From the NCBI GenBank assembly GCA_012727915.1, contig JAAYGD010000037.1, positions 1 through 44,505 on the forward strand: a stretch of DNA of 44,505 nt, written 5' to 3'. The position numbers and the translations under genes were made by a program. The stretch comes from Mycoplasmatota bacterium. GTDB lineage: Bacteria > Bacillota_I > Bacilli_A > RF39 > UBA660. Below the pieces are notes generated by a model that had not been told where the DNA came from, ran no database searches, and saw only the letters and a list, made by a program, of their open reading frames with translations. This document shows, piece after piece, positions 1 to 44,505 of this stretch. Every line of letters begins with the position of its first letter. Position 1 is the stretch's first letter.

Positions 1-1041
1 AACCGTCACCGTTCCGTTTGTTACAGCTGTCAACAATCCTGTCGTGCTGATTGTTGCTATGGTGTTGTTTGTTACTGACCATGTTACTGCCTTGTTGCTA
101 GCGTTACTAGGACCTACAAGAGCGCTCATCTGCAGTGTTCCAGCATTAGTTTCTATTGTTGTTGCACTACCATCTCCTGTAACGGTAATAGCACTAACAA
201 TAATAACTTTTACCGTAAATTTAATTGTGTAAGTTGTTTTTGTTCGATTTTCTGCTGTTACTACTATTTTTGTTGTTCCTGGTAAAGTAGTTGCATTTGT
301 TACTAACGTTGTAGCTTTTATATCTGTTAGTTCTACTTCGATTGTTGGAACGACAATAGTTCCCGCTTCTAACTCTACATCATAAGTTAATGTAGACATA
401 GAAAAACCAAGTAATTCTATACCGTTTATTTTTATTTTATTTAATGTTGAATCTGAACTTTTTACGTATGGTGATATCGTTACTTCTTTTGAAGTTCCTG
501 CATTAAAACCGGTTTTCGCTGCATATCTCACTTGATAAGTTCCAGTTGACAAACCAGTTATTTCAGATCCTAATATTTTTTTCCATTCAGTTGATGTTTT
601 CAATTTATATTCCATTTGAACAGTTGTTCCTGTAATTTTGCCATCATTATTAGCAGTTGATGTTGGCGCAACCCCTACTAATGCTTCTATAGGAGCATCT
701 TGTGCTTTATTTAATGAAACTGTATTTGTATATTGTATATTAAATGTAGTTGGTAACTCACTTGGTGATAATATCTTTTTTGTAATGGTATTAATCCATT
801 CACCTTCTACATTTTTATAAAGGATAATCATATCCTTTTCTGAATCACCTTCAATAGTCTTTGCCGCCAACATTATTCTCTCTGTTGTCATTGGCATATC
901 TATTGTAAACTCATGAGTTCCAATAATATATGTTATATTATCAAAATCACTAGGTTTTCTATCTAATGCATTTATATTTAATATTCCAAAAATAATAAAT
1001 AGGAATAAAAAGGAAGTTAATGTAATCGTTATTTTTTTCAT
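1..1041 (-). CDS. Secreted surface protein with cadherin-like and Big_2 domains (C-terminus cut by window edge)
   Basis: The frame is open from an ATG at 1041 to the window edge (347 codons), so the C-terminus is missing. A GAGGAG ribosome site precedes the ATG. Residues 1-25 form a Sec signal peptide (MKKITITL, a hydrophobic core, then NINA) with no lipobox cysteine. After a unique N-domain comes a short motif seen in surface proteins (YKL..STEW..ITGLSTGTYQVRYA). Next is a cadherin-like beta-sandwich (STLNKIKINGIELLGF ... TYTIKFTV), then a bacterial Ig-like Big_2 domain ending in ATISTTGLLTAVTNGTVTV. These domains are typical of stalks in extracellular adhesins or wall proteins; ligand and anchor cannot be seen. 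It starts 10 bases after the stop of the InlB-repeat gene and is probably cotranscribed with it. Confidence 0.85.
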   Translation of the reverse strand, partial: MKKITITLTSFLFLFIIFGILNINALDRKPSDFDNITYIIGTHEFTIDMPMTTERIMLAAKTIEGDSEKDMIILYKNVEGEWINTITKKILSPSELPTTFNIQYTNTVSLNKAQDAPIEALVGVAPTSTANNDGKITGTTVQMEYKLKTSTEWKKILGSEITGLSTGTYQVRYAAKTGFNAGTSKEVTISPYVKSSDSTLNKIKINGIELLGFSMSTLTYDVELEAGTIVVPTIEVELTDIKATTLVTNATTLPGTTKIVVTAENRTKTTYTIKFTVKVIIVSAITVTGDGSATTIETNAGTLQMSALVGPSNASNKAVTWSVTNNTIATISTTGLLTAVTNGTVTV

Positions 1042-1051
1042 AATTTCTCCT

Positions 1052-2029
1052 CTACTTACTTATACTAACTATAGTTCCATCATTTAATTTAACTTTTGAT
1101 ATTTTAGAATAATCCGTTTCATCCGCTAATATAGTGTCATGTTCTTCATGATATATTCCTATTAATCTTTCATCACTAGTCAGTACTGATTTAGCACCAA
1201 CTACTATATTATTCTTCTTAACAGTTACTTTTACTTGTGGTGAGTGTTCTTGGAAGAACGATTTTTCTATTGTATATAAATCTTCTTCCCATTTAGCAGT
1301 TAATGTAATGTTATTATTTATATAAGTATTAAAGTTAAATTCTTTATTATTTAAAAACCAACCTTTAAATACATATCCTTTTCTTGATGGATCTTTAGGT
1401 TTAGAAACTCTATAACCACTTGTTAGAGTTACATTATTTACTAAACTTCCTCCATTACTATTAAATTTAACTATTAATTTGTTATTCGTATTAAGTGTTT
1501 CTTCTTTCTTTTTCCAGTTTGCTATTAAAGTAATGTCTTCTTTTATTAAAGTATTAAAATCATATTCTTTACCATTTAATTGCCATGATATAAATTCATA
1601 TCCTTCTTTTTTAGGATTAGTAGGTTTCAATAGTTTTTTTCCTTCTTCTACTTTCATAGATGAAACTATACTACCAGAATCAGTATCAAAATTAACAGTA
1701 TATTTCACAACTGTATCTTCATCAATCTTTTTCCATTTCGCTACAAGAGTTAATTTATCTGTAACTGGAGTATCAAAATCAAATAGTTCATCGTTTACAT
1801 ACCATCCATCAAACTCATATCCTTCTTTAACCGGTTCTTTTTTAGGTTTAACTATTTTACCGTCTTTTACTACAAATTGAGTATTAAACTTAGATCCCCC
1901 ATCTGTGTCAAATTGTACTTTTACATTGTTATTGTTTCTAAATAACAAAAATAAAACTACAAGAACACCAACTAGTAATAATCCCCATAATATCTTTTTA
2001 TTGAATGTTTCTTCTTTTTTCTTTTTCAT
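1052..2029 (-). CDS. Membrane-anchored InlB B-repeat (Flg_new) surface protein
   Basis: 325 residues. The ATG at 2029 is chosen over an in-frame start at 2080 because AAAGGA lies just upstream of it. A lysine-rich start is followed by one hydrophobic helix (ILWGLLLVGVLVVLFLLF), giving an N-in membrane anchor with the rest outside. Three Listeria-Bacteroides B-repeats of about 65 residues follow. Each has a V-x-F-D/N-T/S-D/N-G-G/S-S start, a GYEF.GW centre and a LTL.A.W end. They are followed by a unique C-domain of about 75 residues. B-repeats are beta-grasp-like modules of bacterial surface proteins and internalins. Partner and role are unknown. A promoter lies at 2081-2108, and the next gene downstream is another surface protein. 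Confidence 0.85.
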   Translation of the reverse strand: MKKKKEETFNKKILWGLLLVGVLVVLFLLFRNNNNVKVQFDTDGGSKFNTQFVVKDGKIVKPKKEPVKEGYEFDGWYVNDELFDFDTPVTDKLTLVAKWKKIDEDTVVKYTVNFDTDSGSIVSSMKVEEGKKLLKPTNPKKEGYEFISWQLNGKEYDFNTLIKEDITLIANWKKKEETLNTNNKLIVKFNSNGGSLVNNVTLTSGYRVSKPKDPSRKGYVFKGWFLNNKEFNFNTYINNNITLTAKWEEDLYTIEKSFFQEHSPQVKVTVKKNNIVVGAKSVLTSDERLIGIYHEEHDTILADETDYSKISKVKLNDGTIVSISK

Positions 2030-2080
2030 ATTATTTCCTTTCTTATAATTAAATGGCAAGAAGTTCTTCTCACTATTCAA

Positions 2081-2108
2081 ATTATAACAAAAATATCTTT
2101 ATTTACAA
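2081..2108 (-). promoter_or_regulatory. Sigma-A-type promoter of the surface-protein pair
   Basis: Minus strand: -35 TTGTAA, 16-base spacer, -10 TATAAT, lying about 50 bases before the ATG at 2029 and downstream of the tRNA-Arg terminator. Confidence 0.6.
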
Positions 2109-2123
2109 TACATTCTTTATTTT

Positions 2124-2155
2124 TAATATAAAAAATAAAGCTTAAAAGCTTTATT
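2124..2155 (-). terminator. Intrinsic terminator after tRNA-Arg
   Basis: Perfect 10-bp stem (AATAAAGCTT / AAGCTTTATT at 2134-2155) with a 2-base centre, followed on the minus strand by a T-rich tract. It lies just downstream of the tRNA. Confidence 0.8.
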
Positions 2156-2171
2156 CTTATTAATAAATTAA

Positions 2172-2248
2172 TGGCGTCCTTGATTGGAATCGAACCAACG
2201 ACCTACCCCTTAGGAGGGGGTTGCTCTATCCTACTGAGCTACAAGGAC
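2172..2248 (-). tRNA. tRNA-Arg(CCT)
   Basis: 77 bases including an encoded CCA. The acceptor stem GTCCTTG/CAAGGAC is perfect. The anticodon stem ACCCC/GGGGT encloses loop CTCCTAA, so the anticodon is CCT (reads AGG). The T-arm GTTGG-TTCGATT-CCAAT is canonical. It sits between its own terminator and that of the HD-domain gene. Confidence 0.95.
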
Positions 2249-2261
2249 ACAAAGACATTAT

Positions 2262-2295
2262 ATAAAAAAACACATTAAAAGTCTATTTTAATGTG
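2262..2295 (-). terminator. Terminator of the HD-domain gene, overlapping its stop
   Basis: Stem CACATTAAAA/TTTTAATGTG (2271-2295) with loop GTCTA, then a run of Ts on the minus strand. The last codons and the TAG stop of the gene form the 5' arm. Confidence 0.85.
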
Positions 2296-2804
2296 CTAAA
2301 TAATATAATAAATGAAGGTATTACTTTAGATAAAACTTTATAATTGAATAGTGATTTTGCTTTTAAAATAAATTCAAATACTCCTATAACTTTATCTATA
2401 AAGGATACTAAGAAAGATTCTTTATATTTAGGAATTGTAAATACTACTGGAAACATATGTTTATAAATAATATCTTTTTCTAAATCATTTAATTTAAAAT
2501 ATTTATTTGAATTATTTAAAGCTATATTATGATGATTTAACGCTAAATTATAAGACTCTTTACTAAAACTCTTTCCATTAGTATCAGCATAAAAAAAATC
2601 ATGTAAAATTCCACCTCTAGCAACACTAACATAATCTAAATTATATTTCTTTGCTATTAAATAAGAATAATAAGAAACCTTAATCGAATGATCAAGTTTC
2701 TTTAATCCATGATGTAATGTATTTTGTGTTTTAATAAAATTTTTGTTTTTTATAATTGAATCTATTATATTTATAAAATCAATGTCATTATATATATGTT
2801 CCAT
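2283..2804 (-). CDS. HD-domain phosphohydrolase-like protein
   Basis: 173 residues. An HD-superfamily metal site is visible: H39 (LDHSIKVSYYSYL), the HD pair at 68-69 (GGILHDFFYAD) and a candidate late Asp near 137 (SFIDKVIG). HD enzymes usually hydrolyse phosphoester bonds of nucleotides or signalling molecules; the substrate cannot be told here. No signal peptide is seen, and the last 20 residues are hydrophobic. It is transcribed separately from the tRNA below by an overlapping terminator, and follows the M16 pair by about 50 bases. The start has only a weak GAGAG-type ribosome site. Confidence 0.75.
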   Translation of the reverse strand: MEHIYNDIDFINIIDSIIKNKNFIKTQNTLHHGLKKLDHSIKVSYYSYLIAKKYNLDYVSVARGGILHDFFYADTNGKSFSKESYNLALNHHNIALNNSNKYFKLNDLEKDIIYKHMFPVVFTIPKYKESFLVSFIDKVIGVFEFILKAKSLFNYKVLSKVIPSFIILFSTLK

Positions 2805-2857
2805 TATTTCACTCTCTCTAATTTAAAAAAATCTAAATTCAATATTAACACTTTAGA

Positions 2858-4132
2858 CTACTTTTGTCTATCATTTTTTATAACTAATGATGAGCTATTG
2901 TCAAATTGTAAAGTATTATAAAATTCTACAAATTCTTCATAATCTAATTCATTATATATATCTATAATATCTTCACATGGATAACCATAATCTATTATTG
3001 AACCCAAAATATAATCATTAACATCATTATGGTCTTCAAAATAATATATTATATTACTTATTAATTTTTTCTTAAATCTATTAAAATATTCTTTACTTAG
3101 TTTTAAACTATTAAATTTATCTTTAATATCAGTTAACAATACTTCGGGAACAGTAGTTTCAGCCATTATATATGCCAAATAATAATCATCAAAATCAGTA
3201 AACATTAAACCAAAGGGTGATAAAACTTTTTTGTTTTTTAAACAAGCATAGTAAAAATCTGATATCATATCAAAGTTTTCTAAAAATATTAATTGAAAAT
3301 AAATTGATTGTTTAATCTTATTTAAATTAGTTTTTAACCTAGATTTAATTCCATAAGAAATCATTGGAGTACTAACATTCATATTAATAGTTTCATATTC
3401 TTTGAACACTTTTTCATCTTCAATATATTTTTTTAATTCATACTCTTTATTTTCAAATTTCTTATTATTTTGATTATCTTTTATTATTTTTATAGTATCT
3501 TCAACATCAATATTACCTGTAATTAACAAGTACATATTATTAGGTGAATAAAAAGTATAATAACAATCTTCTAACATTTCTTTAGTAATCTTTTTTATAT
3601 CCTCTACAGTACCTGCGATATCATATTTAATTGGATGATTATTTACTAAATTAAATCTATTTACTTCATGCAATCTATAATAAGGATCATCTAAATACAT
3701 ATATATTTCTTGTTCTATTATTCCTTTTTCTTTTTCAACGTTTTCATAAGTTAAATGTGGTTTTTGAACAAAATCAATCAAATAATTTAAATTATCATTA
3801 TACTCTTCTTGACCTTCAATTAAGTAATTAGTTACATTATAAGAAGTAAAAGCATTAGATTTTGTACCGCTTTTAGAAAAATATTCCATTGCTGATTCTT
3901 TTTCGGATTCAAATAATTTGTGTTCTAAAAAATGTGCTATACCTAAAGGATAATTCTTATATTTCAATTCATATTTATATTTAAAATCATTATAAATACT
4001 TCCATATTTAGTAAAAAAAGAAACATGATAAGTATTGGTTTTAGAAGTAGGATATAAATATACATTTAATCCATTGTCTAGTTTTTCATGATATATAAAT
4101 TCATTTAATTTTTTAAATTCAATTTTTTTCAT
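2858..4132 (-). CDS. ymfH: M16 zinc peptidase homologue, YmfH-like (catalytic-type member)
   Basis: 424 residues. The ATG at 4132 is preferred over 4144 because GGAG lies 7 bases before it. The inverted zinc motif HFLEH (67-71) is intact, with a downstream EQEIYMYLDD segment that could give the third ligand, so this is the catalytically competent type. M16 proteins are clam-shell peptidases, and YmfF/YmfH pairs are found together in Bacilli. Current databases link such pairs to modification of elongation factor P, which is family knowledge and not shown here. It overlaps the end of the ymfF-like gene by 14 bases, so the two are probably translated together as a heterodimer. Confidence 0.85.
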   Translation of the reverse strand: MKKIEFKKLNEFIYHEKLDNGLNVYLYPTSKTNTYHVSFFTKYGSIYNDFKYKYELKYKNYPLGIAHFLEHKLFESEKESAMEYFSKSGTKSNAFTSYNVTNYLIEGQEEYNDNLNYLIDFVQKPHLTYENVEKEKGIIEQEIYMYLDDPYYRLHEVNRFNLVNNHPIKYDIAGTVEDIKKITKEMLEDCYYTFYSPNNMYLLITGNIDVEDTIKIIKDNQNNKKFENKEYELKKYIEDEKVFKEYETINMNVSTPMISYGIKSRLKTNLNKIKQSIYFQLIFLENFDMISDFYYACLKNKKVLSPFGLMFTDFDDYYLAYIMAETTVPEVLLTDIKDKFNSLKLSKEYFNRFKKKLISNIIYYFEDHNDVNDYILGSIIDYGYPCEDIIDIYNELDYEEFVEFYNTLQFDNSSSLVIKNDRQK

Positions 4133-5363
4133 TATTAACTCCATATAAAAGTACAGTATCTATAAAAACTCTATTAGATAATAACTCAATGTCCTCTTTT
4201 TTTATAATATTTAACTCATTTAAAATATTTTCTATATCCCTGGGATAATTTAACAATTCATTAGGATAAATATAGTTGATAATATCTGTAGGATTATAAT
4301 AAGTATTTTTTAATAATGAAATATATAATTTCTTTGAAGCATTAAACTCTTCATCAGTTATAACTTTCATATTATTAATTTGTTCTTTTATGATTGATAA
4401 TACTTGTTTATATTTATTACCATCTATTCCAGATTCTATTATAAAAATTGAATCAGTCTCTCTTTTAGCGTTTGAATAATACGCAAGTGAATTCTTTTCC
4501 CTAACCTCTCTAAATAGTTTAGAACTAGAACCAACTCCTAATATTAATCTATATAAAGTAAATAAAACAGATTCTTGTTTTTCATCATAATTTAATATTT
4601 TTAATCCAATCTCTAATTTAGATTGAGATATACTCTTATCTTCAATAAATATTTCCTTTGTTTCATTTCTTTTTGAATAATTAGGAATATATAATTTTGA
4701 ATATCTATTATTATTTATAAATAAACCTTTTAACTCTTTTTCATAAAAATTATTATCTATATTTCCTACAACTACAATATCTATTTGATCCTTTTCTATT
4801 ATATCTTTATATAAACTTTTAATATTACTTAAATTAATACTATTAAAGTCTTCTAAATATCCCAAAAAATTATAAGATAAAATATTACCTGACTCCATAT
4901 TATTTAATAACTCTTGTTTTGCAAACTTCTTTTTATTATTATAAAAAGATAAAAGATCGGATTCTACTATTGATTTTACTTCGTTCAAATACTCTTCATT
5001 ATCAAAATTAGGATTAAACAATATTTCTTTAATAAACTCTATACCATCTTTTTCCATATTTATATCCGAATATTTAGGATCTAAAAATTTAATATTTATT
5101 ATATCTTGCCTATATAAAGAAGGTTCAGGTCCAAATGAATAATTCATATGTAAATTATATAAATCTTCTTTCTTTTCTATTAATGATTTATAATCATATT
5201 TCTTTGTACTATATAGCATTAATTCAAATAATATACGAATAATAGTAATTTCTTCTCTTTTAAATTCTCTTCTAAAATTAATACTTATATTTATAGTTTT
5301 AAATATATCTGTATTAATAGTATGTAATACTAATTTATCTATTTCAATTCTTTTATAATTCAT
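4119..5363 (-). CDS. ymfF: M16 peptidase homologue, YmfF-like (no zinc motif)
   Basis: 414 residues, ATG at 5363 with an AGGAG site. It has the two-lobed M16 fold pattern: an N-lobe around ILFELMLYSTKKYDYKSL and a C-lobe around LGVGSSSKLFREVREKNSLAY, the R/Y region typical of M16 C-domains. HXXEH is absent, as expected for the non-catalytic partner of a pair. It follows deoD with no gap and overlaps the ymfH-like gene, forming deoD-ymfF-ymfH. It probably supplies the partner half of the active chamber. Confidence 0.82.
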   Translation of the reverse strand: MNYKRIEIDKLVLHTINTDIFKTINISINFRREFKREEITIIRILFELMLYSTKKYDYKSLIEKKEDLYNLHMNYSFGPEPSLYRQDIINIKFLDPKYSDINMEKDGIEFIKEILFNPNFDNEEYLNEVKSIVESDLLSFYNNKKKFAKQELLNNMESGNILSYNFLGYLEDFNSINLSNIKSLYKDIIEKDQIDIVVVGNIDNNFYEKELKGLFINNNRYSKLYIPNYSKRNETKEIFIEDKSISQSKLEIGLKILNYDEKQESVLFTLYRLILGVGSSSKLFREVREKNSLAYYSNAKRETDSIFIIESGIDGNKYKQVLSIIKEQINNMKVITDEEFNASKKLYISLLKNTYYNPTDIINYIYPNELLNYPRDIENILNELNIIKKEDIELLSNRVFIDTVLLYGVNNEKN

Positions 5364-6071
5364 TTATTCTCCTATGTTTAAAATTGATTCTAAGGCCAAA
5401 ATAATCATCATATTAAGAGATTTCTCTCTTTCTTCTTGTGATAATACTAAATCATGATTAATTGAATCTGATACCGTTATAATGGCTGAAGCATTCTTAT
5501 TTAATAATCTAGCATTAGAAAATAATGCAAACGTTTCCATTTCTACTCCAAGACAATTATATTTATCAATCAATTCAGTATTATTTGTTTCTTTATAAAA
5601 AACATCACTACAATGAATATTTCCTCTTAATATATTAATATCCTTTTCTTTGGCTTTTTCCTCTATTAATTTATTTAAATAATCAGATGATTTAACAATA
5701 TCTAAATTATAATCATCCAATACTTTAGCGTAAGTAGATTCACTACAACTATTATCTACCAATATTACATCCATAAGTTTTAAATCTTTATAAGCACCAC
5801 AGGTCCCTATTCTAATAATATAATCAACATCATAAAACTTATATAATTCATATGAATAAATTCCCATACTAGGATTACCCATTCCAGAACCTATTACTGT
5901 TATCTTTTTACCTTTATAATATCCAGTATATCCAAGCATATTTCTAACATCATTTATTTCTATTGAATTTTCCAAATAATTATCAGAAATATATTTTGCT
6001 CTCAATGGGTCTCCTGGCATTAATACTATATTTGAAATGTCCTCTTTTTTAAATTCTAAATGTGGGGTCAT
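5364..6071 (-). CDS. deoD: Purine-nucleoside phosphorylase (DeoD type)
   Basis: 235 residues, the usual size of hexameric DeoD. Family motifs are all present: MPGDPLRAKY near the N-terminus (phosphate/ribose site), GSGMGNPSMGIYSYEL, RIGTCGA, GVEMETFALF and the late TVSDS. It cleaves purine (deoxy)nucleosides with phosphate to free base and (deoxy)ribose-1-phosphate in the cytosol. Together with the pyrimidine-nucleoside phosphorylase at 40761 it suggests reliance on nucleoside salvage. An AAGGAGG ribosome site precedes the ATG. The gene heads a unit with the M16 pair, and an 8-bp inverted repeat lies in its leader. Confidence 0.93.
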   Translation of the reverse strand: MTPHLEFKKEDISNIVLMPGDPLRAKYISDNYLENSIEINDVRNMLGYTGYYKGKKITVIGSGMGNPSMGIYSYELYKFYDVDYIIRIGTCGAYKDLKLMDVILVDNSCSESTYAKVLDDYNLDIVKSSDYLNKLIEEKAKEKDINILRGNIHCSDVFYKETNNTELIDKYNCLGVEMETFALFSNARLLNKNASAIITVSDSINHDLVLSQEEREKSLNMMIILALESILNIGE

Positions 6072-6104
6072 ATTACCTCCTTATTAATTAAATACATCTA
6101 TAAA

Positions 6105-6125
6105 TATGTTATCATTTATAACATA
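6105..6125 (-). promoter_or_regulatory. Inverted repeat in the lon-deoD gap
   Basis: TATGTTAT-CATTT-ATAACATA, a perfect 8-bp inverted repeat about 34 bases before the deoD ATG. There is no T-run after it in either direction, so an operator for the deoD unit is as likely as a weak terminator for lon. Confidence 0.35.
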
Positions 6126-6155
6126 AATAAAAAAGAATATAAAGTTTGTTTTACA

Positions 6156-8456
6156 TTATTTTCCAAACATGATTTTGTAAACATCTTTATAATCTTTAAC
6201 TAAATGATATTTAATTTTCTCTTTTAAATAATCAGGTAATTCATTTAAATCTCTTTCATTATTATAAGGAATAATAATTTCTTTTATACCACTCCTATTA
6301 GCACCCAAACTCTTTTCTTTTAATCCACCAATTGGTAGAACATTACCTCTTAAAGTAATTTCTCCAGTCATAGCTATTTCTTTATTTATAGGTTTATTTG
6401 TAAATGCACTAATTAAAGCTGTTGTAAGAGTTATACCTGCACTTGGTCCTTCTTTAGGAATAGCTCCTTCAGGTATATGAATGTGAATATCACTATTTTG
6501 TAATAATTCATAATCTATCTTAAAATCTTTATGATGACTCTTTATATAACTAAGCGCAATTTGAGCTGATTCCTTCATTATTTCACCTAAAGAACCCGTT
6601 AATAACAAATTTCCTTTACCTTGATAATAAGTAATTTCTATAGGTAATATATCACCACCAAAGTCAGTATACGCTAAACCTACAGCAACTCCAACTTCTC
6701 TCTTAGAATCTTTTTCTCCAAAAAAATACTTCTTTTTTCCTAAATAATGTTCAACTTTAGAACTAATAATATTAGTATTAATTTCTTTTTTCTCTAATAT
6801 TTCAGTTGCTATCTTTCTTAAAATAGTAGCAATATTCCTTTCTAATTCTCTAACTCCCGCTTCCCTAGTATAATTTCTTATAATAGTTAGTATAGAATTA
6901 TTATCAAAAGTAATCTTGCTTTTTAATCCATGTTCTTCTAATTCTCTTGGTATTAAATGTTTTTTAGCAATATCTAATTTTTCAAATTCAGTATAACCTG
7001 ATAAATATATTATTTCTAATCTATCCCTTAAAGGCTCAGGTATTCTTGATAATTCATTAGCAGTTAATATAAATAGTGAATTAGATAAATCATATTCTTC
7101 ATCCAAATAATTATCATAGAAATATTTATTTTGTTCTTTATCTAATACTTCTAACAAAGCACTTGCAGGATCCCCTCTATAATCTCTTGTCATCTTATCT
7201 ATTTCATCTATTAAAAATACTGGGTTTGATGATTTAGCTTTTTTCATAGCTCCAATTATTCTTCCAGGATTAGCCCCAATATAAGTCCTTCTATGACCAA
7301 TAATATCAGCTTCATCATTAATTCCTCCAACTGATATTTTTACAAACTTTCTATTAATAGCTTTCGCTATACTTTTTGCTAAAGTTGTCTTACCAACACC
7401 AGGAGGGCCTACTAAACATATAATTGGAGTCTTTAAATCCTTACTCATTTGTCTAACTGCTAAAAATTCTATTATTCTAGTTTTTACTTTTTCCAACCCA
7501 GCATGAGTTTTATCTAAAGATTTTCTTACCTTTTTTAAATCAATTTCTTCTTTTGTAAAAACATTCCAAGGTAAAGATAACATCCAATCTATATAATCTC
7601 TAGTCATACCCATTTCCGGAGAATTAATATTCATCATATCATATCTATTTAATTCATTTAATAACCTTGTTTTAATCTTTTCATTAGCACTTAATTTATT
7701 TATTTCTTCTCTTAATTTTTCTATTTCATCATCTTTAACGTTTTTATCACCAAGTTCTTCTTTAATAATTCTAATCTTTTCCCTTAAAATAAATTCTTTT
7801 TGTGATTTATCTAATGTTTCACTTAATTTAACTTCTATTTTTTGTTCTATATCTAATATTTCTTCTTCTTTTCTTATATCTTCTATAATCATTATAGTTC
7901 TAGTATAAGGATTAGGAGTAATTAAATATTCTATTTTTCTTTCAATAGATAAAGGTAAAAAATTAGATACTAAATCCGCTATTTTAGATATACTATGTTC
8001 ATTATTTATTATACCTAATATACTATTACTTAAATAAGGTGCTCTAGACAAATACTTATCTAAATCAACTTCTATTTTTCTTATTAAAGCTTTTTCATCT
8101 TTTGGAGAAAGCGCAAATTGAGTTGTAGGTCTAATATTTGCTATTAAAAATTCTTTCTCTTTATAATACTTTTCAATATTTACTCTTTTAATACCTTCAA
8201 TAACAATTCTAGTTATATTTTCATTTATAGCTACATTTAATTTAATTTTACCTACAGTTGCAACATTAGGTAAATTTTTAAAATCTATAGTTTCTTCTAG
8301 TTGATCTATAGGAGTAATAATCAGTACTTCACTATTAAAATCATCTTCAGAATACTTTATAACTTTTTTATCTATATCATTTTTTATATCTATTCTAACT
8401 TCACAATGAGGAAGTAATACTTCACCTTTAAATATAATTATAGGAAGTGAATTCAT
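6156..8456 (-). CDS. lon: ATP-dependent protease Lon
   Basis: 766 residues, near the usual Lon length. It has an N-terminal substrate domain and a long coiled region (about 185-290). The AAA+ module has Walker A GPPGVGKTT (about 349-357), Walker B VFLIDEIDKM, and a sensor/arginine-finger region ELSRIPEPLRDRLE. The C-terminal protease domain has catalytic Ser in EGPSAGITL (about 671) and Lys in GGLKEKSLGA (about 714). It degrades misfolded and regulatory proteins in the cytosol. It has its own promoter (8486-8514) and an AAAGGAGG site. Its position after the trigger factor gene makes a protein quality-control cluster. Confidence 0.97.
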   Translation of the reverse strand: MNSLPIIIFKGEVLLPHCEVRIDIKNDIDKKVIKYSEDDFNSEVLIITPIDQLEETIDFKNLPNVATVGKIKLNVAINENITRIVIEGIKRVNIEKYYKEKEFLIANIRPTTQFALSPKDEKALIRKIEVDLDKYLSRAPYLSNSILGIINNEHSISKIADLVSNFLPLSIERKIEYLITPNPYTRTIMIIEDIRKEEEILDIEQKIEVKLSETLDKSQKEFILREKIRIIKEELGDKNVKDDEIEKLREEINKLSANEKIKTRLLNELNRYDMMNINSPEMGMTRDYIDWMLSLPWNVFTKEEIDLKKVRKSLDKTHAGLEKVKTRIIEFLAVRQMSKDLKTPIICLVGPPGVGKTTLAKSIAKAINRKFVKISVGGINDEADIIGHRRTYIGANPGRIIGAMKKAKSSNPVFLIDEIDKMTRDYRGDPASALLEVLDKEQNKYFYDNYLDEEYDLSNSLFILTANELSRIPEPLRDRLEIIYLSGYTEFEKLDIAKKHLIPRELEEHGLKSKITFDNNSILTIIRNYTREAGVRELERNIATILRKIATEILEKKEINTNIISSKVEHYLGKKKYFFGEKDSKREVGVAVGLAYTDFGGDILPIEITYYQGKGNLLLTGSLGEIMKESAQIALSYIKSHHKDFKIDYELLQNSDIHIHIPEGAIPKEGPSAGITLTTALISAFTNKPINKEIAMTGEITLRGNVLPIGGLKEKSLGANRSGIKEIIIPYNNERDLNELPDYLKEKIKYHLVKDYKDVYKIMFGK

Positions 8457-8485
8457 ATGTCCTCCTTTAAAAAGATTTAAGACTT

Positions 8486-8514
8486 ATTATAAAAGAAAAA
8501 GTATCATTTGTCCA
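8486..8514 (-). promoter_or_regulatory. Sigma-A-type promoter of lon
   Basis: Minus strand: -35 TGGACA, 17-base spacer, -10 TATAAT, ending 29 bases before the lon ATG. No CIRCE or CtsR heptad repeat is visible. Confidence 0.7.
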
Positions 8515-8550
8515 TTAAAAATAACACTTTAATTAAAATATTTTTATAAA

Positions 8551-8575
8551 AAGAAAAAAGACATATTATTGTCTT
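8551..8575 (-). terminator. Terminator of tig, overlapping its stop
   Basis: Stem AAGACA-TATTAT-TGTCTT (8558-8575) followed on the minus strand by TTTTTTCTTTTT. The 5' arm uses the tig stop codon. The stem is short (6 bp). Confidence 0.6.
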
Positions 8576-9824
8576 ATTCCTTATTATTTTCTTTTAAGAA
8601 ATCTATTACTTTTTTAACTAATAAATCATGTTTCAAATAATCTTTACCACCCATAGCTTTTTCTACTTCTTCAGTAGACATTTGATATATTTTTGACATT
8701 TCTTCTAATTCTTTATCAACTTCTTTATCAGTTACTTTAATGTCTTCTAATTTAATTATTTCTTCTATTACTAATCTATATTTAACACTCTTTTCTGCTT
8801 CTTTTCCTAATTGCTTTCTTAAATCTTCCTCATTCATTTTAGTAAATTCTAAATATTGTTGTAAAGTAATACCTTGCATTTTTAATCTTTCTTCATAATT
8901 AGCAATCATTCTATCTATTTCTTGATTGATTAATTCTTCTGGAATATCTACTGTAACATTCTTATTAATTTCATCTAAAATTGAATCCACTAATTTATTA
9001 TCAGCATCCATTTCTTTCTTTTCAGTTAGATTTTCTTTTACCTTTTTATTTAAATCTTCTTCTGTTTTAACATTTTCCATTGCTAAATCTAAAATAAAAT
9101 CTTCATTTAATTCAGGTATTTGTTTGTTCTTAACTTCATGAATATTAACTTTAAATACAACTTCTTTGCCCTTTAAATTTTCAGCAGGATAATCTTCTGG
9201 AAATGTTACTTTAATATCTTTTTTATCATCAGTTTTTAAACCCACTAATTGTTCTTCAAATCCAGGAATAAAAGTTTTACTTCCTATTTCAAGAGGGAAA
9301 TTTTCTCCTTTTCCTCCTTCAAATGGTTTATCATCTTTAAAACCTTCAAAATCAATTACAACAGTATCTCCTAATTCAATTGTGCCTTCTTTAATTACTA
9401 TTTCTGCATATTGTTTTCTTAAATTTTCGATTTCTTCTTTCACTTCTTCTTTTGAAACTGATACTTTATCTTTTTTAACCTTTAACCCTTTATATTTTTT
9501 AATATTAATTTCTGGTGATTCAGTTACTGTAAAAGTTAACTCTAATCCTTTTTCATCTATTTTTTTAATATCTACTTTAGGTTGAACAATTGGCTTTAAA
9601 CCACTCTTTTCAACTTCTTCATAAGCATTTGGGATAGCGTCATTAACTGCATCCATATATAAAGATTCTATTCCATACTTTTTAATATAAATATCTCTAG
9701 GAATTTTTCCTTCTCTAAAACCATCTACTTTTTTTCCTTTAACATTTTTTTCAAAAGATTTAGTTAATAAATCTTCCCATTTTTTTCCTTCTATTTTAAC
9801 CGCTATTTCATGTACGTTTTTCAT
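8574..9824 (-). CDS. tig: Trigger factor (ribosome-bound chaperone)
   Basis: 416 residues, close to the normal 430. The N-domain (1-110) carries the ribosome-binding signature as GFREGKIP (about 36-43). The FKBP-like prolyl isomerase domain lies around 150-235 (GDTVVIDFEGF, PGFEEQLVG, FPEDYPAENLKGKEV). The rest is the helical C-terminal chaperone arm. It binds nascent chains at the ribosome exit tunnel. It lies between greA and lon; a small inverted repeat separates it from greA, and a terminator separates it from lon. The ribosome site is GAGGAGG. Confidence 0.96.
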   Translation of the reverse strand: MKNVHEIAVKIEGKKWEDLLTKSFEKNVKGKKVDGFREGKIPRDIYIKKYGIESLYMDAVNDAIPNAYEEVEKSGLKPIVQPKVDIKKIDEKGLELTFTVTESPEINIKKYKGLKVKKDKVSVSKEEVKEEIENLRKQYAEIVIKEGTIELGDTVVIDFEGFKDDKPFEGGKGENFPLEIGSKTFIPGFEEQLVGLKTDDKKDIKVTFPEDYPAENLKGKEVVFKVNIHEVKNKQIPELNEDFILDLAMENVKTEEDLNKKVKENLTEKKEMDADNKLVDSILDEINKNVTVDIPEELINQEIDRMIANYEERLKMQGITLQQYLEFTKMNEEDLRKQLGKEAEKSVKYRLVIEEIIKLEDIKVTDKEVDKELEEMSKIYQMSTEEVEKAMGGKDYLKHDLLVKKVIDFLKENNKE

Positions 9825-9847
9825 TTTTCCTCCTCTATAATGAAAAG

Positions 9848-9867
9848 ACTATTATAAATATAATAGT
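9848..9867 (-). other. Hairpin between greA and tig
   Basis: Perfect 9-bp inverted repeat ACTATTATA-AA-TATAATAGT touching the greA stop. Only CTTTTC follows on the minus strand, so it may be a weak or partial terminator that lowers tig readthrough, or an mRNA 3' stabiliser. Confidence 0.4.
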
Positions 9868-10337
9868 TACTTAACTTCCAATATTTCTATATCATATTTT
9901 CCATTAGGACTTTCTACTGTTGCTACCATTCCAGCTTTCTTTCCTAATATAGCTTTTGCAATAGGTGATTCATTTGATATTTTGTTTTCAAAAGGATCCG
10001 CTTCTATAGAACCCACTATTTTATAAGTATCCACATCTTCATCTTCTATATATCTAATTTCAACTGTAGAACCTATTCTAACCTTATCTGTAGACTTTTC
10101 TTCAATTATAGTAGCATTACCCACCATAAATTCTAATTCTTTTATTCTAGACTCTAAAAAGCCTTGTTCCTCTCTTGCAGCATGATACTCAGCATTTTCA
10201 GATAAGTCACCTAATTCTTTAGCTTCTTTAATTGATTTAATTACTTCAGGTCTTTTATCTAATTTTAAAACATTAAGTTCTTCCTTAAGTTCTTCCAATC
10301 CTTCTTTTGTTAAATAAATTTCTCTTTTTCCTGCCAT
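9867..10337 (-). CDS. greA: Transcription elongation factor GreA
   Basis: 156 residues (family about 157). The N-terminal coiled coil (about 1-75) carries LTKEGLEELKEEL and the conserved acidic tip segment ELGDLSENAEYHAAREEQ. The C-terminal FKBP-like domain ends SPIAKAILGKKAGMVATV. GreA rescues backtracked RNA polymerase by stimulating transcript cleavage. It has its own promoter at 10371-10399, although in Bacilli it commonly follows the trhP (yrrN/yrrO) genes as it does here. A GGAGAG ribosome site precedes the ATG. Confidence 0.97.
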   Translation of the reverse strand: MAGKREIYLTKEGLEELKEELNVLKLDKRPEVIKSIKEAKELGDLSENAEYHAAREEQGFLESRIKELEFMVGNATIIEEKSTDKVRIGSTVEIRYIEDEDVDTYKIVGSIEADPFENKISNESPIAKAILGKKAGMVATVESPNGKYDIEILEVK

Positions 10338-10370
10338 TTTTAATGCACTCTCCGTTCCTAATTCTTATAC

Positions 10371-10399
10371 ATATTACTATTAATTATTATTATTGTCAA
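10371..10399 (-). promoter_or_regulatory. Promoter of greA
   Basis: Minus strand: consensus -35 TTGACA, 17-base spacer, -10 TAATAT, between the stop of trhP2 and greA. Confidence 0.6.
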
Positions 10400-10401
10400 T
10401 A

Positions 10402-11595
10402 TCAAAACTTAACTCTCATTATATCATTTTTATATACTTTTTTATCACATTTTATTTTTATTACTTGCAATGGATGATTTGCCATATCTATAAAGGTTTC
10501 ATCTTCTTTTATATATTCTATTTTTAAATCAAATCTTTTAGTTTTTGGCCCAAAAATAGTTACTATATCTCCAACCTTAAAATAGTTTCTTTGTTCAAGT
10601 TTAATCTCAATACCATCATAGTCTAATACTATCGCAAGAAAATCTTTATTTGATTGCTCATTTCTTCCTAAATAATATTGTCCTTCTACTCCTGGTTTTG
10701 ATTTAAAATATTGTGGAATAGCTTCTCTATTAGCACACCTATATAATTCATATTCCTCTTCATCAATATTTTCATCACTTTTTCCTTCAAAATAATCATC
10801 TATAATTTTTCTATATATATTTAATACAGTTGCTATATAATATACAGATCTCATTCTTCCTTCTATTTTAAAAGATGAAACTCCTATATCTATTAATTCT
10901 TTAATGTGCTTTACCATAGATAAATCTTTTACTGCCATTGAAAATTCTTCTTTAAATTCTAATTTATTTTTAAATTTATCAAATAACTCAAAATTCCATC
11001 TACAGATTTGACTACAACCACCTCTATTTGAATCTCTATTTGTCAAATAATTAGATAATACACATCTACCACTATAAGCTACACACATCGCTCCATGAAT
11101 AAACGTTTCTAATTCTATGCTACTCTCTTTTTTTATTCTTATCATATCTTCTTTTGAAGTTTCACGAGCAAGTACTATTCTACTAATACCCTCACTTTCC
11201 CAAAACTTAAAAGCTTCATGATTAAGAGTGTTTTGTTGAGTACTAAGGTGTATTTCAATATCTAATTTTAATTCTTTTATTATATCAATAATTATTGGAT
11301 CAGATATTATTACAGCATCAACTTTAGCATTATTTAATTCAATTAAATATTCTTTTAAATTAATTAAATCTTCATTATGAAATATAATATTTACTGTAAC
11401 ATATATCTTTTTATTATATGAATGAACATATTCTGATGCTTCTTTTATTTCTTCTATAGATAAGTTTTTAGCATTTGCTCTTAAACTATATTCTCTTCCT
11501 CCTAAATAAACTGCATCAGCACCATATAATATTGCCCACTTAACTTTTTCCAAATCACCTGCAGGCGCAAGTAATTCCGGCTTTTTCTTATTCAT
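10402..11595 (-). CDS. trhP2: U32 family protein TrhP2 (YrrO-like), tRNA U34 hydroxylation
   Basis: 397 residues. It starts with the U32 barrel (ELLAPAGDLEKVKWAILYGADAVYLGG) and carries the U32 signature ETFIHGAMCVAYSGRC. More cysteines follow (GGCSQIC), consistent with an Fe-S site, and there is a C-terminal beta domain. In B. subtilis YrrN and YrrO are needed for prephenate-dependent 5-hydroxyuridine at tRNA position 34; the old 'peptidase' name is not supported for this branch. Its ATG overlaps the end of trhP1 by 8 bases. It sits directly after trmR-trhP1, whose products act in the same modification route. Confidence 0.9.
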   Translation of the reverse strand: MNKKKPELLAPAGDLEKVKWAILYGADAVYLGGREYSLRANAKNLSIEEIKEASEYVHSYNKKIYVTVNIIFHNEDLINLKEYLIELNNAKVDAVIISDPIIIDIIKELKLDIEIHLSTQQNTLNHEAFKFWESEGISRIVLARETSKEDMIRIKKESSIELETFIHGAMCVAYSGRCVLSNYLTNRDSNRGGCSQICRWNFELFDKFKNKLEFKEEFSMAVKDLSMVKHIKELIDIGVSSFKIEGRMRSVYYIATVLNIYRKIIDDYFEGKSDENIDEEEYELYRCANREAIPQYFKSKPGVEGQYYLGRNEQSNKDFLAIVLDYDGIEIKLEQRNYFKVGDIVTIFGPKTKRFDLKIEYIKEDETFIDMANHPLQVIKIKCDKKVYKNDIMRVKF

Positions 11596-12424
11596 TTTTC
11601 ACCTTATAAATAGTTTCCTTATATAGAAAACCTTTATTATTACTTTTTCTTATAATATTTCCATTTAAAGCTTCTATATAACTATCTACAACAATATTAA
11701 ATTTATCCTCCAAATGATTTAAACCATTTAGAATTAAATAATCTATATTATTTTCTTTTAATACTTTTACTTCTTCTATACCATCAATTAAATCTTCTAA
11801 TATATAAGTATTATCATTATTTTCATAAATAGTATAATACTTATCTCTTTCTTTTTCATATAAATAATATACATCATCTTTCTTATTTGAATTCATATAT
11901 TTAAAATAATTAGTAAGTAATTCTCTTGAAGATTCAAACATAGGTAAATATCCATATATATATACAAAAATAGGTAAAGAAGTATTTCTTTTAATATTTA
12001 TATAATCATCCAACATTAACTCAGTACTTAATATTGAACCTTTTACTCCTTTTTTGTACCAATAATTACATGTTTCATAATTAGTTCCTAAATGAAGTTG
12101 ATTCCATATTAAATTTATATTATATTCTTTAACAATATTTAATAAACCTATATCATCATAAATAATACCTTTAATATTTAATTTACTTAAATTTTCTATT
12201 ATTGGTTTTAATTTATCTATATCTTCAACAAACAAGGGTTTATTAATCGATATATATATTTCCTTATCTGTTAATTTAATTATTTCCTTTATTTCATCAA
12301 TATTTATATCATAACTAGTAAAAACACTATAACCTTTTAAACCTATTATAAAACCATCAATATTTCTTTTATTTAAATTAATAAAATTATCTTTATTAAT
12401 TGGTATTACTAGTAATTTACTCAT
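11588..12424 (-). CDS. trhP1: U32 family protein TrhP1 (YrrN-like)
   Basis: 278 residues. The ATG at 12424 is chosen because it gives the N-terminal barrel strand (MSKLLVIPINKDNF) and overlaps the trmR stop as ATGAGTAA; the longer frame to 12505 would read through trmR. There is no clear ribosome site, so translational coupling is likely. It shows the YrrN-type motif YGYLPMFESSR..LTNYF in place of the cysteine-rich U32 signature of TrhP2. It probably forms a complex with TrhP2 for ho5U34 synthesis. The protein is a little shorter than B. subtilis YrrN (about 309). Confidence 0.85.
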   Translation of the reverse strand: MSKLLVIPINKDNFINLNKRNIDGFIIGLKGYSVFTSYDINIDEIKEIIKLTDKEIYISINKPLFVEDIDKLKPIIENLSKLNIKGIIYDDIGLLNIVKEYNINLIWNQLHLGTNYETCNYWYKKGVKGSILSTELMLDDYINIKRNTSLPIFVYIYGYLPMFESSRELLTNYFKYMNSNKKDDVYYLYEKERDKYYTIYENNDNTYILEDLIDGIEEVKVLKENNIDYLILNGLNHLEDKFNIVVDSYIEALNGNIIRKSNNKGFLYKETIYKVKNE

Positions 12425-13004
12425 TTTTTCTAGTGGATACTGACAATCCATCTCCAACTTTATAAAACTTAGTAATAAAACCATCATGACCTTTAATAAA
12501 TTCAATATAATCTTTAATTTTATCCACCAATTTTCTTAAGTTCTTCTTTTCTATTTTTTCTTTAGATTCTACTAACCCATGAAATGAAATATTATCAGAA
12601 ATGATAGTTCCATTCCTATTTAATTTATTACAATATTTTTCAAAATAATTCTTATATTGACCTTTTGCTGCATCTATAAATATTAAATCAAATTTACCAT
12701 CTATATCAATATTTAAAGCATCCGCAAGTAATAAAGTAATTCTATCTTCTAAATGAAATGTCTTAATATTTTTTAAAGCTTCTAAATATCTATAATCATC
12801 TTTTTCAATAGTAGTAATACTAATACCCTCATCAACAAGTGCCATATTTATAGCAGAATAACCTATAGCAGATCCAATTTCTAAAATAGTTTTAACATTA
12901 TTTTCTTTTATATATTTTTGAATAAACCTTAAACTTGATTTTTCAATTATTGGTATATTATATTCTTCAGCATACTTTTCTAATGCTTTCATCTCTTCAA
13001 TCAT
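12417..13004 (-). CDS. trmR: tRNA 5-hydroxyuridine methyltransferase TrmR (YrrM-like)
   Basis: 195 residues. It is a class I SAM methyltransferase of the caffeoyl-CoA O-methyltransferase-like fold: SAM loop LEIGSAIGYSAI (about 41-52), TTIEKDD acidic strand end, FDLIFIDAAKGQYKNYFE and ISDNISFHG. In B. subtilis TrmR methylates ho5U34 to 5-methoxyuridine. Here it lies directly upstream of trhP1 and trhP2, which make its substrate, so the three-step wobble pathway is encoded as one block. An AAGGGAG site precedes the ATG at 13004. Confidence 0.9.
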   Translation of the reverse strand: MIEEMKALEKYAEEYNIPIIEKSSLRFIQKYIKENNVKTILEIGSAIGYSAINMALVDEGISITTIEKDDYRYLEALKNIKTFHLEDRITLLLADALNIDIDGKFDLIFIDAAKGQYKNYFEKYCNKLNRNGTIISDNISFHGLVESKEKIEKKNLRKLVDKIKDYIEFIKGHDGFITKFYKVGDGLSVSTRKNE

Positions 13005-13024
13005 ATATCTCCCTTTGATTTATT

Positions 13025-13045
13025 AAGACGAGTATTACTCGTCTT
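13025..13045 (-). other. Hairpin between yrzB and trmR
   Basis: AAGACGAG-TATTA-CTCGTCTT, 8-bp perfect stem including the last yrzB codons and stop. No T-run follows, so it is not a classical terminator; it could set the ratio of the operon halves by RNA processing or attenuation. Confidence 0.4.
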
Positions 13046-13289
13046 CTTTATTAAACTTATTAATTAGTTCTTCTAAAGTTTTCCATTCCCTTTCATCTTT
13101 AATTTGCATTAATTTACCACTTTTATCATATATAGCACCATATGCTTTTATATTTTTATCAGAATCTCTTATATAATCCGTATATACAATATACTCTTTA
13201 TTAGTCTCATCAGAATTCATTGTAAATAATACATCATACTCATTTATTTCTTTTTTTTTATTTTCAATCTTAATAGTAGTTTGATCCAT
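13035..13289 (-). CDS. yrzB: DUF1292 family protein (YrzB-like)
   Basis: 84 residues, acidic, small single-domain protein matching the DUF1292 pattern: F.M.SDETNKEYIVYTDYI in the first half, then YGAIYDKSGKLMQIKDEREW. Function is unknown, although the gene is nearly always next to ruvX in Bacilli, as here, where it overlaps the ruvX end by 20 bases. An AGGAG site inside ruvX serves its ATG at 13289. Confidence 0.85.
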   Translation of the reverse strand: MDQTTIKIENKKKEINEYDVLFTMNSDETNKEYIVYTDYIRDSDKNIKAYGAIYDKSGKLMQIKDEREWKTLEELINKFNKEDE

Positions 13290-13701
13290 TTTTTCTCCTA
13301 TCTAAATAACTTTGTAATATAAAAGAAGCTGCTACTTTATCTACTATTTTTTTTCTTTTTTTTCTACTCATATCTGCTTCTATTAAAATCTTAGTAGCTT
13401 CCCTAGTAGTTAATCTTTCATCTTCTAATACAATATTTAAATTCAAAAAATTTTCCAAATCTTGTTTAAAAAGCAATGTAGATTCAGCTCTTTCACCAAT
13501 TGTATCATTCATATTTATTGGATATCCTAATACAATTTCATCTACATTATTTTTTTCTATTATTTCTTTTACTTCATTAAATAAATCTTTATAGTCTTTT
13601 TCATATCTCAATGTTTTTAAAGATGTAGCAATAGTTTTGGTATTATCACTTATAGCAAGACCCAAAGTCTTAGTTCCAAAATCTAAACCTAATACTCTCA
13701 T
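13270..13701 (-). CDS. ruvX: RuvX/YqgF RNase H-fold nuclease
   Basis: 143 residues. RNase H-like motifs are clear: catalytic Asp in VLGLDFGTKTLGLAI (D7), EIVLGYPINMNDTIGERA, DERLTTREA and the late KIVDKVAASFILQSYL. Family members process the 5' end of pre-16S rRNA (Escherichia coli YqgF) and have been tested as Holliday-junction resolvases. The start overlaps the ireB stop as ATGA. It lies in the conserved order ireB-ruvX-yrzB. Confidence 0.93.
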   Translation of the reverse strand: MRVLGLDFGTKTLGLAISDNTKTIATSLKTLRYEKDYKDLFNEVKEIIEKNNVDEIVLGYPINMNDTIGERAESTLLFKQDLENFLNLNIVLEDERLTTREATKILIEADMSRKKRKKIVDKVAASFILQSYLDRRKNGSNYY

Positions 13702-13943
13702 TTATTTAAAAATTCTCTTAATATTAGTTCTACGATTCTATTTCTATCTAGTTTCATAATCTTTTTTCTTGAATTATTATGACTAGATATATATCCAGGA
13801 TCTCCGCTCATAAGATAACCAACTATTTGATTTATTGGATTATATCCAACTTCTTTTAAACTAGTTTCTACTTCCTTTAAAGTGTTTTCTATGATTGTAT
13901 CATCTAAACTATCTACATCAAATAATTTAGTATTTGAACTCAT
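13698..13943 (-). CDS. ireB: IreB family regulatory phosphoprotein (UPF0297, YrzL-like)
   Basis: 81 residues (family about 88). The ATG at 13943 has GGTGGTGA upstream; a longer frame to 14099 would run through a terminator. The family pattern is SSNTKLFDVD......TLKEVETSLKEVGYNPINQIVGYLMSGDPGYISSHN.SR..I..LDRN.IVELIL. In Enterococcus IreB is a substrate of the PASTA kinase IreK and affects cephalosporin resistance. The first gene of a six-gene unit, it has its own promoter at 13962-13990. Normally it directly follows alaS; here a three-gene module separates them. Confidence 0.9.
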   Translation of the reverse strand: MSSNTKLFDVDSLDDTIIENTLKEVETSLKEVGYNPINQIVGYLMSGDPGYISSHNNSRKKIMKLDRNRIVELILREFLNK

Positions 13944-13961
13944 ATAATCACCACCAAATAC

Positions 13962-13990
13962 ATAATAGCATTTTTTTAATTTTTTTTCAA
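13962..13990 (-). promoter_or_regulatory. Promoter of the ireB-ruvX-yrzB-trmR-trhP1-trhP2 unit
   Basis: Minus strand: -35 TTGAAA, 17-base spacer ending TGC, extended -10 TATTAT, ending about 19 bases before the ireB ATG. Confidence 0.72.
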
Positions 13991-13992
13991 TA

Positions 13993-14028
13993 TTCAAAAA
14001 AGATTCAATAAATTTAATCATTGAATCT
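13993..14028 (-). terminator. Terminator of the DUF134 module, overlapping the stop
   Basis: Stem AGATTCAAT/ATTGAATCT (14001-14028) with a 10-base loop, then TTTTTT on the minus strand. The last codons and stop of the DUF134 gene form the 5' arm. Confidence 0.85.
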
Positions 14029-14352
14029 TCTACAAATTCTTCTATTACAATTTCTTCCCATTTCCATAGAAGTACATAAATTGTAATTCCCACCTTCAAT
14101 TTTTAATGTTTTTCCATTTACTATAGAATCGCTTATCTTTTTTCTTGCAGATTCATATATTCCTTGAACCGTAGTTCTCGCAACATCCATAAATTTTGAT
14201 GCTTCTTCTTGCGATAAATTGTTATAATCTATTAATCTTATTACTTCATATTCCTCATATGTCATAATTACAACATCAATATTATTATTATTTCCAAAAA
14301 CATTAAATTTAGGACTAGAACATACTATTCTAGGTTTCACAGGTCTAGCCAT
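14014..14352 (-). CDS. DUF134 (UPF0251) helix-turn-helix DNA-binding protein
   Basis: 112 residues. Family pattern: MARPVKPRIVCSSPKFNVFG, then MTYEEYEVIRLIDYNNLSQEEASKFMDVARTTVQGIYESARKKISDSIVNGKTLKIEGG. The LSQEEAS..MDVARTTVQ part is a sigma-70 region 4-like HTH. Two or three Cys follow (NYNLCTS, NCNRRIC), suggesting metal or redox sensing. The target is unknown; it is the only regulator in its three-gene unit, and a 22-bp palindrome sits on that unit's promoter, so autoregulation is a reasonable inference. It starts 5 bases after the DUF5320 stop. Confidence 0.88.
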   Translation of the reverse strand: MARPVKPRIVCSSPKFNVFGNNNNIDVVIMTYEEYEVIRLIDYNNLSQEEASKFMDVARTTVQGIYESARKKISDSIVNGKTLKIEGGNYNLCTSMEMGRNCNRRICRRFND

Positions 14353-14357
14353 AATTA

Positions 14358-14549
14358 TTATCTACCTCTTCTGTTTTTTCTTCCTAGTCCGATTCTCAAA
14401 CCTAAACCAGGTCTTTTTAAAGGTGTTTCTTTTTTATTTTCAACAGTAGGATTATCAATGTTTTTTTCTACAGTTAGATTACAATTTCCTAAACCTCTTC
14501 CAGTTTTCGGACCTAATCCTTCGGGTCCCATTCCATCTCTTCTTGGCAT
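14358..14549 (-). CDS. Small DUF5320-type glycine/arginine-rich protein
   Basis: 63 residues. The ATG at 14549 has AAAGGAGTG upstream. The N-terminus MPRRDGMGPEGLGPKTGRGLG..N matches the DUF5320 signature (MP.GDGTGP.G.GPMTGRG.G.C). The C-terminus is basic (LGLRIGLGRKNRRGR). Such proteins are found beside DUF134 and NifX/NifB-like or Mrp-like genes in Clostridia; the biochemical role is unknown. Here its partners are a thioredoxin and DUF134. Confidence 0.8.
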   Translation of the reverse strand: MPRRDGMGPEGLGPKTGRGLGNCNLTVEKNIDNPTVENKKETPLKRPGLGLRIGLGRKNRRGR

Positions 14550-14565
14550 TTTGATCACTCCTTTC

Positions 14566-14835
14566 TTATAAATCTTTATATTTAGTAATAAGCTCAATCA
14601 ATTTATTTTTTGAATATTCACCGCTTATTCTAATTATCTCTTCTCCATTTTTGTTTAAAAATATAAATACTGGTAATATGTTGCTAACATTCCATTTATG
14701 TGCAATATCATTATTTTCATCATAATCAAAATATTCGTTTTTTAACCAAGGATTTTCTTCTTCTATCTCTTTCCATCTCGGTTTCATTATTAAACATCCT
14801 GGACACCATACTGCTCCAAATTTTAATACTTTCAT
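14566..14835 (-). CDS. Thioredoxin-like protein with CPGC motif
   Basis: 89 residues, a minimal thioredoxin fold: MKVLKFGAVWCPGCLIMKPRW with the redox pair C11/C14, then NEYFDYDENNDIAHKWNVSNILPVFIFLNKNGEE containing the cis-Pro loop (ILPVF). There is no signal peptide, so it is cytosolic. CPGC rather than CGPC implies a different redox potential from housekeeping thioredoxin. It is the first gene of the Trx-DUF5320-DUF134 unit, behind a promoter overlapped by a palindrome. An AGGAGG site precedes the ATG. Confidence 0.88.
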   Translation of the reverse strand: MKVLKFGAVWCPGCLIMKPRWKEIEEENPWLKNEYFDYDENNDIAHKWNVSNILPVFIFLNKNGEEIIRISGEYSKNKLIELITKYKDL

Positions 14836-14857
14836 AATACCTCCTCAATACATATAA

Positions 14858-14890
14858 AACATAACATAATTATTGACATATGTCAATAAT
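14858..14890 (-). promoter_or_regulatory. Promoter with overlapping 22-bp palindromic operator
   Basis: A perfect palindrome occupies 14869-14890 (ATTATTGACAT and its mirror). Its minus-strand copy supplies a consensus -35 TTGACA (14881-14886), followed 17 bases later by a weak -10 TATGTT (14858-14863). A repressor bound here would cover the -35. It controls the thioredoxin-DUF5320-DUF134 unit; the DUF134 protein is the obvious candidate ligand. Confidence 0.6.
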
Positions 14891-14919
14891 AAAAATAAAA
14901 GCACAAATTATGCTTTTAT
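14888..14919 (-). terminator. Terminator of alaS, overlapping its stop
   Basis: Stem ATAAAAGCA/TGCTTTTAT (14895-14919) with a 7-base loop, followed by TTTTATTATT on the minus strand. The last alaS codons and stop form the 5' arm. Confidence 0.8.
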
Positions 14920-17583
14920 CTTATTTTCAATTTCTAATAATATTTCATCTAAATTATCAATTGAAGTTCCGCCACCTTGTCCAAATGTTTTAGAACCTCC
15001 ACCATTACCATTACTCTTTGATGATGCTTCTTTAATTAATACTCCAGCATCAATATCTATATTTGATTTACAAATATAATTAACATTATTTCCTTTTACA
15101 TTAGCAATAAATATAATTCCTTCATTAAGATGCTCAATTAATCTATCTACTAATACTTTTAACACATTCATATCATAATCATATACTTTAGTAACAACAT
15201 ATTTATATCTAGATTCTTTAACCTCATTTAAAAACTTATCAATATTGTTTAAAACTTCTTGTTCTTTTTCAATTTGATATATTTTTTCTAAATTTTTTAT
15301 TCTATCTTTAACATATTCTAATTCTTTTCTATTATAAACAACATCTTTATAAGAATATGGTTGTTTATTATCTACATTAACATAGAATTCCAAACTTATT
15401 CCTTCTTTATTAGCTTCTTCTAATATGTTTTTACCTTTTTCCAACAATTTAATAATTTCATCATTATAAGGTTTAATAGCTTCATACATTTCATTTTCTA
15501 TGTTTTTGTCAGTAGCAGCAAAAATTCTATATGTATTAGCACCAATTGTTTCGTAAGATTTAATAGCGAATCTATTAATATGTGAAGTATTATTAACATG
15601 AGTCCCACCACATAATTCTTTTGATGTATCCATAGTAATTACTCTTACAATATCATTATATTTATCTTTAAATAACGCAACTGCACCTTCAGAAATAGCA
15701 ACATCTAAACCCTTTTCTTCTACAATTGTATCCTTATTATTAGAAATCATACTATTAACTAAATCTTCTACTTTTATTATTTCATCATCTGTTAATTTTT
15801 TTTCATATAAAAAATCAAATCTTATTTCATATTCATCAATTCTAGAACCAGCTTGATCAATAGATGAATTTAATACATCTTTTAATGCTTTATGTAATAA
15901 ATGGGTAGCGCTATGATTCTTCTCAATAGAATCTCTTCTTTTAGAATTGATTTTAGCGGTTATTTTATCTCCTATATTTATTGAACCTTCAATAACATTA
16001 ATCATGTGTAAATGTTGATGATTTGGAGCTTCAAAGGTATCTACAACCGCAATACTAGTATCTTTATTAAATAGCAATCCCGTATCTCCAACTTGTCCAC
16101 CTTTTTCTGCATAAAATGGAGTTTCTTTTAAAACAACATAACCAACATCATTTAATGAATTTACTTTTTTATTATCTTTAAATAATCCAATTACAGTTGT
16201 ATTTATTTCGTGTTTTTCATAACCCACAAAAGAAGATTCTTCTTTGAATTCAAGCAATTCTTGACTTTGAATATTCATACTATCTATAACCCTTCTAGAA
16301 GTTCTAGCAAGTTCTTTTTGTCTTTCCATACATTTTTCAAATTCTTCTTTATTAGTATTAAAGCCTCTTTCTATTAAACACTCAACAGTTAATTCAAATG
16401 GGAAACCATAAGTATCGTATAATTTAAAAGCAATATCACCTGATATTTGATTTGTTTTTGAACAATCCATAATATCACATAATTTTCTTTCACCAGACTC
16501 TAAAGTTTTATCAAATAATATCTCTTCTCTATGAACTAAATCCTCAATATGTTTCTTTTTATCAATTAAATTAGAATATTGAACACCCATAATGTTTACT
16601 ACTTCTTCAACTAATTTATATAGAAAAGAACCACTTATATTTATTTTCTTACCACACCTATAAGCTCTTCTTAATAACCTTCTTAAAACATATCCTCTTC
16701 CTTCATTAGAAAAAGTAGCACCATCAGAAATTGCAAATACTATTGTTCTAATATGATCCGCAATAATTCTAAAGTTTCTATCATTTCCATATACTTTATT
16801 TGATAATTTTTCAATTTTTTCTATTATTGGCACAAACAAATCTGTATCATAACTAGAATCTTTTCCTTGAATAATGCAAGTCATTCTTTCTAATCCCATA
16901 CCAGTATCTATATTTTTACTTGGTAATTCTTCATAATCTTTTCTCGCAACTCCATCTTTAGCATTATATGTACTAAATACATTATTCCATATTTCAACAT
17001 ATCTACTATTTGGAATATCCTCTTTTAATAATTTAATACCAAGTTTATTAGGATCATATTTTTCTCCTCTATCATAAAATATTTCAGAATCCGGCCCACA
17101 AGGACCTTCACCAATATACCAAAAATTACCATCAAGTTCTATTATATGGCTTTCTTCAACTCCTAGATTCATCCATATTTGTTTTGATTCTAAATCTCCA
17201 GTATAAATAGTAAAGTATAAAAGATTTTTATCAAAATTAAAATAATTAGAAGAAGTTAATAACTCGTATGCCATCCTTAATGCTTCATCCTTAAAATAAT
17301 CTCCAATAGAAAAATTCCCAAGCATTTCGAAAAAAGTATGATGTGTTTCATCACCTACAGATTCAATATCATTTGTTCTAATACATTTTTGAGAACTAGC
17401 CATTCTTTTATTTTTAGGAACCAATGAACCATCAAAATATTTTTTTAATGGAGTTACTCCAGCATTATTCCACAATATAGTTGGATCATTATCAGGTATT
17501 AAAGGTGCAGAAGGGATAATATCATGATCATGTTCTTTGAAATAATTTAAAAATGTATCCCTAATTTCTTTACTCGTTTTCAT
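14908..17583 (-). CDS. alaS: Alanine-tRNA ligase
   Basis: 891 residues. The ATG at 17583 is preferred over 17613 because GAGG (in the xseB end) lies 7 bases upstream. Class II catalytic core at the N-terminus (TSKEIRDTFLNYFKEHDH, WNNAGVTPLKKYFDG). The tRNA-binding middle has DHIRTIVFAISDGATFSNEGRGYVLRRLLRRA. The editing domain carries HSATHLLHKAL (about 557) and CGGTHVNNT (about 657) for zinc. The C-Ala/DHHA1 glycine loop is GNGGGSKTFGQGGG. It charges tRNA-Ala and clears Ser/Gly mischarging. It is cotranscribed with xseA and xseB. Confidence 0.97.
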   Translation of the reverse strand: MKTSKEIRDTFLNYFKEHDHDIIPSAPLIPDNDPTILWNNAGVTPLKKYFDGSLVPKNKRMASSQKCIRTNDIESVGDETHHTFFEMLGNFSIGDYFKDEALRMAYELLTSSNYFNFDKNLLYFTIYTGDLESKQIWMNLGVEESHIIELDGNFWYIGEGPCGPDSEIFYDRGEKYDPNKLGIKLLKEDIPNSRYVEIWNNVFSTYNAKDGVARKDYEELPSKNIDTGMGLERMTCIIQGKDSSYDTDLFVPIIEKIEKLSNKVYGNDRNFRIIADHIRTIVFAISDGATFSNEGRGYVLRRLLRRAYRCGKKINISGSFLYKLVEEVVNIMGVQYSNLIDKKKHIEDLVHREEILFDKTLESGERKLCDIMDCSKTNQISGDIAFKLYDTYGFPFELTVECLIERGFNTNKEEFEKCMERQKELARTSRRVIDSMNIQSQELLEFKEESSFVGYEKHEINTTVIGLFKDNKKVNSLNDVGYVVLKETPFYAEKGGQVGDTGLLFNKDTSIAVVDTFEAPNHQHLHMINVIEGSINIGDKITAKINSKRRDSIEKNHSATHLLHKALKDVLNSSIDQAGSRIDEYEIRFDFLYEKKLTDDEIIKVEDLVNSMISNNKDTIVEEKGLDVAISEGAVALFKDKYNDIVRVITMDTSKELCGGTHVNNTSHINRFAIKSYETIGANTYRIFAATDKNIENEMYEAIKPYNDEIIKLLEKGKNILEEANKEGISLEFYVNVDNKQPYSYKDVVYNRKELEYVKDRIKNLEKIYQIEKEQEVLNNIDKFLNEVKESRYKYVVTKVYDYDMNVLKVLVDRLIEHLNEGIIFIANVKGNNVNYICKSNIDIDAGVLIKEASSKSNGNGGGSKTFGQGGGTSIDNLDEILLEIENKIKA

Positions 17584-17797
17584 TTGTAACCTCGAAGTTT
17601 TCAAATGTTCCATTTTCTTTTAATATCTTAGTTACTGTTTCTTCTGCTTTATTCAATTTATCACTACATTCTTTTGCAATCTTCATAGCTTTTCCATACT
17701 TATCAATAGCAGCATCTAATTTAACTTCTCCACTTTCTAATTCTTCAACTATTTTTTCTAATTCTTCTAATTTTTCTTCAAATGTTATTTCTTTCAT
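17570..17797 (-). CDS. xseB: Exodeoxyribonuclease VII small subunit
   Basis: 75 residues, the usual size. Family pattern: ITFEEKLEELEKIVEELESGEVKLDAAIDKYGKAMKIAKECSDKLNKAEETV. It is all helical and assembles around XseA. It overlaps xseA by 4 bases (ATGA-type) and alaS by 14 bases, so the three genes are translationally linked. It acts with XseA in single-strand DNA degradation during repair. Confidence 0.95.
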   Translation of the reverse strand: MKEITFEEKLEELEKIVEELESGEVKLDAAIDKYGKAMKIAKECSDKLNKAEETVTKILKENGTFENFEVTNENE

Positions 17798-19065
17798 ATT
17801 TCCTCCAATTCTAATATATTAGCTTTAATATTACCATCTACTAAACTTATATTTATTTTATCATCTTTATTTACTAACTTAATACTATCAATACATGTAT
17901 CATCTTTTTTTAATATTGAATATCCTCTTTTTAAAGCATTTAATGGATCTAATAGTATTAATTTATCTATCATATTATCTAAACTATTTTTATAATTAGA
18001 ATATAACTTTATTGGATTTTTTAATATATAATTATTTTTTAAAACATTCAGTTCAGTATTTTTATCTTTTAATTTTATATCTATTAATAGATTAATTCTC
18101 TTAATAGAATTAATTATTATACTTTTTTTAACTTCATAAATATTTAAAGGATTTTTTAATATGTAGCTTGAACTTAATTGTTTTAATTTCTTTCTATAAT
18201 CAATAATAAAGTTTTCCATTATATTACTTGCTTTATCTATTTGAGCATCTATATATATATTTAAATCTTCTATATTGGGAGTACAAAGTTCTGCTGCTGC
18301 TGTTGGGGTTGCCGCTCTAAGGTCTGCGACAAAATCAGATATTGTAAAGTCAATTTCGTGACCTACAGCACTTATTATTGGAATATTAGAGTTATATATT
18401 GCATATGCAACTTCTTTCTCATTAAATGCCCATAAATCTTCTATAGAACCTCCTCCTCTACCTACTATAAGTACATCTAGAGGATGAGTATTTGCTATTT
18501 CTATTTTTTTAGTTATATCAAATTTAGCTTCATTACCTTGAACTAAAGAAGGAAATATATATATTTCAGCGATAGGATATCTTCTTTTAATTGTTATAAT
18601 GATATCTCTAATTGCTGCTCCTGTACTTGCAGTTACTACTCCAATTTTTTTAGGGAACTTTGGAATTATTTTTTTATGATTAGAATCAAACAAACCTTCT
18701 TTTTCTAATTCTTTTTTTAATTCTAAAAACTTCTTAAATAAATCTCCAGCTCCATCTAAATCCATTGAATCAACATATAATTGATAATTACCATTTGCTT
18801 CATATACACTTACTTTTCCAATTATTAATACAGAATCACCATCTTTAGGTTCAAATTTCAACCTTGAAGCTTTTGCATTAAACATAACTCCGCTAATTCT
18901 ACTATTTTCATCTTTAATAGTAAAATAACAATGGCCAGAAGGAAATTGTTTTTTAAAATTTGATATTTCTCCCTTTACATAAACTCTATTAAAAAAAGGA
19001 TCACTATCAAACATATTTTTAACTATTTTATTTAATTCAAAAACGGTTAAGTATTCTTTTTCCAT
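17794..19065 (-). CDS. xseA: Exodeoxyribonuclease VII large subunit
   Basis: 423 residues. The ATG at 19065 is preferred over an in-frame GTG at 19074 because TAGGTG lies 6 bases upstream. The N-terminal OB domain (VKGEISNFKKQFPSGHCYFTIKD) is followed by the catalytic domain with GVVTASTGAAIRDII, VGRGGGSIEDLWAFNE and SAVGHEIDFTISDFVADLRAATPTAAAE motifs. A long coiled-coil (about 275-370) and the C-terminal GYSI segment follow. It degrades single-stranded DNA to oligonucleotides from both ends. Confidence 0.97.
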   Translation of the reverse strand: MEKEYLTVFELNKIVKNMFDSDPFFNRVYVKGEISNFKKQFPSGHCYFTIKDENSRISGVMFNAKASRLKFEPKDGDSVLIIGKVSVYEANGNYQLYVDSMDLDGAGDLFKKFLELKKELEKEGLFDSNHKKIIPKFPKKIGVVTASTGAAIRDIIITIKRRYPIAEIYIFPSLVQGNEAKFDITKKIEIANTHPLDVLIVGRGGGSIEDLWAFNEKEVAYAIYNSNIPIISAVGHEIDFTISDFVADLRAATPTAAAELCTPNIEDLNIYIDAQIDKASNIMENFIIDYRKKLKQLSSSYILKNPLNIYEVKKSIIINSIKRINLLIDIKLKDKNTELNVLKNNYILKNPIKLYSNYKNSLDNMIDKLILLDPLNALKRGYSILKKDDTCIDSIKLVNKDDKINISLVDGNIKANILELEEI

Positions 19066-19104
19066 AATAAACACCTAACATAATTATAACATAATCAATA
19101 ATAA

Positions 19105-19950
19105 TTACATAGTTCTTGCTAGTTCTTTTATTGCTTTAGTTTCAGAATCATATGTTGATGTATCTTCATATAAATCATGTATTAAAAAGTTCCCCGTTTT
19201 AATATTATCATCCAAAAAATAAATAAAACTATTTTTTTCTTTTATTAAAACATCCTTTGATTCGCTTTTTTCCACTTTATTAGAAAAAAATGAAACCAAA
19301 GTTCTTTGTATTACTGGTAATTTTTCATTAATATATTTACCTGAAAAAGCATCTTTAAGTTTGTTTATATCTTTAAATAATTTTTTAGATTCATCTTTAT
19401 TTATTCCAAGCCATGATAATTTATCTATCATAGGAGTTATACCTTTATTATTAAAAAAAGCATCCTTCATAATATCAATTCCAACAATTTCAGTTAGCAT
19501 ACCAGCAATTGAATAATAAATTTTACTAAATTTTATATTTTCTGTTGCATCTGATTTCAATAATAAAGACATAAAACCTCTATCTAAACCAGTATGTAAA
19601 TCATCACCCATTTCATTATTAAAATTGATAGTTGAAAATCCAGAATATACTATATTATTTTCTTTATCAAACTTTGTTGATGCAACATTTAATAATAAAT
19701 ATCTTATAGAATAATTTAAATAATTAAAATAATCATAATTATTGCTATAAGACTCATTACTCATTCCTTTTAAACTTAAGTTTATATAATTTCCTATTTG
19801 ACTATATTCTCCAGTACATCCTTCTTTGTTTTCATAAAGATATATTTTTAAAGTTTTAATATTTTTATCAATGTTGCCTCCGCAATTTTCTGGAATTAAT
19901 TCCTTTACATATAAAATAGCATCATTAATAATTTTACTTTTAATAAGCAT
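19105..19950 (-). CDS. Unknown soluble protein
   Basis: 281 residues, not recognised. No signal peptide or membrane segment. It has a short Cys-containing start (PENCGGN, EGCTGEYSQ), a central helical region (FSKIYYSIAGMLTEIVGIDIMKDAF) and a charged C-terminus. There is no HExxH or P-loop. GAAAGGAG precedes the ATG. It is transcribed toward xseA with a 39-base gap and is separated from the surface-protein remnant upstream by a strong terminator. Amino-acid composition and codon use match its neighbours, so it looks like a resident lineage-specific gene. Confidence 0.7.
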   Translation of the reverse strand: MLIKSKIINDAILYVKELIPENCGGNIDKNIKTLKIYLYENKEGCTGEYSQIGNYINLSLKGMSNESYSNNYDYFNYLNYSIRYLLLNVASTKFDKENNIVYSGFSTINFNNEMGDDLHTGLDRGFMSLLLKSDATENIKFSKIYYSIAGMLTEIVGIDIMKDAFFNNKGITPMIDKLSWLGINKDESKKLFKDINKLKDAFSGKYINEKLPVIQRTLVSFFSNKVEKSESKDVLIKEKNSFIYFLDDNIKTGNFLIHDLYEDTSTYDSETKAIKELARTM

Positions 19951-19993
19951 AACATTTAACTCCTTTCAATTACGATTTATAATACTATATGAT

Positions 19994-20033
19994 AATAAAA
20001 AAATAAAGCAATTTTGTTATTTACTGCTTTATT
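19994..20033 (-). terminator. Terminator after the surface-protein remnant
   Basis: Stem AATAAAGCA/TGCTTTATT (20002-20033) with a 14-base loop, then TTTTTTTATT on the minus strand. It is intact although the gene it served has lost its 5' end. Confidence 0.8.
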
Positions 20034-20053
20034 ATTAAATATTTATATTATTT

Positions 20054-20758
20054 CTATGGAATTGTAACACTACAAGATACTGAATTGCCCGCATTATCAC
20101 TTACAATATATGTTTTGTTAGTAATACTTTGTCTGTAAATTGCATAGTTTAAACCATCAAAAATATCTCCACTTGCTTTTATTCCACTTCCACCCAAATC
20201 ACTTCTACTTAAATACACGATTTTTCCATATATATCAAAATTAGTATCATTAACTATTGCATCAGTAATTGCAGATATATCAGCTTCATCAATCAAATTG
20301 TTTCCGTTTGCCACATCACACTGGCTAGATATTAAACCACGATTTGTATTAGTTGTTCCTACAATATCAATACACGCTACTGAATCCATTATATCAATTT
20401 CTCCATCATTTGTTGGATCTCCATATTTATATTTTGTTGTAGAACAAGTAGGAGATGTTTTATCAATTCTTACAGTAACTGTTTTTGATGAACTTATAAG
20501 ACCTTTTTCATTTATTGCTCTTACATTAATTGTAGTAACTCCTTCATTACTGACTAAAAAGTTATTACCACTAGTCCAATCCTTAGAGGTATCACCAGTC
20601 ATACTATATTCATATTTTTTAATTCCTGATTCTTCATCTTTTGATCTACTAATTGTTCCACTTACTTGAACCATATTTGTCCACGATTCATAAACTTGAA
20701 TTGTTGGAACACTTGGATTAGTTATATCTTTTGTTGAGACAACAGTATTTGTTATAGT
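20054..20758 (-). pseudogene. 5'-truncated surface-protein gene with dockerin-like calcium loops
   Basis: An open frame of 235 codons bounded upstream by a TAA at 20759-20761 and beginning with mid-domain protein. The only plausible ATG (20674) has no ribosome site and would start inside a beta domain. It therefore looks like the 3' remnant of a larger gene, cut off right beside the nusB terminator. It reads an Ig-like domain (YEYSMTGDTSKDWTSG), then DKTSPTCSTTK. Two EF-hand-type loops follow, DPTNDGEIDIMD and DVANGNNLIDEAD, arranged like a type I dockerin. The end is TYIVSDNAGNSVSCSVTIP. The flanking DKT.PTCST and YIV.D.AGN parts are also in the giant prepilin at 24465-28169. Confidence 0.7.
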
Positions 20759-20765
20759 TTATGTA

Positions 20766-20805
20766 AACAAAAATGTAAAACGAAGTTAATTTTTAACTTC
20801 GTTTT
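20766..20805 (-). terminator. Terminator of nusB, overlapping its stop
   Basis: A 13-bp perfect stem (20777-20805, core AACGAAGTTAA/TTAACTTCGTT) with a 3-base loop; its 3' arm ends TTTT and is followed by ACATTTTTG on the minus strand. The last nusB codons and stop lie in the 5' arm. Confidence 0.82.
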
Positions 20806-21190
20806 TTAATATATTATCCAAAACGGCATTTATTATATTTTTTACTTTATCATCAGAATATTGTTTTGATAATTCAATTGCTTCATCTATTACAACAACT
20901 CCCGGAGTATCAGTATAAAGAATCTCATATGTTGCTAATCTTAATATTGCTTGATCTGTTTTTCCTAATCTATCTATAGTCCAATTATTTAAATACTTAT
21001 TAATCAACTCATCAATAATATTAGTTTTTTCTATAATATTATGAACACTATCACTTACAAATTCATTTGGTTCTTCTATTAATGATTTTATTATATTATC
21101 AATATCATAAGGAATCTTGTTAGAATCACATATGTATTTTTGATATAACGCTATCATTATTATTTCTCTTGATTCTCTTCTTGTTTTCAT
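20786..21190 (-). CDS. nusB: Transcription antitermination factor NusB
   Basis: 134 residues. The ATG at 21190 has AAGGG upstream and gives the family start KTRRESREIIMIALYQ; the longer frame to 21259 runs into the preceding gene. All-helical NusB fold, with the conserved C-terminal half WTIDRLGKTDQAILRLATYEILYTDTPGVVVIDEAIELSKQYSDDKV.NIINAVLDNI. It binds boxA RNA with NusE (S10) to allow full-length rRNA transcription. It starts 1 base after the preceding stop. Confidence 0.95.
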   Translation of the reverse strand: MKTRRESREIIMIALYQKYICDSNKIPYDIDNIIKSLIEEPNEFVSDSVHNIIEKTNIIDELINKYLNNWTIDRLGKTDQAILRLATYEILYTDTPGVVVIDEAIELSKQYSDDKVKNIINAVLDNILKNEVKN

Positions 21191-21191
21191 A

Positions 21192-21782
21192 TCATCTACC
21201 CTTAGGTATCCCAAAAAAATCTCTAATAGTACGCGGTTCAAGTTCACCAAACTCATCATCTATTTTTTTTACATTCTTTTCACTTTGCATTTTTAAATAT
21301 AATGCATCAAATAATATTTTAGGAATTTCTTCTTTGTTTGTTTTTATAAAATCATAAATACTATTATTGTTTTGGATAGAATATTCTGTAGCTAACATTA
21401 TTAAATCTTCATTAGTAATATTATGAATCGCATCTTTATATAAAAATAAACTCTGCATTGTTTTTTGAGGAATTTTTTCAAAAAATCTAAGATCTTTAAT
21501 TTCTTTCTTATCTTCAAAATCGTAAGTCAACAATAATTGAGCAATATCATCTTTACTAAAAGATTCAAAAAGACTTGTTTGAACTGGATCTCCATATGCT
21601 TTTTTATAAGCCGATTTTTTTGCCCATTCTAATCTTTCTTTTAAATCTATTTTCATCATTCTTTCTTTCAATTCGGGATAATTAGGCGCTCTATGATTAG
21701 GCCTTAAAAAATATTCTTCATTTTTTTCAAAATAATCATTCATATATTTATTAATATCTTCATTTTCTTTAATATTTTCCAT
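21192..21782 (-). CDS. Unknown soluble protein between mutS and nusB
   Basis: 196 residues, not recognised. Soluble, charged and largely helical, with no signal peptide, membrane helix or known motif. Notable are the N-terminal FLRPNHRAPNYPELKERM segment and a basic end PRTIRDFFGIPKGR. AAGGAAGTG precedes the ATG at 21782. It ends in TGA two bases before the nusB start, so the two are coupled. It follows mutS by 29 bases. Composition is like its neighbours. A role near rRNA transcription or repair would be guesswork from position alone. Confidence 0.7.
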   Translation of the reverse strand: MENIKENEDINKYMNDYFEKNEEYFLRPNHRAPNYPELKERMMKIDLKERLEWAKKSAYKKAYGDPVQTSLFESFSKDDIAQLLLTYDFEDKKEIKDLRFFEKIPQKTMQSLFLYKDAIHNITNEDLIMLATEYSIQNNNSIYDFIKTNKEEIPKILFDALYLKMQSEKNVKKIDDEFGELEPRTIRDFFGIPKGR

Positions 21783-21811
21783 AAAATCACTTCCTTAATG
21801 ATTATATCATA

Positions 21812-24343
21812 TTATTTATCTATTTCGTTTTTTAACTCATCTAATATATTTAAAGCTTGTAGTGGATTTAATTCCAATATATTAATATCTTTTAATTTAT
21901 CTATTACTTTATTATTAGTTTTAGGTTCTTCTAATTTGAGATTTTCTTGAATATAGACATTACCTTTTTCTTTCTTTTCATATGATTTTAAAATGTTGTT
22001 TGCTCTATTAATTAAAGAATCTGGTAAATTAGCAAGTTTTGCAACATGTATACCATAACTTTTATCTATAGCACCCTCTTTTATTTTATGTAAAAAGATT
22101 ATCTTTCCATTTTCTTCAAGTGCGCTAACATGTATATTTTTTATATTAGTATAATTTTTTTCTAATTCAGTTAATTCATGATAATGAGTAGAAAACAATG
22201 TTTTACACTCAATATTATCATGAATATATTCAATTATAGACTGTGCTAGAGCCATACCATCATATGTAGCTGTACCTCTTCCTAATTCATCAAAAATAAT
22301 AATGCTGTTATTTGAAGCGTTTTTTATTGCATTATTTGCCTCAGTCATTTCAACCATAAAAGTAGATTCTCCACCTACTAAATCATCTGAAGCTCCTATT
22401 CTAGTAAACACTTTATCAAATATTGGAAGTGATGCTTCACTGCAAGGTACAAAACAACCGATTTGATTCATTATTATAGTTATAACTAAAGATCTCATAT
22501 AAGTAGATTTTCCGGACATATTTGGACCTGTAATTAATAAGATATTAGTTTTTTCATCCATAAATATATCATTTGGTACAAATTCTCCTTCTATTACTTT
22601 TTCAACTACAGGATGTCTGCAATTCTTTATATCAATTATTCTTTCATCTATAATATTTGGTCTTACATAATTATTCTCTTCAGATACTATTGCAAAAGAT
22701 TGCAAAACATCAATTTCAGATAATACTTTAGCATTATTTTGAATTATTGATATATAGTCTTTAACATTATTTCTTATTTCAATAAATAATTCATATTCTA
22801 AGTTAATTATTTTTTCTTCAGCTCCCAATATTAATTCTTCTTTTTCTTTTAATAAAGGGGTTATATATCTCTCTGCATTTGCTAAAGTTTGTTTTCTTTC
22901 ATAATTTGCAGTTTCAGGAATATCTTTTATACTTCCTTTACTTATTTCAATATAATATCCAAATACTTTGTTAAATCCCACTTTTAAGTTTTTAATACCA
23001 GTTCTAGACCTTTCCTCTTGCTCAAGTTTTATTAAAAAATCTTTATCTCCTTTTCGAGAATCTTTTATTTCATCTAATAATTTGTTATATCCTTTTTTAA
23101 TTAAAGAACCTTCTTTTATAGTAATAGGAGCATCTTCATTTATAGATTTTTCTAATAAATCATATAAATTCTCTAAATTATCAACAGAATCATAATAATT
23201 TAAATCTTTTAATATATTTTTAATATTAGGCAATACTTTTAAAGAATTTTTTAATTGAATTAAATCTCTAGCATTTGCATTTCCATAGGATATTCTTCCA
23301 CATAATCTTTCCAAATCATATACTTCATATAATAAAGCTCTTAATTCTTCTTTTAAAATAAATTCTTCTAATAATTTCTCAACAATTTGATGTCTTTCTA
23401 ATATCTTTTTTTTGCTAACAATTGGATTTTCTATCCAGTTTTTTAATAATCTACTCCCCATAGCAGTTCTTGTTTTATCTAATAACCATAATAAAGAATG
23501 ATTTCTATTTTTTAATTTTAAACTTTCAGTAAGTTCTAGATTTCTTCTAGTATTTATATCCATTTTTAATATATCAGAATTTTCAATTATTATAGCGTTT
23601 TTTAAATGAGATAAGTTTCTTTTTTGAGTATTTTCAATATAAGAAATTAAATAGTTTATTGATTTAATATATCTTTCATCATCTATATTTAAATATAGAT
23701 TTTCATATTGTTTCTCATAAATATTATCATAAATATTTATATTTATTTTATATTTATTTTTTAATATATTTAATACATTTATATTAAAATTATTATTAAC
23801 AATTAATTCTTTAATTTCTAATGATAAAACTTCCGCGATTAAAGAACTATCTTCATGTTCTATTAAAGATACATATAAATCTCCAGTAGATATATCAGTA
23901 TAACTTAATACATAGCAATGACTAAAATCTAATATACTTCCTATATAATTATTAGTTTTTTCATCTAAAGAATCTCCATTCATAATAGTTCCTTTAGATA
24001 CAACTTGCAAAACTTCCCTTTTTACAACACCTTTAGCATCTTTAGGATCTTCTACTTGCTCACAAATCGCAACTTTATATCCTAAGTTTATTAATTTATC
24101 TAAATATACATTTACAGCATGATGAGGGACCCCACACATAGGAATTCTTTCATCTAAACCCGCACTTTTACCAGTTAGAGTTAATTCAAGTTCATGTGAA
24201 ACATTAATAGCGTCTTCAAAGAACATTTCATAGAAATCTCCTAGTCTAAAAAACAAGATAACCTCTTCATAATTATCTTTTATTTCCATATATTGCAACA
24301 TCATAGGAGACAATCTTTTTCTATCCACTTCATTTCTTTTCAT
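21812..24343 (-). CDS. mutS: DNA mismatch repair protein MutS
   Basis: 843 residues. Mismatch-sensing loop FFRLGDFYEMFFEDA (Phe-x-Glu type) at about 30-44. Connector, lever and clamp domains are in the middle. The ABC-type ATPase has Walker A GPNMSGKSTYMRS, signature region STFMVEMTEANNAIKNA, Walker B IIFDELGRGTATYDGMALA and switch His (STHYHEL). It recognises mismatches and recruits MutL; no mutL is in the window. The first ATG has no ribosome site, and a TATAAT ends only 6 bases before it, so the mRNA may be leaderless. It heads the unit mutS-unknown-nusB. Confidence 0.97.
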   Translation of the reverse strand: MKRNEVDRKRLSPMMLQYMEIKDNYEEVILFFRLGDFYEMFFEDAINVSHELELTLTGKSAGLDERIPMCGVPHHAVNVYLDKLINLGYKVAICEQVEDPKDAKGVVKREVLQVVSKGTIMNGDSLDEKTNNYIGSILDFSHCYVLSYTDISTGDLYVSLIEHEDSSLIAEVLSLEIKELIVNNNFNINVLNILKNKYKININIYDNIYEKQYENLYLNIDDERYIKSINYLISYIENTQKRNLSHLKNAIIIENSDILKMDINTRRNLELTESLKLKNRNHSLLWLLDKTRTAMGSRLLKNWIENPIVSKKKILERHQIVEKLLEEFILKEELRALLYEVYDLERLCGRISYGNANARDLIQLKNSLKVLPNIKNILKDLNYYDSVDNLENLYDLLEKSINEDAPITIKEGSLIKKGYNKLLDEIKDSRKGDKDFLIKLEQEERSRTGIKNLKVGFNKVFGYYIEISKGSIKDIPETANYERKQTLANAERYITPLLKEKEELILGAEEKIINLEYELFIEIRNNVKDYISIIQNNAKVLSEIDVLQSFAIVSEENNYVRPNIIDERIIDIKNCRHPVVEKVIEGEFVPNDIFMDEKTNILLITGPNMSGKSTYMRSLVITIIMNQIGCFVPCSEASLPIFDKVFTRIGASDDLVGGESTFMVEMTEANNAIKNASNNSIIIFDELGRGTATYDGMALAQSIIEYIHDNIECKTLFSTHYHELTELEKNYTNIKNIHVSALEENGKIIFLHKIKEGAIDKSYGIHVAKLANLPDSLINRANNILKSYEKKEKGNVYIQENLKLEEPKTNNKVIDKLKDINILELNPLQALNILDELKNEIDK

Positions 24344-24349
24344 ATAAAA

Positions 24350-24358
24350 ATTATATCA
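24350..24358 (-). promoter_or_regulatory. Extended -10 promoter of mutS, possibly giving leaderless mRNA
   Basis: Minus strand TGATATAAT: a TGn-extended consensus -10, whose hexamer ends 6 bases before the mutS ATG. The usual start point would fall on or next to the A of the ATG. Confidence 0.6.
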
Positions 24359-24380
24359 TAAAAAATATTAATAAGCATAA

Positions 24381-24407
24381 ATAAAAAAGATAGAATAATC
24401 TATCTTT
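24381..24407 (-). terminator. Terminator of the prepilin operon
   Basis: Stem AAAGATAGA/TCTATCTTT (24386-24407) with tetraloop ATAA, followed by TTTATTT on the minus strand. It lies 58 bases after the giant prepilin stop. Confidence 0.85.
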
Positions 24408-24464
24408 TAAAATATTATTAATAATAAATGTATCTTGTGTTACATTGTTTTTATTAAATTAAAG

Positions 24465-27400
24465 TTATTGATAACAAGTGTAATAACAAGTATCATAACA
24501 TGTGTCATAACATGTATTATAACATGTACCATAACATGTATTATAACATGTGTCATAACATGTACCATAACATGTGTCATAACATGTACCATAACATGTG
24601 TCATAACATGTATCACATTCATAAGATCTATAACAAGAGCCGCTAGCATAATGAGAAGAACCAAATGTTTTTACACAGAATGCACTGCATCCGCCCGCAC
24701 TAGTTATAGAGTAATTACAACCATAGTTTGATTTTACCGGATCATAGCAATAACATGTGCCAATATAATCCCAATAACAATTACAATCATGTGCATTACA
24801 ACTATATGGATTGCAACTATATGGATTACAACTATATGGATTACAACTATATGGGTTACAACTATACGGATTACAACTATATGGGTTACAACTGTATGGA
24901 TTACAATTATGTGGATTGCAGTTATGCGGATTACAATTATATCCATTACAATTATAAGAAGATACTGTTACCTGACAAGCTCCACTATTTCCCGCAACAT
25001 CATATACTATATAAGATCTTGTAGATGTAACATTATAAAATGTTCCCGCTCCACTTGAATATCCACTTCCTCCAGTGTCAGATGCAGTTACCGTTACTGT
25101 TACACCTGATGTTGAACCAATATTTGTCTTTGCTGTTGAACAAGTTGGTGCTGTTTTATCAATTCTTAATGTATACATATCTGAAGATACACTATAATTT
25201 CCTGCTGCATCTAATGCTCTTACATAGAAGTTCCAATTCCCTCCCCATGTTATTCCCCAATTCGTAGGCATTGCTGAAAAGTTTACATTATCATGAGAGT
25301 ATTGATAACTTGTTACTCCTACTACATCTGATGATGATTGTATTTGATATATATTTCTATTTGTCCATGTTCCACTTGGATATATTGCTCCAGATGTAGA
25401 ATCATATCTTAATGTTACAGTTGGTTTTGTTGGTCTATCTGTATCCGGATTTGCTGCACATGCTGATGTTGCTCCTGCCCATACTCCTCCTGATGCTCTA
25501 CTACTTGCGTCGTATGCTGCGACATGTATCCATGAATAGTATGTTGTTCCAGTATAACTTCCATTTGCTTTTAAATATAATGGATTCATATTTGATGAGA
25601 ATGATGTTCCATCTCCACTCCATCTAAATGGATCTGTTGAGCCACTCCATGCTGATATTTGAGCTGCTGTTGGATATACTCTTGCTGTATCACTATTCCA
25701 ACTTGATACATTTCCTAAATCTCTTGATCTATATGCCGTTCCATCAAATATCCATATTCTATATCCTGCTGCTCCTGTTACAGCATTCCAACTTAAACTT
25801 ACTGTCATACGTCCACTATTTACTGTACCAGTTCTTGATATTGCTGTAAATGTTGGTGATCCTAATGTATTTCCACTTACTGATGATGTTTGAGCTGATT
25901 CTACTAATGTTGCACTCCTTGCTTTTACTTTATAATACATTGTAGTAGACGTTGCTAAACTTCCTTGTACATAACTTGTTGATGTTGTTGTTCCAAGTTC
26001 ACTAAATGTTACATTATCTGTACTTGAATATACTACATATGTTGTTCCTGCTGGATTTGAATTTGCATTCCAACTTACCGTTATTTGTTGTCCTTGTGCT
26101 GTAGTCCCTCTTGTTGCTGCTAATGATGTTGGTACATTTACTGTTGTTGCTACACTTCTACTTCCTGTACCTATATTTCCTACTGCATCAATTATTTCAA
26201 ATGATACTGTATATGTTGTTCCTCCTGCTAATCCTGTATATGTATATGATGAACTTGCACTTGTTGTTACTAAACTTCCATTTAAATAATATTTATATGA
26301 TGATATTCCTGAACCAACTTCATTTACTCCTGCTATTGATAATGCTATTGTTGTTGGTGTTGGTGTTGTTGCAAAACTTGTATATGTTGGTATTGTCTTA
26401 TCTATCTTATATGCGTTTGCTACACTGCATGTTGTTGGTGTGCTTAAATTATTTACATTATCTACTGCTCTTGAACATAATGTATATTGTCCTGTTGCTG
26501 TAAATGTTGCTGTTCCTCCAGACGTTGATGGTGTACATGTTGCTCCCGTTGTTGTACTACAATATTGATAATATCCAAATCCGGATTGAGCATCTGCTCC
26601 TCCTCCTATTGTTATAGGTATATCTGCATTTACCCAATCTCTTGATGTTGGTGTATGTGTTGTTACTGCTGGTGGTGTTGTATCTACTCTATTTATTGGT
26701 GATGTACATACTAATGTATTTAATGATCTATCACTTATTGTTACTGTACATGTATTTCCATGTGCTGATCCCGTTGTACATGGCCCACCCGCTACATTTA
26801 TTCCTGATAATACATCTGTACTACTTGCCAATGTAAATGTTTGTGTTCCACTTGCTTTCCATGGACTTGGATTTGGTGTCCATGTTCCACATACTGGTGC
26901 TGTTCTATCGTATACTACTGTTCCTCCACTTAGTCTTATATCATTTGATATTCCAATATTTCCTGCTCTATCCATATATTCTGTTATTAATCCTACTACA
27001 TCCCCTTGTACTAATGTTGATTCTGCTATTGGTATTGTATATGTCTTTGTTACTGTTGATGTATTTATTCCATTTGTTGTTGTTGGTGTTCTTCCATGTA
27101 TTGTTGATGTTAAACTTCTTACTGGTTCTGTAAAGTTTGTTGTCATTGTTATAATATGCCCATTCTTTGCATACTTATTAAATGTATTATTTGATATTAT
27201 TGTTGTACTTGTTATAAGTGGTTTTATATTGTCATATACTACTAATCCCCCACTTGTTACATTTGTTGCTTCTATTCCTTCATTTTCATATATATCTTCA
27301 TAATCTTTTACCAATACTGATAATGCTTGGCTTACTAATAAACTCTCAAATTCTGGTATTTCATATGTTGCTACCCTTGTATTTCCGCTTCCTGTTACTG

Positions 27401-28169
27401 TTGCTGTTCTTCCTCCTATCAATACTGTTGGATCTGTTACTATCTTACTAAATGTTAAATTTAATGTTACTGTCTCTGAATTCCTTACAAATTTATTGTG
27501 ATATATATTATTACTCTCTGCTATCGCTACTGTTACTGCTGGATATGTACTATCTACTACATTTACTACTCTTGTTACTGGATCTCCTACATTTCCTTCA
27601 TTATCTGTTAAAGAATATGTTAATGTATATGTTCCTATTACATCCTTATTTACTGTTCCTGTTACTACTACTAAATCTGTTATTGTATTTCCATGTCTAT
27701 CAAACGCTACATATCCTGGATCCACATATACTTTTCCTTGCAACAAATAATATGGATCTTCTCCCAATAATATTATTGTTGGTTTTATATCTTCTGTTAA
27801 CAAGCTATCATATACTATCTCAAATTTTACATACAAATCTTCTTCTAATGTTACTTTTACTCTTGCATCTACACCTAGTTTTGTTATATCTTCTTCTTCT
27901 ATTAACCCTATATTTTTTAATGTTTCTAAACTTATTATTGTATAATTTCCTACTATCTTTAAATCTTTTGTTACTTCTTTATTATTTATTGTTGCATAAT
28001 CTCTTGCTGCATCTAATACTAATTCTTCTGTATAACTCTTTGATAATTCATCTGAATTTGTTACCATTCTTCTTATACTTGGAGTTGCTATTAAAACTAC
28101 TACTAAAAGTACTAGTATTGTTGCTAACATCTCTATCATTGTAAATCCAGATTTTTTTGCTTTTTTCAT
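24465..28169 (-). CDS. Giant prepilin-like surface protein with cysteine-repeat tail
   Basis: 1234 residues; ATG at 28169 with AAGGAG. The class III (type IV prepilin) signal is [18 protein letters not shown] with Glu at +5 and a hydrophobic helix ([15 protein letters not shown]). After a short pilin-like domain (40-125) comes a DUF5011/HYR-like domain (about 130-206). Then follow invasin-type Ig-like domains (about 207-430), further Ig-like segments and Fn3-like domains (about 650-900), and [18 protein letters not shown] modules. From about 1072 the tail has some 32 Cys: CNPYS-type pentads, a linker, then twelve TCYx tetrads. The helix would join a pilus or pseudopilus and present the rest outside. 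Adhesion, cross-linking or metal binding by the tail is inference. Thr, Ser, Tyr and Cys are enriched, unlike neighbours. Confidence 0.85.
24468..24611 (-). repeat. 12-bp tandem repeat encoding twelve TCYx units
   Basis: Twelve in-frame units (ACATGTTATGrN-type on the minus strand) encode [12 protein letters not shown] and similar, with Cys every fourth residue up to the last codon. Units are nearly identical in DNA, varying mainly in the fourth codon. Length changes by slippage would keep the frame. Confidence 0.92.
24783..24953 (-). repeat. 15-bp tandem repeat encoding CNPYS-type units
   Basis: Cysteine codons recur exactly every 15 bases twelve times (24948 down to 24783). Seven consecutive units read CNPYS, preceded by CNGYN and two CNPHN units and followed by CNAHD. 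DNA identity between units is very high, which indicates recent expansion. Confidence 0.92.
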
Positions 28170-28190
28170 AAATATACTCCTTAAGAAAAG

Positions 28191-28592
28191 TTATACTTCG
28201 TTTATATCACATAAAACGTTATCGGTTTGATAAGTACCACAAAAAATACACGGAGTGTAAGTATAATTTTCAGTATGAGTTTTAGTAACATATACATATC
28301 CTACACAAAGTGAATTATCAGTTAAATCATAAATTTTAGATAAATAATTGTTATTAGTTAAATCTAATAATCCAATCTTTATTCTTTCATTTAGTATTTG
28401 AGGTAAAGCAATATTATTTTCTAAAACATAATTATTTGATGCTTTTATTATTTCATTTTCTTTTACAGCGTAAGTCTTTAACTTAGTATCATCAATGGAA
28501 ACAAAAACATTTGGAACAATTATTGCCATTATAATTCCTAATACAATTAAAGTTGCTAATACTTCAACTAAGGTAAATGCTTTATAATTCAT
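28191..28592 (-). CDS. Small type IV prepilin-like protein
   Basis: 133 residues. Very short leader MNYKA, then FTLVEVLATLIVLGIIMAIIVP: pilin helix with Glu at +5; the residue before the cut would be Ala in place of the usual Gly, which prepilin peptidases tolerate in some minor pilins. The globular part has four cysteines near the C-terminus (LCVGY, PCIFCGTY, VLCD), enough for two disulfides. GAGGT precedes the ATG. The giant prepilin follows after 21 bases, so both are made together and may form a pseudopilus tip or fibre. Confidence 0.85.
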   Translation of the reverse strand: MNYKAFTLVEVLATLIVLGIIMAIIVPNVFVSIDDTKLKTYAVKENEIIKASNNYVLENNIALPQILNERIKIGLLDLTNNNYLSKIYDLTDNSLCVGYVYVTKTHTENYTYTPCIFCGTYQTDNVLCDINEV

Positions 28593-28621
28593 ATGATTAC
28601 CTCTATTTTCATTCTATTTTT

Positions 28622-28649
28622 ATTATATCATTAAAATAAAAAAAAACAA
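28622..28649 (-). promoter_or_regulatory. Promoter of the prepilin operon
   Basis: Minus strand: -35 TTGTTT, 16-base spacer, -10 TATAAT. The -35 lies inside the 3' arm of the tRNA terminator hairpin, so the two signals overlap. Confidence 0.55.
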
Positions 28650-28662
28650 GAAAATCTTGTTT
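28633..28662 (-). terminator. Terminator of the tRNA-Leu/tRNA-Met unit
   Basis: Stem AAACAAGA/TCTTGTTT (28644-28662) with loop AAA, then a long T-run on the minus strand, directly after tRNA-Met. Confidence 0.85.
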
Positions 28663-28670
28663 ATTTTATA

Positions 28671-28747
28671 TGGTAGCGAGAGAGGGGATCGAACCCCCGA
28701 CCTATCGGGTATGAACCGATCGCTCTAGCCAGCTGAGCTATCTCGCC
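28671..28747 (-). tRNA. tRNA-Met(CAT), elongator
   Basis: 77 bases with encoded CCA. Anticodon stem ATCGG/CCGAT with loop TTCATAC. It lacks the initiator features (C1:A72 mismatch, three G:C pairs in the anticodon stem). The D-, T- and variable regions closely resemble the Bacillus elongator tRNA-Met, so tRNA-Ile2 (lysidine) is less likely. Confidence 0.92.
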
Positions 28748-28754
28748 TTATATA

Positions 28755-28841
28755 TGGTGCTCGTATTCGGACTTGAACCGAAACTCTCTTTCAAGAAATA
28801 GATTTTGAGTCTATCGCGTCTACCAATTCCGCCATACGAGC
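28755..28841 (-). tRNA. tRNA-Leu(CAA)
   Basis: 87 bases with encoded CCA and a long class II variable arm. Acceptor stem GCTCGTA/TACGAGC is perfect. Anticodon stem ATAGA/TCTAT encloses CTCAAAA, anticodon CAA. It is 7 bases upstream of tRNA-Met in the same transcript. Confidence 0.94.
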
Positions 28842-28851
28842 AGACAAAAAG

Positions 28852-28879
28852 ATTATATCATATCTTTTATCTTTGTAAA
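28852..28879 (-). promoter_or_regulatory. Promoter of the tRNA-Leu/tRNA-Met unit
   Basis: Minus strand: -35 TTTACA, 16-base spacer, -10 TATAAT, ending 10 bases before the mature tRNA-Leu 5' end. Confidence 0.7.
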
Positions 28880-28886
28880 CCTTTTT

Positions 28887-29435
28887 TCACTCTTCTTTAT
28901 ACTTATGTGAAAACAAATCAGTTTCTTCATTTATCTCATTTTCTTTTTCTATTTTAGGCAAATCTTCAATAGATTTTAATCCAAAATAATCAAGAAATTC
29001 ATTTGTTGTTTTATATAATATTGGATTTCCTATTGAATCTTTTCTACCACTTTCTTTTAGGAACCCTTTTAATACTAATTTCTTAATTAAACTAACACTG
29101 TTAATACCTCTAATTGTTTCTACTTCCATTCTAGTTATAGGTTGATTATATGCGACAATTGCTAATACTTCTATAGCTTGTTCAGATAGAATATTCTCAC
29201 TTTCTTCAATTAATTTTTTATAATAATCTTTATGCTCCATTTTTGTGGTTAATTTTATAGAATTACCTAAATAATCAATTCTTAATCCTCTATTATCTTT
29301 TTGATACTCTTCTTTTAAATCCAATATTAATCTTTTTGTTTCATCTTCACTTATATTTAAAACACTAGATATTAGGTCTATCGTAATACCATCATCTCCA
29401 ACTACAAACAATAATCCTTCTAAAATTGCAATCAT
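28887..29435 (-). CDS. scpB: Segregation and condensation protein B
   Basis: 182 residues. Two winged-helix domains: the N-terminal one with MIAILEGLLFVVGDDGITIDLIS, the second with the hallmark LSEQAIEVLAIVAYNQPITRMEVETIRGINSVSLIKKLVLKGFLKESGRKDSIGNPILYKTT pattern. It binds ScpA and SMC to form the condensin complex for chromosome compaction and segregation. It starts 1 base after the scpA stop in the standard scpA-scpB order. Confidence 0.96.
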   Translation of the reverse strand: MIAILEGLLFVVGDDGITIDLISSVLNISEDETKRLILDLKEEYQKDNRGLRIDYLGNSIKLTTKMEHKDYYKKLIEESENILSEQAIEVLAIVAYNQPITRMEVETIRGINSVSLIKKLVLKGFLKESGRKDSIGNPILYKTTNEFLDYFGLKSIEDLPKIEKENEINEETDLFSHKYKEE

Positions 29436-29436
29436 A

Positions 29437-30156
29437 TTATACTCCCTTTAAAGAAATGATTATATTATCAAAATTTTTATCTTGTATCATTTCTATTTCA
29501 TCATTTTTTGCCATTTCTAATATTGATAAAAAAGTTACTACTATAAATGATTTTTCTTTAATTTCAAATAAATCAATGAAATTAATTTTAATTTTTTCTT
29601 TTAATAATTTTTTTATACTAATAATTCTCTCTTTAACAGAAAACTCTCTATTTGTAACTGTTGTTTTAAGTGGTTTTTCAAATTCTTTTCTATCTAAAAA
29701 ATTACTCATTGCTAATAACAAATCAGATAATGACAAATTAGTATTCTTTATTTTTAATCCTTCTATATAATCATCATAATTAGATGGAGATTTTGTATAT
29801 ATTTCTTTTCTTCTTTCTTCTAAGTTTCTAAAAGAATCCGTTACCTCTTTATATTTTTTATATTCAATCAATCTATTAATTAAATTATCTTTTGGATCTT
29901 CTTCATATTCATCCTCAATCACTTCTTGAGAAGGAAGAAGAGCTCTTGATTTTAATTCTATTAATTCAGCAGCCATAACTAAATAAGTAGATGCTACATC
30001 TAAATTTAAATCTTCCATTGCTTTAATATATTCTAAATATTGATTTGTAATATCTACTAAGTTAATTTCATAAATGTCAATATTACTCTTTTTTATTAAA
30101 TGCAACAATAAATCTAATGGACCTTCAAAATCATTGATTTTTACTTCATAATTCAT
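29437..30156 (-). CDS. scpA: Segregation and condensation protein A (kleisin)
   Basis: 239 residues. Kleisin N-terminus FEGPLDLLLHLIKKSNIDIYEINLVDITNQYLEYI, then LDVASTYLVMAAELIELKSRALLP, a charged linker, and a C-terminal winged helix (FIDLFEIKEKSFIVVTFLSILEMAKNDEIEMIQ). It bridges the SMC heads. It follows the flippase-like gene by 1 base, and scpB is next. Confidence 0.96.
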   Translation of the reverse strand: MNYEVKINDFEGPLDLLLHLIKKSNIDIYEINLVDITNQYLEYIKAMEDLNLDVASTYLVMAAELIELKSRALLPSQEVIEDEYEEDPKDNLINRLIEYKKYKEVTDSFRNLEERRKEIYTKSPSNYDDYIEGLKIKNTNLSLSDLLLAMSNFLDRKEFEKPLKTTVTNREFSVKERIISIKKLLKEKIKINFIDLFEIKEKSFIVVTFLSILEMAKNDEIEMIQDKNFDNIIISLKGV

Positions 30157-30157
30157 A

Positions 30158-31792
30158 CTATACTCTCTTTTTTAATTTTGACTTAATCTTATCAAAAATA
30201 GTGTTTCCAAATATTTCATAAAATGATTTGTTCTTTATCATTATTAACATATATATAATAGTTCCAATTATGGCATAAACACCTGCGATAACAAATGATA
30301 TCAATCTACTTTGAGTTTCCATTGGAATAATAAATTGCATTAACATCATAACTATTACCATAATAGTAGTACCAAATAGAATTTGTCCAATTTTTTTAAA
30401 AGAACTTTTATAATTTATATCAATTTTATTTTTTATATAATAAAAATTAATTAAAGCTGATACTCCAAATGCAATAATAGAAGATACTGTTAATCCATGA
30501 GCTGGATGCATTCCAATATATTCCATTAAATTCATCATAGGAATATTAAATATTAGTTTCAATATTAAACCAATAATTCCTGTTACTATTACTATTTTAG
30601 ACATTGAAATACAATTTAAAACAGAACAAGTAAGATTATAAACTACTACAAATATTGTTCTAATTATAAAAACTTGAAATATTAGTGTTCCCAATTCACT
30701 ATAACCATAAAATACAGTCCAAATAGGCTCTGATAAAATCGACATCATAAATACTAAAGGGACAACCACAAACAATAATGCTTGAATACTAGTATTAACT
30801 TTTTTTCTAATGTCTTCTTTATCTCCTTTTGCATAACTACTATTAATATTTGGGATCATACTTACTATTATTCCTACAGAAATAGAATATACAACTGCAT
30901 CTAATTTTGTACCCCAAGTAGATATTATGCTAGTTACAGCTTCTGCATCAGTTATTAAATAACCCAAATTAACCATAGTTTTATTTAAATTTGCTAAATC
31001 AACAAACTTATAACCAGATCTAACTACATCTATTAATATAAAAGGAACTGCATAAATAATAATCGTTTTAATTATATGTAATGCTTTAATTTTCTTTTCT
31101 TCTTCTTTTATTTCACCTATCTCTTTTATATTTTTTTGTTTTTTTATTTTCAAAAATAAATATAAATACGCAAATAAAGCACCAACAGTTGCACCAAATA
31201 CAGCAACTCCAACTGAATAAGTTAATCCAATTTTAAATACATACAAGGATAAATAAATACCAACTAACAAAAATGTAACTCTTGAAATTTGTTCAATTAC
31301 TTGACTCAATGAACTAGCAGTAATATATTTATGTCCTTGAAGATAACCTCTTGAAACACTAAGTATAGGAACAACCAATAATGCTGTTGCAATTACTCTT
31401 ATTACAAAAGATACTTCTTCTATTGTATTTCCACCTTTAATGTCTCCAATAAACATATAACCAATTTGTTCTGAAAAAACAAACATAAGTATAAAGCCTA
31501 TTAATCCCAAAGTAGTAATAAATATTTTACCAATTTTATATGCTTTTTCTTTTGCATAATGATACTCTAAAGCTTCATATTCACTAGTAATTTTACTAAT
31601 AGCAAAAGGAACTCCCGCAATAGAAATTCCTAAAAATAGAGAATATATAGAGTAAGCATATCCATATAATGCTCCTCCTTTTTCTCCAATCATTGGATAT
31701 AATATAATAGCATATAAAACTCCAATTATTCTACTAATTACAATTGAAGATGTTGCTACAACTGCTCCAGACATAAAAGAATTTTTTTTCAT
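30158..31792 (-). CDS. MATE/MOP-superfamily flippase, MurJ (YtgP/SpoVB)-like
   Basis: 544 residues. The ATG at 31792 has AAGGTGA and is preferred to the GTG at 31801. About 14 hydrophobic helices are visible, starting SGAVVATSSIVISRIIGVLYAIILYPMIG; YGYAYSIYSLFLGISIAGVPFAISK and SRGYLQGHKYITASSLSQVIEQISR are the usual motifs of the YtgP/SpoVB branch. These proteins flip undecaprenyl-linked intermediates, and YtgP acts as lipid II flippase (MurJ) in Bacillus. With the Mur ligases nearby, lipid II export is the likely job; another polysaccharide substrate cannot be excluded. Confidence 0.85.
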   Translation of the reverse strand: MKKNSFMSGAVVATSSIVISRIIGVLYAIILYPMIGEKGGALYGYAYSIYSLFLGISIAGVPFAISKITSEYEALEYHYAKEKAYKIGKIFITTLGLIGFILMFVFSEQIGYMFIGDIKGGNTIEEVSFVIRVIATALLVVPILSVSRGYLQGHKYITASSLSQVIEQISRVTFLLVGIYLSLYVFKIGLTYSVGVAVFGATVGALFAYLYLFLKIKKQKNIKEIGEIKEEEKKIKALHIIKTIIIYAVPFILIDVVRSGYKFVDLANLNKTMVNLGYLITDAEAVTSIISTWGTKLDAVVYSISVGIIVSMIPNINSSYAKGDKEDIRKKVNTSIQALLFVVVPLVFMMSILSEPIWTVFYGYSELGTLIFQVFIIRTIFVVVYNLTCSVLNCISMSKIVIVTGIIGLILKLIFNIPMMNLMEYIGMHPAHGLTVSSIIAFGVSALINFYYIKNKIDINYKSSFKKIGQILFGTTIMVIVMMLMQFIIPMETQSRLISFVIAGVYAIIGTIIYMLIMIKNKSFYEIFGNTIFDKIKSKLKKRV

Positions 31793-31797
31793 TATAA

Positions 31798-32133
31798 TCA
31801 CCTTCTAGATTTGTAATAATGCCCCAAAAACATATACAATAAATATATTAATATAATTGTTACAAGCATTACAATAATAATCTTAAATAACAAAATATCA
31901 ATAAAGTTTATTATAGCATATCCAACAACTAATATAAAAGAATTTACAATTGAAATACTTGTATATAAACCTCTATATTCTTCTTTTTTAAAGTTTAATT
32001 TATATTTAGATTCCAAATATATTATTTCCATTATTTTTTTACCAGGTCTATATTTATTTTTAAAATAAAAATAAATTCTATAAAAAATAAAAACAAATAT
32101 AAAAATTATACTGTAGATAACAAAATAATCCAT
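31798..32133 (-). CDS. Small membrane protein of unknown function
   Basis: 111 residues: an N-terminal helix (FVIYSIIFIFVFIFYRIYFYF), a basic loop (YRPGKKIMEIIYLESKYKLNFKKEEYRG) and two C-terminal helices, so three membrane passes. No family recognised. It lies between the GH31 glucosidase (10-base gap) and the flippase (its TGA is 5 bases before that ATG), so it is part of the same transcript and may assist the flippase. Confidence 0.75.
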   Translation of the reverse strand: MDYFVIYSIIFIFVFIFYRIYFYFKNKYRPGKKIMEIIYLESKYKLNFKKEEYRGLYTSISIVNSFILVVGYAIINFIDILLFKIIIVMLVTIILIYLLYMFLGHYYKSRR

Positions 32134-32143
32134 ATATCCTCCT

Positions 32144-34531
32144 TTATATTTGTTCTATATATTCCAATAATTTAATGAACATTCTAATAAATTTTTCTTC
32201 CAAACCTTTTTTCTTCAATTTTCTAATAGATATTCTCTTCTTTTTAATTGTATTATTAGAAAATAAAATACTACTTATTTCATCTTTTAAACTAGTTTCT
32301 ATTGATAAATCACTAATGATTTCATCAATATCTTCATTTATTAACCTTACTGCATCTATCTCTATTGCTTTACCTTTACATATTACTGTCAATTGACCAA
32401 TTGTATTTACATCTTTAACTTCAATAATGAAATCTCTTTCATCTTCATATGAAGTAAATGGCATAATAGTGCCATCAAAATTAATAGATATATCACTAGT
32501 TTTTCTAGTATTTCTAAACTTAATTCTATAATTTCTTTTATCAGGAATAATTCCAGCTTTTCCTTCAACTGCTCTAATTATTACAGTATAATTATTTTCT
32601 TGATAATTATAATCTATTGCTGTTTTTAAATAATCTCCCTTTTTATAAAGATTACTCGTTCCATCATCTTCATACAATTCATAAACATTACTTCTTCCTT
32701 GAAAAATATTTATATCTAAAAATGTTGGTGATACTGGATTATTACTTATACTCCTTGCCATAGGAATAACTGCACCACTTCTTACAAATACTGGATAATC
32801 TTCATCTTTAAAAAATGATACATGGCTTCTTTCACCCGGGAATTTTTTTCCGGTTTTAAAATCATACCAAGTTCCTTTTGGTAAATAAAACTTATGCACT
32901 ACTCTATTCATTATTTGATCTTTCTTTGAAGTAATTGGACAAATTAAAAACTCTTTTCCAAAATAATATTGATTCTTAAATAATGCATCATCATATATTT
33001 CTATATTTTTATAATATAAAGGTTGAATAATAGGAAGACCATCTTTATGGTATCTATATGCTTCAGAGTAAATATAAGGAATTAACTTATTTCTAAGTTG
33101 CATATATTCCTTTACAATTTCAAAAGTTTGAACATTCCATCTCCATGGTTCTCTTTTATAATATCTACCTTTGTCTACATGTATTCTAAATATTGGACTA
33201 AAACATCCTAATTGAATATATCTAGTATATAATTCTCCATCTTCTATTCCCCCACTAAAGCCACCTATATCGTGACTCCACCAAGAAATACCAATATTAG
33301 ATGCACTAGAATAAGTTTCTGGTAATAATTTTAAAGTATTCCATCCCACCTTAGTTTTACCGGAATATAAAATTCCATATCTATGAGAAGAAATCATTGG
33401 ATTTCTTGCAATATACATACCTCTTTTTATATCGGCTCTTCCTGAATCTAAATATCCATAATGACTATTAGCAAAATAAATATTTGTGTTAGTATCATCA
33501 TGAAAATCATTCCAAAAGAAATCTATTCCTATACTTTCTAAAGGATGAATTAAAAGCTTAAAATATACATCCAAAAATACTGGAGAGTATGGTGCATACT
33601 TAATAGGTACCCCTTCCAATACATTTATATATTTTCTCGCTTCATTATAATTAACTTCATTAGGTAATATTCCTTCTTTTGGATTAACATTTAAACCTAT
33701 TCTTATACCTCTATTATGAATGTTTTTTATAAATACTGTTGGATCTTTAATCAATTCTTTATTAAATGAATATCCAGTTTCCAATTCTTTTCTTCCATTA
33801 TACTCTCTACTATGCCAATCCTTATCTAATAACAATACCGATATAGGAATCTCTTCTTTAGTAAACCTTATAAATAATCTATTAATCATATCATCATTAT
33901 ATTTAAAATCTTTACTCCACCATATTCCAAAAGCATATCTTGGTAACATTGGAGGTATACCAGTTAATAAAAAATAATCTTTTAAAATACTAGTAAAATC
34001 ATTTCTATACATAAATACATATATATCTATTACTTCTTCTTTTCTACTTGCTAAAGATCCATCATCATTTACAACAAATGTATTAGAATCATTAATAGAC
34101 GCAAAACCATCAGTAGAAAACAATCCCTTTTGAAATAATATTTTTTTACCATCTAAATTTAACATATTAGCATTAAAATTTCTAACTTCCGGATTTGTAT
34201 AATACCAAACTTTATCAGTACCTTCTAAAGTTATTCTTAAGTTAGAAGTTGATTTAATATCACTATCTTTTACATAAGTCAAATTAAAATAATTAGTACT
34301 AATATCTAAATATCTTTCATCTTGTTTAATATTAAAATAAGGTACATCAAAATTTCTAAAGAGCGCAAATTGAGTAGGTCTATCATTAAATATACCTTTT
34401 TCACTATACTCTATTCTTAATAACTTATCAGTTAATACAGTAATTCTATATTTTTTTCCCTTAAAAACAGCCTTTTCTTTAGAAATGGCTTTTTCTTTAT
34501 CAAAAACAAATTGTGCTCCCAAATCATACAT
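32144..34531 (-). CDS. GH31 alpha-glucosidase/alpha-glycosidase
   Basis: 795 residues. N-terminal beta domain (about 1-195), then the TIM barrel with PRYAFGIWWSKDFKY, the nucleophile Asp in IDFFWNDFHDD (about 342) and the general acid in WWSHDIGGFSGG (about 418). FSPIFRIH and PWRW follow in the barrel, then C-terminal beta domains (YELYEDDGTS) and an extra charged helical end (about 735-795). No signal peptide, so it is a cytosolic exo-acting alpha-glycosidase, probably on maltose/isomaltose-type sugars; exact linkage is not predictable. GGGGTGA precedes the ATG. A 16-bp inverted repeat lies 22 bases upstream. Confidence 0.92.
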   Translation of the reverse strand: MYDLGAQFVFDKEKAISKEKAVFKGKKYRITVLTDKLLRIEYSEKGIFNDRPTQFALFRNFDVPYFNIKQDERYLDISTNYFNLTYVKDSDIKSTSNLRITLEGTDKVWYYTNPEVRNFNANMLNLDGKKILFQKGLFSTDGFASINDSNTFVVNDDGSLASRKEEVIDIYVFMYRNDFTSILKDYFLLTGIPPMLPRYAFGIWWSKDFKYNDDMINRLFIRFTKEEIPISVLLLDKDWHSREYNGRKELETGYSFNKELIKDPTVFIKNIHNRGIRIGLNVNPKEGILPNEVNYNEARKYINVLEGVPIKYAPYSPVFLDVYFKLLIHPLESIGIDFFWNDFHDDTNTNIYFANSHYGYLDSGRADIKRGMYIARNPMISSHRYGILYSGKTKVGWNTLKLLPETYSSASNIGISWWSHDIGGFSGGIEDGELYTRYIQLGCFSPIFRIHVDKGRYYKREPWRWNVQTFEIVKEYMQLRNKLIPYIYSEAYRYHKDGLPIIQPLYYKNIEIYDDALFKNQYYFGKEFLICPITSKKDQIMNRVVHKFYLPKGTWYDFKTGKKFPGERSHVSFFKDEDYPVFVRSGAVIPMARSISNNPVSPTFLDINIFQGRSNVYELYEDDGTSNLYKKGDYLKTAIDYNYQENNYTVIIRAVEGKAGIIPDKRNYRIKFRNTRKTSDISINFDGTIMPFTSYEDERDFIIEVKDVNTIGQLTVICKGKAIEIDAVRLINEDIDEIISDLSIETSLKDEISSILFSNNTIKKKRISIRKLKKKGLEEKFIRMFIKLLEYIEQI

Positions 34532-34552
34532 TGAATCACCCCAGTTATTCTA

Positions 34553-34568
34553 TGATATAAATATATCA
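34553..34568 (-). promoter_or_regulatory. Inverted repeat upstream of the GH31 gene
   Basis: TGATATA-AA-TATATCA, perfect dyad in the short gap between the murE terminator and the glucosidase ATG. Placement suits an operator or a promoter element for a sugar-responsive gene. There is no T-run. Confidence 0.4.
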
Positions 34569-34587
34569 CATTTAAATACTTAAAACA

Positions 34588-34608
34588 ATAAAAAAGGGAT
34601 TAACCCTC
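34588..34608 (-). terminator. Terminator of murE, overlapping its stop
   Basis: Short stem GAGGG-TTAAT-CCCTT on the minus strand (one G:T pair), followed by TTTTATTG. The TAA stop of murE is in the loop. Confidence 0.6.
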
Positions 34609-35976
34609 AATTATTTTGACCACTTCCTCTTTATCACTAAAGTGATGTTTAGTATCTCCTATTATTTGATAAGGCTCATGGCCTTTACCTAAAATCAACA
34701 AAACATCATTTTCTTTTAATAGACTTACTCCTTTTTTAATAGCGCTAACTCTATCAAATATAATTTCAAAGTTATCTTTATTTAAATCTCTAACAATATC
34801 ATCCATAATTTGTTTTTCATCCTCAAATCTTGGGTTATCATTTGTAAAGATTACATAATCAGATTTGTCAGTAGAAATTTTTCCCATAATAGGTCTTTTT
34901 GCTCTATCTCTATTACCACCACAACCTACAATTGTATATACTTTTCCCTTTTTATATTCATTAATACTATTTAATATGTTTTCTATAGCATCAGGGCTAT
35001 GCGCAAAATCAATAATTATATAAGAATCTTTATAATTGATTAAATCATATCTTCCATCAGGCGCTATTAATTCTTTAGTTTTTTCTAATATTAAATTAGA
35101 ATCAAATCCAAACTTTAATGCACTAATAAATGCATTCATATAATTATAAATATTATATTTTCCAGGAAGCAACAATTCAACATCATATATTTTACTTTTA
35201 TTTTCTATTTTAAAATTTGCTTCAATTTTAAATTCAGAACCATTCATATGTAAATGTATATCATATATTTTAAAATCACTTGAGGATTCTCCATAATAAA
35301 TATTATTATTTGTTTCTAATGCAAAGTTTTTATGATGAGGATCATCTTCATTAATAATTGCTAATCTATCTCCTCTTAACATTTTAAATAATTCTAACTT
35401 ACAATTCATATAATTTTCCATAGTTAAATGATAATCTAAATGATCTTGAGTTAAATTAGTAAAACAAGCAAGATCAAATTCTAATCCTGTTACTCTTCCA
35501 TATGATATAGCTTGACTACTTACTTCCATTACAATAGTCTTTATATTTTTTTCTTTACACTTTAAAAACATTTCATATAAATCAGTAATTTCTGGAGTAG
35601 TATTGTCTAACGAAACACATTCATCTTCTAAGATAAAACCAATAGTACCTATATATGCTGTCTTATGCCCCAATTTATTAAACAATTGATATACTAAATA
35701 ACTACTAGTAGTTTTACCATTAGTACCCGTTATTCCAATAAATTTAATATCTTTCAATTCATTATAATAAGTATCTTTTAAATATTTAGATAAAAAATCT
35801 TTTGTATTATCTACAATAACAGTTTCAACACTATAATTTCCATGCTCTGCGATAATCTTTGAAGCACCATTACTTATTGCTTGTTCTATATAATCATGAC
35901 CATCTCTACTTATTCCTTTTATTGCAATAAAAGTATCACCTTTAACTATTTTTCTAGAATCTAATTTTATATCCAC
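34600..35976 (-). CDS. murE: UDP-MurNAc-tripeptide synthetase MurE, meso-DAP type
   Basis: 458 residues. The GTG at 35976 is preferred to the ATG at 35988: GAGG at the murF end lies 6 bases before it, and the ATG has none. Substrate domain first, then P-loop GITGTNGKTTSS (about 81-92 from the GTG), VMEVSSQAISYGRVTGLEFD, FTNLTQDHLDYH and IDFAHSPDAIENIL. The amino-acid signature is DNPRFEDE; Arg in DNPR is the meso-diaminopimelate determinant, and lysine enzymes differ there. It adds the third stem residue to UDP-MurNAc-L-Ala-D-Glu. It is translationally linked to murF. Confidence 0.93.
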   Translation of the reverse strand: MDIKLDSRKIVKGDTFIAIKGISRDGHDYIEQAISNGASKIIAEHGNYSVETVIVDNTKDFLSKYLKDTYYNELKDIKFIGITGTNGKTTSSYLVYQLFNKLGHKTAYIGTIGFILEDECVSLDNTTPEITDLYEMFLKCKEKNIKTIVMEVSSQAISYGRVTGLEFDLACFTNLTQDHLDYHLTMENYMNCKLELFKMLRGDRLAIINEDDPHHKNFALETNNNIYYGESSSDFKIYDIHLHMNGSEFKIEANFKIENKSKIYDVELLLPGKYNIYNYMNAFISALKFGFDSNLILEKTKELIAPDGRYDLINYKDSYIIIDFAHSPDAIENILNSINEYKKGKVYTIVGCGGNRDRAKRPIMGKISTDKSDYVIFTNDNPRFEDEKQIMDDIVRDLNKDNFEIIFDRVSAIKKGVSLLKENDVLLILGKGHEPYQIIGDTKHHFSDKEEVVKIIEG

Positions 35977-35977
35977 T

Positions 35978-37561
35978 TTACACCTCATTAAATGTATCTA
36001 ACAAATCATTTTCAAATAAAGCATAAGTACTCTTACCCTTTAATTCATTTAACAATAGATAAGCCTCTTTAACATTATTAATTATATGTATCTTTTCTTC
36101 ATTATATTCCATAGATAACAATCCATCCAATATTGGTTCAGTTTGCTTTTTTCCAACCAATATAACTTCATCTGCAACCTTAGCAATTTCCATTCCAAAT
36201 TCCATATTTAATTTATATTCTTTTTCTCCTAATTCAATCATTCCAGGAGTTACTACTATTTTTTTACCTGGCATCATATCCAATACTTCAAGAGCAGACT
36301 TAGCTCCTACTGGATTAGAATTATAAGCATCATCTATTATATAAATACCATTTTGTTCTTTTAATTCCAATCTATGTTCTATTGGTTTTAATTTTTTAAC
36401 AGCTCTTTGTAAATTCTCTATATCAATTCCAAATTCCAATCCTAAAGCAACAGCTCCTAATATATTATATACATTATGTTTACCTAATAAAGTTGTTTCA
36501 AATTTATACTTCTTCTTTTTTATTATTATATTAAATACCAATCCATTATTAGACATCTTAATATCAGATGCATATATATCAGCTTCCTTATTGTCTATTC
36601 CAATCCAAATAATCTTACATTTATTTTTCAATTTATAACTAACTTGATTAGCATCATCTTTATTTAAAACTGCAATTCCATCACTTGGTAAACTTTCTAT
36701 CAATTCAAACTTACCTTTTTGAATATTTTCTTCACTCTTAAAGGTTTCCAAATGCGCTAAACCGATAGAAGTAATTATTCCATATTTAGGATGAACTATA
36801 TCACATAATTCCTTAATATCTCCTAACTTACATGCTCCCATTTCAACTACAAACATTTCTGTAAACTTATCCAAATCATTATTGATAGTTTTCATAATTC
36901 CATTAGGAGTATTAAAGCTCTTTGGTGTAGTAAAAGATATATATTTTGAATTTAATATATCATTTAATATATTCTTACTACTTGTCTTTCCATAACTACC
37001 AGTAACTCCAATTACCTTTAAATTAGGTCTATCTTTTAATTTTTCTTTTGCACTCTTTAAATAATAATTAAATACCATTAATTCAATTGGTTTATTTATT
37101 AAATTCGCAATATAAGTAATTACATAAGATAAAAAAGAAAACATAAAAAATATAGAAGAAATAGTTGCTAATCCCATTTTATCATAATTAATATATACAA
37201 AATAAATCATCACTCCAAACAATATAAATATAGTAAGCATTAATCTTTTAATTCTACTAGTAATTACAAATTTCTTCTTCTTTTGTTCTACCTTAGCGTG
37301 TTTTAATTCTATTACAAATGCAGTTGTATACACTAATAAATTAATTGCGAAATATTTATCAACCAATACTATTGTAATTATTAATACCGAAAATATAAAT
37401 ATTTCATAAGAACTAAATGTCTTACTAGTATTTTTAAATATCCATTTTAAATATCTATTGCTCTCATTATAGGAATTTTGTTGAAGCATATACATAGATT
37501 TCCTATACTTAAATAAAGTATAAAAGAAATATGGCATCAAGGAAAATAAGAACTCATTCAT
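35978..37561 (-). CDS. murF: MurF-type Mur ligase with N-terminal membrane domain
   Basis: 527 residues. The ATG at 37561 has AGGAG. Residues 1-155 carry about four or five hydrophobic helices (FSLMPYFFYTLF; IFIFSVLIITIVLV; LMLTIFILFGVMIYFVYI; ISSIFFMFSFLSYVITYIANLI) where MurF normally has its soluble UDP-sugar domain. The catalytic and C-terminal domains are standard: IGVTGSYGKTSSKNIL (about 185), PKSFNTPNGIMKTIN, VVEMGACKLGDIKELCDIV, TSIGLAHLETF, IIDDAYNSNPVGAKSALEVL and TPGMIELG. It should add D-Ala-D-Ala to the tripeptide, at the membrane. A different ligated substrate remains possible because the sugar domain is missing. Confidence 0.85.
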   Translation of the reverse strand: MNEFLFSLMPYFFYTLFKYRKSMYMLQQNSYNESNRYLKWIFKNTSKTFSSYEIFIFSVLIITIVLVDKYFAINLLVYTTAFVIELKHAKVEQKKKKFVITSRIKRLMLTIFILFGVMIYFVYINYDKMGLATISSIFFMFSFLSYVITYIANLINKPIELMVFNYYLKSAKEKLKDRPNLKVIGVTGSYGKTSSKNILNDILNSKYISFTTPKSFNTPNGIMKTINNDLDKFTEMFVVEMGACKLGDIKELCDIVHPKYGIITSIGLAHLETFKSEENIQKGKFELIESLPSDGIAVLNKDDANQVSYKLKNKCKIIWIGIDNKEADIYASDIKMSNNGLVFNIIIKKKKYKFETTLLGKHNVYNILGAVALGLEFGIDIENLQRAVKKLKPIEHRLELKEQNGIYIIDDAYNSNPVGAKSALEVLDMMPGKKIVVTPGMIELGEKEYKLNMEFGMEIAKVADEVILVGKKQTEPILDGLLSMEYNEEKIHIINNVKEAYLLLNELKGKSTYALFENDLLDTFNEV

Positions 37562-37622
37562 ATTATCAACTCCTATTATCATTTTATCATAAAAAGTAAT
37601 ATATTATATAAACATTTTTTGA

Positions 37623-37628
37623 TATAAT
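37623..37628 (+). promoter_or_regulatory. -10 element of murT-gatD
   Basis: TATAAT 16 bases before the murT ATG in the 83-base divergent gap with murF. No good -35 is seen. The transcript leader would be only about 10 bases and contain GGGTGA. Confidence 0.5.
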
Positions 37629-37644
37629 TAAATTGGGTGAAATT

Positions 37645-38958
37645 ATGAAATATATTTCTATTCTATTTGGAAAATTAGCAATTATACTTACCAAATTATT
37701 AAATAAAAAAGGTACTAACCTTCCAGGAGTAGTATCAAAAAAGATTAATAAAAATATATTAAGTAAATTTAATATAAAAGGAACTGTAATCGCAGTAACA
37801 GGTAGTTCTGGAAAAGGAAGTATAACTTCTTTAATATCTAATACATTAATAAAATTAAATGAAGATGTTATTCATAATACATATGGTTCTAATTTAGATA
37901 CTGGTATTATTTCTTTATTTCTAAAACATTGTGATTTAAAAGGAAATATTAATTCTAAATACATTGTGCTTGAAGTAGATGAAAGATATACCAAATATAT
38001 ATTTAAAGATACAAAACCTAAATATGTATTAATAAATAATTTATCTAGAGATCAACCTCCAAGAAATATGCATTTTGATTTTGTATTTGATGCAATAAAT
38101 AAAAATATAACTAAAGATATGCATTTAATAATAAACAAAGATGATCCATATTTAAGAAAATTTATTACAAATAATAAAGTTACATACTATGGAATAGAAG
38201 ATACTAAATATTCATATAAAGAATCATTATTTAAAAATTTAAATATTACTAGATGCCCATTATGTAATTCAAAATTAAACTATAAACATTATTTTTTTGA
38301 AACACTTGGAAATTACTCTTGTACTAAATGTAATTTTAAAAGAGGAGATGTAGAATACAAATTAACTGATTTAAATTTTGATAATCTTACTATGATTATT
38401 AATAATAAATATAAAGTTAATTTTGGATTTGATATGTTATTCTCAGTTTATAATGTACTTGGAGCTTATACATTATTATCACAATTAAATATAAAGAAAA
38501 GTGAAATTGCTAATACTATTTCATCATTAGAAACTAATAAGAAAATATTTAATAAATATAAATTTAATAATAGAAGTGTATTTGTATTAAACAATAAGAA
38601 TGAAAATGCTACTACATTTAATCAATCAATGCTTTATATAAATAGAGATAATAATTTAAAAACAATAGTAATTGGATGGAAAGAAATAAGTAGAAGATAT
38701 AAATATGATGATATTTCTTGGTTATATGATATAGATTTTAATTTAATGAATAATATAGATAAAGTAATATGTGTTGGAGTTCATAAATATACAATTGCTA
38801 ATAGAATTAAATATGCAGGAATAGATGAAGATAAAATACTTGTATTTGATACTTTAAACGATAGTTATAGCGCCATTAAAGATAGTAATGGCAATATATA
38901 TGCTGTAGTTAATTTTGATTACGTAGAGCCATTTAATGCCCTTATAGGAGGTAACTAA
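37645..38958 (+). CDS. murT: MurT-like Mur ligase (lipid II amidation ligase subunit)
   Basis: 437 residues. The ATG at 37645 (GGGTGA upstream) is preferred to the TTG at 37633. Mur ligase central domain with P-loop AVTGSSGKGSITSLIS, where MurT usually has TGTNGKTT. MurT-specific NNLSRDQPPR motif. A four-cysteine zinc ribbon (CPLC about 204-207, CTKC about 226-229) is inserted in the central domain. DUF1727-type C-domain (KVICVGVHKYTIANRIKYAGI). With GatD, MurT converts D-Glu of lipid II to D-iso-glutamine. It overlaps gatD (TAATG). It is divergent from murF/murE. Confidence 0.88.
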   Translation: MKYISILFGKLAIILTKLLNKKGTNLPGVVSKKINKNILSKFNIKGTVIAVTGSSGKGSITSLISNTLIKLNEDVIHNTYGSNLDTGIISLFLKHCDLKGNINSKYIVLEVDERYTKYIFKDTKPKYVLINNLSRDQPPRNMHFDFVFDAINKNITKDMHLIINKDDPYLRKFITNNKVTYYGIEDTKYSYKESLFKNLNITRCPLCNSKLNYKHYFFETLGNYSCTKCNFKRGDVEYKLTDLNFDNLTMIINNKYKVNFGFDMLFSVYNVLGAYTLLSQLNIKKSEIANTISSLETNKKIFNKYKFNNRSVFVLNNKNENATTFNQSMLYINRDNNLKTIVIGWKEISRRYKYDDISWLYDIDFNLMNNIDKVICVGVHKYTIANRIKYAGIDEDKILVFDTLNDSYSAIKDSNGNIYAVVNFDYVEPFNALIGGN

Positions 38959-39575
38959 TGAATATAGTAATTGCGCACCTTTATTATGATATTCTAAACC
39001 TGTATGGTGAATCAGGTAATATAGATGTATTAGAATACCATTTAAAAGATAACAATATAAAATACACTATTAAAAAATTAACATTAGAAGATAAATTAAA
39101 CTTTGATGAATATGATTTAGTATATATGGGTTCAGGTACAGAAAACAATCAAGCATATGCTTTAAATCATTTAAAACAATATAAAGAAGATATAAAAAAA
39201 AATATAGATAACAATAAATTATTTCTAATTACAGGTAATTCAATTGAACTTTTTGGAAAAGATGCATTAAATATATTTGAATTCACTTCTGAAAAACAAG
39301 ATAAAAGAACAGTATTAGAAATAAATACAAAAATAGATCAATTTGATTCAAACATACTAGGATTTATTAATCAACAAACTAAACTAAATAAAGATACAGA
39401 ATTTATTATAAACAAAAACTTTATAGGAACGCATCTTCTTGGGCCAATACTTGCAAGAAATCCCGAAGTATTAAAATATTTATTTAATAAATTAACTATA
39501 ATAAAAAAATTAAATCTATCTTTAGATGAAAAAGCTTATAAAGAATATATTAACTTCAAAGAGAATGTAAAATAA
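38958..39575 (+). CDS. gatD: GatD-like amidotransferase subunit lacking catalytic residues
   Basis: 205 residues (S. aureus GatD is about 243). The CobB/CobQ-type class I amidotransferase fold is recognisable: IAHLYYDILNLYGESGNIDVL at the start, DLVYMGSGTENNQAYAL, and GTHLLGPILARNPEVLKYLF at the end. However, the nucleophile-elbow position that normally reads ICGG.QLLG is here LITGNSIELFG, with Gly93 where the Cys belongs. The GTYLHGP-type catalytic His segment reads GTHLLGP, with Leu161. The ENH-type strand is also changed (GFINQQTKLN). The frame is continuous, so this is divergence and not a sequencing frameshift. GGAGG serves the ATG. It probably still pairs with MurT. Confidence 0.82.
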   Translation: MNIVIAHLYYDILNLYGESGNIDVLEYHLKDNNIKYTIKKLTLEDKLNFDEYDLVYMGSGTENNQAYALNHLKQYKEDIKKNIDNNKLFLITGNSIELFGKDALNIFEFTSEKQDKRTVLEINTKIDQFDSNILGFINQQTKLNKDTEFIINKNFIGTHLLGPILARNPEVLKYLFNKLTIIKKLNLSLDEKAYKEYINFKENVK

Positions 39576-39600
39576 AAGTTATTATATTCTTTTATTTTTT
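39570..39600 (+). terminator. Terminator of gatD, overlapping its stop
   Basis: Stem AAATAAAAG/CTTTTATTT (39570-39597) with a 10-base loop, merging into a T-run on the plus strand. Confidence 0.75.
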
Positions 39601-39606
39601 ATAGAG

Positions 39607-39615
39607 TGCTATAAT
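39607..39615 (+). promoter_or_regulatory. Extended -10 promoter of vanY-like gene
   Basis: TGCTATAAT, a TGn-extended consensus -10, 17 bases before the ATG. AAGGAG follows it in the leader. Confidence 0.6.
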
Positions 39616-39632
39616 TATTATAAGGAGAATAT

Positions 39633-40742
39633 ATGAGAAAAAGAAAAAAAAGAAAATTTAAAACTTTTTTGATTCTAATATTTTTATTAGGATTAGCTTT
39701 TATATTTTACTATATAGATAAAAACGATAATGATTATACAGATAAAGAAATAAATAAAAAATTAAAAGAACTAGGATATAAAGAAGATTCTATTAATAAA
39801 ATAAAAGAATTAAACTTAATAGATAAAATAAATGTTTATTCAAATAACTTAGAAGAAGCTTTAAATAAAAATATATTTAATGAAAACTGTATAGAAAGTT
39901 ATATTAATTTAAATAAAGATTTTAATACAATATATAAACTATGTAATTTAAATTATAATGATTCTGAAATAAAAGAAATTACTAATAATTTAGATTCAGA
40001 TACTATTAATAAAATTAATACTTATTTAGATAAATTAAGTCTTTATTCAACACATAATAATTTCATATTAGATAATTATGATAGATATAACAATTATGAA
40101 GAAACAGATATAAAGAAAAAAATATCATATGTAAATGTAAATTTAGATTATGAATTTTATGAAAATATAAAAGATTCAATAAATACAAATAATAACTTAG
40201 TATTAGTTAATAAATATTATAAATTAAGTGAAGATTATATTAATATTATGGATAACATAAGTATAGAATGCGCAGTAAGATATGATATTAAATTAGAAAC
40301 AAAAGCAAAAGAAGCATTTGAAAAACTATGTTTAGATGCTAAAGAATTAGGATATAAAATAGTAGGAGTATCAGGTTATAGATCATATAATACCCAAAAA
40401 ATAATATATAATAATTACTTAAAATCAGATTCTATTAAAAATGTTGATACCTACTCCGCTAGAGCAGGTCACTCAGAACATCAAACAGGATATGCTATAG
40501 ATGTATCAAATAACAATCTACCTTATAATAAATTTGGTTCTACTACAGAATATCAATGGGCAAAAGATAATATTCATAAATATGGATTTATTATTAGATA
40601 TACTACTGATAATCAATATATTACTGGATACAAAAATGAACCATGGCACTTTAGATATGTTGGAATTGAAGCAGCTACATACATTTATAACAACTCAATA
40701 ACATTAGAAGAATATTTATTAAACAATAAAGAAAAAATTTAA
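39633..40742 (+). CDS. Membrane-anchored D-Ala-D-Ala carboxypeptidase (VanY/M15B)
   Basis: 369 residues. Basic start (MRKRKKRKF), one membrane helix (FLILIFLLGLAFIFYYI), a helical stalk of about 190 residues, then the M15B domain (about 215-355). Zinc and catalytic motifs are complete: VSGYRSYNTQ, SARAGHSEHQTGYAIDV (His and Asp ligands) and EPWHFRYVG (WHxR with the third ligand). It should remove the terminal D-Ala from peptidoglycan stems outside the membrane. As the only such enzyme here, and with no VanRS or VanHAX genes, it is a housekeeping carboxypeptidase more likely than a resistance gene. Confidence 0.92.
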   Translation: MRKRKKRKFKTFLILIFLLGLAFIFYYIDKNDNDYTDKEINKKLKELGYKEDSINKIKELNLIDKINVYSNNLEEALNKNIFNENCIESYINLNKDFNTIYKLCNLNYNDSEIKEITNNLDSDTINKINTYLDKLSLYSTHNNFILDNYDRYNNYEETDIKKKISYVNVNLDYEFYENIKDSINTNNNLVLVNKYYKLSEDYINIMDNISIECAVRYDIKLETKAKEAFEKLCLDAKELGYKIVGVSGYRSYNTQKIIYNNYLKSDSIKNVDTYSARAGHSEHQTGYAIDVSNNNLPYNKFGSTTEYQWAKDNIHKYGFIIRYTTDNQYITGYKNEPWHFRYVGIEAATYIYNNSITLEEYLLNNKEKI

Positions 40743-40763
40743 AAGAAGCATATGCTTCTTTTA
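40740..40763. terminator. Bidirectional terminator between vanY-like gene and pdp
   Basis: Perfect 11-bp stem TAAAAGAAGCA/TGCTTCTTTTA with a 2-base centre and A/T-rich flanks, placed between convergent genes so that it serves both strands. Confidence 0.85.
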
Positions 40764-42035
40764 TTGTATAACTCCTAATACTATATATTCTTTATTTACT
40801 AAATTATCTTCTATTTTAAACGATTCAATAACATCATTCAAATCAATAGTTTTATTTTCATAATATACTCTTGCTATTACATCTCCTACCTTAACATTAT
40901 CTCCAACATTCTTAACAAGTTCTATACCTACTCCATGATTAATACCTTGTTCTTTAGATAATCTTCCAGCTCCTAAATTCATTACTAACTTACCAATACT
41001 TAAAGCATTAATTCCATTAATATAACCATTTTTATTACTTTTTACTTCAATTATATTATTAGATATCTTAATATTATCAATATTACCACCTTGTTTTAAT
41101 ATCATATCTTTAAACTTATTTAAAGCCTTACCATTGATTAAATTATTTACTACCATATCTCTAGCTTCCTTATAATCAATATTCTTAGATAAACTAACCA
41201 TATATGCCGCTAAAACCAAACATAATTCCTTTAATTCCTTATTACCTCTATAACTCAATATATCAATTGCTTCCTTTACTTCCAAACCATTACCAATCAT
41301 ATTTCCTAATGGATTATCCATATTAGATAATATAGCTATAGTCTTTTTATTATACCTATTACCTATCTTAACCATTATCTTTGCTAACTCAATAGCAGCT
41401 TCCTTATCTTTAACTAAAGCCCCTATTCCATACTTTACATCAAGTACTATTTTATCAGCACCAGACGCTATCTTTTTGCTCATTATAGAAGACGCTATTA
41501 AAGGTATTGAATTAGTAGTACCAGTTACATCTCTTAAAGCATATATTTTCTTATCAGCTGGAGCAATATTCTCCGTTTGAGATATTATAGACAAATTTAT
41601 TTCATTAATTTGTCTTACAAATTCTTCTTCACTAAGATTAGTTCTAAATCCACTAATAGCTTCCAATTTATCAATTGTACCTCCAGTATATCCTAGTCCC
41701 CTTCCACTCATCTTAACAAAAGGAACACCACAACTAGCTACCAAAGGCCCAACTATCAATGTAGTCTTATCCCCTATTCCTCCAGTAGAATGTTTATCTA
41801 CCTTAATACCATTTATACTAGATAAATTAATTACATTCCCACTCTTAACCATAGCATCAACTAAAAAATATATCTCTTCCATATTCATTCCATTAAAACA
41901 TATAGTCATTAATAAAGATGACATTTGATAATCTTTTATTTCACCATTCATAAAACCATTAATAACATAATTAATCTCTTCATTACTTAATACTTCATTA
42001 TTCTTTTTCTTATTAATTATTTCAACTATATTCAT
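40761..42035 (-). CDS. pdp: Pyrimidine-nucleoside phosphorylase
   Basis: 424 residues. Family motifs: KVDKHSTGGIGDKTTLIVGPLVA (phosphate and nucleoside site) and VKMSGRGLGYTGGTIDKLEAI; the Lys before MSGRG is usual in the pyrimidine-nucleoside rather than thymidine-only group. DVKYGIGA and the NMDNPLGNMIGN segment follow, then a C-terminal lipoyl-like beta domain (VGDNVKVGDVIARV). It splits uridine, thymidine and deoxyuridine with phosphate in the cytosol. GGTGA precedes the ATG. With deoD it completes a basic nucleoside salvage set. Confidence 0.93.
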   Translation of the reverse strand: MNIVEIINKKKNNEVLSNEEINYVINGFMNGEIKDYQMSSLLMTICFNGMNMEEIYFLVDAMVKSGNVINLSSINGIKVDKHSTGGIGDKTTLIVGPLVASCGVPFVKMSGRGLGYTGGTIDKLEAISGFRTNLSEEEFVRQINEINLSIISQTENIAPADKKIYALRDVTGTTNSIPLIASSIMSKKIASGADKIVLDVKYGIGALVKDKEAAIELAKIMVKIGNRYNKKTIAILSNMDNPLGNMIGNGLEVKEAIDILSYRGNKELKELCLVLAAYMVSLSKNIDYKEARDMVVNNLINGKALNKFKDMILKQGGNIDNIKISNNIIEVKSNKNGYINGINALSIGKLVMNLGAGRLSKEQGINHGVGIELVKNVGDNVKVGDVIARVYYENKTIDLNDVIESFKIEDNLVNKEYIVLGVIQ

Positions 42036-42059
42036 AATATCACCAATTCCATTTTAACA

Positions 42060-42090
42060 TAAAAAAAAAGATTAGGAAACAATCCTAACC
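42060..42090 (-). terminator. Terminator of the 73-residue gene, overlapping its stop
   Basis: Stem of 8 bp (GGTTAGGA/TCCTAATC on the minus strand, one G:T pair) with a 5-base loop, then a run of nine Ts. The TAG stop is inside the 5' arm. Confidence 0.88.
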
Positions 42091-42306
42091 TTCATAATGC
42101 ATAATCATTTTTGCTAAGTGTTTAACATCACTAAGAGCTTCATTATTATCATATATTGGTTCTTCTACTTGAGGTAACGTAATTCCAAGATGTTCAGCAA
42201 CTTCTTGATCATAACCAGAATAACCATTATAAAGACTTTTCTCTAAACGATATTCAGCAGCCACCAATTCCCCTCTTAGTTTTTGTAATATTTCACTTTT
42301 TTTCAT
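42085..42306 (-). CDS. Small acidic protein of unknown function
   Basis: 73 residues, not recognised. Helical and charged: KKSEILQKLRGELVAAEYRLEKSL, then a Gly/Tyr turn (NGYSGYDQEVAEHLGI) and a C-terminal helix (ALSDVKHLAKMIMHYE). AAGGGAGGG before the ATG is one of the strongest ribosome sites in the window. Its promoter has near-consensus boxes, and its terminator is strong. This indicates a well expressed monocistronic gene in which a coding function is credible despite the size. Confidence 0.8.
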   Translation of the reverse strand: MKKSEILQKLRGELVAAEYRLEKSLYNGYSGYDQEVAEHLGITLPQVEEPIYDNNEALSDVKHLAKMIMHYEG

Positions 42307-42331
42307 TCAAATACCCTCCCTTTGATTTTGT

Positions 42332-42360
42332 ATTATACACCATATTTTAAATTATTTCAA
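42332..42360 (-). promoter_or_regulatory. Strong promoter of the 73-residue gene
   Basis: Minus strand: -35 TTGAAA, 17-base spacer, -10 TATAAT. The -35 overlaps the stop region of the phosphoglycerol-transferase gene. Confidence 0.72.
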
Positions 42361-43842
42361 AAATTTTGCATAATATTTAGAATTTTTTATTAATTCACCA
42401 TTAAACTCTTCAAACCCCATCTCTTCACCAATAGTTTTTTCATTAGAAAAAAGGTTTGTTCCAAGTCCCAATCTATTACCTTCTATTTCAACACCTAAAC
42501 TCGCTAAAGTAGTAGGAAAGAGATCTAATACAGTTGCAATTCTATTCTTAGTATTATTAGTTTTAATAGGAGAATTTATAATTGCATTATATATCTTTCT
42601 ATCACTATTATCATTCAAAAAATTATTATTCATAGTTAAATGATCTCCCACCAATATAATAGTAGTATTTTCATAAAAAGGTTGTAATTTAATCCAATCA
42701 ATAAATTCCTTAATCTTTTTATCAGAGCATAATATTGCATTTGCGTATGATACATCATATTTAAGTTCACACTCACTATCTACATATCCATCAAAAAAAT
42801 GAGTATCTACAGTAAGCAATGTCAAATTAAATGGTTCATTCATCTCATACAATTCATTCAACTTATCCTTAGCAAATTCAAATAACTTCTTATCTTCATA
42901 TCCCCAAAATACAAAATAATCTTTATCTATTCTTTTTAACTCCTTAGCTTTTAAATAATCCCATATTTCATAATTACCTTTTTGAGTATAATATTGTCTT
43001 CTACTTCCAAAATCAGCATTAGAACCAATCATAAAAACTTGATTATAATTTTCCTCTTCAAGTATCTCTCCAAGACTTATAATACCCGGTAAAAACTCTT
43101 GATACTTTCCATAAGCATTATCATCAATTGGTATATTAAATGGTATACCAGTTGTTTGACCAACTAAACTAGCCATAGTCCAATCAGTTAAATTAGCTTG
43201 ATACAAACCTCCAAAAGATTCATTATTAGAAAAAGAAATATTCTCACTAGAAATTACTTCCAAATTAGAAATCAAATTATCATTTAAATAATTACTATAA
43301 GATGATTCCATAGACTCTAAATTAATATATATTAAATTTCTCTTTACTTTAGGAAACACAATAGATATTGAATCAGGAGATACATATCTTTCTTCATATA
43401 TCATAGATATAGATGTTTTATGTTTAATAAAATCAATTACTTTAAAACTATAACCAAAATATACAATAGTAATCAATATTAATACTATCTTAACTATTAC
43501 TTTATTTAATACATTATTTACCTTACCAAAAGATATTGGATATATAACTAATCTCTTACTTCTTTTAAAACAATTAATATTTAATACCAATTGTTTATTC
43601 AATTTTATAGATATCCAATTAATAAATAATAATACTAATATTAACGCAATAAAAATAATAAATGCCACAATAAAATCATACACAACAGCATCATTATTTC
43701 CACCTTCTCTATGTGTAATTATATATAATATACCTTCAAACTTTATATTATAAAAAGTACTCTTCAACCAATAAGAAACATATACTATAAATATTAATAT
43801 AAATAAAAATATACTATTTACTACGCTTAGTTTTCTTTTCAT
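42352..43842 (-). CDS. Sulfatase-fold phosphoglycerol transferase (MdoB/LtaS-like)
   Basis: 496 residues. Three or so N-terminal membrane helices (FLFILIFIVYVSYWL; DFIVAFIIFIALILVLLFI; IVKIVLILITIVYFGYSF), then an extracellular alkaline-phosphatase-superfamily domain from about 165. Metal/catalytic motifs: NLIYINLESMESSY (Glu ligand), NLTDWTMASLVGQTTGIPF (Thr nucleophile; wording closest to MdoB/OpgB, in which it reads TIAGMVASQCGIP), MIGSNADF and ILVGDHLTM (Asp/His). It likely transfers glycerol-phosphate from phosphatidylglycerol to a surface glycan or lipid. It overlaps the upstream small membrane gene by 29 bases. Product identity (LTA or decorated glycan) is not decided. Confidence 0.86.
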   Translation of the reverse strand: MKRKLSVVNSIFLFILIFIVYVSYWLKSTFYNIKFEGILYIITHREGGNNDAVVYDFIVAFIIFIALILVLLFINWISIKLNKQLVLNINCFKRSKRLVIYPISFGKVNNVLNKVIVKIVLILITIVYFGYSFKVIDFIKHKTSISMIYEERYVSPDSISIVFPKVKRNLIYINLESMESSYSNYLNDNLISNLEVISSENISFSNNESFGGLYQANLTDWTMASLVGQTTGIPFNIPIDDNAYGKYQEFLPGIISLGEILEEENYNQVFMIGSNADFGSRRQYYTQKGNYEIWDYLKAKELKRIDKDYFVFWGYEDKKLFEFAKDKLNELYEMNEPFNLTLLTVDTHFFDGYVDSECELKYDVSYANAILCSDKKIKEFIDWIKLQPFYENTTIILVGDHLTMNNNFLNDNSDRKIYNAIINSPIKTNNTKNRIATVLDLFPTTLASLGVEIEGNRLGLGTNLFSNEKTIGEEMGFEEFNGELIKNSKYYAKFLK

Positions 43843-44179
43843 TTTTGTTTACCTCTTTTTCAGATATCTTTTCAATAACAAAATCTAATTTAATTACACT
43901 CTTCAAATAATAAGTAATTATAGGTAATACTAAACATAATACAAAAGATATTAACATATACTTAAAAGTAAACTCATTAGTAAATAATTCAATATTCATA
44001 ATATCAGAACTCTTATAAAAGAAACTATTCATTATAAATAATATTATAAAATTAATAAAAACTAAATAATATATATATTCAAACAAATAATATATATATT
44101 TCTTATCTTTCTTTTCAATACTATTAATAAAATAAACCGCAAGAATAGGCATTAGATAGATACTAATAAACATCATCAT
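43814..44179 (-). CDS. Small membrane protein coupled to the phosphoglycerol transferase
   Basis: 121 residues with three hydrophobic helices (FISIYLMPILAVYFI; YYLVFINFIILFIMNSFFY; YMLISFVLCLVLPIITYYL) and a basic C-terminal tail (KEVNKNEKKTKRSK). No family recognised. GAGGTG precedes the ATG at 44179. Its end overlaps the next gene by 29 bases, so translation is coupled and it may be a partner subunit of the transferase or a degenerate N-part of it. Confidence 0.75.
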   Translation of the reverse strand: MMMFISIYLMPILAVYFINSIEKKDKKYIYYLFEYIYYLVFINFIILFIMNSFFYKSSDIMNIELFTNEFTFKYMLISFVLCLVLPIITYYLKSVIKLDFVIEKISEKEVNKNEKKTKRSK

Positions 44180-44230
44180 TATTACACCTCTTAATAACTA
44201 TTTAGTATATATTTATTACAATATAAAGTC

Positions 44231-44261
44231 AATTAAAAAACAATAACTAAATTATTGTTTT
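44231..44261 (-). terminator. Terminator of the acyltransferase gene, overlapping its stop
   Basis: Stem AAAACAATAA/TTATTGTTTT (44237-44261) with a 5-base loop, then TTAATT on the minus strand. The TAG stop is in the 5' arm or loop. Confidence 0.8.
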
Positions 44262-44505
44262 AATAATAGGTATTTTACTTAATATAAAAGAAATAAACAT
44301 ACTAATTACAAATACAAATAAAGATATAAGTGGTACAGAAAATATTGGATTAAACCAACTAGAACTAATATCTCTCTCAACTAAATACCTTAGTATAGCA
44401 GGATGAGTCAAATATACCCCAAAAGATAACAAAGATATATTCTTTATAAAAATCCCTTTTTTAAAATTAATATTCTTAATAAATAAAAATATAGCACTTG
44501 CAGAT
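44247..44505 (-). CDS. Acyltransferase family 3, C-terminal end only (cut by window edge)
   Basis: The frame is open from the window edge to TAG at 44247 (about 86 codons seen). The final two membrane helices of an acyltransferase-3 (OafA/WecH-type) protein are visible: LLSFGVYLTHPAILRYLVE is the typical S-F-G-x-Y-L-x-H-P signature, followed by PLISLFVFVISMFISFILSKIP. Such proteins O-acylate surface sugars or lipids. It lies just upstream of the phosphoglycerol-transferase unit, consistent with a cell-surface polymer locus that continues beyond the window. Confidence 0.8.
   Translation of the reverse strand, partial: SASAIFLFIKNINFKKGIFIKNISLLSFGVYLTHPAILRYLVERDISSSWFNPIFSVPLISLFVFVISMFISFILSKIPIIKTII

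Follow-up and report, generated by a model that had tools for sequence, protein, structure and literature searches.

Modular type IV pilins, such as PilB of Streptococcus sanguinis, join a class III N-terminus to a large C-terminal extra part that the filament probably displays, possibly at the tip, and the available part of their description counts more than 1,200 proteins in 264 architectures, with lengths of up to 860 residues (PMC8179133). In bovine antibodies, the ultralong CDR H3 forms a beta-strand stalk with a variable disulfide-rich knob, according to the accessible parts of three sources (PMC5994613, PMC8602281, PMC12371982). Repeats of short period are also on record: pentapeptide repeats (PF00805) have a period of five residues, and the Cxxx targets described by TIGR04114 carry, like the TCYx arm discussed below, a cysteine at each fourth residue.

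The DNA stretch analyzed here (the window, 44,505 nucleotides), from a gut-type bacterium, encodes a protein that shares the plan of the modular pilins (Table 1) but is longer, 1234 residues against up to 860, and the extra domains that PMC8179133 names in its available part do not include this protein's end module. This module consists of a CNPYx arm with one cysteine per five residues (5-arm), a TCYx arm with one cysteine per four residues (4-arm) and, between them, a Cys-rich head or knob. We propose, at a probability of roughly 0.58, that the two arms would form an antiparallel, disulfide-laddered ribbon, i.e., a stalk for a variable knob, mounted here on a modular type IV pilin. The likeness to the bovine stalk and knob would be one of use and not of descent, and no homology is claimed; to our knowledge, the antibody stalk is devoid of a ladder of Cys repeats. 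Similarly, pentapeptide repeats share their period with one arm of the module only, their residues differ from those of the CNPYx arm, and PF00805 is not among the Pfam matches of the window protein at E up to 1.

Table 1. Features of the giant prepilin locus, in window coordinates.
Feature	Position	Strand	Basis
Giant modular prepilin CDS, 1234 aa	24465..28169	(-)	ORF list and domain matches
Class III (prepilin) N-terminus, residues 1-36, with cleavage site between G and FTMIE and hydrophobic helix	28062..28169	(-)	TIGR02532
AGGAG, ribosome-binding-like, 7 nt 5' of ATG	28177..28181	(-)	sequence
Bact_surface_Ig-like domain, residues 134-204	27558..27770	(-)	PF16403, 4e-15
Further Ig/Fn3/OmpL47-like beta-rich stretch, residues 205-1071	24957..27557	(-)	weak matches only
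5-arm, 12 Cys at exact spacing 5 (CNPYx), residues 1074-1129	24783..24950	(-)	sequence count and 15-bp tandem array
Head (knob), residues 1130-1187, 8 Cys	24609..24782	(-)	sequence count
4-arm, 12 Cys at exact spacing 4 (TCYx), residues 1188-1234 (C-terminus)	24468..24608	(-)	sequence count and 12/24-bp tandem array
Small pilin-like ORF, 133 aa, 21 bp upstream of the giant ORF	28191..28592	(-)	N_methyl, 24.7 bits (above 21.2)

The pilin portion is of a known kind. The initial annotation had read the N-terminus as a class III pilin signal with a glutamate at position 5. The cleavage site lies between Gly and Phe, and the signal is borne out by 20.8 bits against NCBIfam TIGR02532 (cut-off 16.3; 26.7 bits in the genome-wide search) and by 21.1 bits against Pfam N_methyl, marginally under the cut-off of 21.2. 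As in a modular type IV pilin, this class III signal precedes an extra C-terminal part that is not pilus-specific (the PF16403 domain and the Cys module), and the source genome (873 kb in 76 contigs, 93.8% complete) encodes an assembly ATPase of the T2SSE/PilB type (PF00437, E 4e-126) and a prepilin peptidase (PF01478, E 4e-19), as well as 12 prepilin-type N-termini above cut-off. About 1000 residues of Ig- and Fn3-like domains had also been proposed; this stands for residues 134-204, which match PF16403, and is plausible for the remainder, whose matches are weak (OmpL47-type, 29.5 bits for an NCBIfam cut-off of 40). The giant size, previously set against the usual 100-250 residues of pilins, is not new by itself: large modular pilins are already described in the available part of PMC8179133, the same genome holds further long Ig-type pilins (e.g., at least 723 residues on contig C59, the end of which cuts the frame), and relatives have long frames with a matching pilin N-terminus (e.g., 716, 831, and 930 residues). 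Judging from the sequence, the giant pilin may be incorporated into a type IV filament, perhaps at its tip.

The last 163 residues of the protein (1072-1234) contain exactly 32 cysteines, i.e., 12 in the 5-arm (C1074-C1129), 8 in the 58-residue knob, and 12 in the 4-arm (C1188-C1232), and the exact spacings of 5 and then 4 residues noted initially are found for 12 cysteines each. The pattern is equally real in the DNA, where two separate tandem arrays encode the arms, one with a 15-bp unit present 11.8 times and one with a 12/24-bp unit present 12.1 times, with 84-90% matches. That both arms of the window protein hold the same number of cysteines (12:12) is a point absent from the initial annotation.

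Pfam, searched with the window protein and eight carriers, gave no match specific to the module, nor did NCBIfam above cut-off with the window protein, and a profile of 11 modules had no match among PDB sequences at E up to 1. Five of the seven carriers compared with PHROG were without a match, and the two others (L116 and L122) matched via a Gly-rich scaffold, one match spanning the module. No match was returned by tblastn of two module proteins against 50,697 records of named phages, nor by one tail against 72,556 plasmid records, both being weak searches as BLAST masks simple repeats. A literature search for TIGR04114 and for the repeat strings of the module retrieved no description of it, and we know of no repeat class built in this manner. 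As far as these searches reach, the two-arm module is apparently undescribed.

Chance was considered with a pattern of seven Cys codons at spacing 5, looked for in 193 genomes of the family with one locus checked per genome. The pattern matched in 15 of them, and the Cys frame belonged to a long ORF only at the window's locus; the other 14 frames were of at most 239 aa, with a longer ORF in the locus. The two-part module is not a chance pattern, as the whole module recurs in frame in other genera. Indeed, a pattern scan of genome contigs gave 30 loci, of which 26 were dismissed by eye (short or wrong frames) and four (L071, L075, L083, and L092) have the same two-part module within a long ORF. 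L071 is labeled as Bacilli from roe deer rumen, L083 as Bacilli from 'Lapin', presumably rabbit, and L092 as Cytophagales. The genome carrying L075, a protein with a Por_Secre_tail domain, has 3.1 Mb and is labeled Saccharibacteria, probably by mistake; it is more likely of Bacteroidota type, a type to which L092 is also assigned. In the window's family, a three-Cys 5-arm pattern was present in 4 of 386 genomes, belonging to four genera: those of the window, of L071 (tail identical to L254), of L083 (the same as L255), and of L256. A prepilin N-terminus is present in the window and L071 proteins; the ORFs of L083 and L256 run off the contig start, and their N-terminal parts lie outside the contigs. 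The class sample around the window, with a stricter pattern, yielded 1 genome of 395, that of the window itself, and the sample around the L092 genome also 1 of 395, that genome itself. The module is therefore rare by the exact patterns used. Since the heads of the four pilins show no mutual similarity beyond composition (z from -0.7 to 1.5), the stalk would be the constant part of the module and the head its variable part.

Proteins of uncultivated phages carry the module as well. A 5-arm scan of viral contigs gave 25 contigs, in which the module is often an internal insert. When viral contigs were scanned with the 4-arm only (TCY followed by the codon VAN), 28 contigs were obtained and a 5-arm was present in the same ORF in 26; in L109 the 5-arm lies in the next ORF, beyond a stop, and L198 is without a qualifying ORF of 100 aa. 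In the reverse direction, 5-arm scans provided 40 contigs, in 30 of which an ORF of 100 aa or more holds at least two 5-arm units, and the 4-arm is found in 25 of these 30. A looser TCY pattern gave at least 120 stretches, which among the matches listed were mostly short frames like ITCYITCY from 12-bp repeats; such frames were excluded by requiring both arms in one ORF.

Two types of scaffold were recognized in these phage proteins. Gly-rich tail-fibre domains (PF21722 Gly_rich_2, PHROG tail families) form the scaffold of L116 and, weakly, that of L122, both of which have PHROG tail matches. L116 is Gly-rich and tail-fibre-like (PF21722, 4.9e-9), and its best stretch (161-335) lies almost entirely after the module, which differs from these domains in being an insert in their scaffold. 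Among the neighbors tested on L104, L116, and L178, strong tail-fibre matches were seen on two contigs and a weak one on L104. For the other scaffold (L104, L105, L111, and L118), the PHROG search gave no match (E up to 0.1), and it may be a jelly-roll-like tail protein; the family of L104 and L105 comprises 37 loci, many with quite different Cys-rich inserts at the module site. The module thus occurs in several unrelated carrier proteins. A constant association of Cys repeats with a pilin signal, the check proposed initially, does not hold, the module being found in phage proteins and secreted-type proteins, and as the tail is not pilin-specific, it does not speak for a new surface system particular to pilins.

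The number of cysteines per arm was taken from its longest exactly spaced Cys chain (strict rule) and is written 5-arm:4-arm. The 24 distinct modules were reduced to 22 by clustering at 80% and to 21 by removal of L136, whose chains overlap; L109 was excluded for the stop between its arms. Loci were found via one-arm patterns, and short arms are under-represented. The bacterial modules count 12:12 (window), 6:6 (L071 and L092), 5:5 (L083 and L075), and 3:3 (L256). Equal counts are also found in the phage modules L116 and L119 (6:6), L105 and L178 (5:5), L111 (3:3), and L272 (2:2), and unequal ones in L104 (5:9), L110 (6:5), L121 (5:6), L122 (4:5), and five phages of family A2 (L106, L112, L118, L123, and L176, each 4:5). 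Overall, the 21 non-redundant modules include 12 with equal arms, and in 20 the two counts differ by at most one; the Spearman coefficient is 0.82. The 9 modules that are unequal by the strict rule count against the ladder proposed here. In a permutation test that ignored relatedness, the summed difference had P 1e-5, the lowest value that 100,000 shuffles can give, and equality had P 2e-5. When the window was omitted, equal arms were seen in 11 of 20 modules, and the two P values, relatedness again ignored, were 2e-5 and 2.4e-4. Resampling of one member per lineage gave a mean rho of 0.77 with a 5% value of 0.34. If one break is bridged, L104 becomes 9:9 and L111 6:6, but L119 becomes 9:6, and the arms are still equal in 12 of 21.

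In the mechanism that we propose, the CNPYx and TCYx arms would run antiparallel and be joined zip-like by one disulfide per rung, with the CNPYx side bulging by one additional residue at every rung. The ribbon would be stiff, its length being set by the number of rungs (12 in the window), and it would hold the segment between the arms at its far end as a small variable knob. The knob of the window protein, with 58 residues and 8 Cys, would probably have internal disulfide bonds, and stalk and knob would stand at the end of the Ig-like rod on the prepilin. The pilin N-terminus and the rod would carry the stalk outward, probably out of the cell and perhaps to the tip of a type IV filament, where the knob would bind a surface or a ligand. 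We lean slightly toward regarding this as a new architecture, in which two unrelated repeats of periods 5 and 4 would be kept in lockstep as the rails of one disulfide ladder, giving a length-adjustable stalk for variable Cys-rich knobs. Its presence in distant groups, on type IV pilins, in secreted proteins, and in tail-type proteins of phages, would be due to exchange or convergence.

Several features are consistent with paired antiparallel strands, of which the CNPYx strand has one residue more per rung. The arms of L075 are joined by just 5 residues and must therefore be antiparallel, if they pair. By manual count, an insert of 8 residues, rich in Thr/Ser, follows the third Cys in each arm of L111, so that the Cys spacings become 13 (5+8) and 12 (4+8), and such mirrored inserts suit two strands pairing residue for residue. 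L104 and L105 share 44% identity over their N-terminal scaffolds and have opposite arm orders, the 5-arm coming first in L104 and the 4-arm in L105. Finally, L300, an insert-free relative, reads WWAAVPRYSLSDGVYLSSIDVI at the module site, which looks to us like a plain beta-hairpin. The same cross-arm disulfides could also be formed in another fold, with a helical TCYx arm around which the CNPYx arm would wind in successive turns. In both AlphaFold2 models the 4-arm is drawn as helical and not as a strand (block pLDDT of 65-78 for the window and 38-63 for L092), and the window model gives the 5-arm repeated short HHH-- turns; however, these models are of low confidence (mean pLDDT of 52.7 and 54.5, with 8 and 11 aligned sequences) and are neither for nor against the antiparallel ribbon. 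The equal inserts of L111 and the hairpin-like site of L300 suit strands, Thr, Tyr, and Cys are residues that favor strands, and we consider this helical fold rather unlikely.

The parity of the cysteines bears on their pairing. Module totals are even in 16 of 16 cases outside phage family A2. In A2, the modules trimmed at the strict chain ends have odd totals (6 of 6 rows) and the whole ORFs even ones (8 of 8, several being near-duplicates and L106 incomplete). From the scaffold motif to the frame end, the total is even for each of the 28 distinct stretches of the phage scaffold family, one of which (L295) seems to continue into another frame, and for all 21 clusters at 50%. Control ORFs of the same loci (at least 150 aa and two Cys, not necessarily all genes) are even in 12 of 22. 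B-type phages have even totals in their tabulated modules (three plus three), and their whole ORFs, counted from the initial Met, have odd totals in 5 of 7 cases (17, 23, 23, 17, and 17, against 14 and 12). That the totals are mostly even suggests disulfides; the odd totals of the trimmed A2 modules and of the whole B-type ORFs count against them.

Among the three guesses of the initial annotation for the tail, the disulfide ladder is the best supported, and nothing found favors a self-cross-linking adhesive. The second guess, a metal-binding rod, would have the regular cysteines act as thiolate ligands in the manner of metallothioneins. It draws on the 32 Cys in 163 residues and on the search for a DsbA-type oxidase (PF13462), in which the best score of the 93.8%-complete genome, 14.9 bits, stays below the cut-off of 23.2, a result that also counts against disulfides and thereby against the ladder. 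On the contrary, no metallothionein family is found in Pfam for the window protein at E up to 1, and equal arms and even parity are not needed for metal binding, yet all 28 scaffold-family stretches are even; these points argue against the rod, which keeps only a small share of our credence. Tails that tie neighboring proteins into an adhesive or a bundle by intermolecular cross-links would also explain why a surface-type protein ends in many regular Cys, but matched counts within one chain, the 5-residue joint of L075, and the even totals better suit intrachain pairing, and we hold this reading to be very improbable.

Neutral expansion by slippage would make the tails low-complexity sequences without common structure. 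Both arms are tandem DNA repeats with 84-90% matches, the module is uncommon (exact-pattern matches in 4 of the family's 386 genomes), and codon changes between adjacent units are 10 nonsynonymous against 2 synonymous in the 4-arm, and 7 against 14 in the 5-arm. Nevertheless, unrelated repeats of different period would not be expected to stay matched in count or to recur together in unrelated proteins. Moreover, the Cys is retained in 12 of 12 units of each window arm, the Cys and Asn codons of the 5-arm vary only synonymously (11 tabulated units), and in the 4-arm every nonsynonymous change affects the variable fourth residue; slippage alone thus appears very improbable as well. The last candidate, that the repeats are CXXX-repeat substrates of a radical SAM peptide maturase (TIGR04114/TIGR04115) bearing thioether cross-links, was rejected as extremely improbable, because its weak TIGR04114 match of 16.1 bits is under the cut-off of 20 and covers at best 18 residues of the TCYx arm, with the CNPYx arm wholly outside, and no TIGR04115 maturase was matched in the one source genome (93.8% complete).

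If the antiparallel ribbon is true, it would add an architecture of two distinct repeats that are tied in number, so that the count of one arm predicts that of the other, and pilins and phages would have a common means of keeping a variable binding knob off the surface. A stiff stalk of adjustable length, whose shortest clear form has about 50 residues (L075, 5:5), could be a potential part for protein engineering. As a minor observation, the small pilin-like ORF and the giant prepilin ORF (Table 1) are probably read from one transcript.

In the phage scaffold family, 37 viral loci related by their scaffold (L271-L307), variable Cys-rich insertions occupy a single site and differ greatly between relatives, the type represented by L300 carrying no insert there. 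The number of cysteines was even in all of the distinct stretches, taken from the scaffold motif to the end of the frame (28/28), and the family looks like a display scaffold. At the C-terminus of the phage proteins L300, L302 and L303, several Cys-rich stretches are separated by long polyproline runs. Among the matches listed, the TCYI/TCYV strings present in many of the viral contigs L129-L233 were mostly short frames produced by 12-bp tandem repeats, and as two-arm proteins, in which a head joins arms with Cys at spacings 5 and 4, they were mostly rejected.

The genome of the window (G000) encodes two more Ig-type pilins, on contigs C59 (L245) and C49 (L246), both interrupted at contig ends and closely similar over part of their length; repeats may have broken the assembly there. 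At the loci L251 and L071, Gly-rich sequences fused to prepilin-like N-termini were observed. The two-arm pattern is absent from a Cys-rich frame in the window's family, which is possibly a small Cys-rich protein or else a wrong frame.

Coordinates of the additional frames
Locus	Position	Feature	Neighborhood or composition
L251	2759-4132	Gly-rich, prepilin-like N-terminus	adjoins T2SSE/PilB-type ATPase gene
L071	5810-6475	Gly-rich, prepilin-like N-terminus	directly downstream of the L071 module pilin
G040:C4 (in L244)	16984-17142	120-residue open frame (114 from first Met)	20 Cys, many Asp

The Bacteroidota-type carrier L075 (5:5 arms) lies on a contig titled Saccharibacteria, from a genome (G728) of 3.1 Mb. 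This contig encodes a Por_Secre_tail domain and a matrixin match below the cut-off (22.7 vs 24 bits), and the Saccharibacteria label of contig and genome is probably wrong.

Follow-up and report, generated by a model that had tools for sequence, protein, structure and literature searches.

The window, a stretch of 44,505 nucleotides from a Mycoplasmatota bacterium (GenBank contig JAAYGD010000037.1), carries an intact gatD-like gene whose product has lost both the nucleophilic Cys and the catalytic His of the glutaminase, and this double loss was confirmed to span a clade including many uncultured gut bacteria, far beyond the single gene. The glutamine-hydrolysing site is replaced, not just broken, throughout the subfamily. 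We give about an even chance to the reading that MurT is here a ligase independent of glutamine, that the pseudo-glutaminase is its obligatory partner, and that together they amidate the alpha-carboxyl group of D-Glu in lipid II with ammonia.

The GatD-like protein of the window

The gatD-like gene encodes 205 amino acids and overlaps the upstream murT-like gene by 1 nucleotide (TAATG, stop and start), in agreement with the intact, overlapping arrangement described in the original prediction (Table 1). MurT/GatD of S. aureus (6gs2/6h5e), S. pneumoniae (6fqb) and S. pyogenes (9sq9) show the same overlapping two-gene layout and the same folds. Profile searches matched the product to Pfam GATase_3 and NCBIfam GatD; the score for the latter (72 bits) missed the curated equivalog cut-off of 400, which is a weak test because canonical GatDs of other Bacilli miss it too. 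The sequence search also matched the solved GatDs 5n9m, 6gs2, 9sq9 and 6fqb. The top PDB structural matches of the AlphaFold2 model (mean pLDDT 95.6) were S. aureus GatD (6gs2_A, E 3.3e-17, TM-score 0.86 by query length), and the protein is thus a GatD by both fold and sequence homology.

Alignment with S. aureus GatD placed Gly93 (LITGNSIELFG) at the nucleophile C94 and Leu161 (GTHLLGP) at the catalytic H189 of the HGP motif, so that both substitutions first read from the motifs were upheld. The protein contains no Cys at all, as had also been stated, and no rescue Cys was present in the aligned relatives; a rescue Cys or alternative nucleophile was accordingly rejected. The glutamine-capturing Arg is present, window Arg117 being equivalent to R128 of S. 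aureus GatD, the residue that captures glutamine and whose replacement in R128A gives an inactive protein (PMC5871853). The protein was earlier noted to be about 40 residues shorter than S. aureus GatD, and this was correct (205 versus 243 aa), but a connection of the shortening with the lost residues did not hold. The difference is a trimmed loop, the deletion is present in the window lineage and some near relatives, and most relatives with the same loss have 220-255 aa; the shortening has nothing to do with the loss of the glutaminase residues.

Table 1. Features of the murT-gatD region and its flanks in the window
Feature	Position	Strand	Basis
MurF-like protein	35978..37582	-	
murT-like ligase gene: Mur ligase middle domain, Cys4 zinc ribbon, MurT_C	37645..38958	+	Pfam and PDB matches
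MurT P-loop GSSGKGS (canonical GTNGKTT), catalytic Lys kept	37801..37821	+	Alignment; K59 in 124/124 partners
GatD-facing MurT loop RDQPPRNMH (canonical RDQxDRxGE)	38047..38073	+	Arg/Asp/Arg unchanged; Asp to Pro, Glu to His
MurT C-terminal-domain loop Lys-Asn-Glu-Asn (canonical Lys-Asn-Pro), gained Glu	38596..38607	+	Clade-wide
MurT Asp equivalent to S. aureus D349, third residue of the GatD/MurT catalytic triad, present	38710..38712	+	Alignment
gatD-like gene, 205 aa	38958..39575	+	ORF, profile and structure matches, alignment
Former nucleophile elbow Thr92-Gly93-Asn94 (S. aureus Ile93-Cys94-Gly95)	39231..39239	+	Alignment, relatives without Cys
Arg117, equivalent to glutamine-capturing Arg128 of S. 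aureus GatD, retained	39306..39308	+	Alignment; Arg in 120/127
Leu161 replacing catalytic His189 (motif GTHLLGP)	39438..39440	+	His in 0/127 relatives and 33/33 canonical
VanY/LdcB-type carboxypeptidase	39633..40742	+	

Distribution of the double loss among relatives

Conservation of the loss in the same lineage, a check proposed together with the original prediction, was examined by searching 147 related genomes with the window GatD protein. GatD was found in 50 of them. In the window's own family, both Cys and His were lost in 35 of the 37 genomes having GatD, the only canonical GatDs being those of G022 and G043; such recurrence of the same two losses, along with the high conservation of the substituted motif, indicates that the loss is not due to chance. 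A scan of species-representative contigs detected at least 578 further relatives among at least 593 matches, counts which yield no ratio because one of the two scan patterns is unable to match a GatD with His at the site and favours Cys-less/His-less sequences; the 147-genome search is free of this bias. All of the 80 relatives taken from the scan matches lacked both catalytic residues. They originated from RF39/Tenericutes-type Bacilli, from Erysipelotrichaceae and from Clostridia (Oscillospiraceae), and included that of a cultured bacterium, Massiliimalia massiliensis. In the open literature searched, including that on dead glutaminase subunits and RF39-type bacteria, we found no description of a Cys-less GatD subfamily, and the subfamily with its MurT is apparently undescribed there.

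Remodelling of the GatD pocket

The residues at the former active site were compared between 127 Cys-less and 33 canonical GatDs. The column of C94 was occupied by Gly in 125 of the 127 Cys-less proteins and by Cys in none. The preceding residue, Ile/Val in the canonical proteins, was Thr in 125, the following one, canonically Gly, was Asn in 116, and the column of Q98 contained Glu/Asp in 116, giving an elbow consensus of TGN[SA]xE. At the H189 column, I/L/V/T and similar residues were found in the Cys-less set with no His, whereas all of the 33 canonical GatDs had His. The equivalent of R128 was Arg in 120 of the 127; the plug Tyr (Y16 in the window) was also kept, as were the Gly residues on the oxyanion side. 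When the 239 columns of the Cys-less set were ranked by entropy (counted from 0), T92 and G93 stood 4th and 5th, and R117 20th. The dN/dS values in close pairs of the set were 0.04-0.21. Such conservation of the T92, G93 and R117 columns and the low dN/dS indicate that the pocket is not dead and drifting, and the residue patterns strongly support the loss of glutaminase function in the Cys-less GatDs.

The MurT partner and its correlated changes

The partner is the sole MurT_C match in its own genome. It was assigned to MurT by Pfam Mur_ligase_M and MurT_C, four zinc-ribbon Cys residues, the operon with gatD, and PDB matches to MurT of 7q8e/6gs2 (E 1e-46), and its AlphaFold2 model had a pLDDT of 91.9. 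The ORF can also be read from an earlier TTG start at 37633, upstream of the ATG at 37645.

The window-type pair shares with lipid II isoglutaminyl synthase MurT/GatD the zinc-ribbon MurT, the ATP and acceptor residues, the interface aromatic residue and Gly, and the glutamine-capturing Arg. The differences are the absence of the nucleophile Cys and catalytic His in GatD, a changed GatD-facing loop and KxE in place of KNP in MurT, and a P-loop altered in part of the Cys-less clade. Among 124 MurTs paired with Cys-less GatDs, the ATP/Mg/acceptor residues K59, N85, E108 and D110/E111 were kept in 123 or 124, and R133, D134 and R138 of the GatD-facing loop in at least 120; K315, D355 and the GatD-contacting W/Y were also kept, and the D349 equivalent was Asp or Glu in 119. 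The changes of these partners lie on the amine or GatD side, namely the gained Glu, G319 to S/T, and E141 to H. The C-terminal loop read K[NHA]E[NT] instead of KNP in 115 of the 124, as opposed to none of the 32 canonical MurTs. In S. pneumoniae MurT, the equivalents D136 and R140 are needed for activity while D139 and E143 are not (PMC6085368), and the residues changed in the partner loop (Asp to Pro/Thr/Ala, Glu to His) are exactly the equivalents of the dispensable D139 and E143. As the altered GatD motif is accompanied by these MurT-specific changes, such as KxE, both subunits have changed together.

The pairing is obligate. MurT and GatD were each present in 50 of the 147 genomes, in nearly the same set, and MurT was adjacent to GatD in 125 of the 127 Cys-less loci. 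Retention of the GatD-like protein as an obligatory partner of MurT is strongly supported by this pattern of occurrence.

Phylogeny and direction of the change

An unrooted tree was constructed from 97 concatenated MurT/GatD pairs with the trait columns masked. The canonical and Cys-less pairs lay on two sides of one branch (SH-aLRT 99), and about 16 changes were needed on the same tree when the labels were shuffled. Both Cys and His are present in related class I glutaminases, so the change was probably a loss. Canonical and Cys-less GatDs were not found together in one genome among the genomes examined, and all of the nine second GatD copies fetched from multi-copy genomes were Cys-less. These results suggest that the Cys-less pair replaced the canonical pair in the same role and did not add a function.

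Several divergent loci were also observed. L050 and L051 have long branches and an uncertain placement. In L050 (G114:C4), Glu replaces the Cys and Arg the His, the MurT is without the DxSW motif, and the apparent loss is possibly independent of that in the main clade. In L032 (G085:C3), the Cys-less GatD is intact and the adjacent MurT (816-2033) has lost the residues of the P-loop and those binding Mg; this pair is possibly non-catalytic, and its genome also carries L051, a second pair that is very divergent. A second, deeper-branching Cys-less GatD/MurT type with the motif GTYLLGPxLxLNP comprises L036, L042, L043, L044, L045, L048, L173-L175, L177, L178 and L183. At the site of the Glu gained by the main clade, most members of this type have Gln or Leu, and the MurTs of L043, L044, L045 and L048 are without the D349 equivalent. 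Several genomes carry both Cys-less types.

Genomic context

The window genome is a reduced, metagenome-type assembly of 0.87 Mb. No match to glutamine synthetase was found in this genome (G000), and the enzyme was unmatched in nearly all of family f1, with one partial match in G065. The absence of glutamine synthetase was rejected as the driver of the loss, because G022 and G043 with canonical GatD also gave no match; being common to canonical members, it is context and not proof. Genome-wide decay of glutaminases was likewise rejected, as the Cys/His/Glu triad of PyrG (CTP synthase) is intact in the window genome, and the loss is therefore specific to GatD.

No conserved third gene was found beside the pair among 81 loci, in which only MurT and GatD were conserved and wall/division genes such as murG and ftsZ were occasional neighbours. 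In the window, gatD is followed directly by the VanY/LdcB-type carboxypeptidase gene; by a simple motif search, no other fetched locus had this neighbour. The MurF-like protein encoded on the opposite strand gave no match to the Mur N-terminal domain, Pfam finding the middle and C-terminal domains only, and its first ~180 residues look hydrophobic or membrane-spanning. The neighbouring murE has the motif DNPR, which we take to be that of meso-DAP-adding MurE enzymes. This is in line with the meso-DAP wall synthesis predicted in RF39, in a text from which MurT/GatD is absent (PMC10868615).

Proposed function and alternative explanations

In the mechanism considered here, the pseudo-glutaminase GatD would dock on a ligase of the MurT type, whose residues for ATP and the lipid II acceptor are kept, and the putative complex would activate the alpha-carboxyl group of D-Glu in lipid II with ATP. 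D-Glu would then be amidated without glutamine, with ammonia taken straight from the cytoplasm, and the pseudo-glutaminase, with selection still acting on its remodelled pocket, would be indispensable as both scaffold and gate. The closest precedent is S. aureus GatD-C94G, which lost glutamine-dependent amidation while ammonia-dependent amidation at pH 8.5 was unaffected; neither S. aureus MurT nor GatD works alone, GatD is needed even with ammonia, and the ammonia was used at pH 8.5 and not at pH 7.5 (PMC3266927). The Cys to Gly replacement is at the same position as in the natural subfamily, but the laboratory point mutant keeps His189, whereas in nature His and the neighbouring residues were also replaced and MurT co-varied. 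In human CPS1, Cys is replaced by Ser, the GAT-like domain is kept and only external ammonia is used (PMC4655335). The human/tetrapod enzyme thus resembles the present pairs in keeping a Cys-less class I glutaminase-like domain and taking ammonia from solution, but it is an unrelated synthetase in one fused chain with Ser in place of Gly, and its loss was independent. The archaeal MurT-like proteins of pseudomurein synthesis are also MurT-family ligases outside the glutamine-dependent norm; species with only MurT-like have no GatD homologue (PMC11915815), while Cys-less pairs always keep GatD. Given the GatD-C94G and CPS1 precedents, an ammonia ligase with a pseudo-glutaminase is the simplest reading, and by analogy ammonia would be the likeliest amine.

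The constrained pocket including its Arg and the amine-side changes in MurT would also fit another amine or a regulatory ligand. It is possible, though rather doubtful, that the complex ligates another amine such as glycine to the alpha-carboxyl group of D-Glu, with a new amine site built from the altered MurT loops and what was once the glutaminase side. Such a role would agree with the strong selection on the pocket, its new invariant motif with the retained Arg, and the Glu gained in KxE[NT] together with G319 to S/T and E141 to H on the amine/GatD side of MurT, all the more as the equivalent C-terminal loops of Mur ligases bind ATP or the incoming amino acid. However, no amino-acid-handling gene recurs beside the pair, we know of no MurT using another amine, and the GatD-C94G precedent exists for ammonia only. 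Moreover, more than 20 A separate the GatD pocket and the active site of MurT even when the closed form is modelled (PMC6113224), so that a whole amino acid would not easily be delivered.

Less probable still, GatD may now have only a structural or regulatory role, gating MurT by binding glutamine, glutamate or some other ligand that it does not hydrolyse, as the retained Arg128 equivalent, oxyanion-side Gly residues and plug Tyr, and the GatD requirement of S. aureus MurT with ammonia, could be taken to suggest; this overlaps the ammonia-ligase explanation and differs only in assigning a putative ligand to the pocket. The original prediction had offered a structural subunit, an ammonia-dependent MurT or a ligase using another amine. 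Loss of the glutaminase stood and ammonia has the S. aureus precedent, but the strong constraint on the changed pocket (T92, G93, N94 and R117) is hard to reconcile with a purely structural remnant. A cryptic glutaminase acting through the nearly invariant Thr92, or through a His two residues before the old His (present in 26 of the 127, including the window), is highly improbable, as the Thr position, which immediately precedes the nucleophile, holds Ile/Val in canonical enzymes, the position of that earlier His is Tyr in 88 of the 127, and the alignment shows no conserved nucleophile/His pair. Most improbable of all is a decaying, functionless pair or an assembly error, which the small metagenome-type assembly and the shorter GatD might suggest but which is at odds with the intact overlapping ORFs, the high-confidence predicted fold, the same residues in independent genomes and the purifying selection in relatives.

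Implications

Amidation of D-Glu controls cross-linking of the cell wall and is an antibacterial target. Amidation at position 2 also affects the sensing of wall fragments by hosts, for example through masking of the NOD-1 ligand in M. tuberculosis (PMC11132681). Homology-based annotation would mislabel the Cys-less GatDs as glutamine amidotransferases. The chemistry is directly testable, as at least one cultured species, M. massiliensis, has the pair. With some doubt, one may imagine a widespread gut MurT/GatD subfamily in which the glutaminase was turned into a ligand or amine site and a group other than ammonia, such as an amino acid, is placed on the position-2 D-Glu; if true, this attachment would be an undescribed wall chemistry. 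With ammonia as the amine, the Cys-less pairs would be a natural version of S. aureus GatD-C94G and a bacterial parallel to the ammonia-using CPS1. If D-Glu is amidated at all in this clade of gut Bacilli and Clostridia, which is large and apparently unannotated, the step would take place without a glutaminase.
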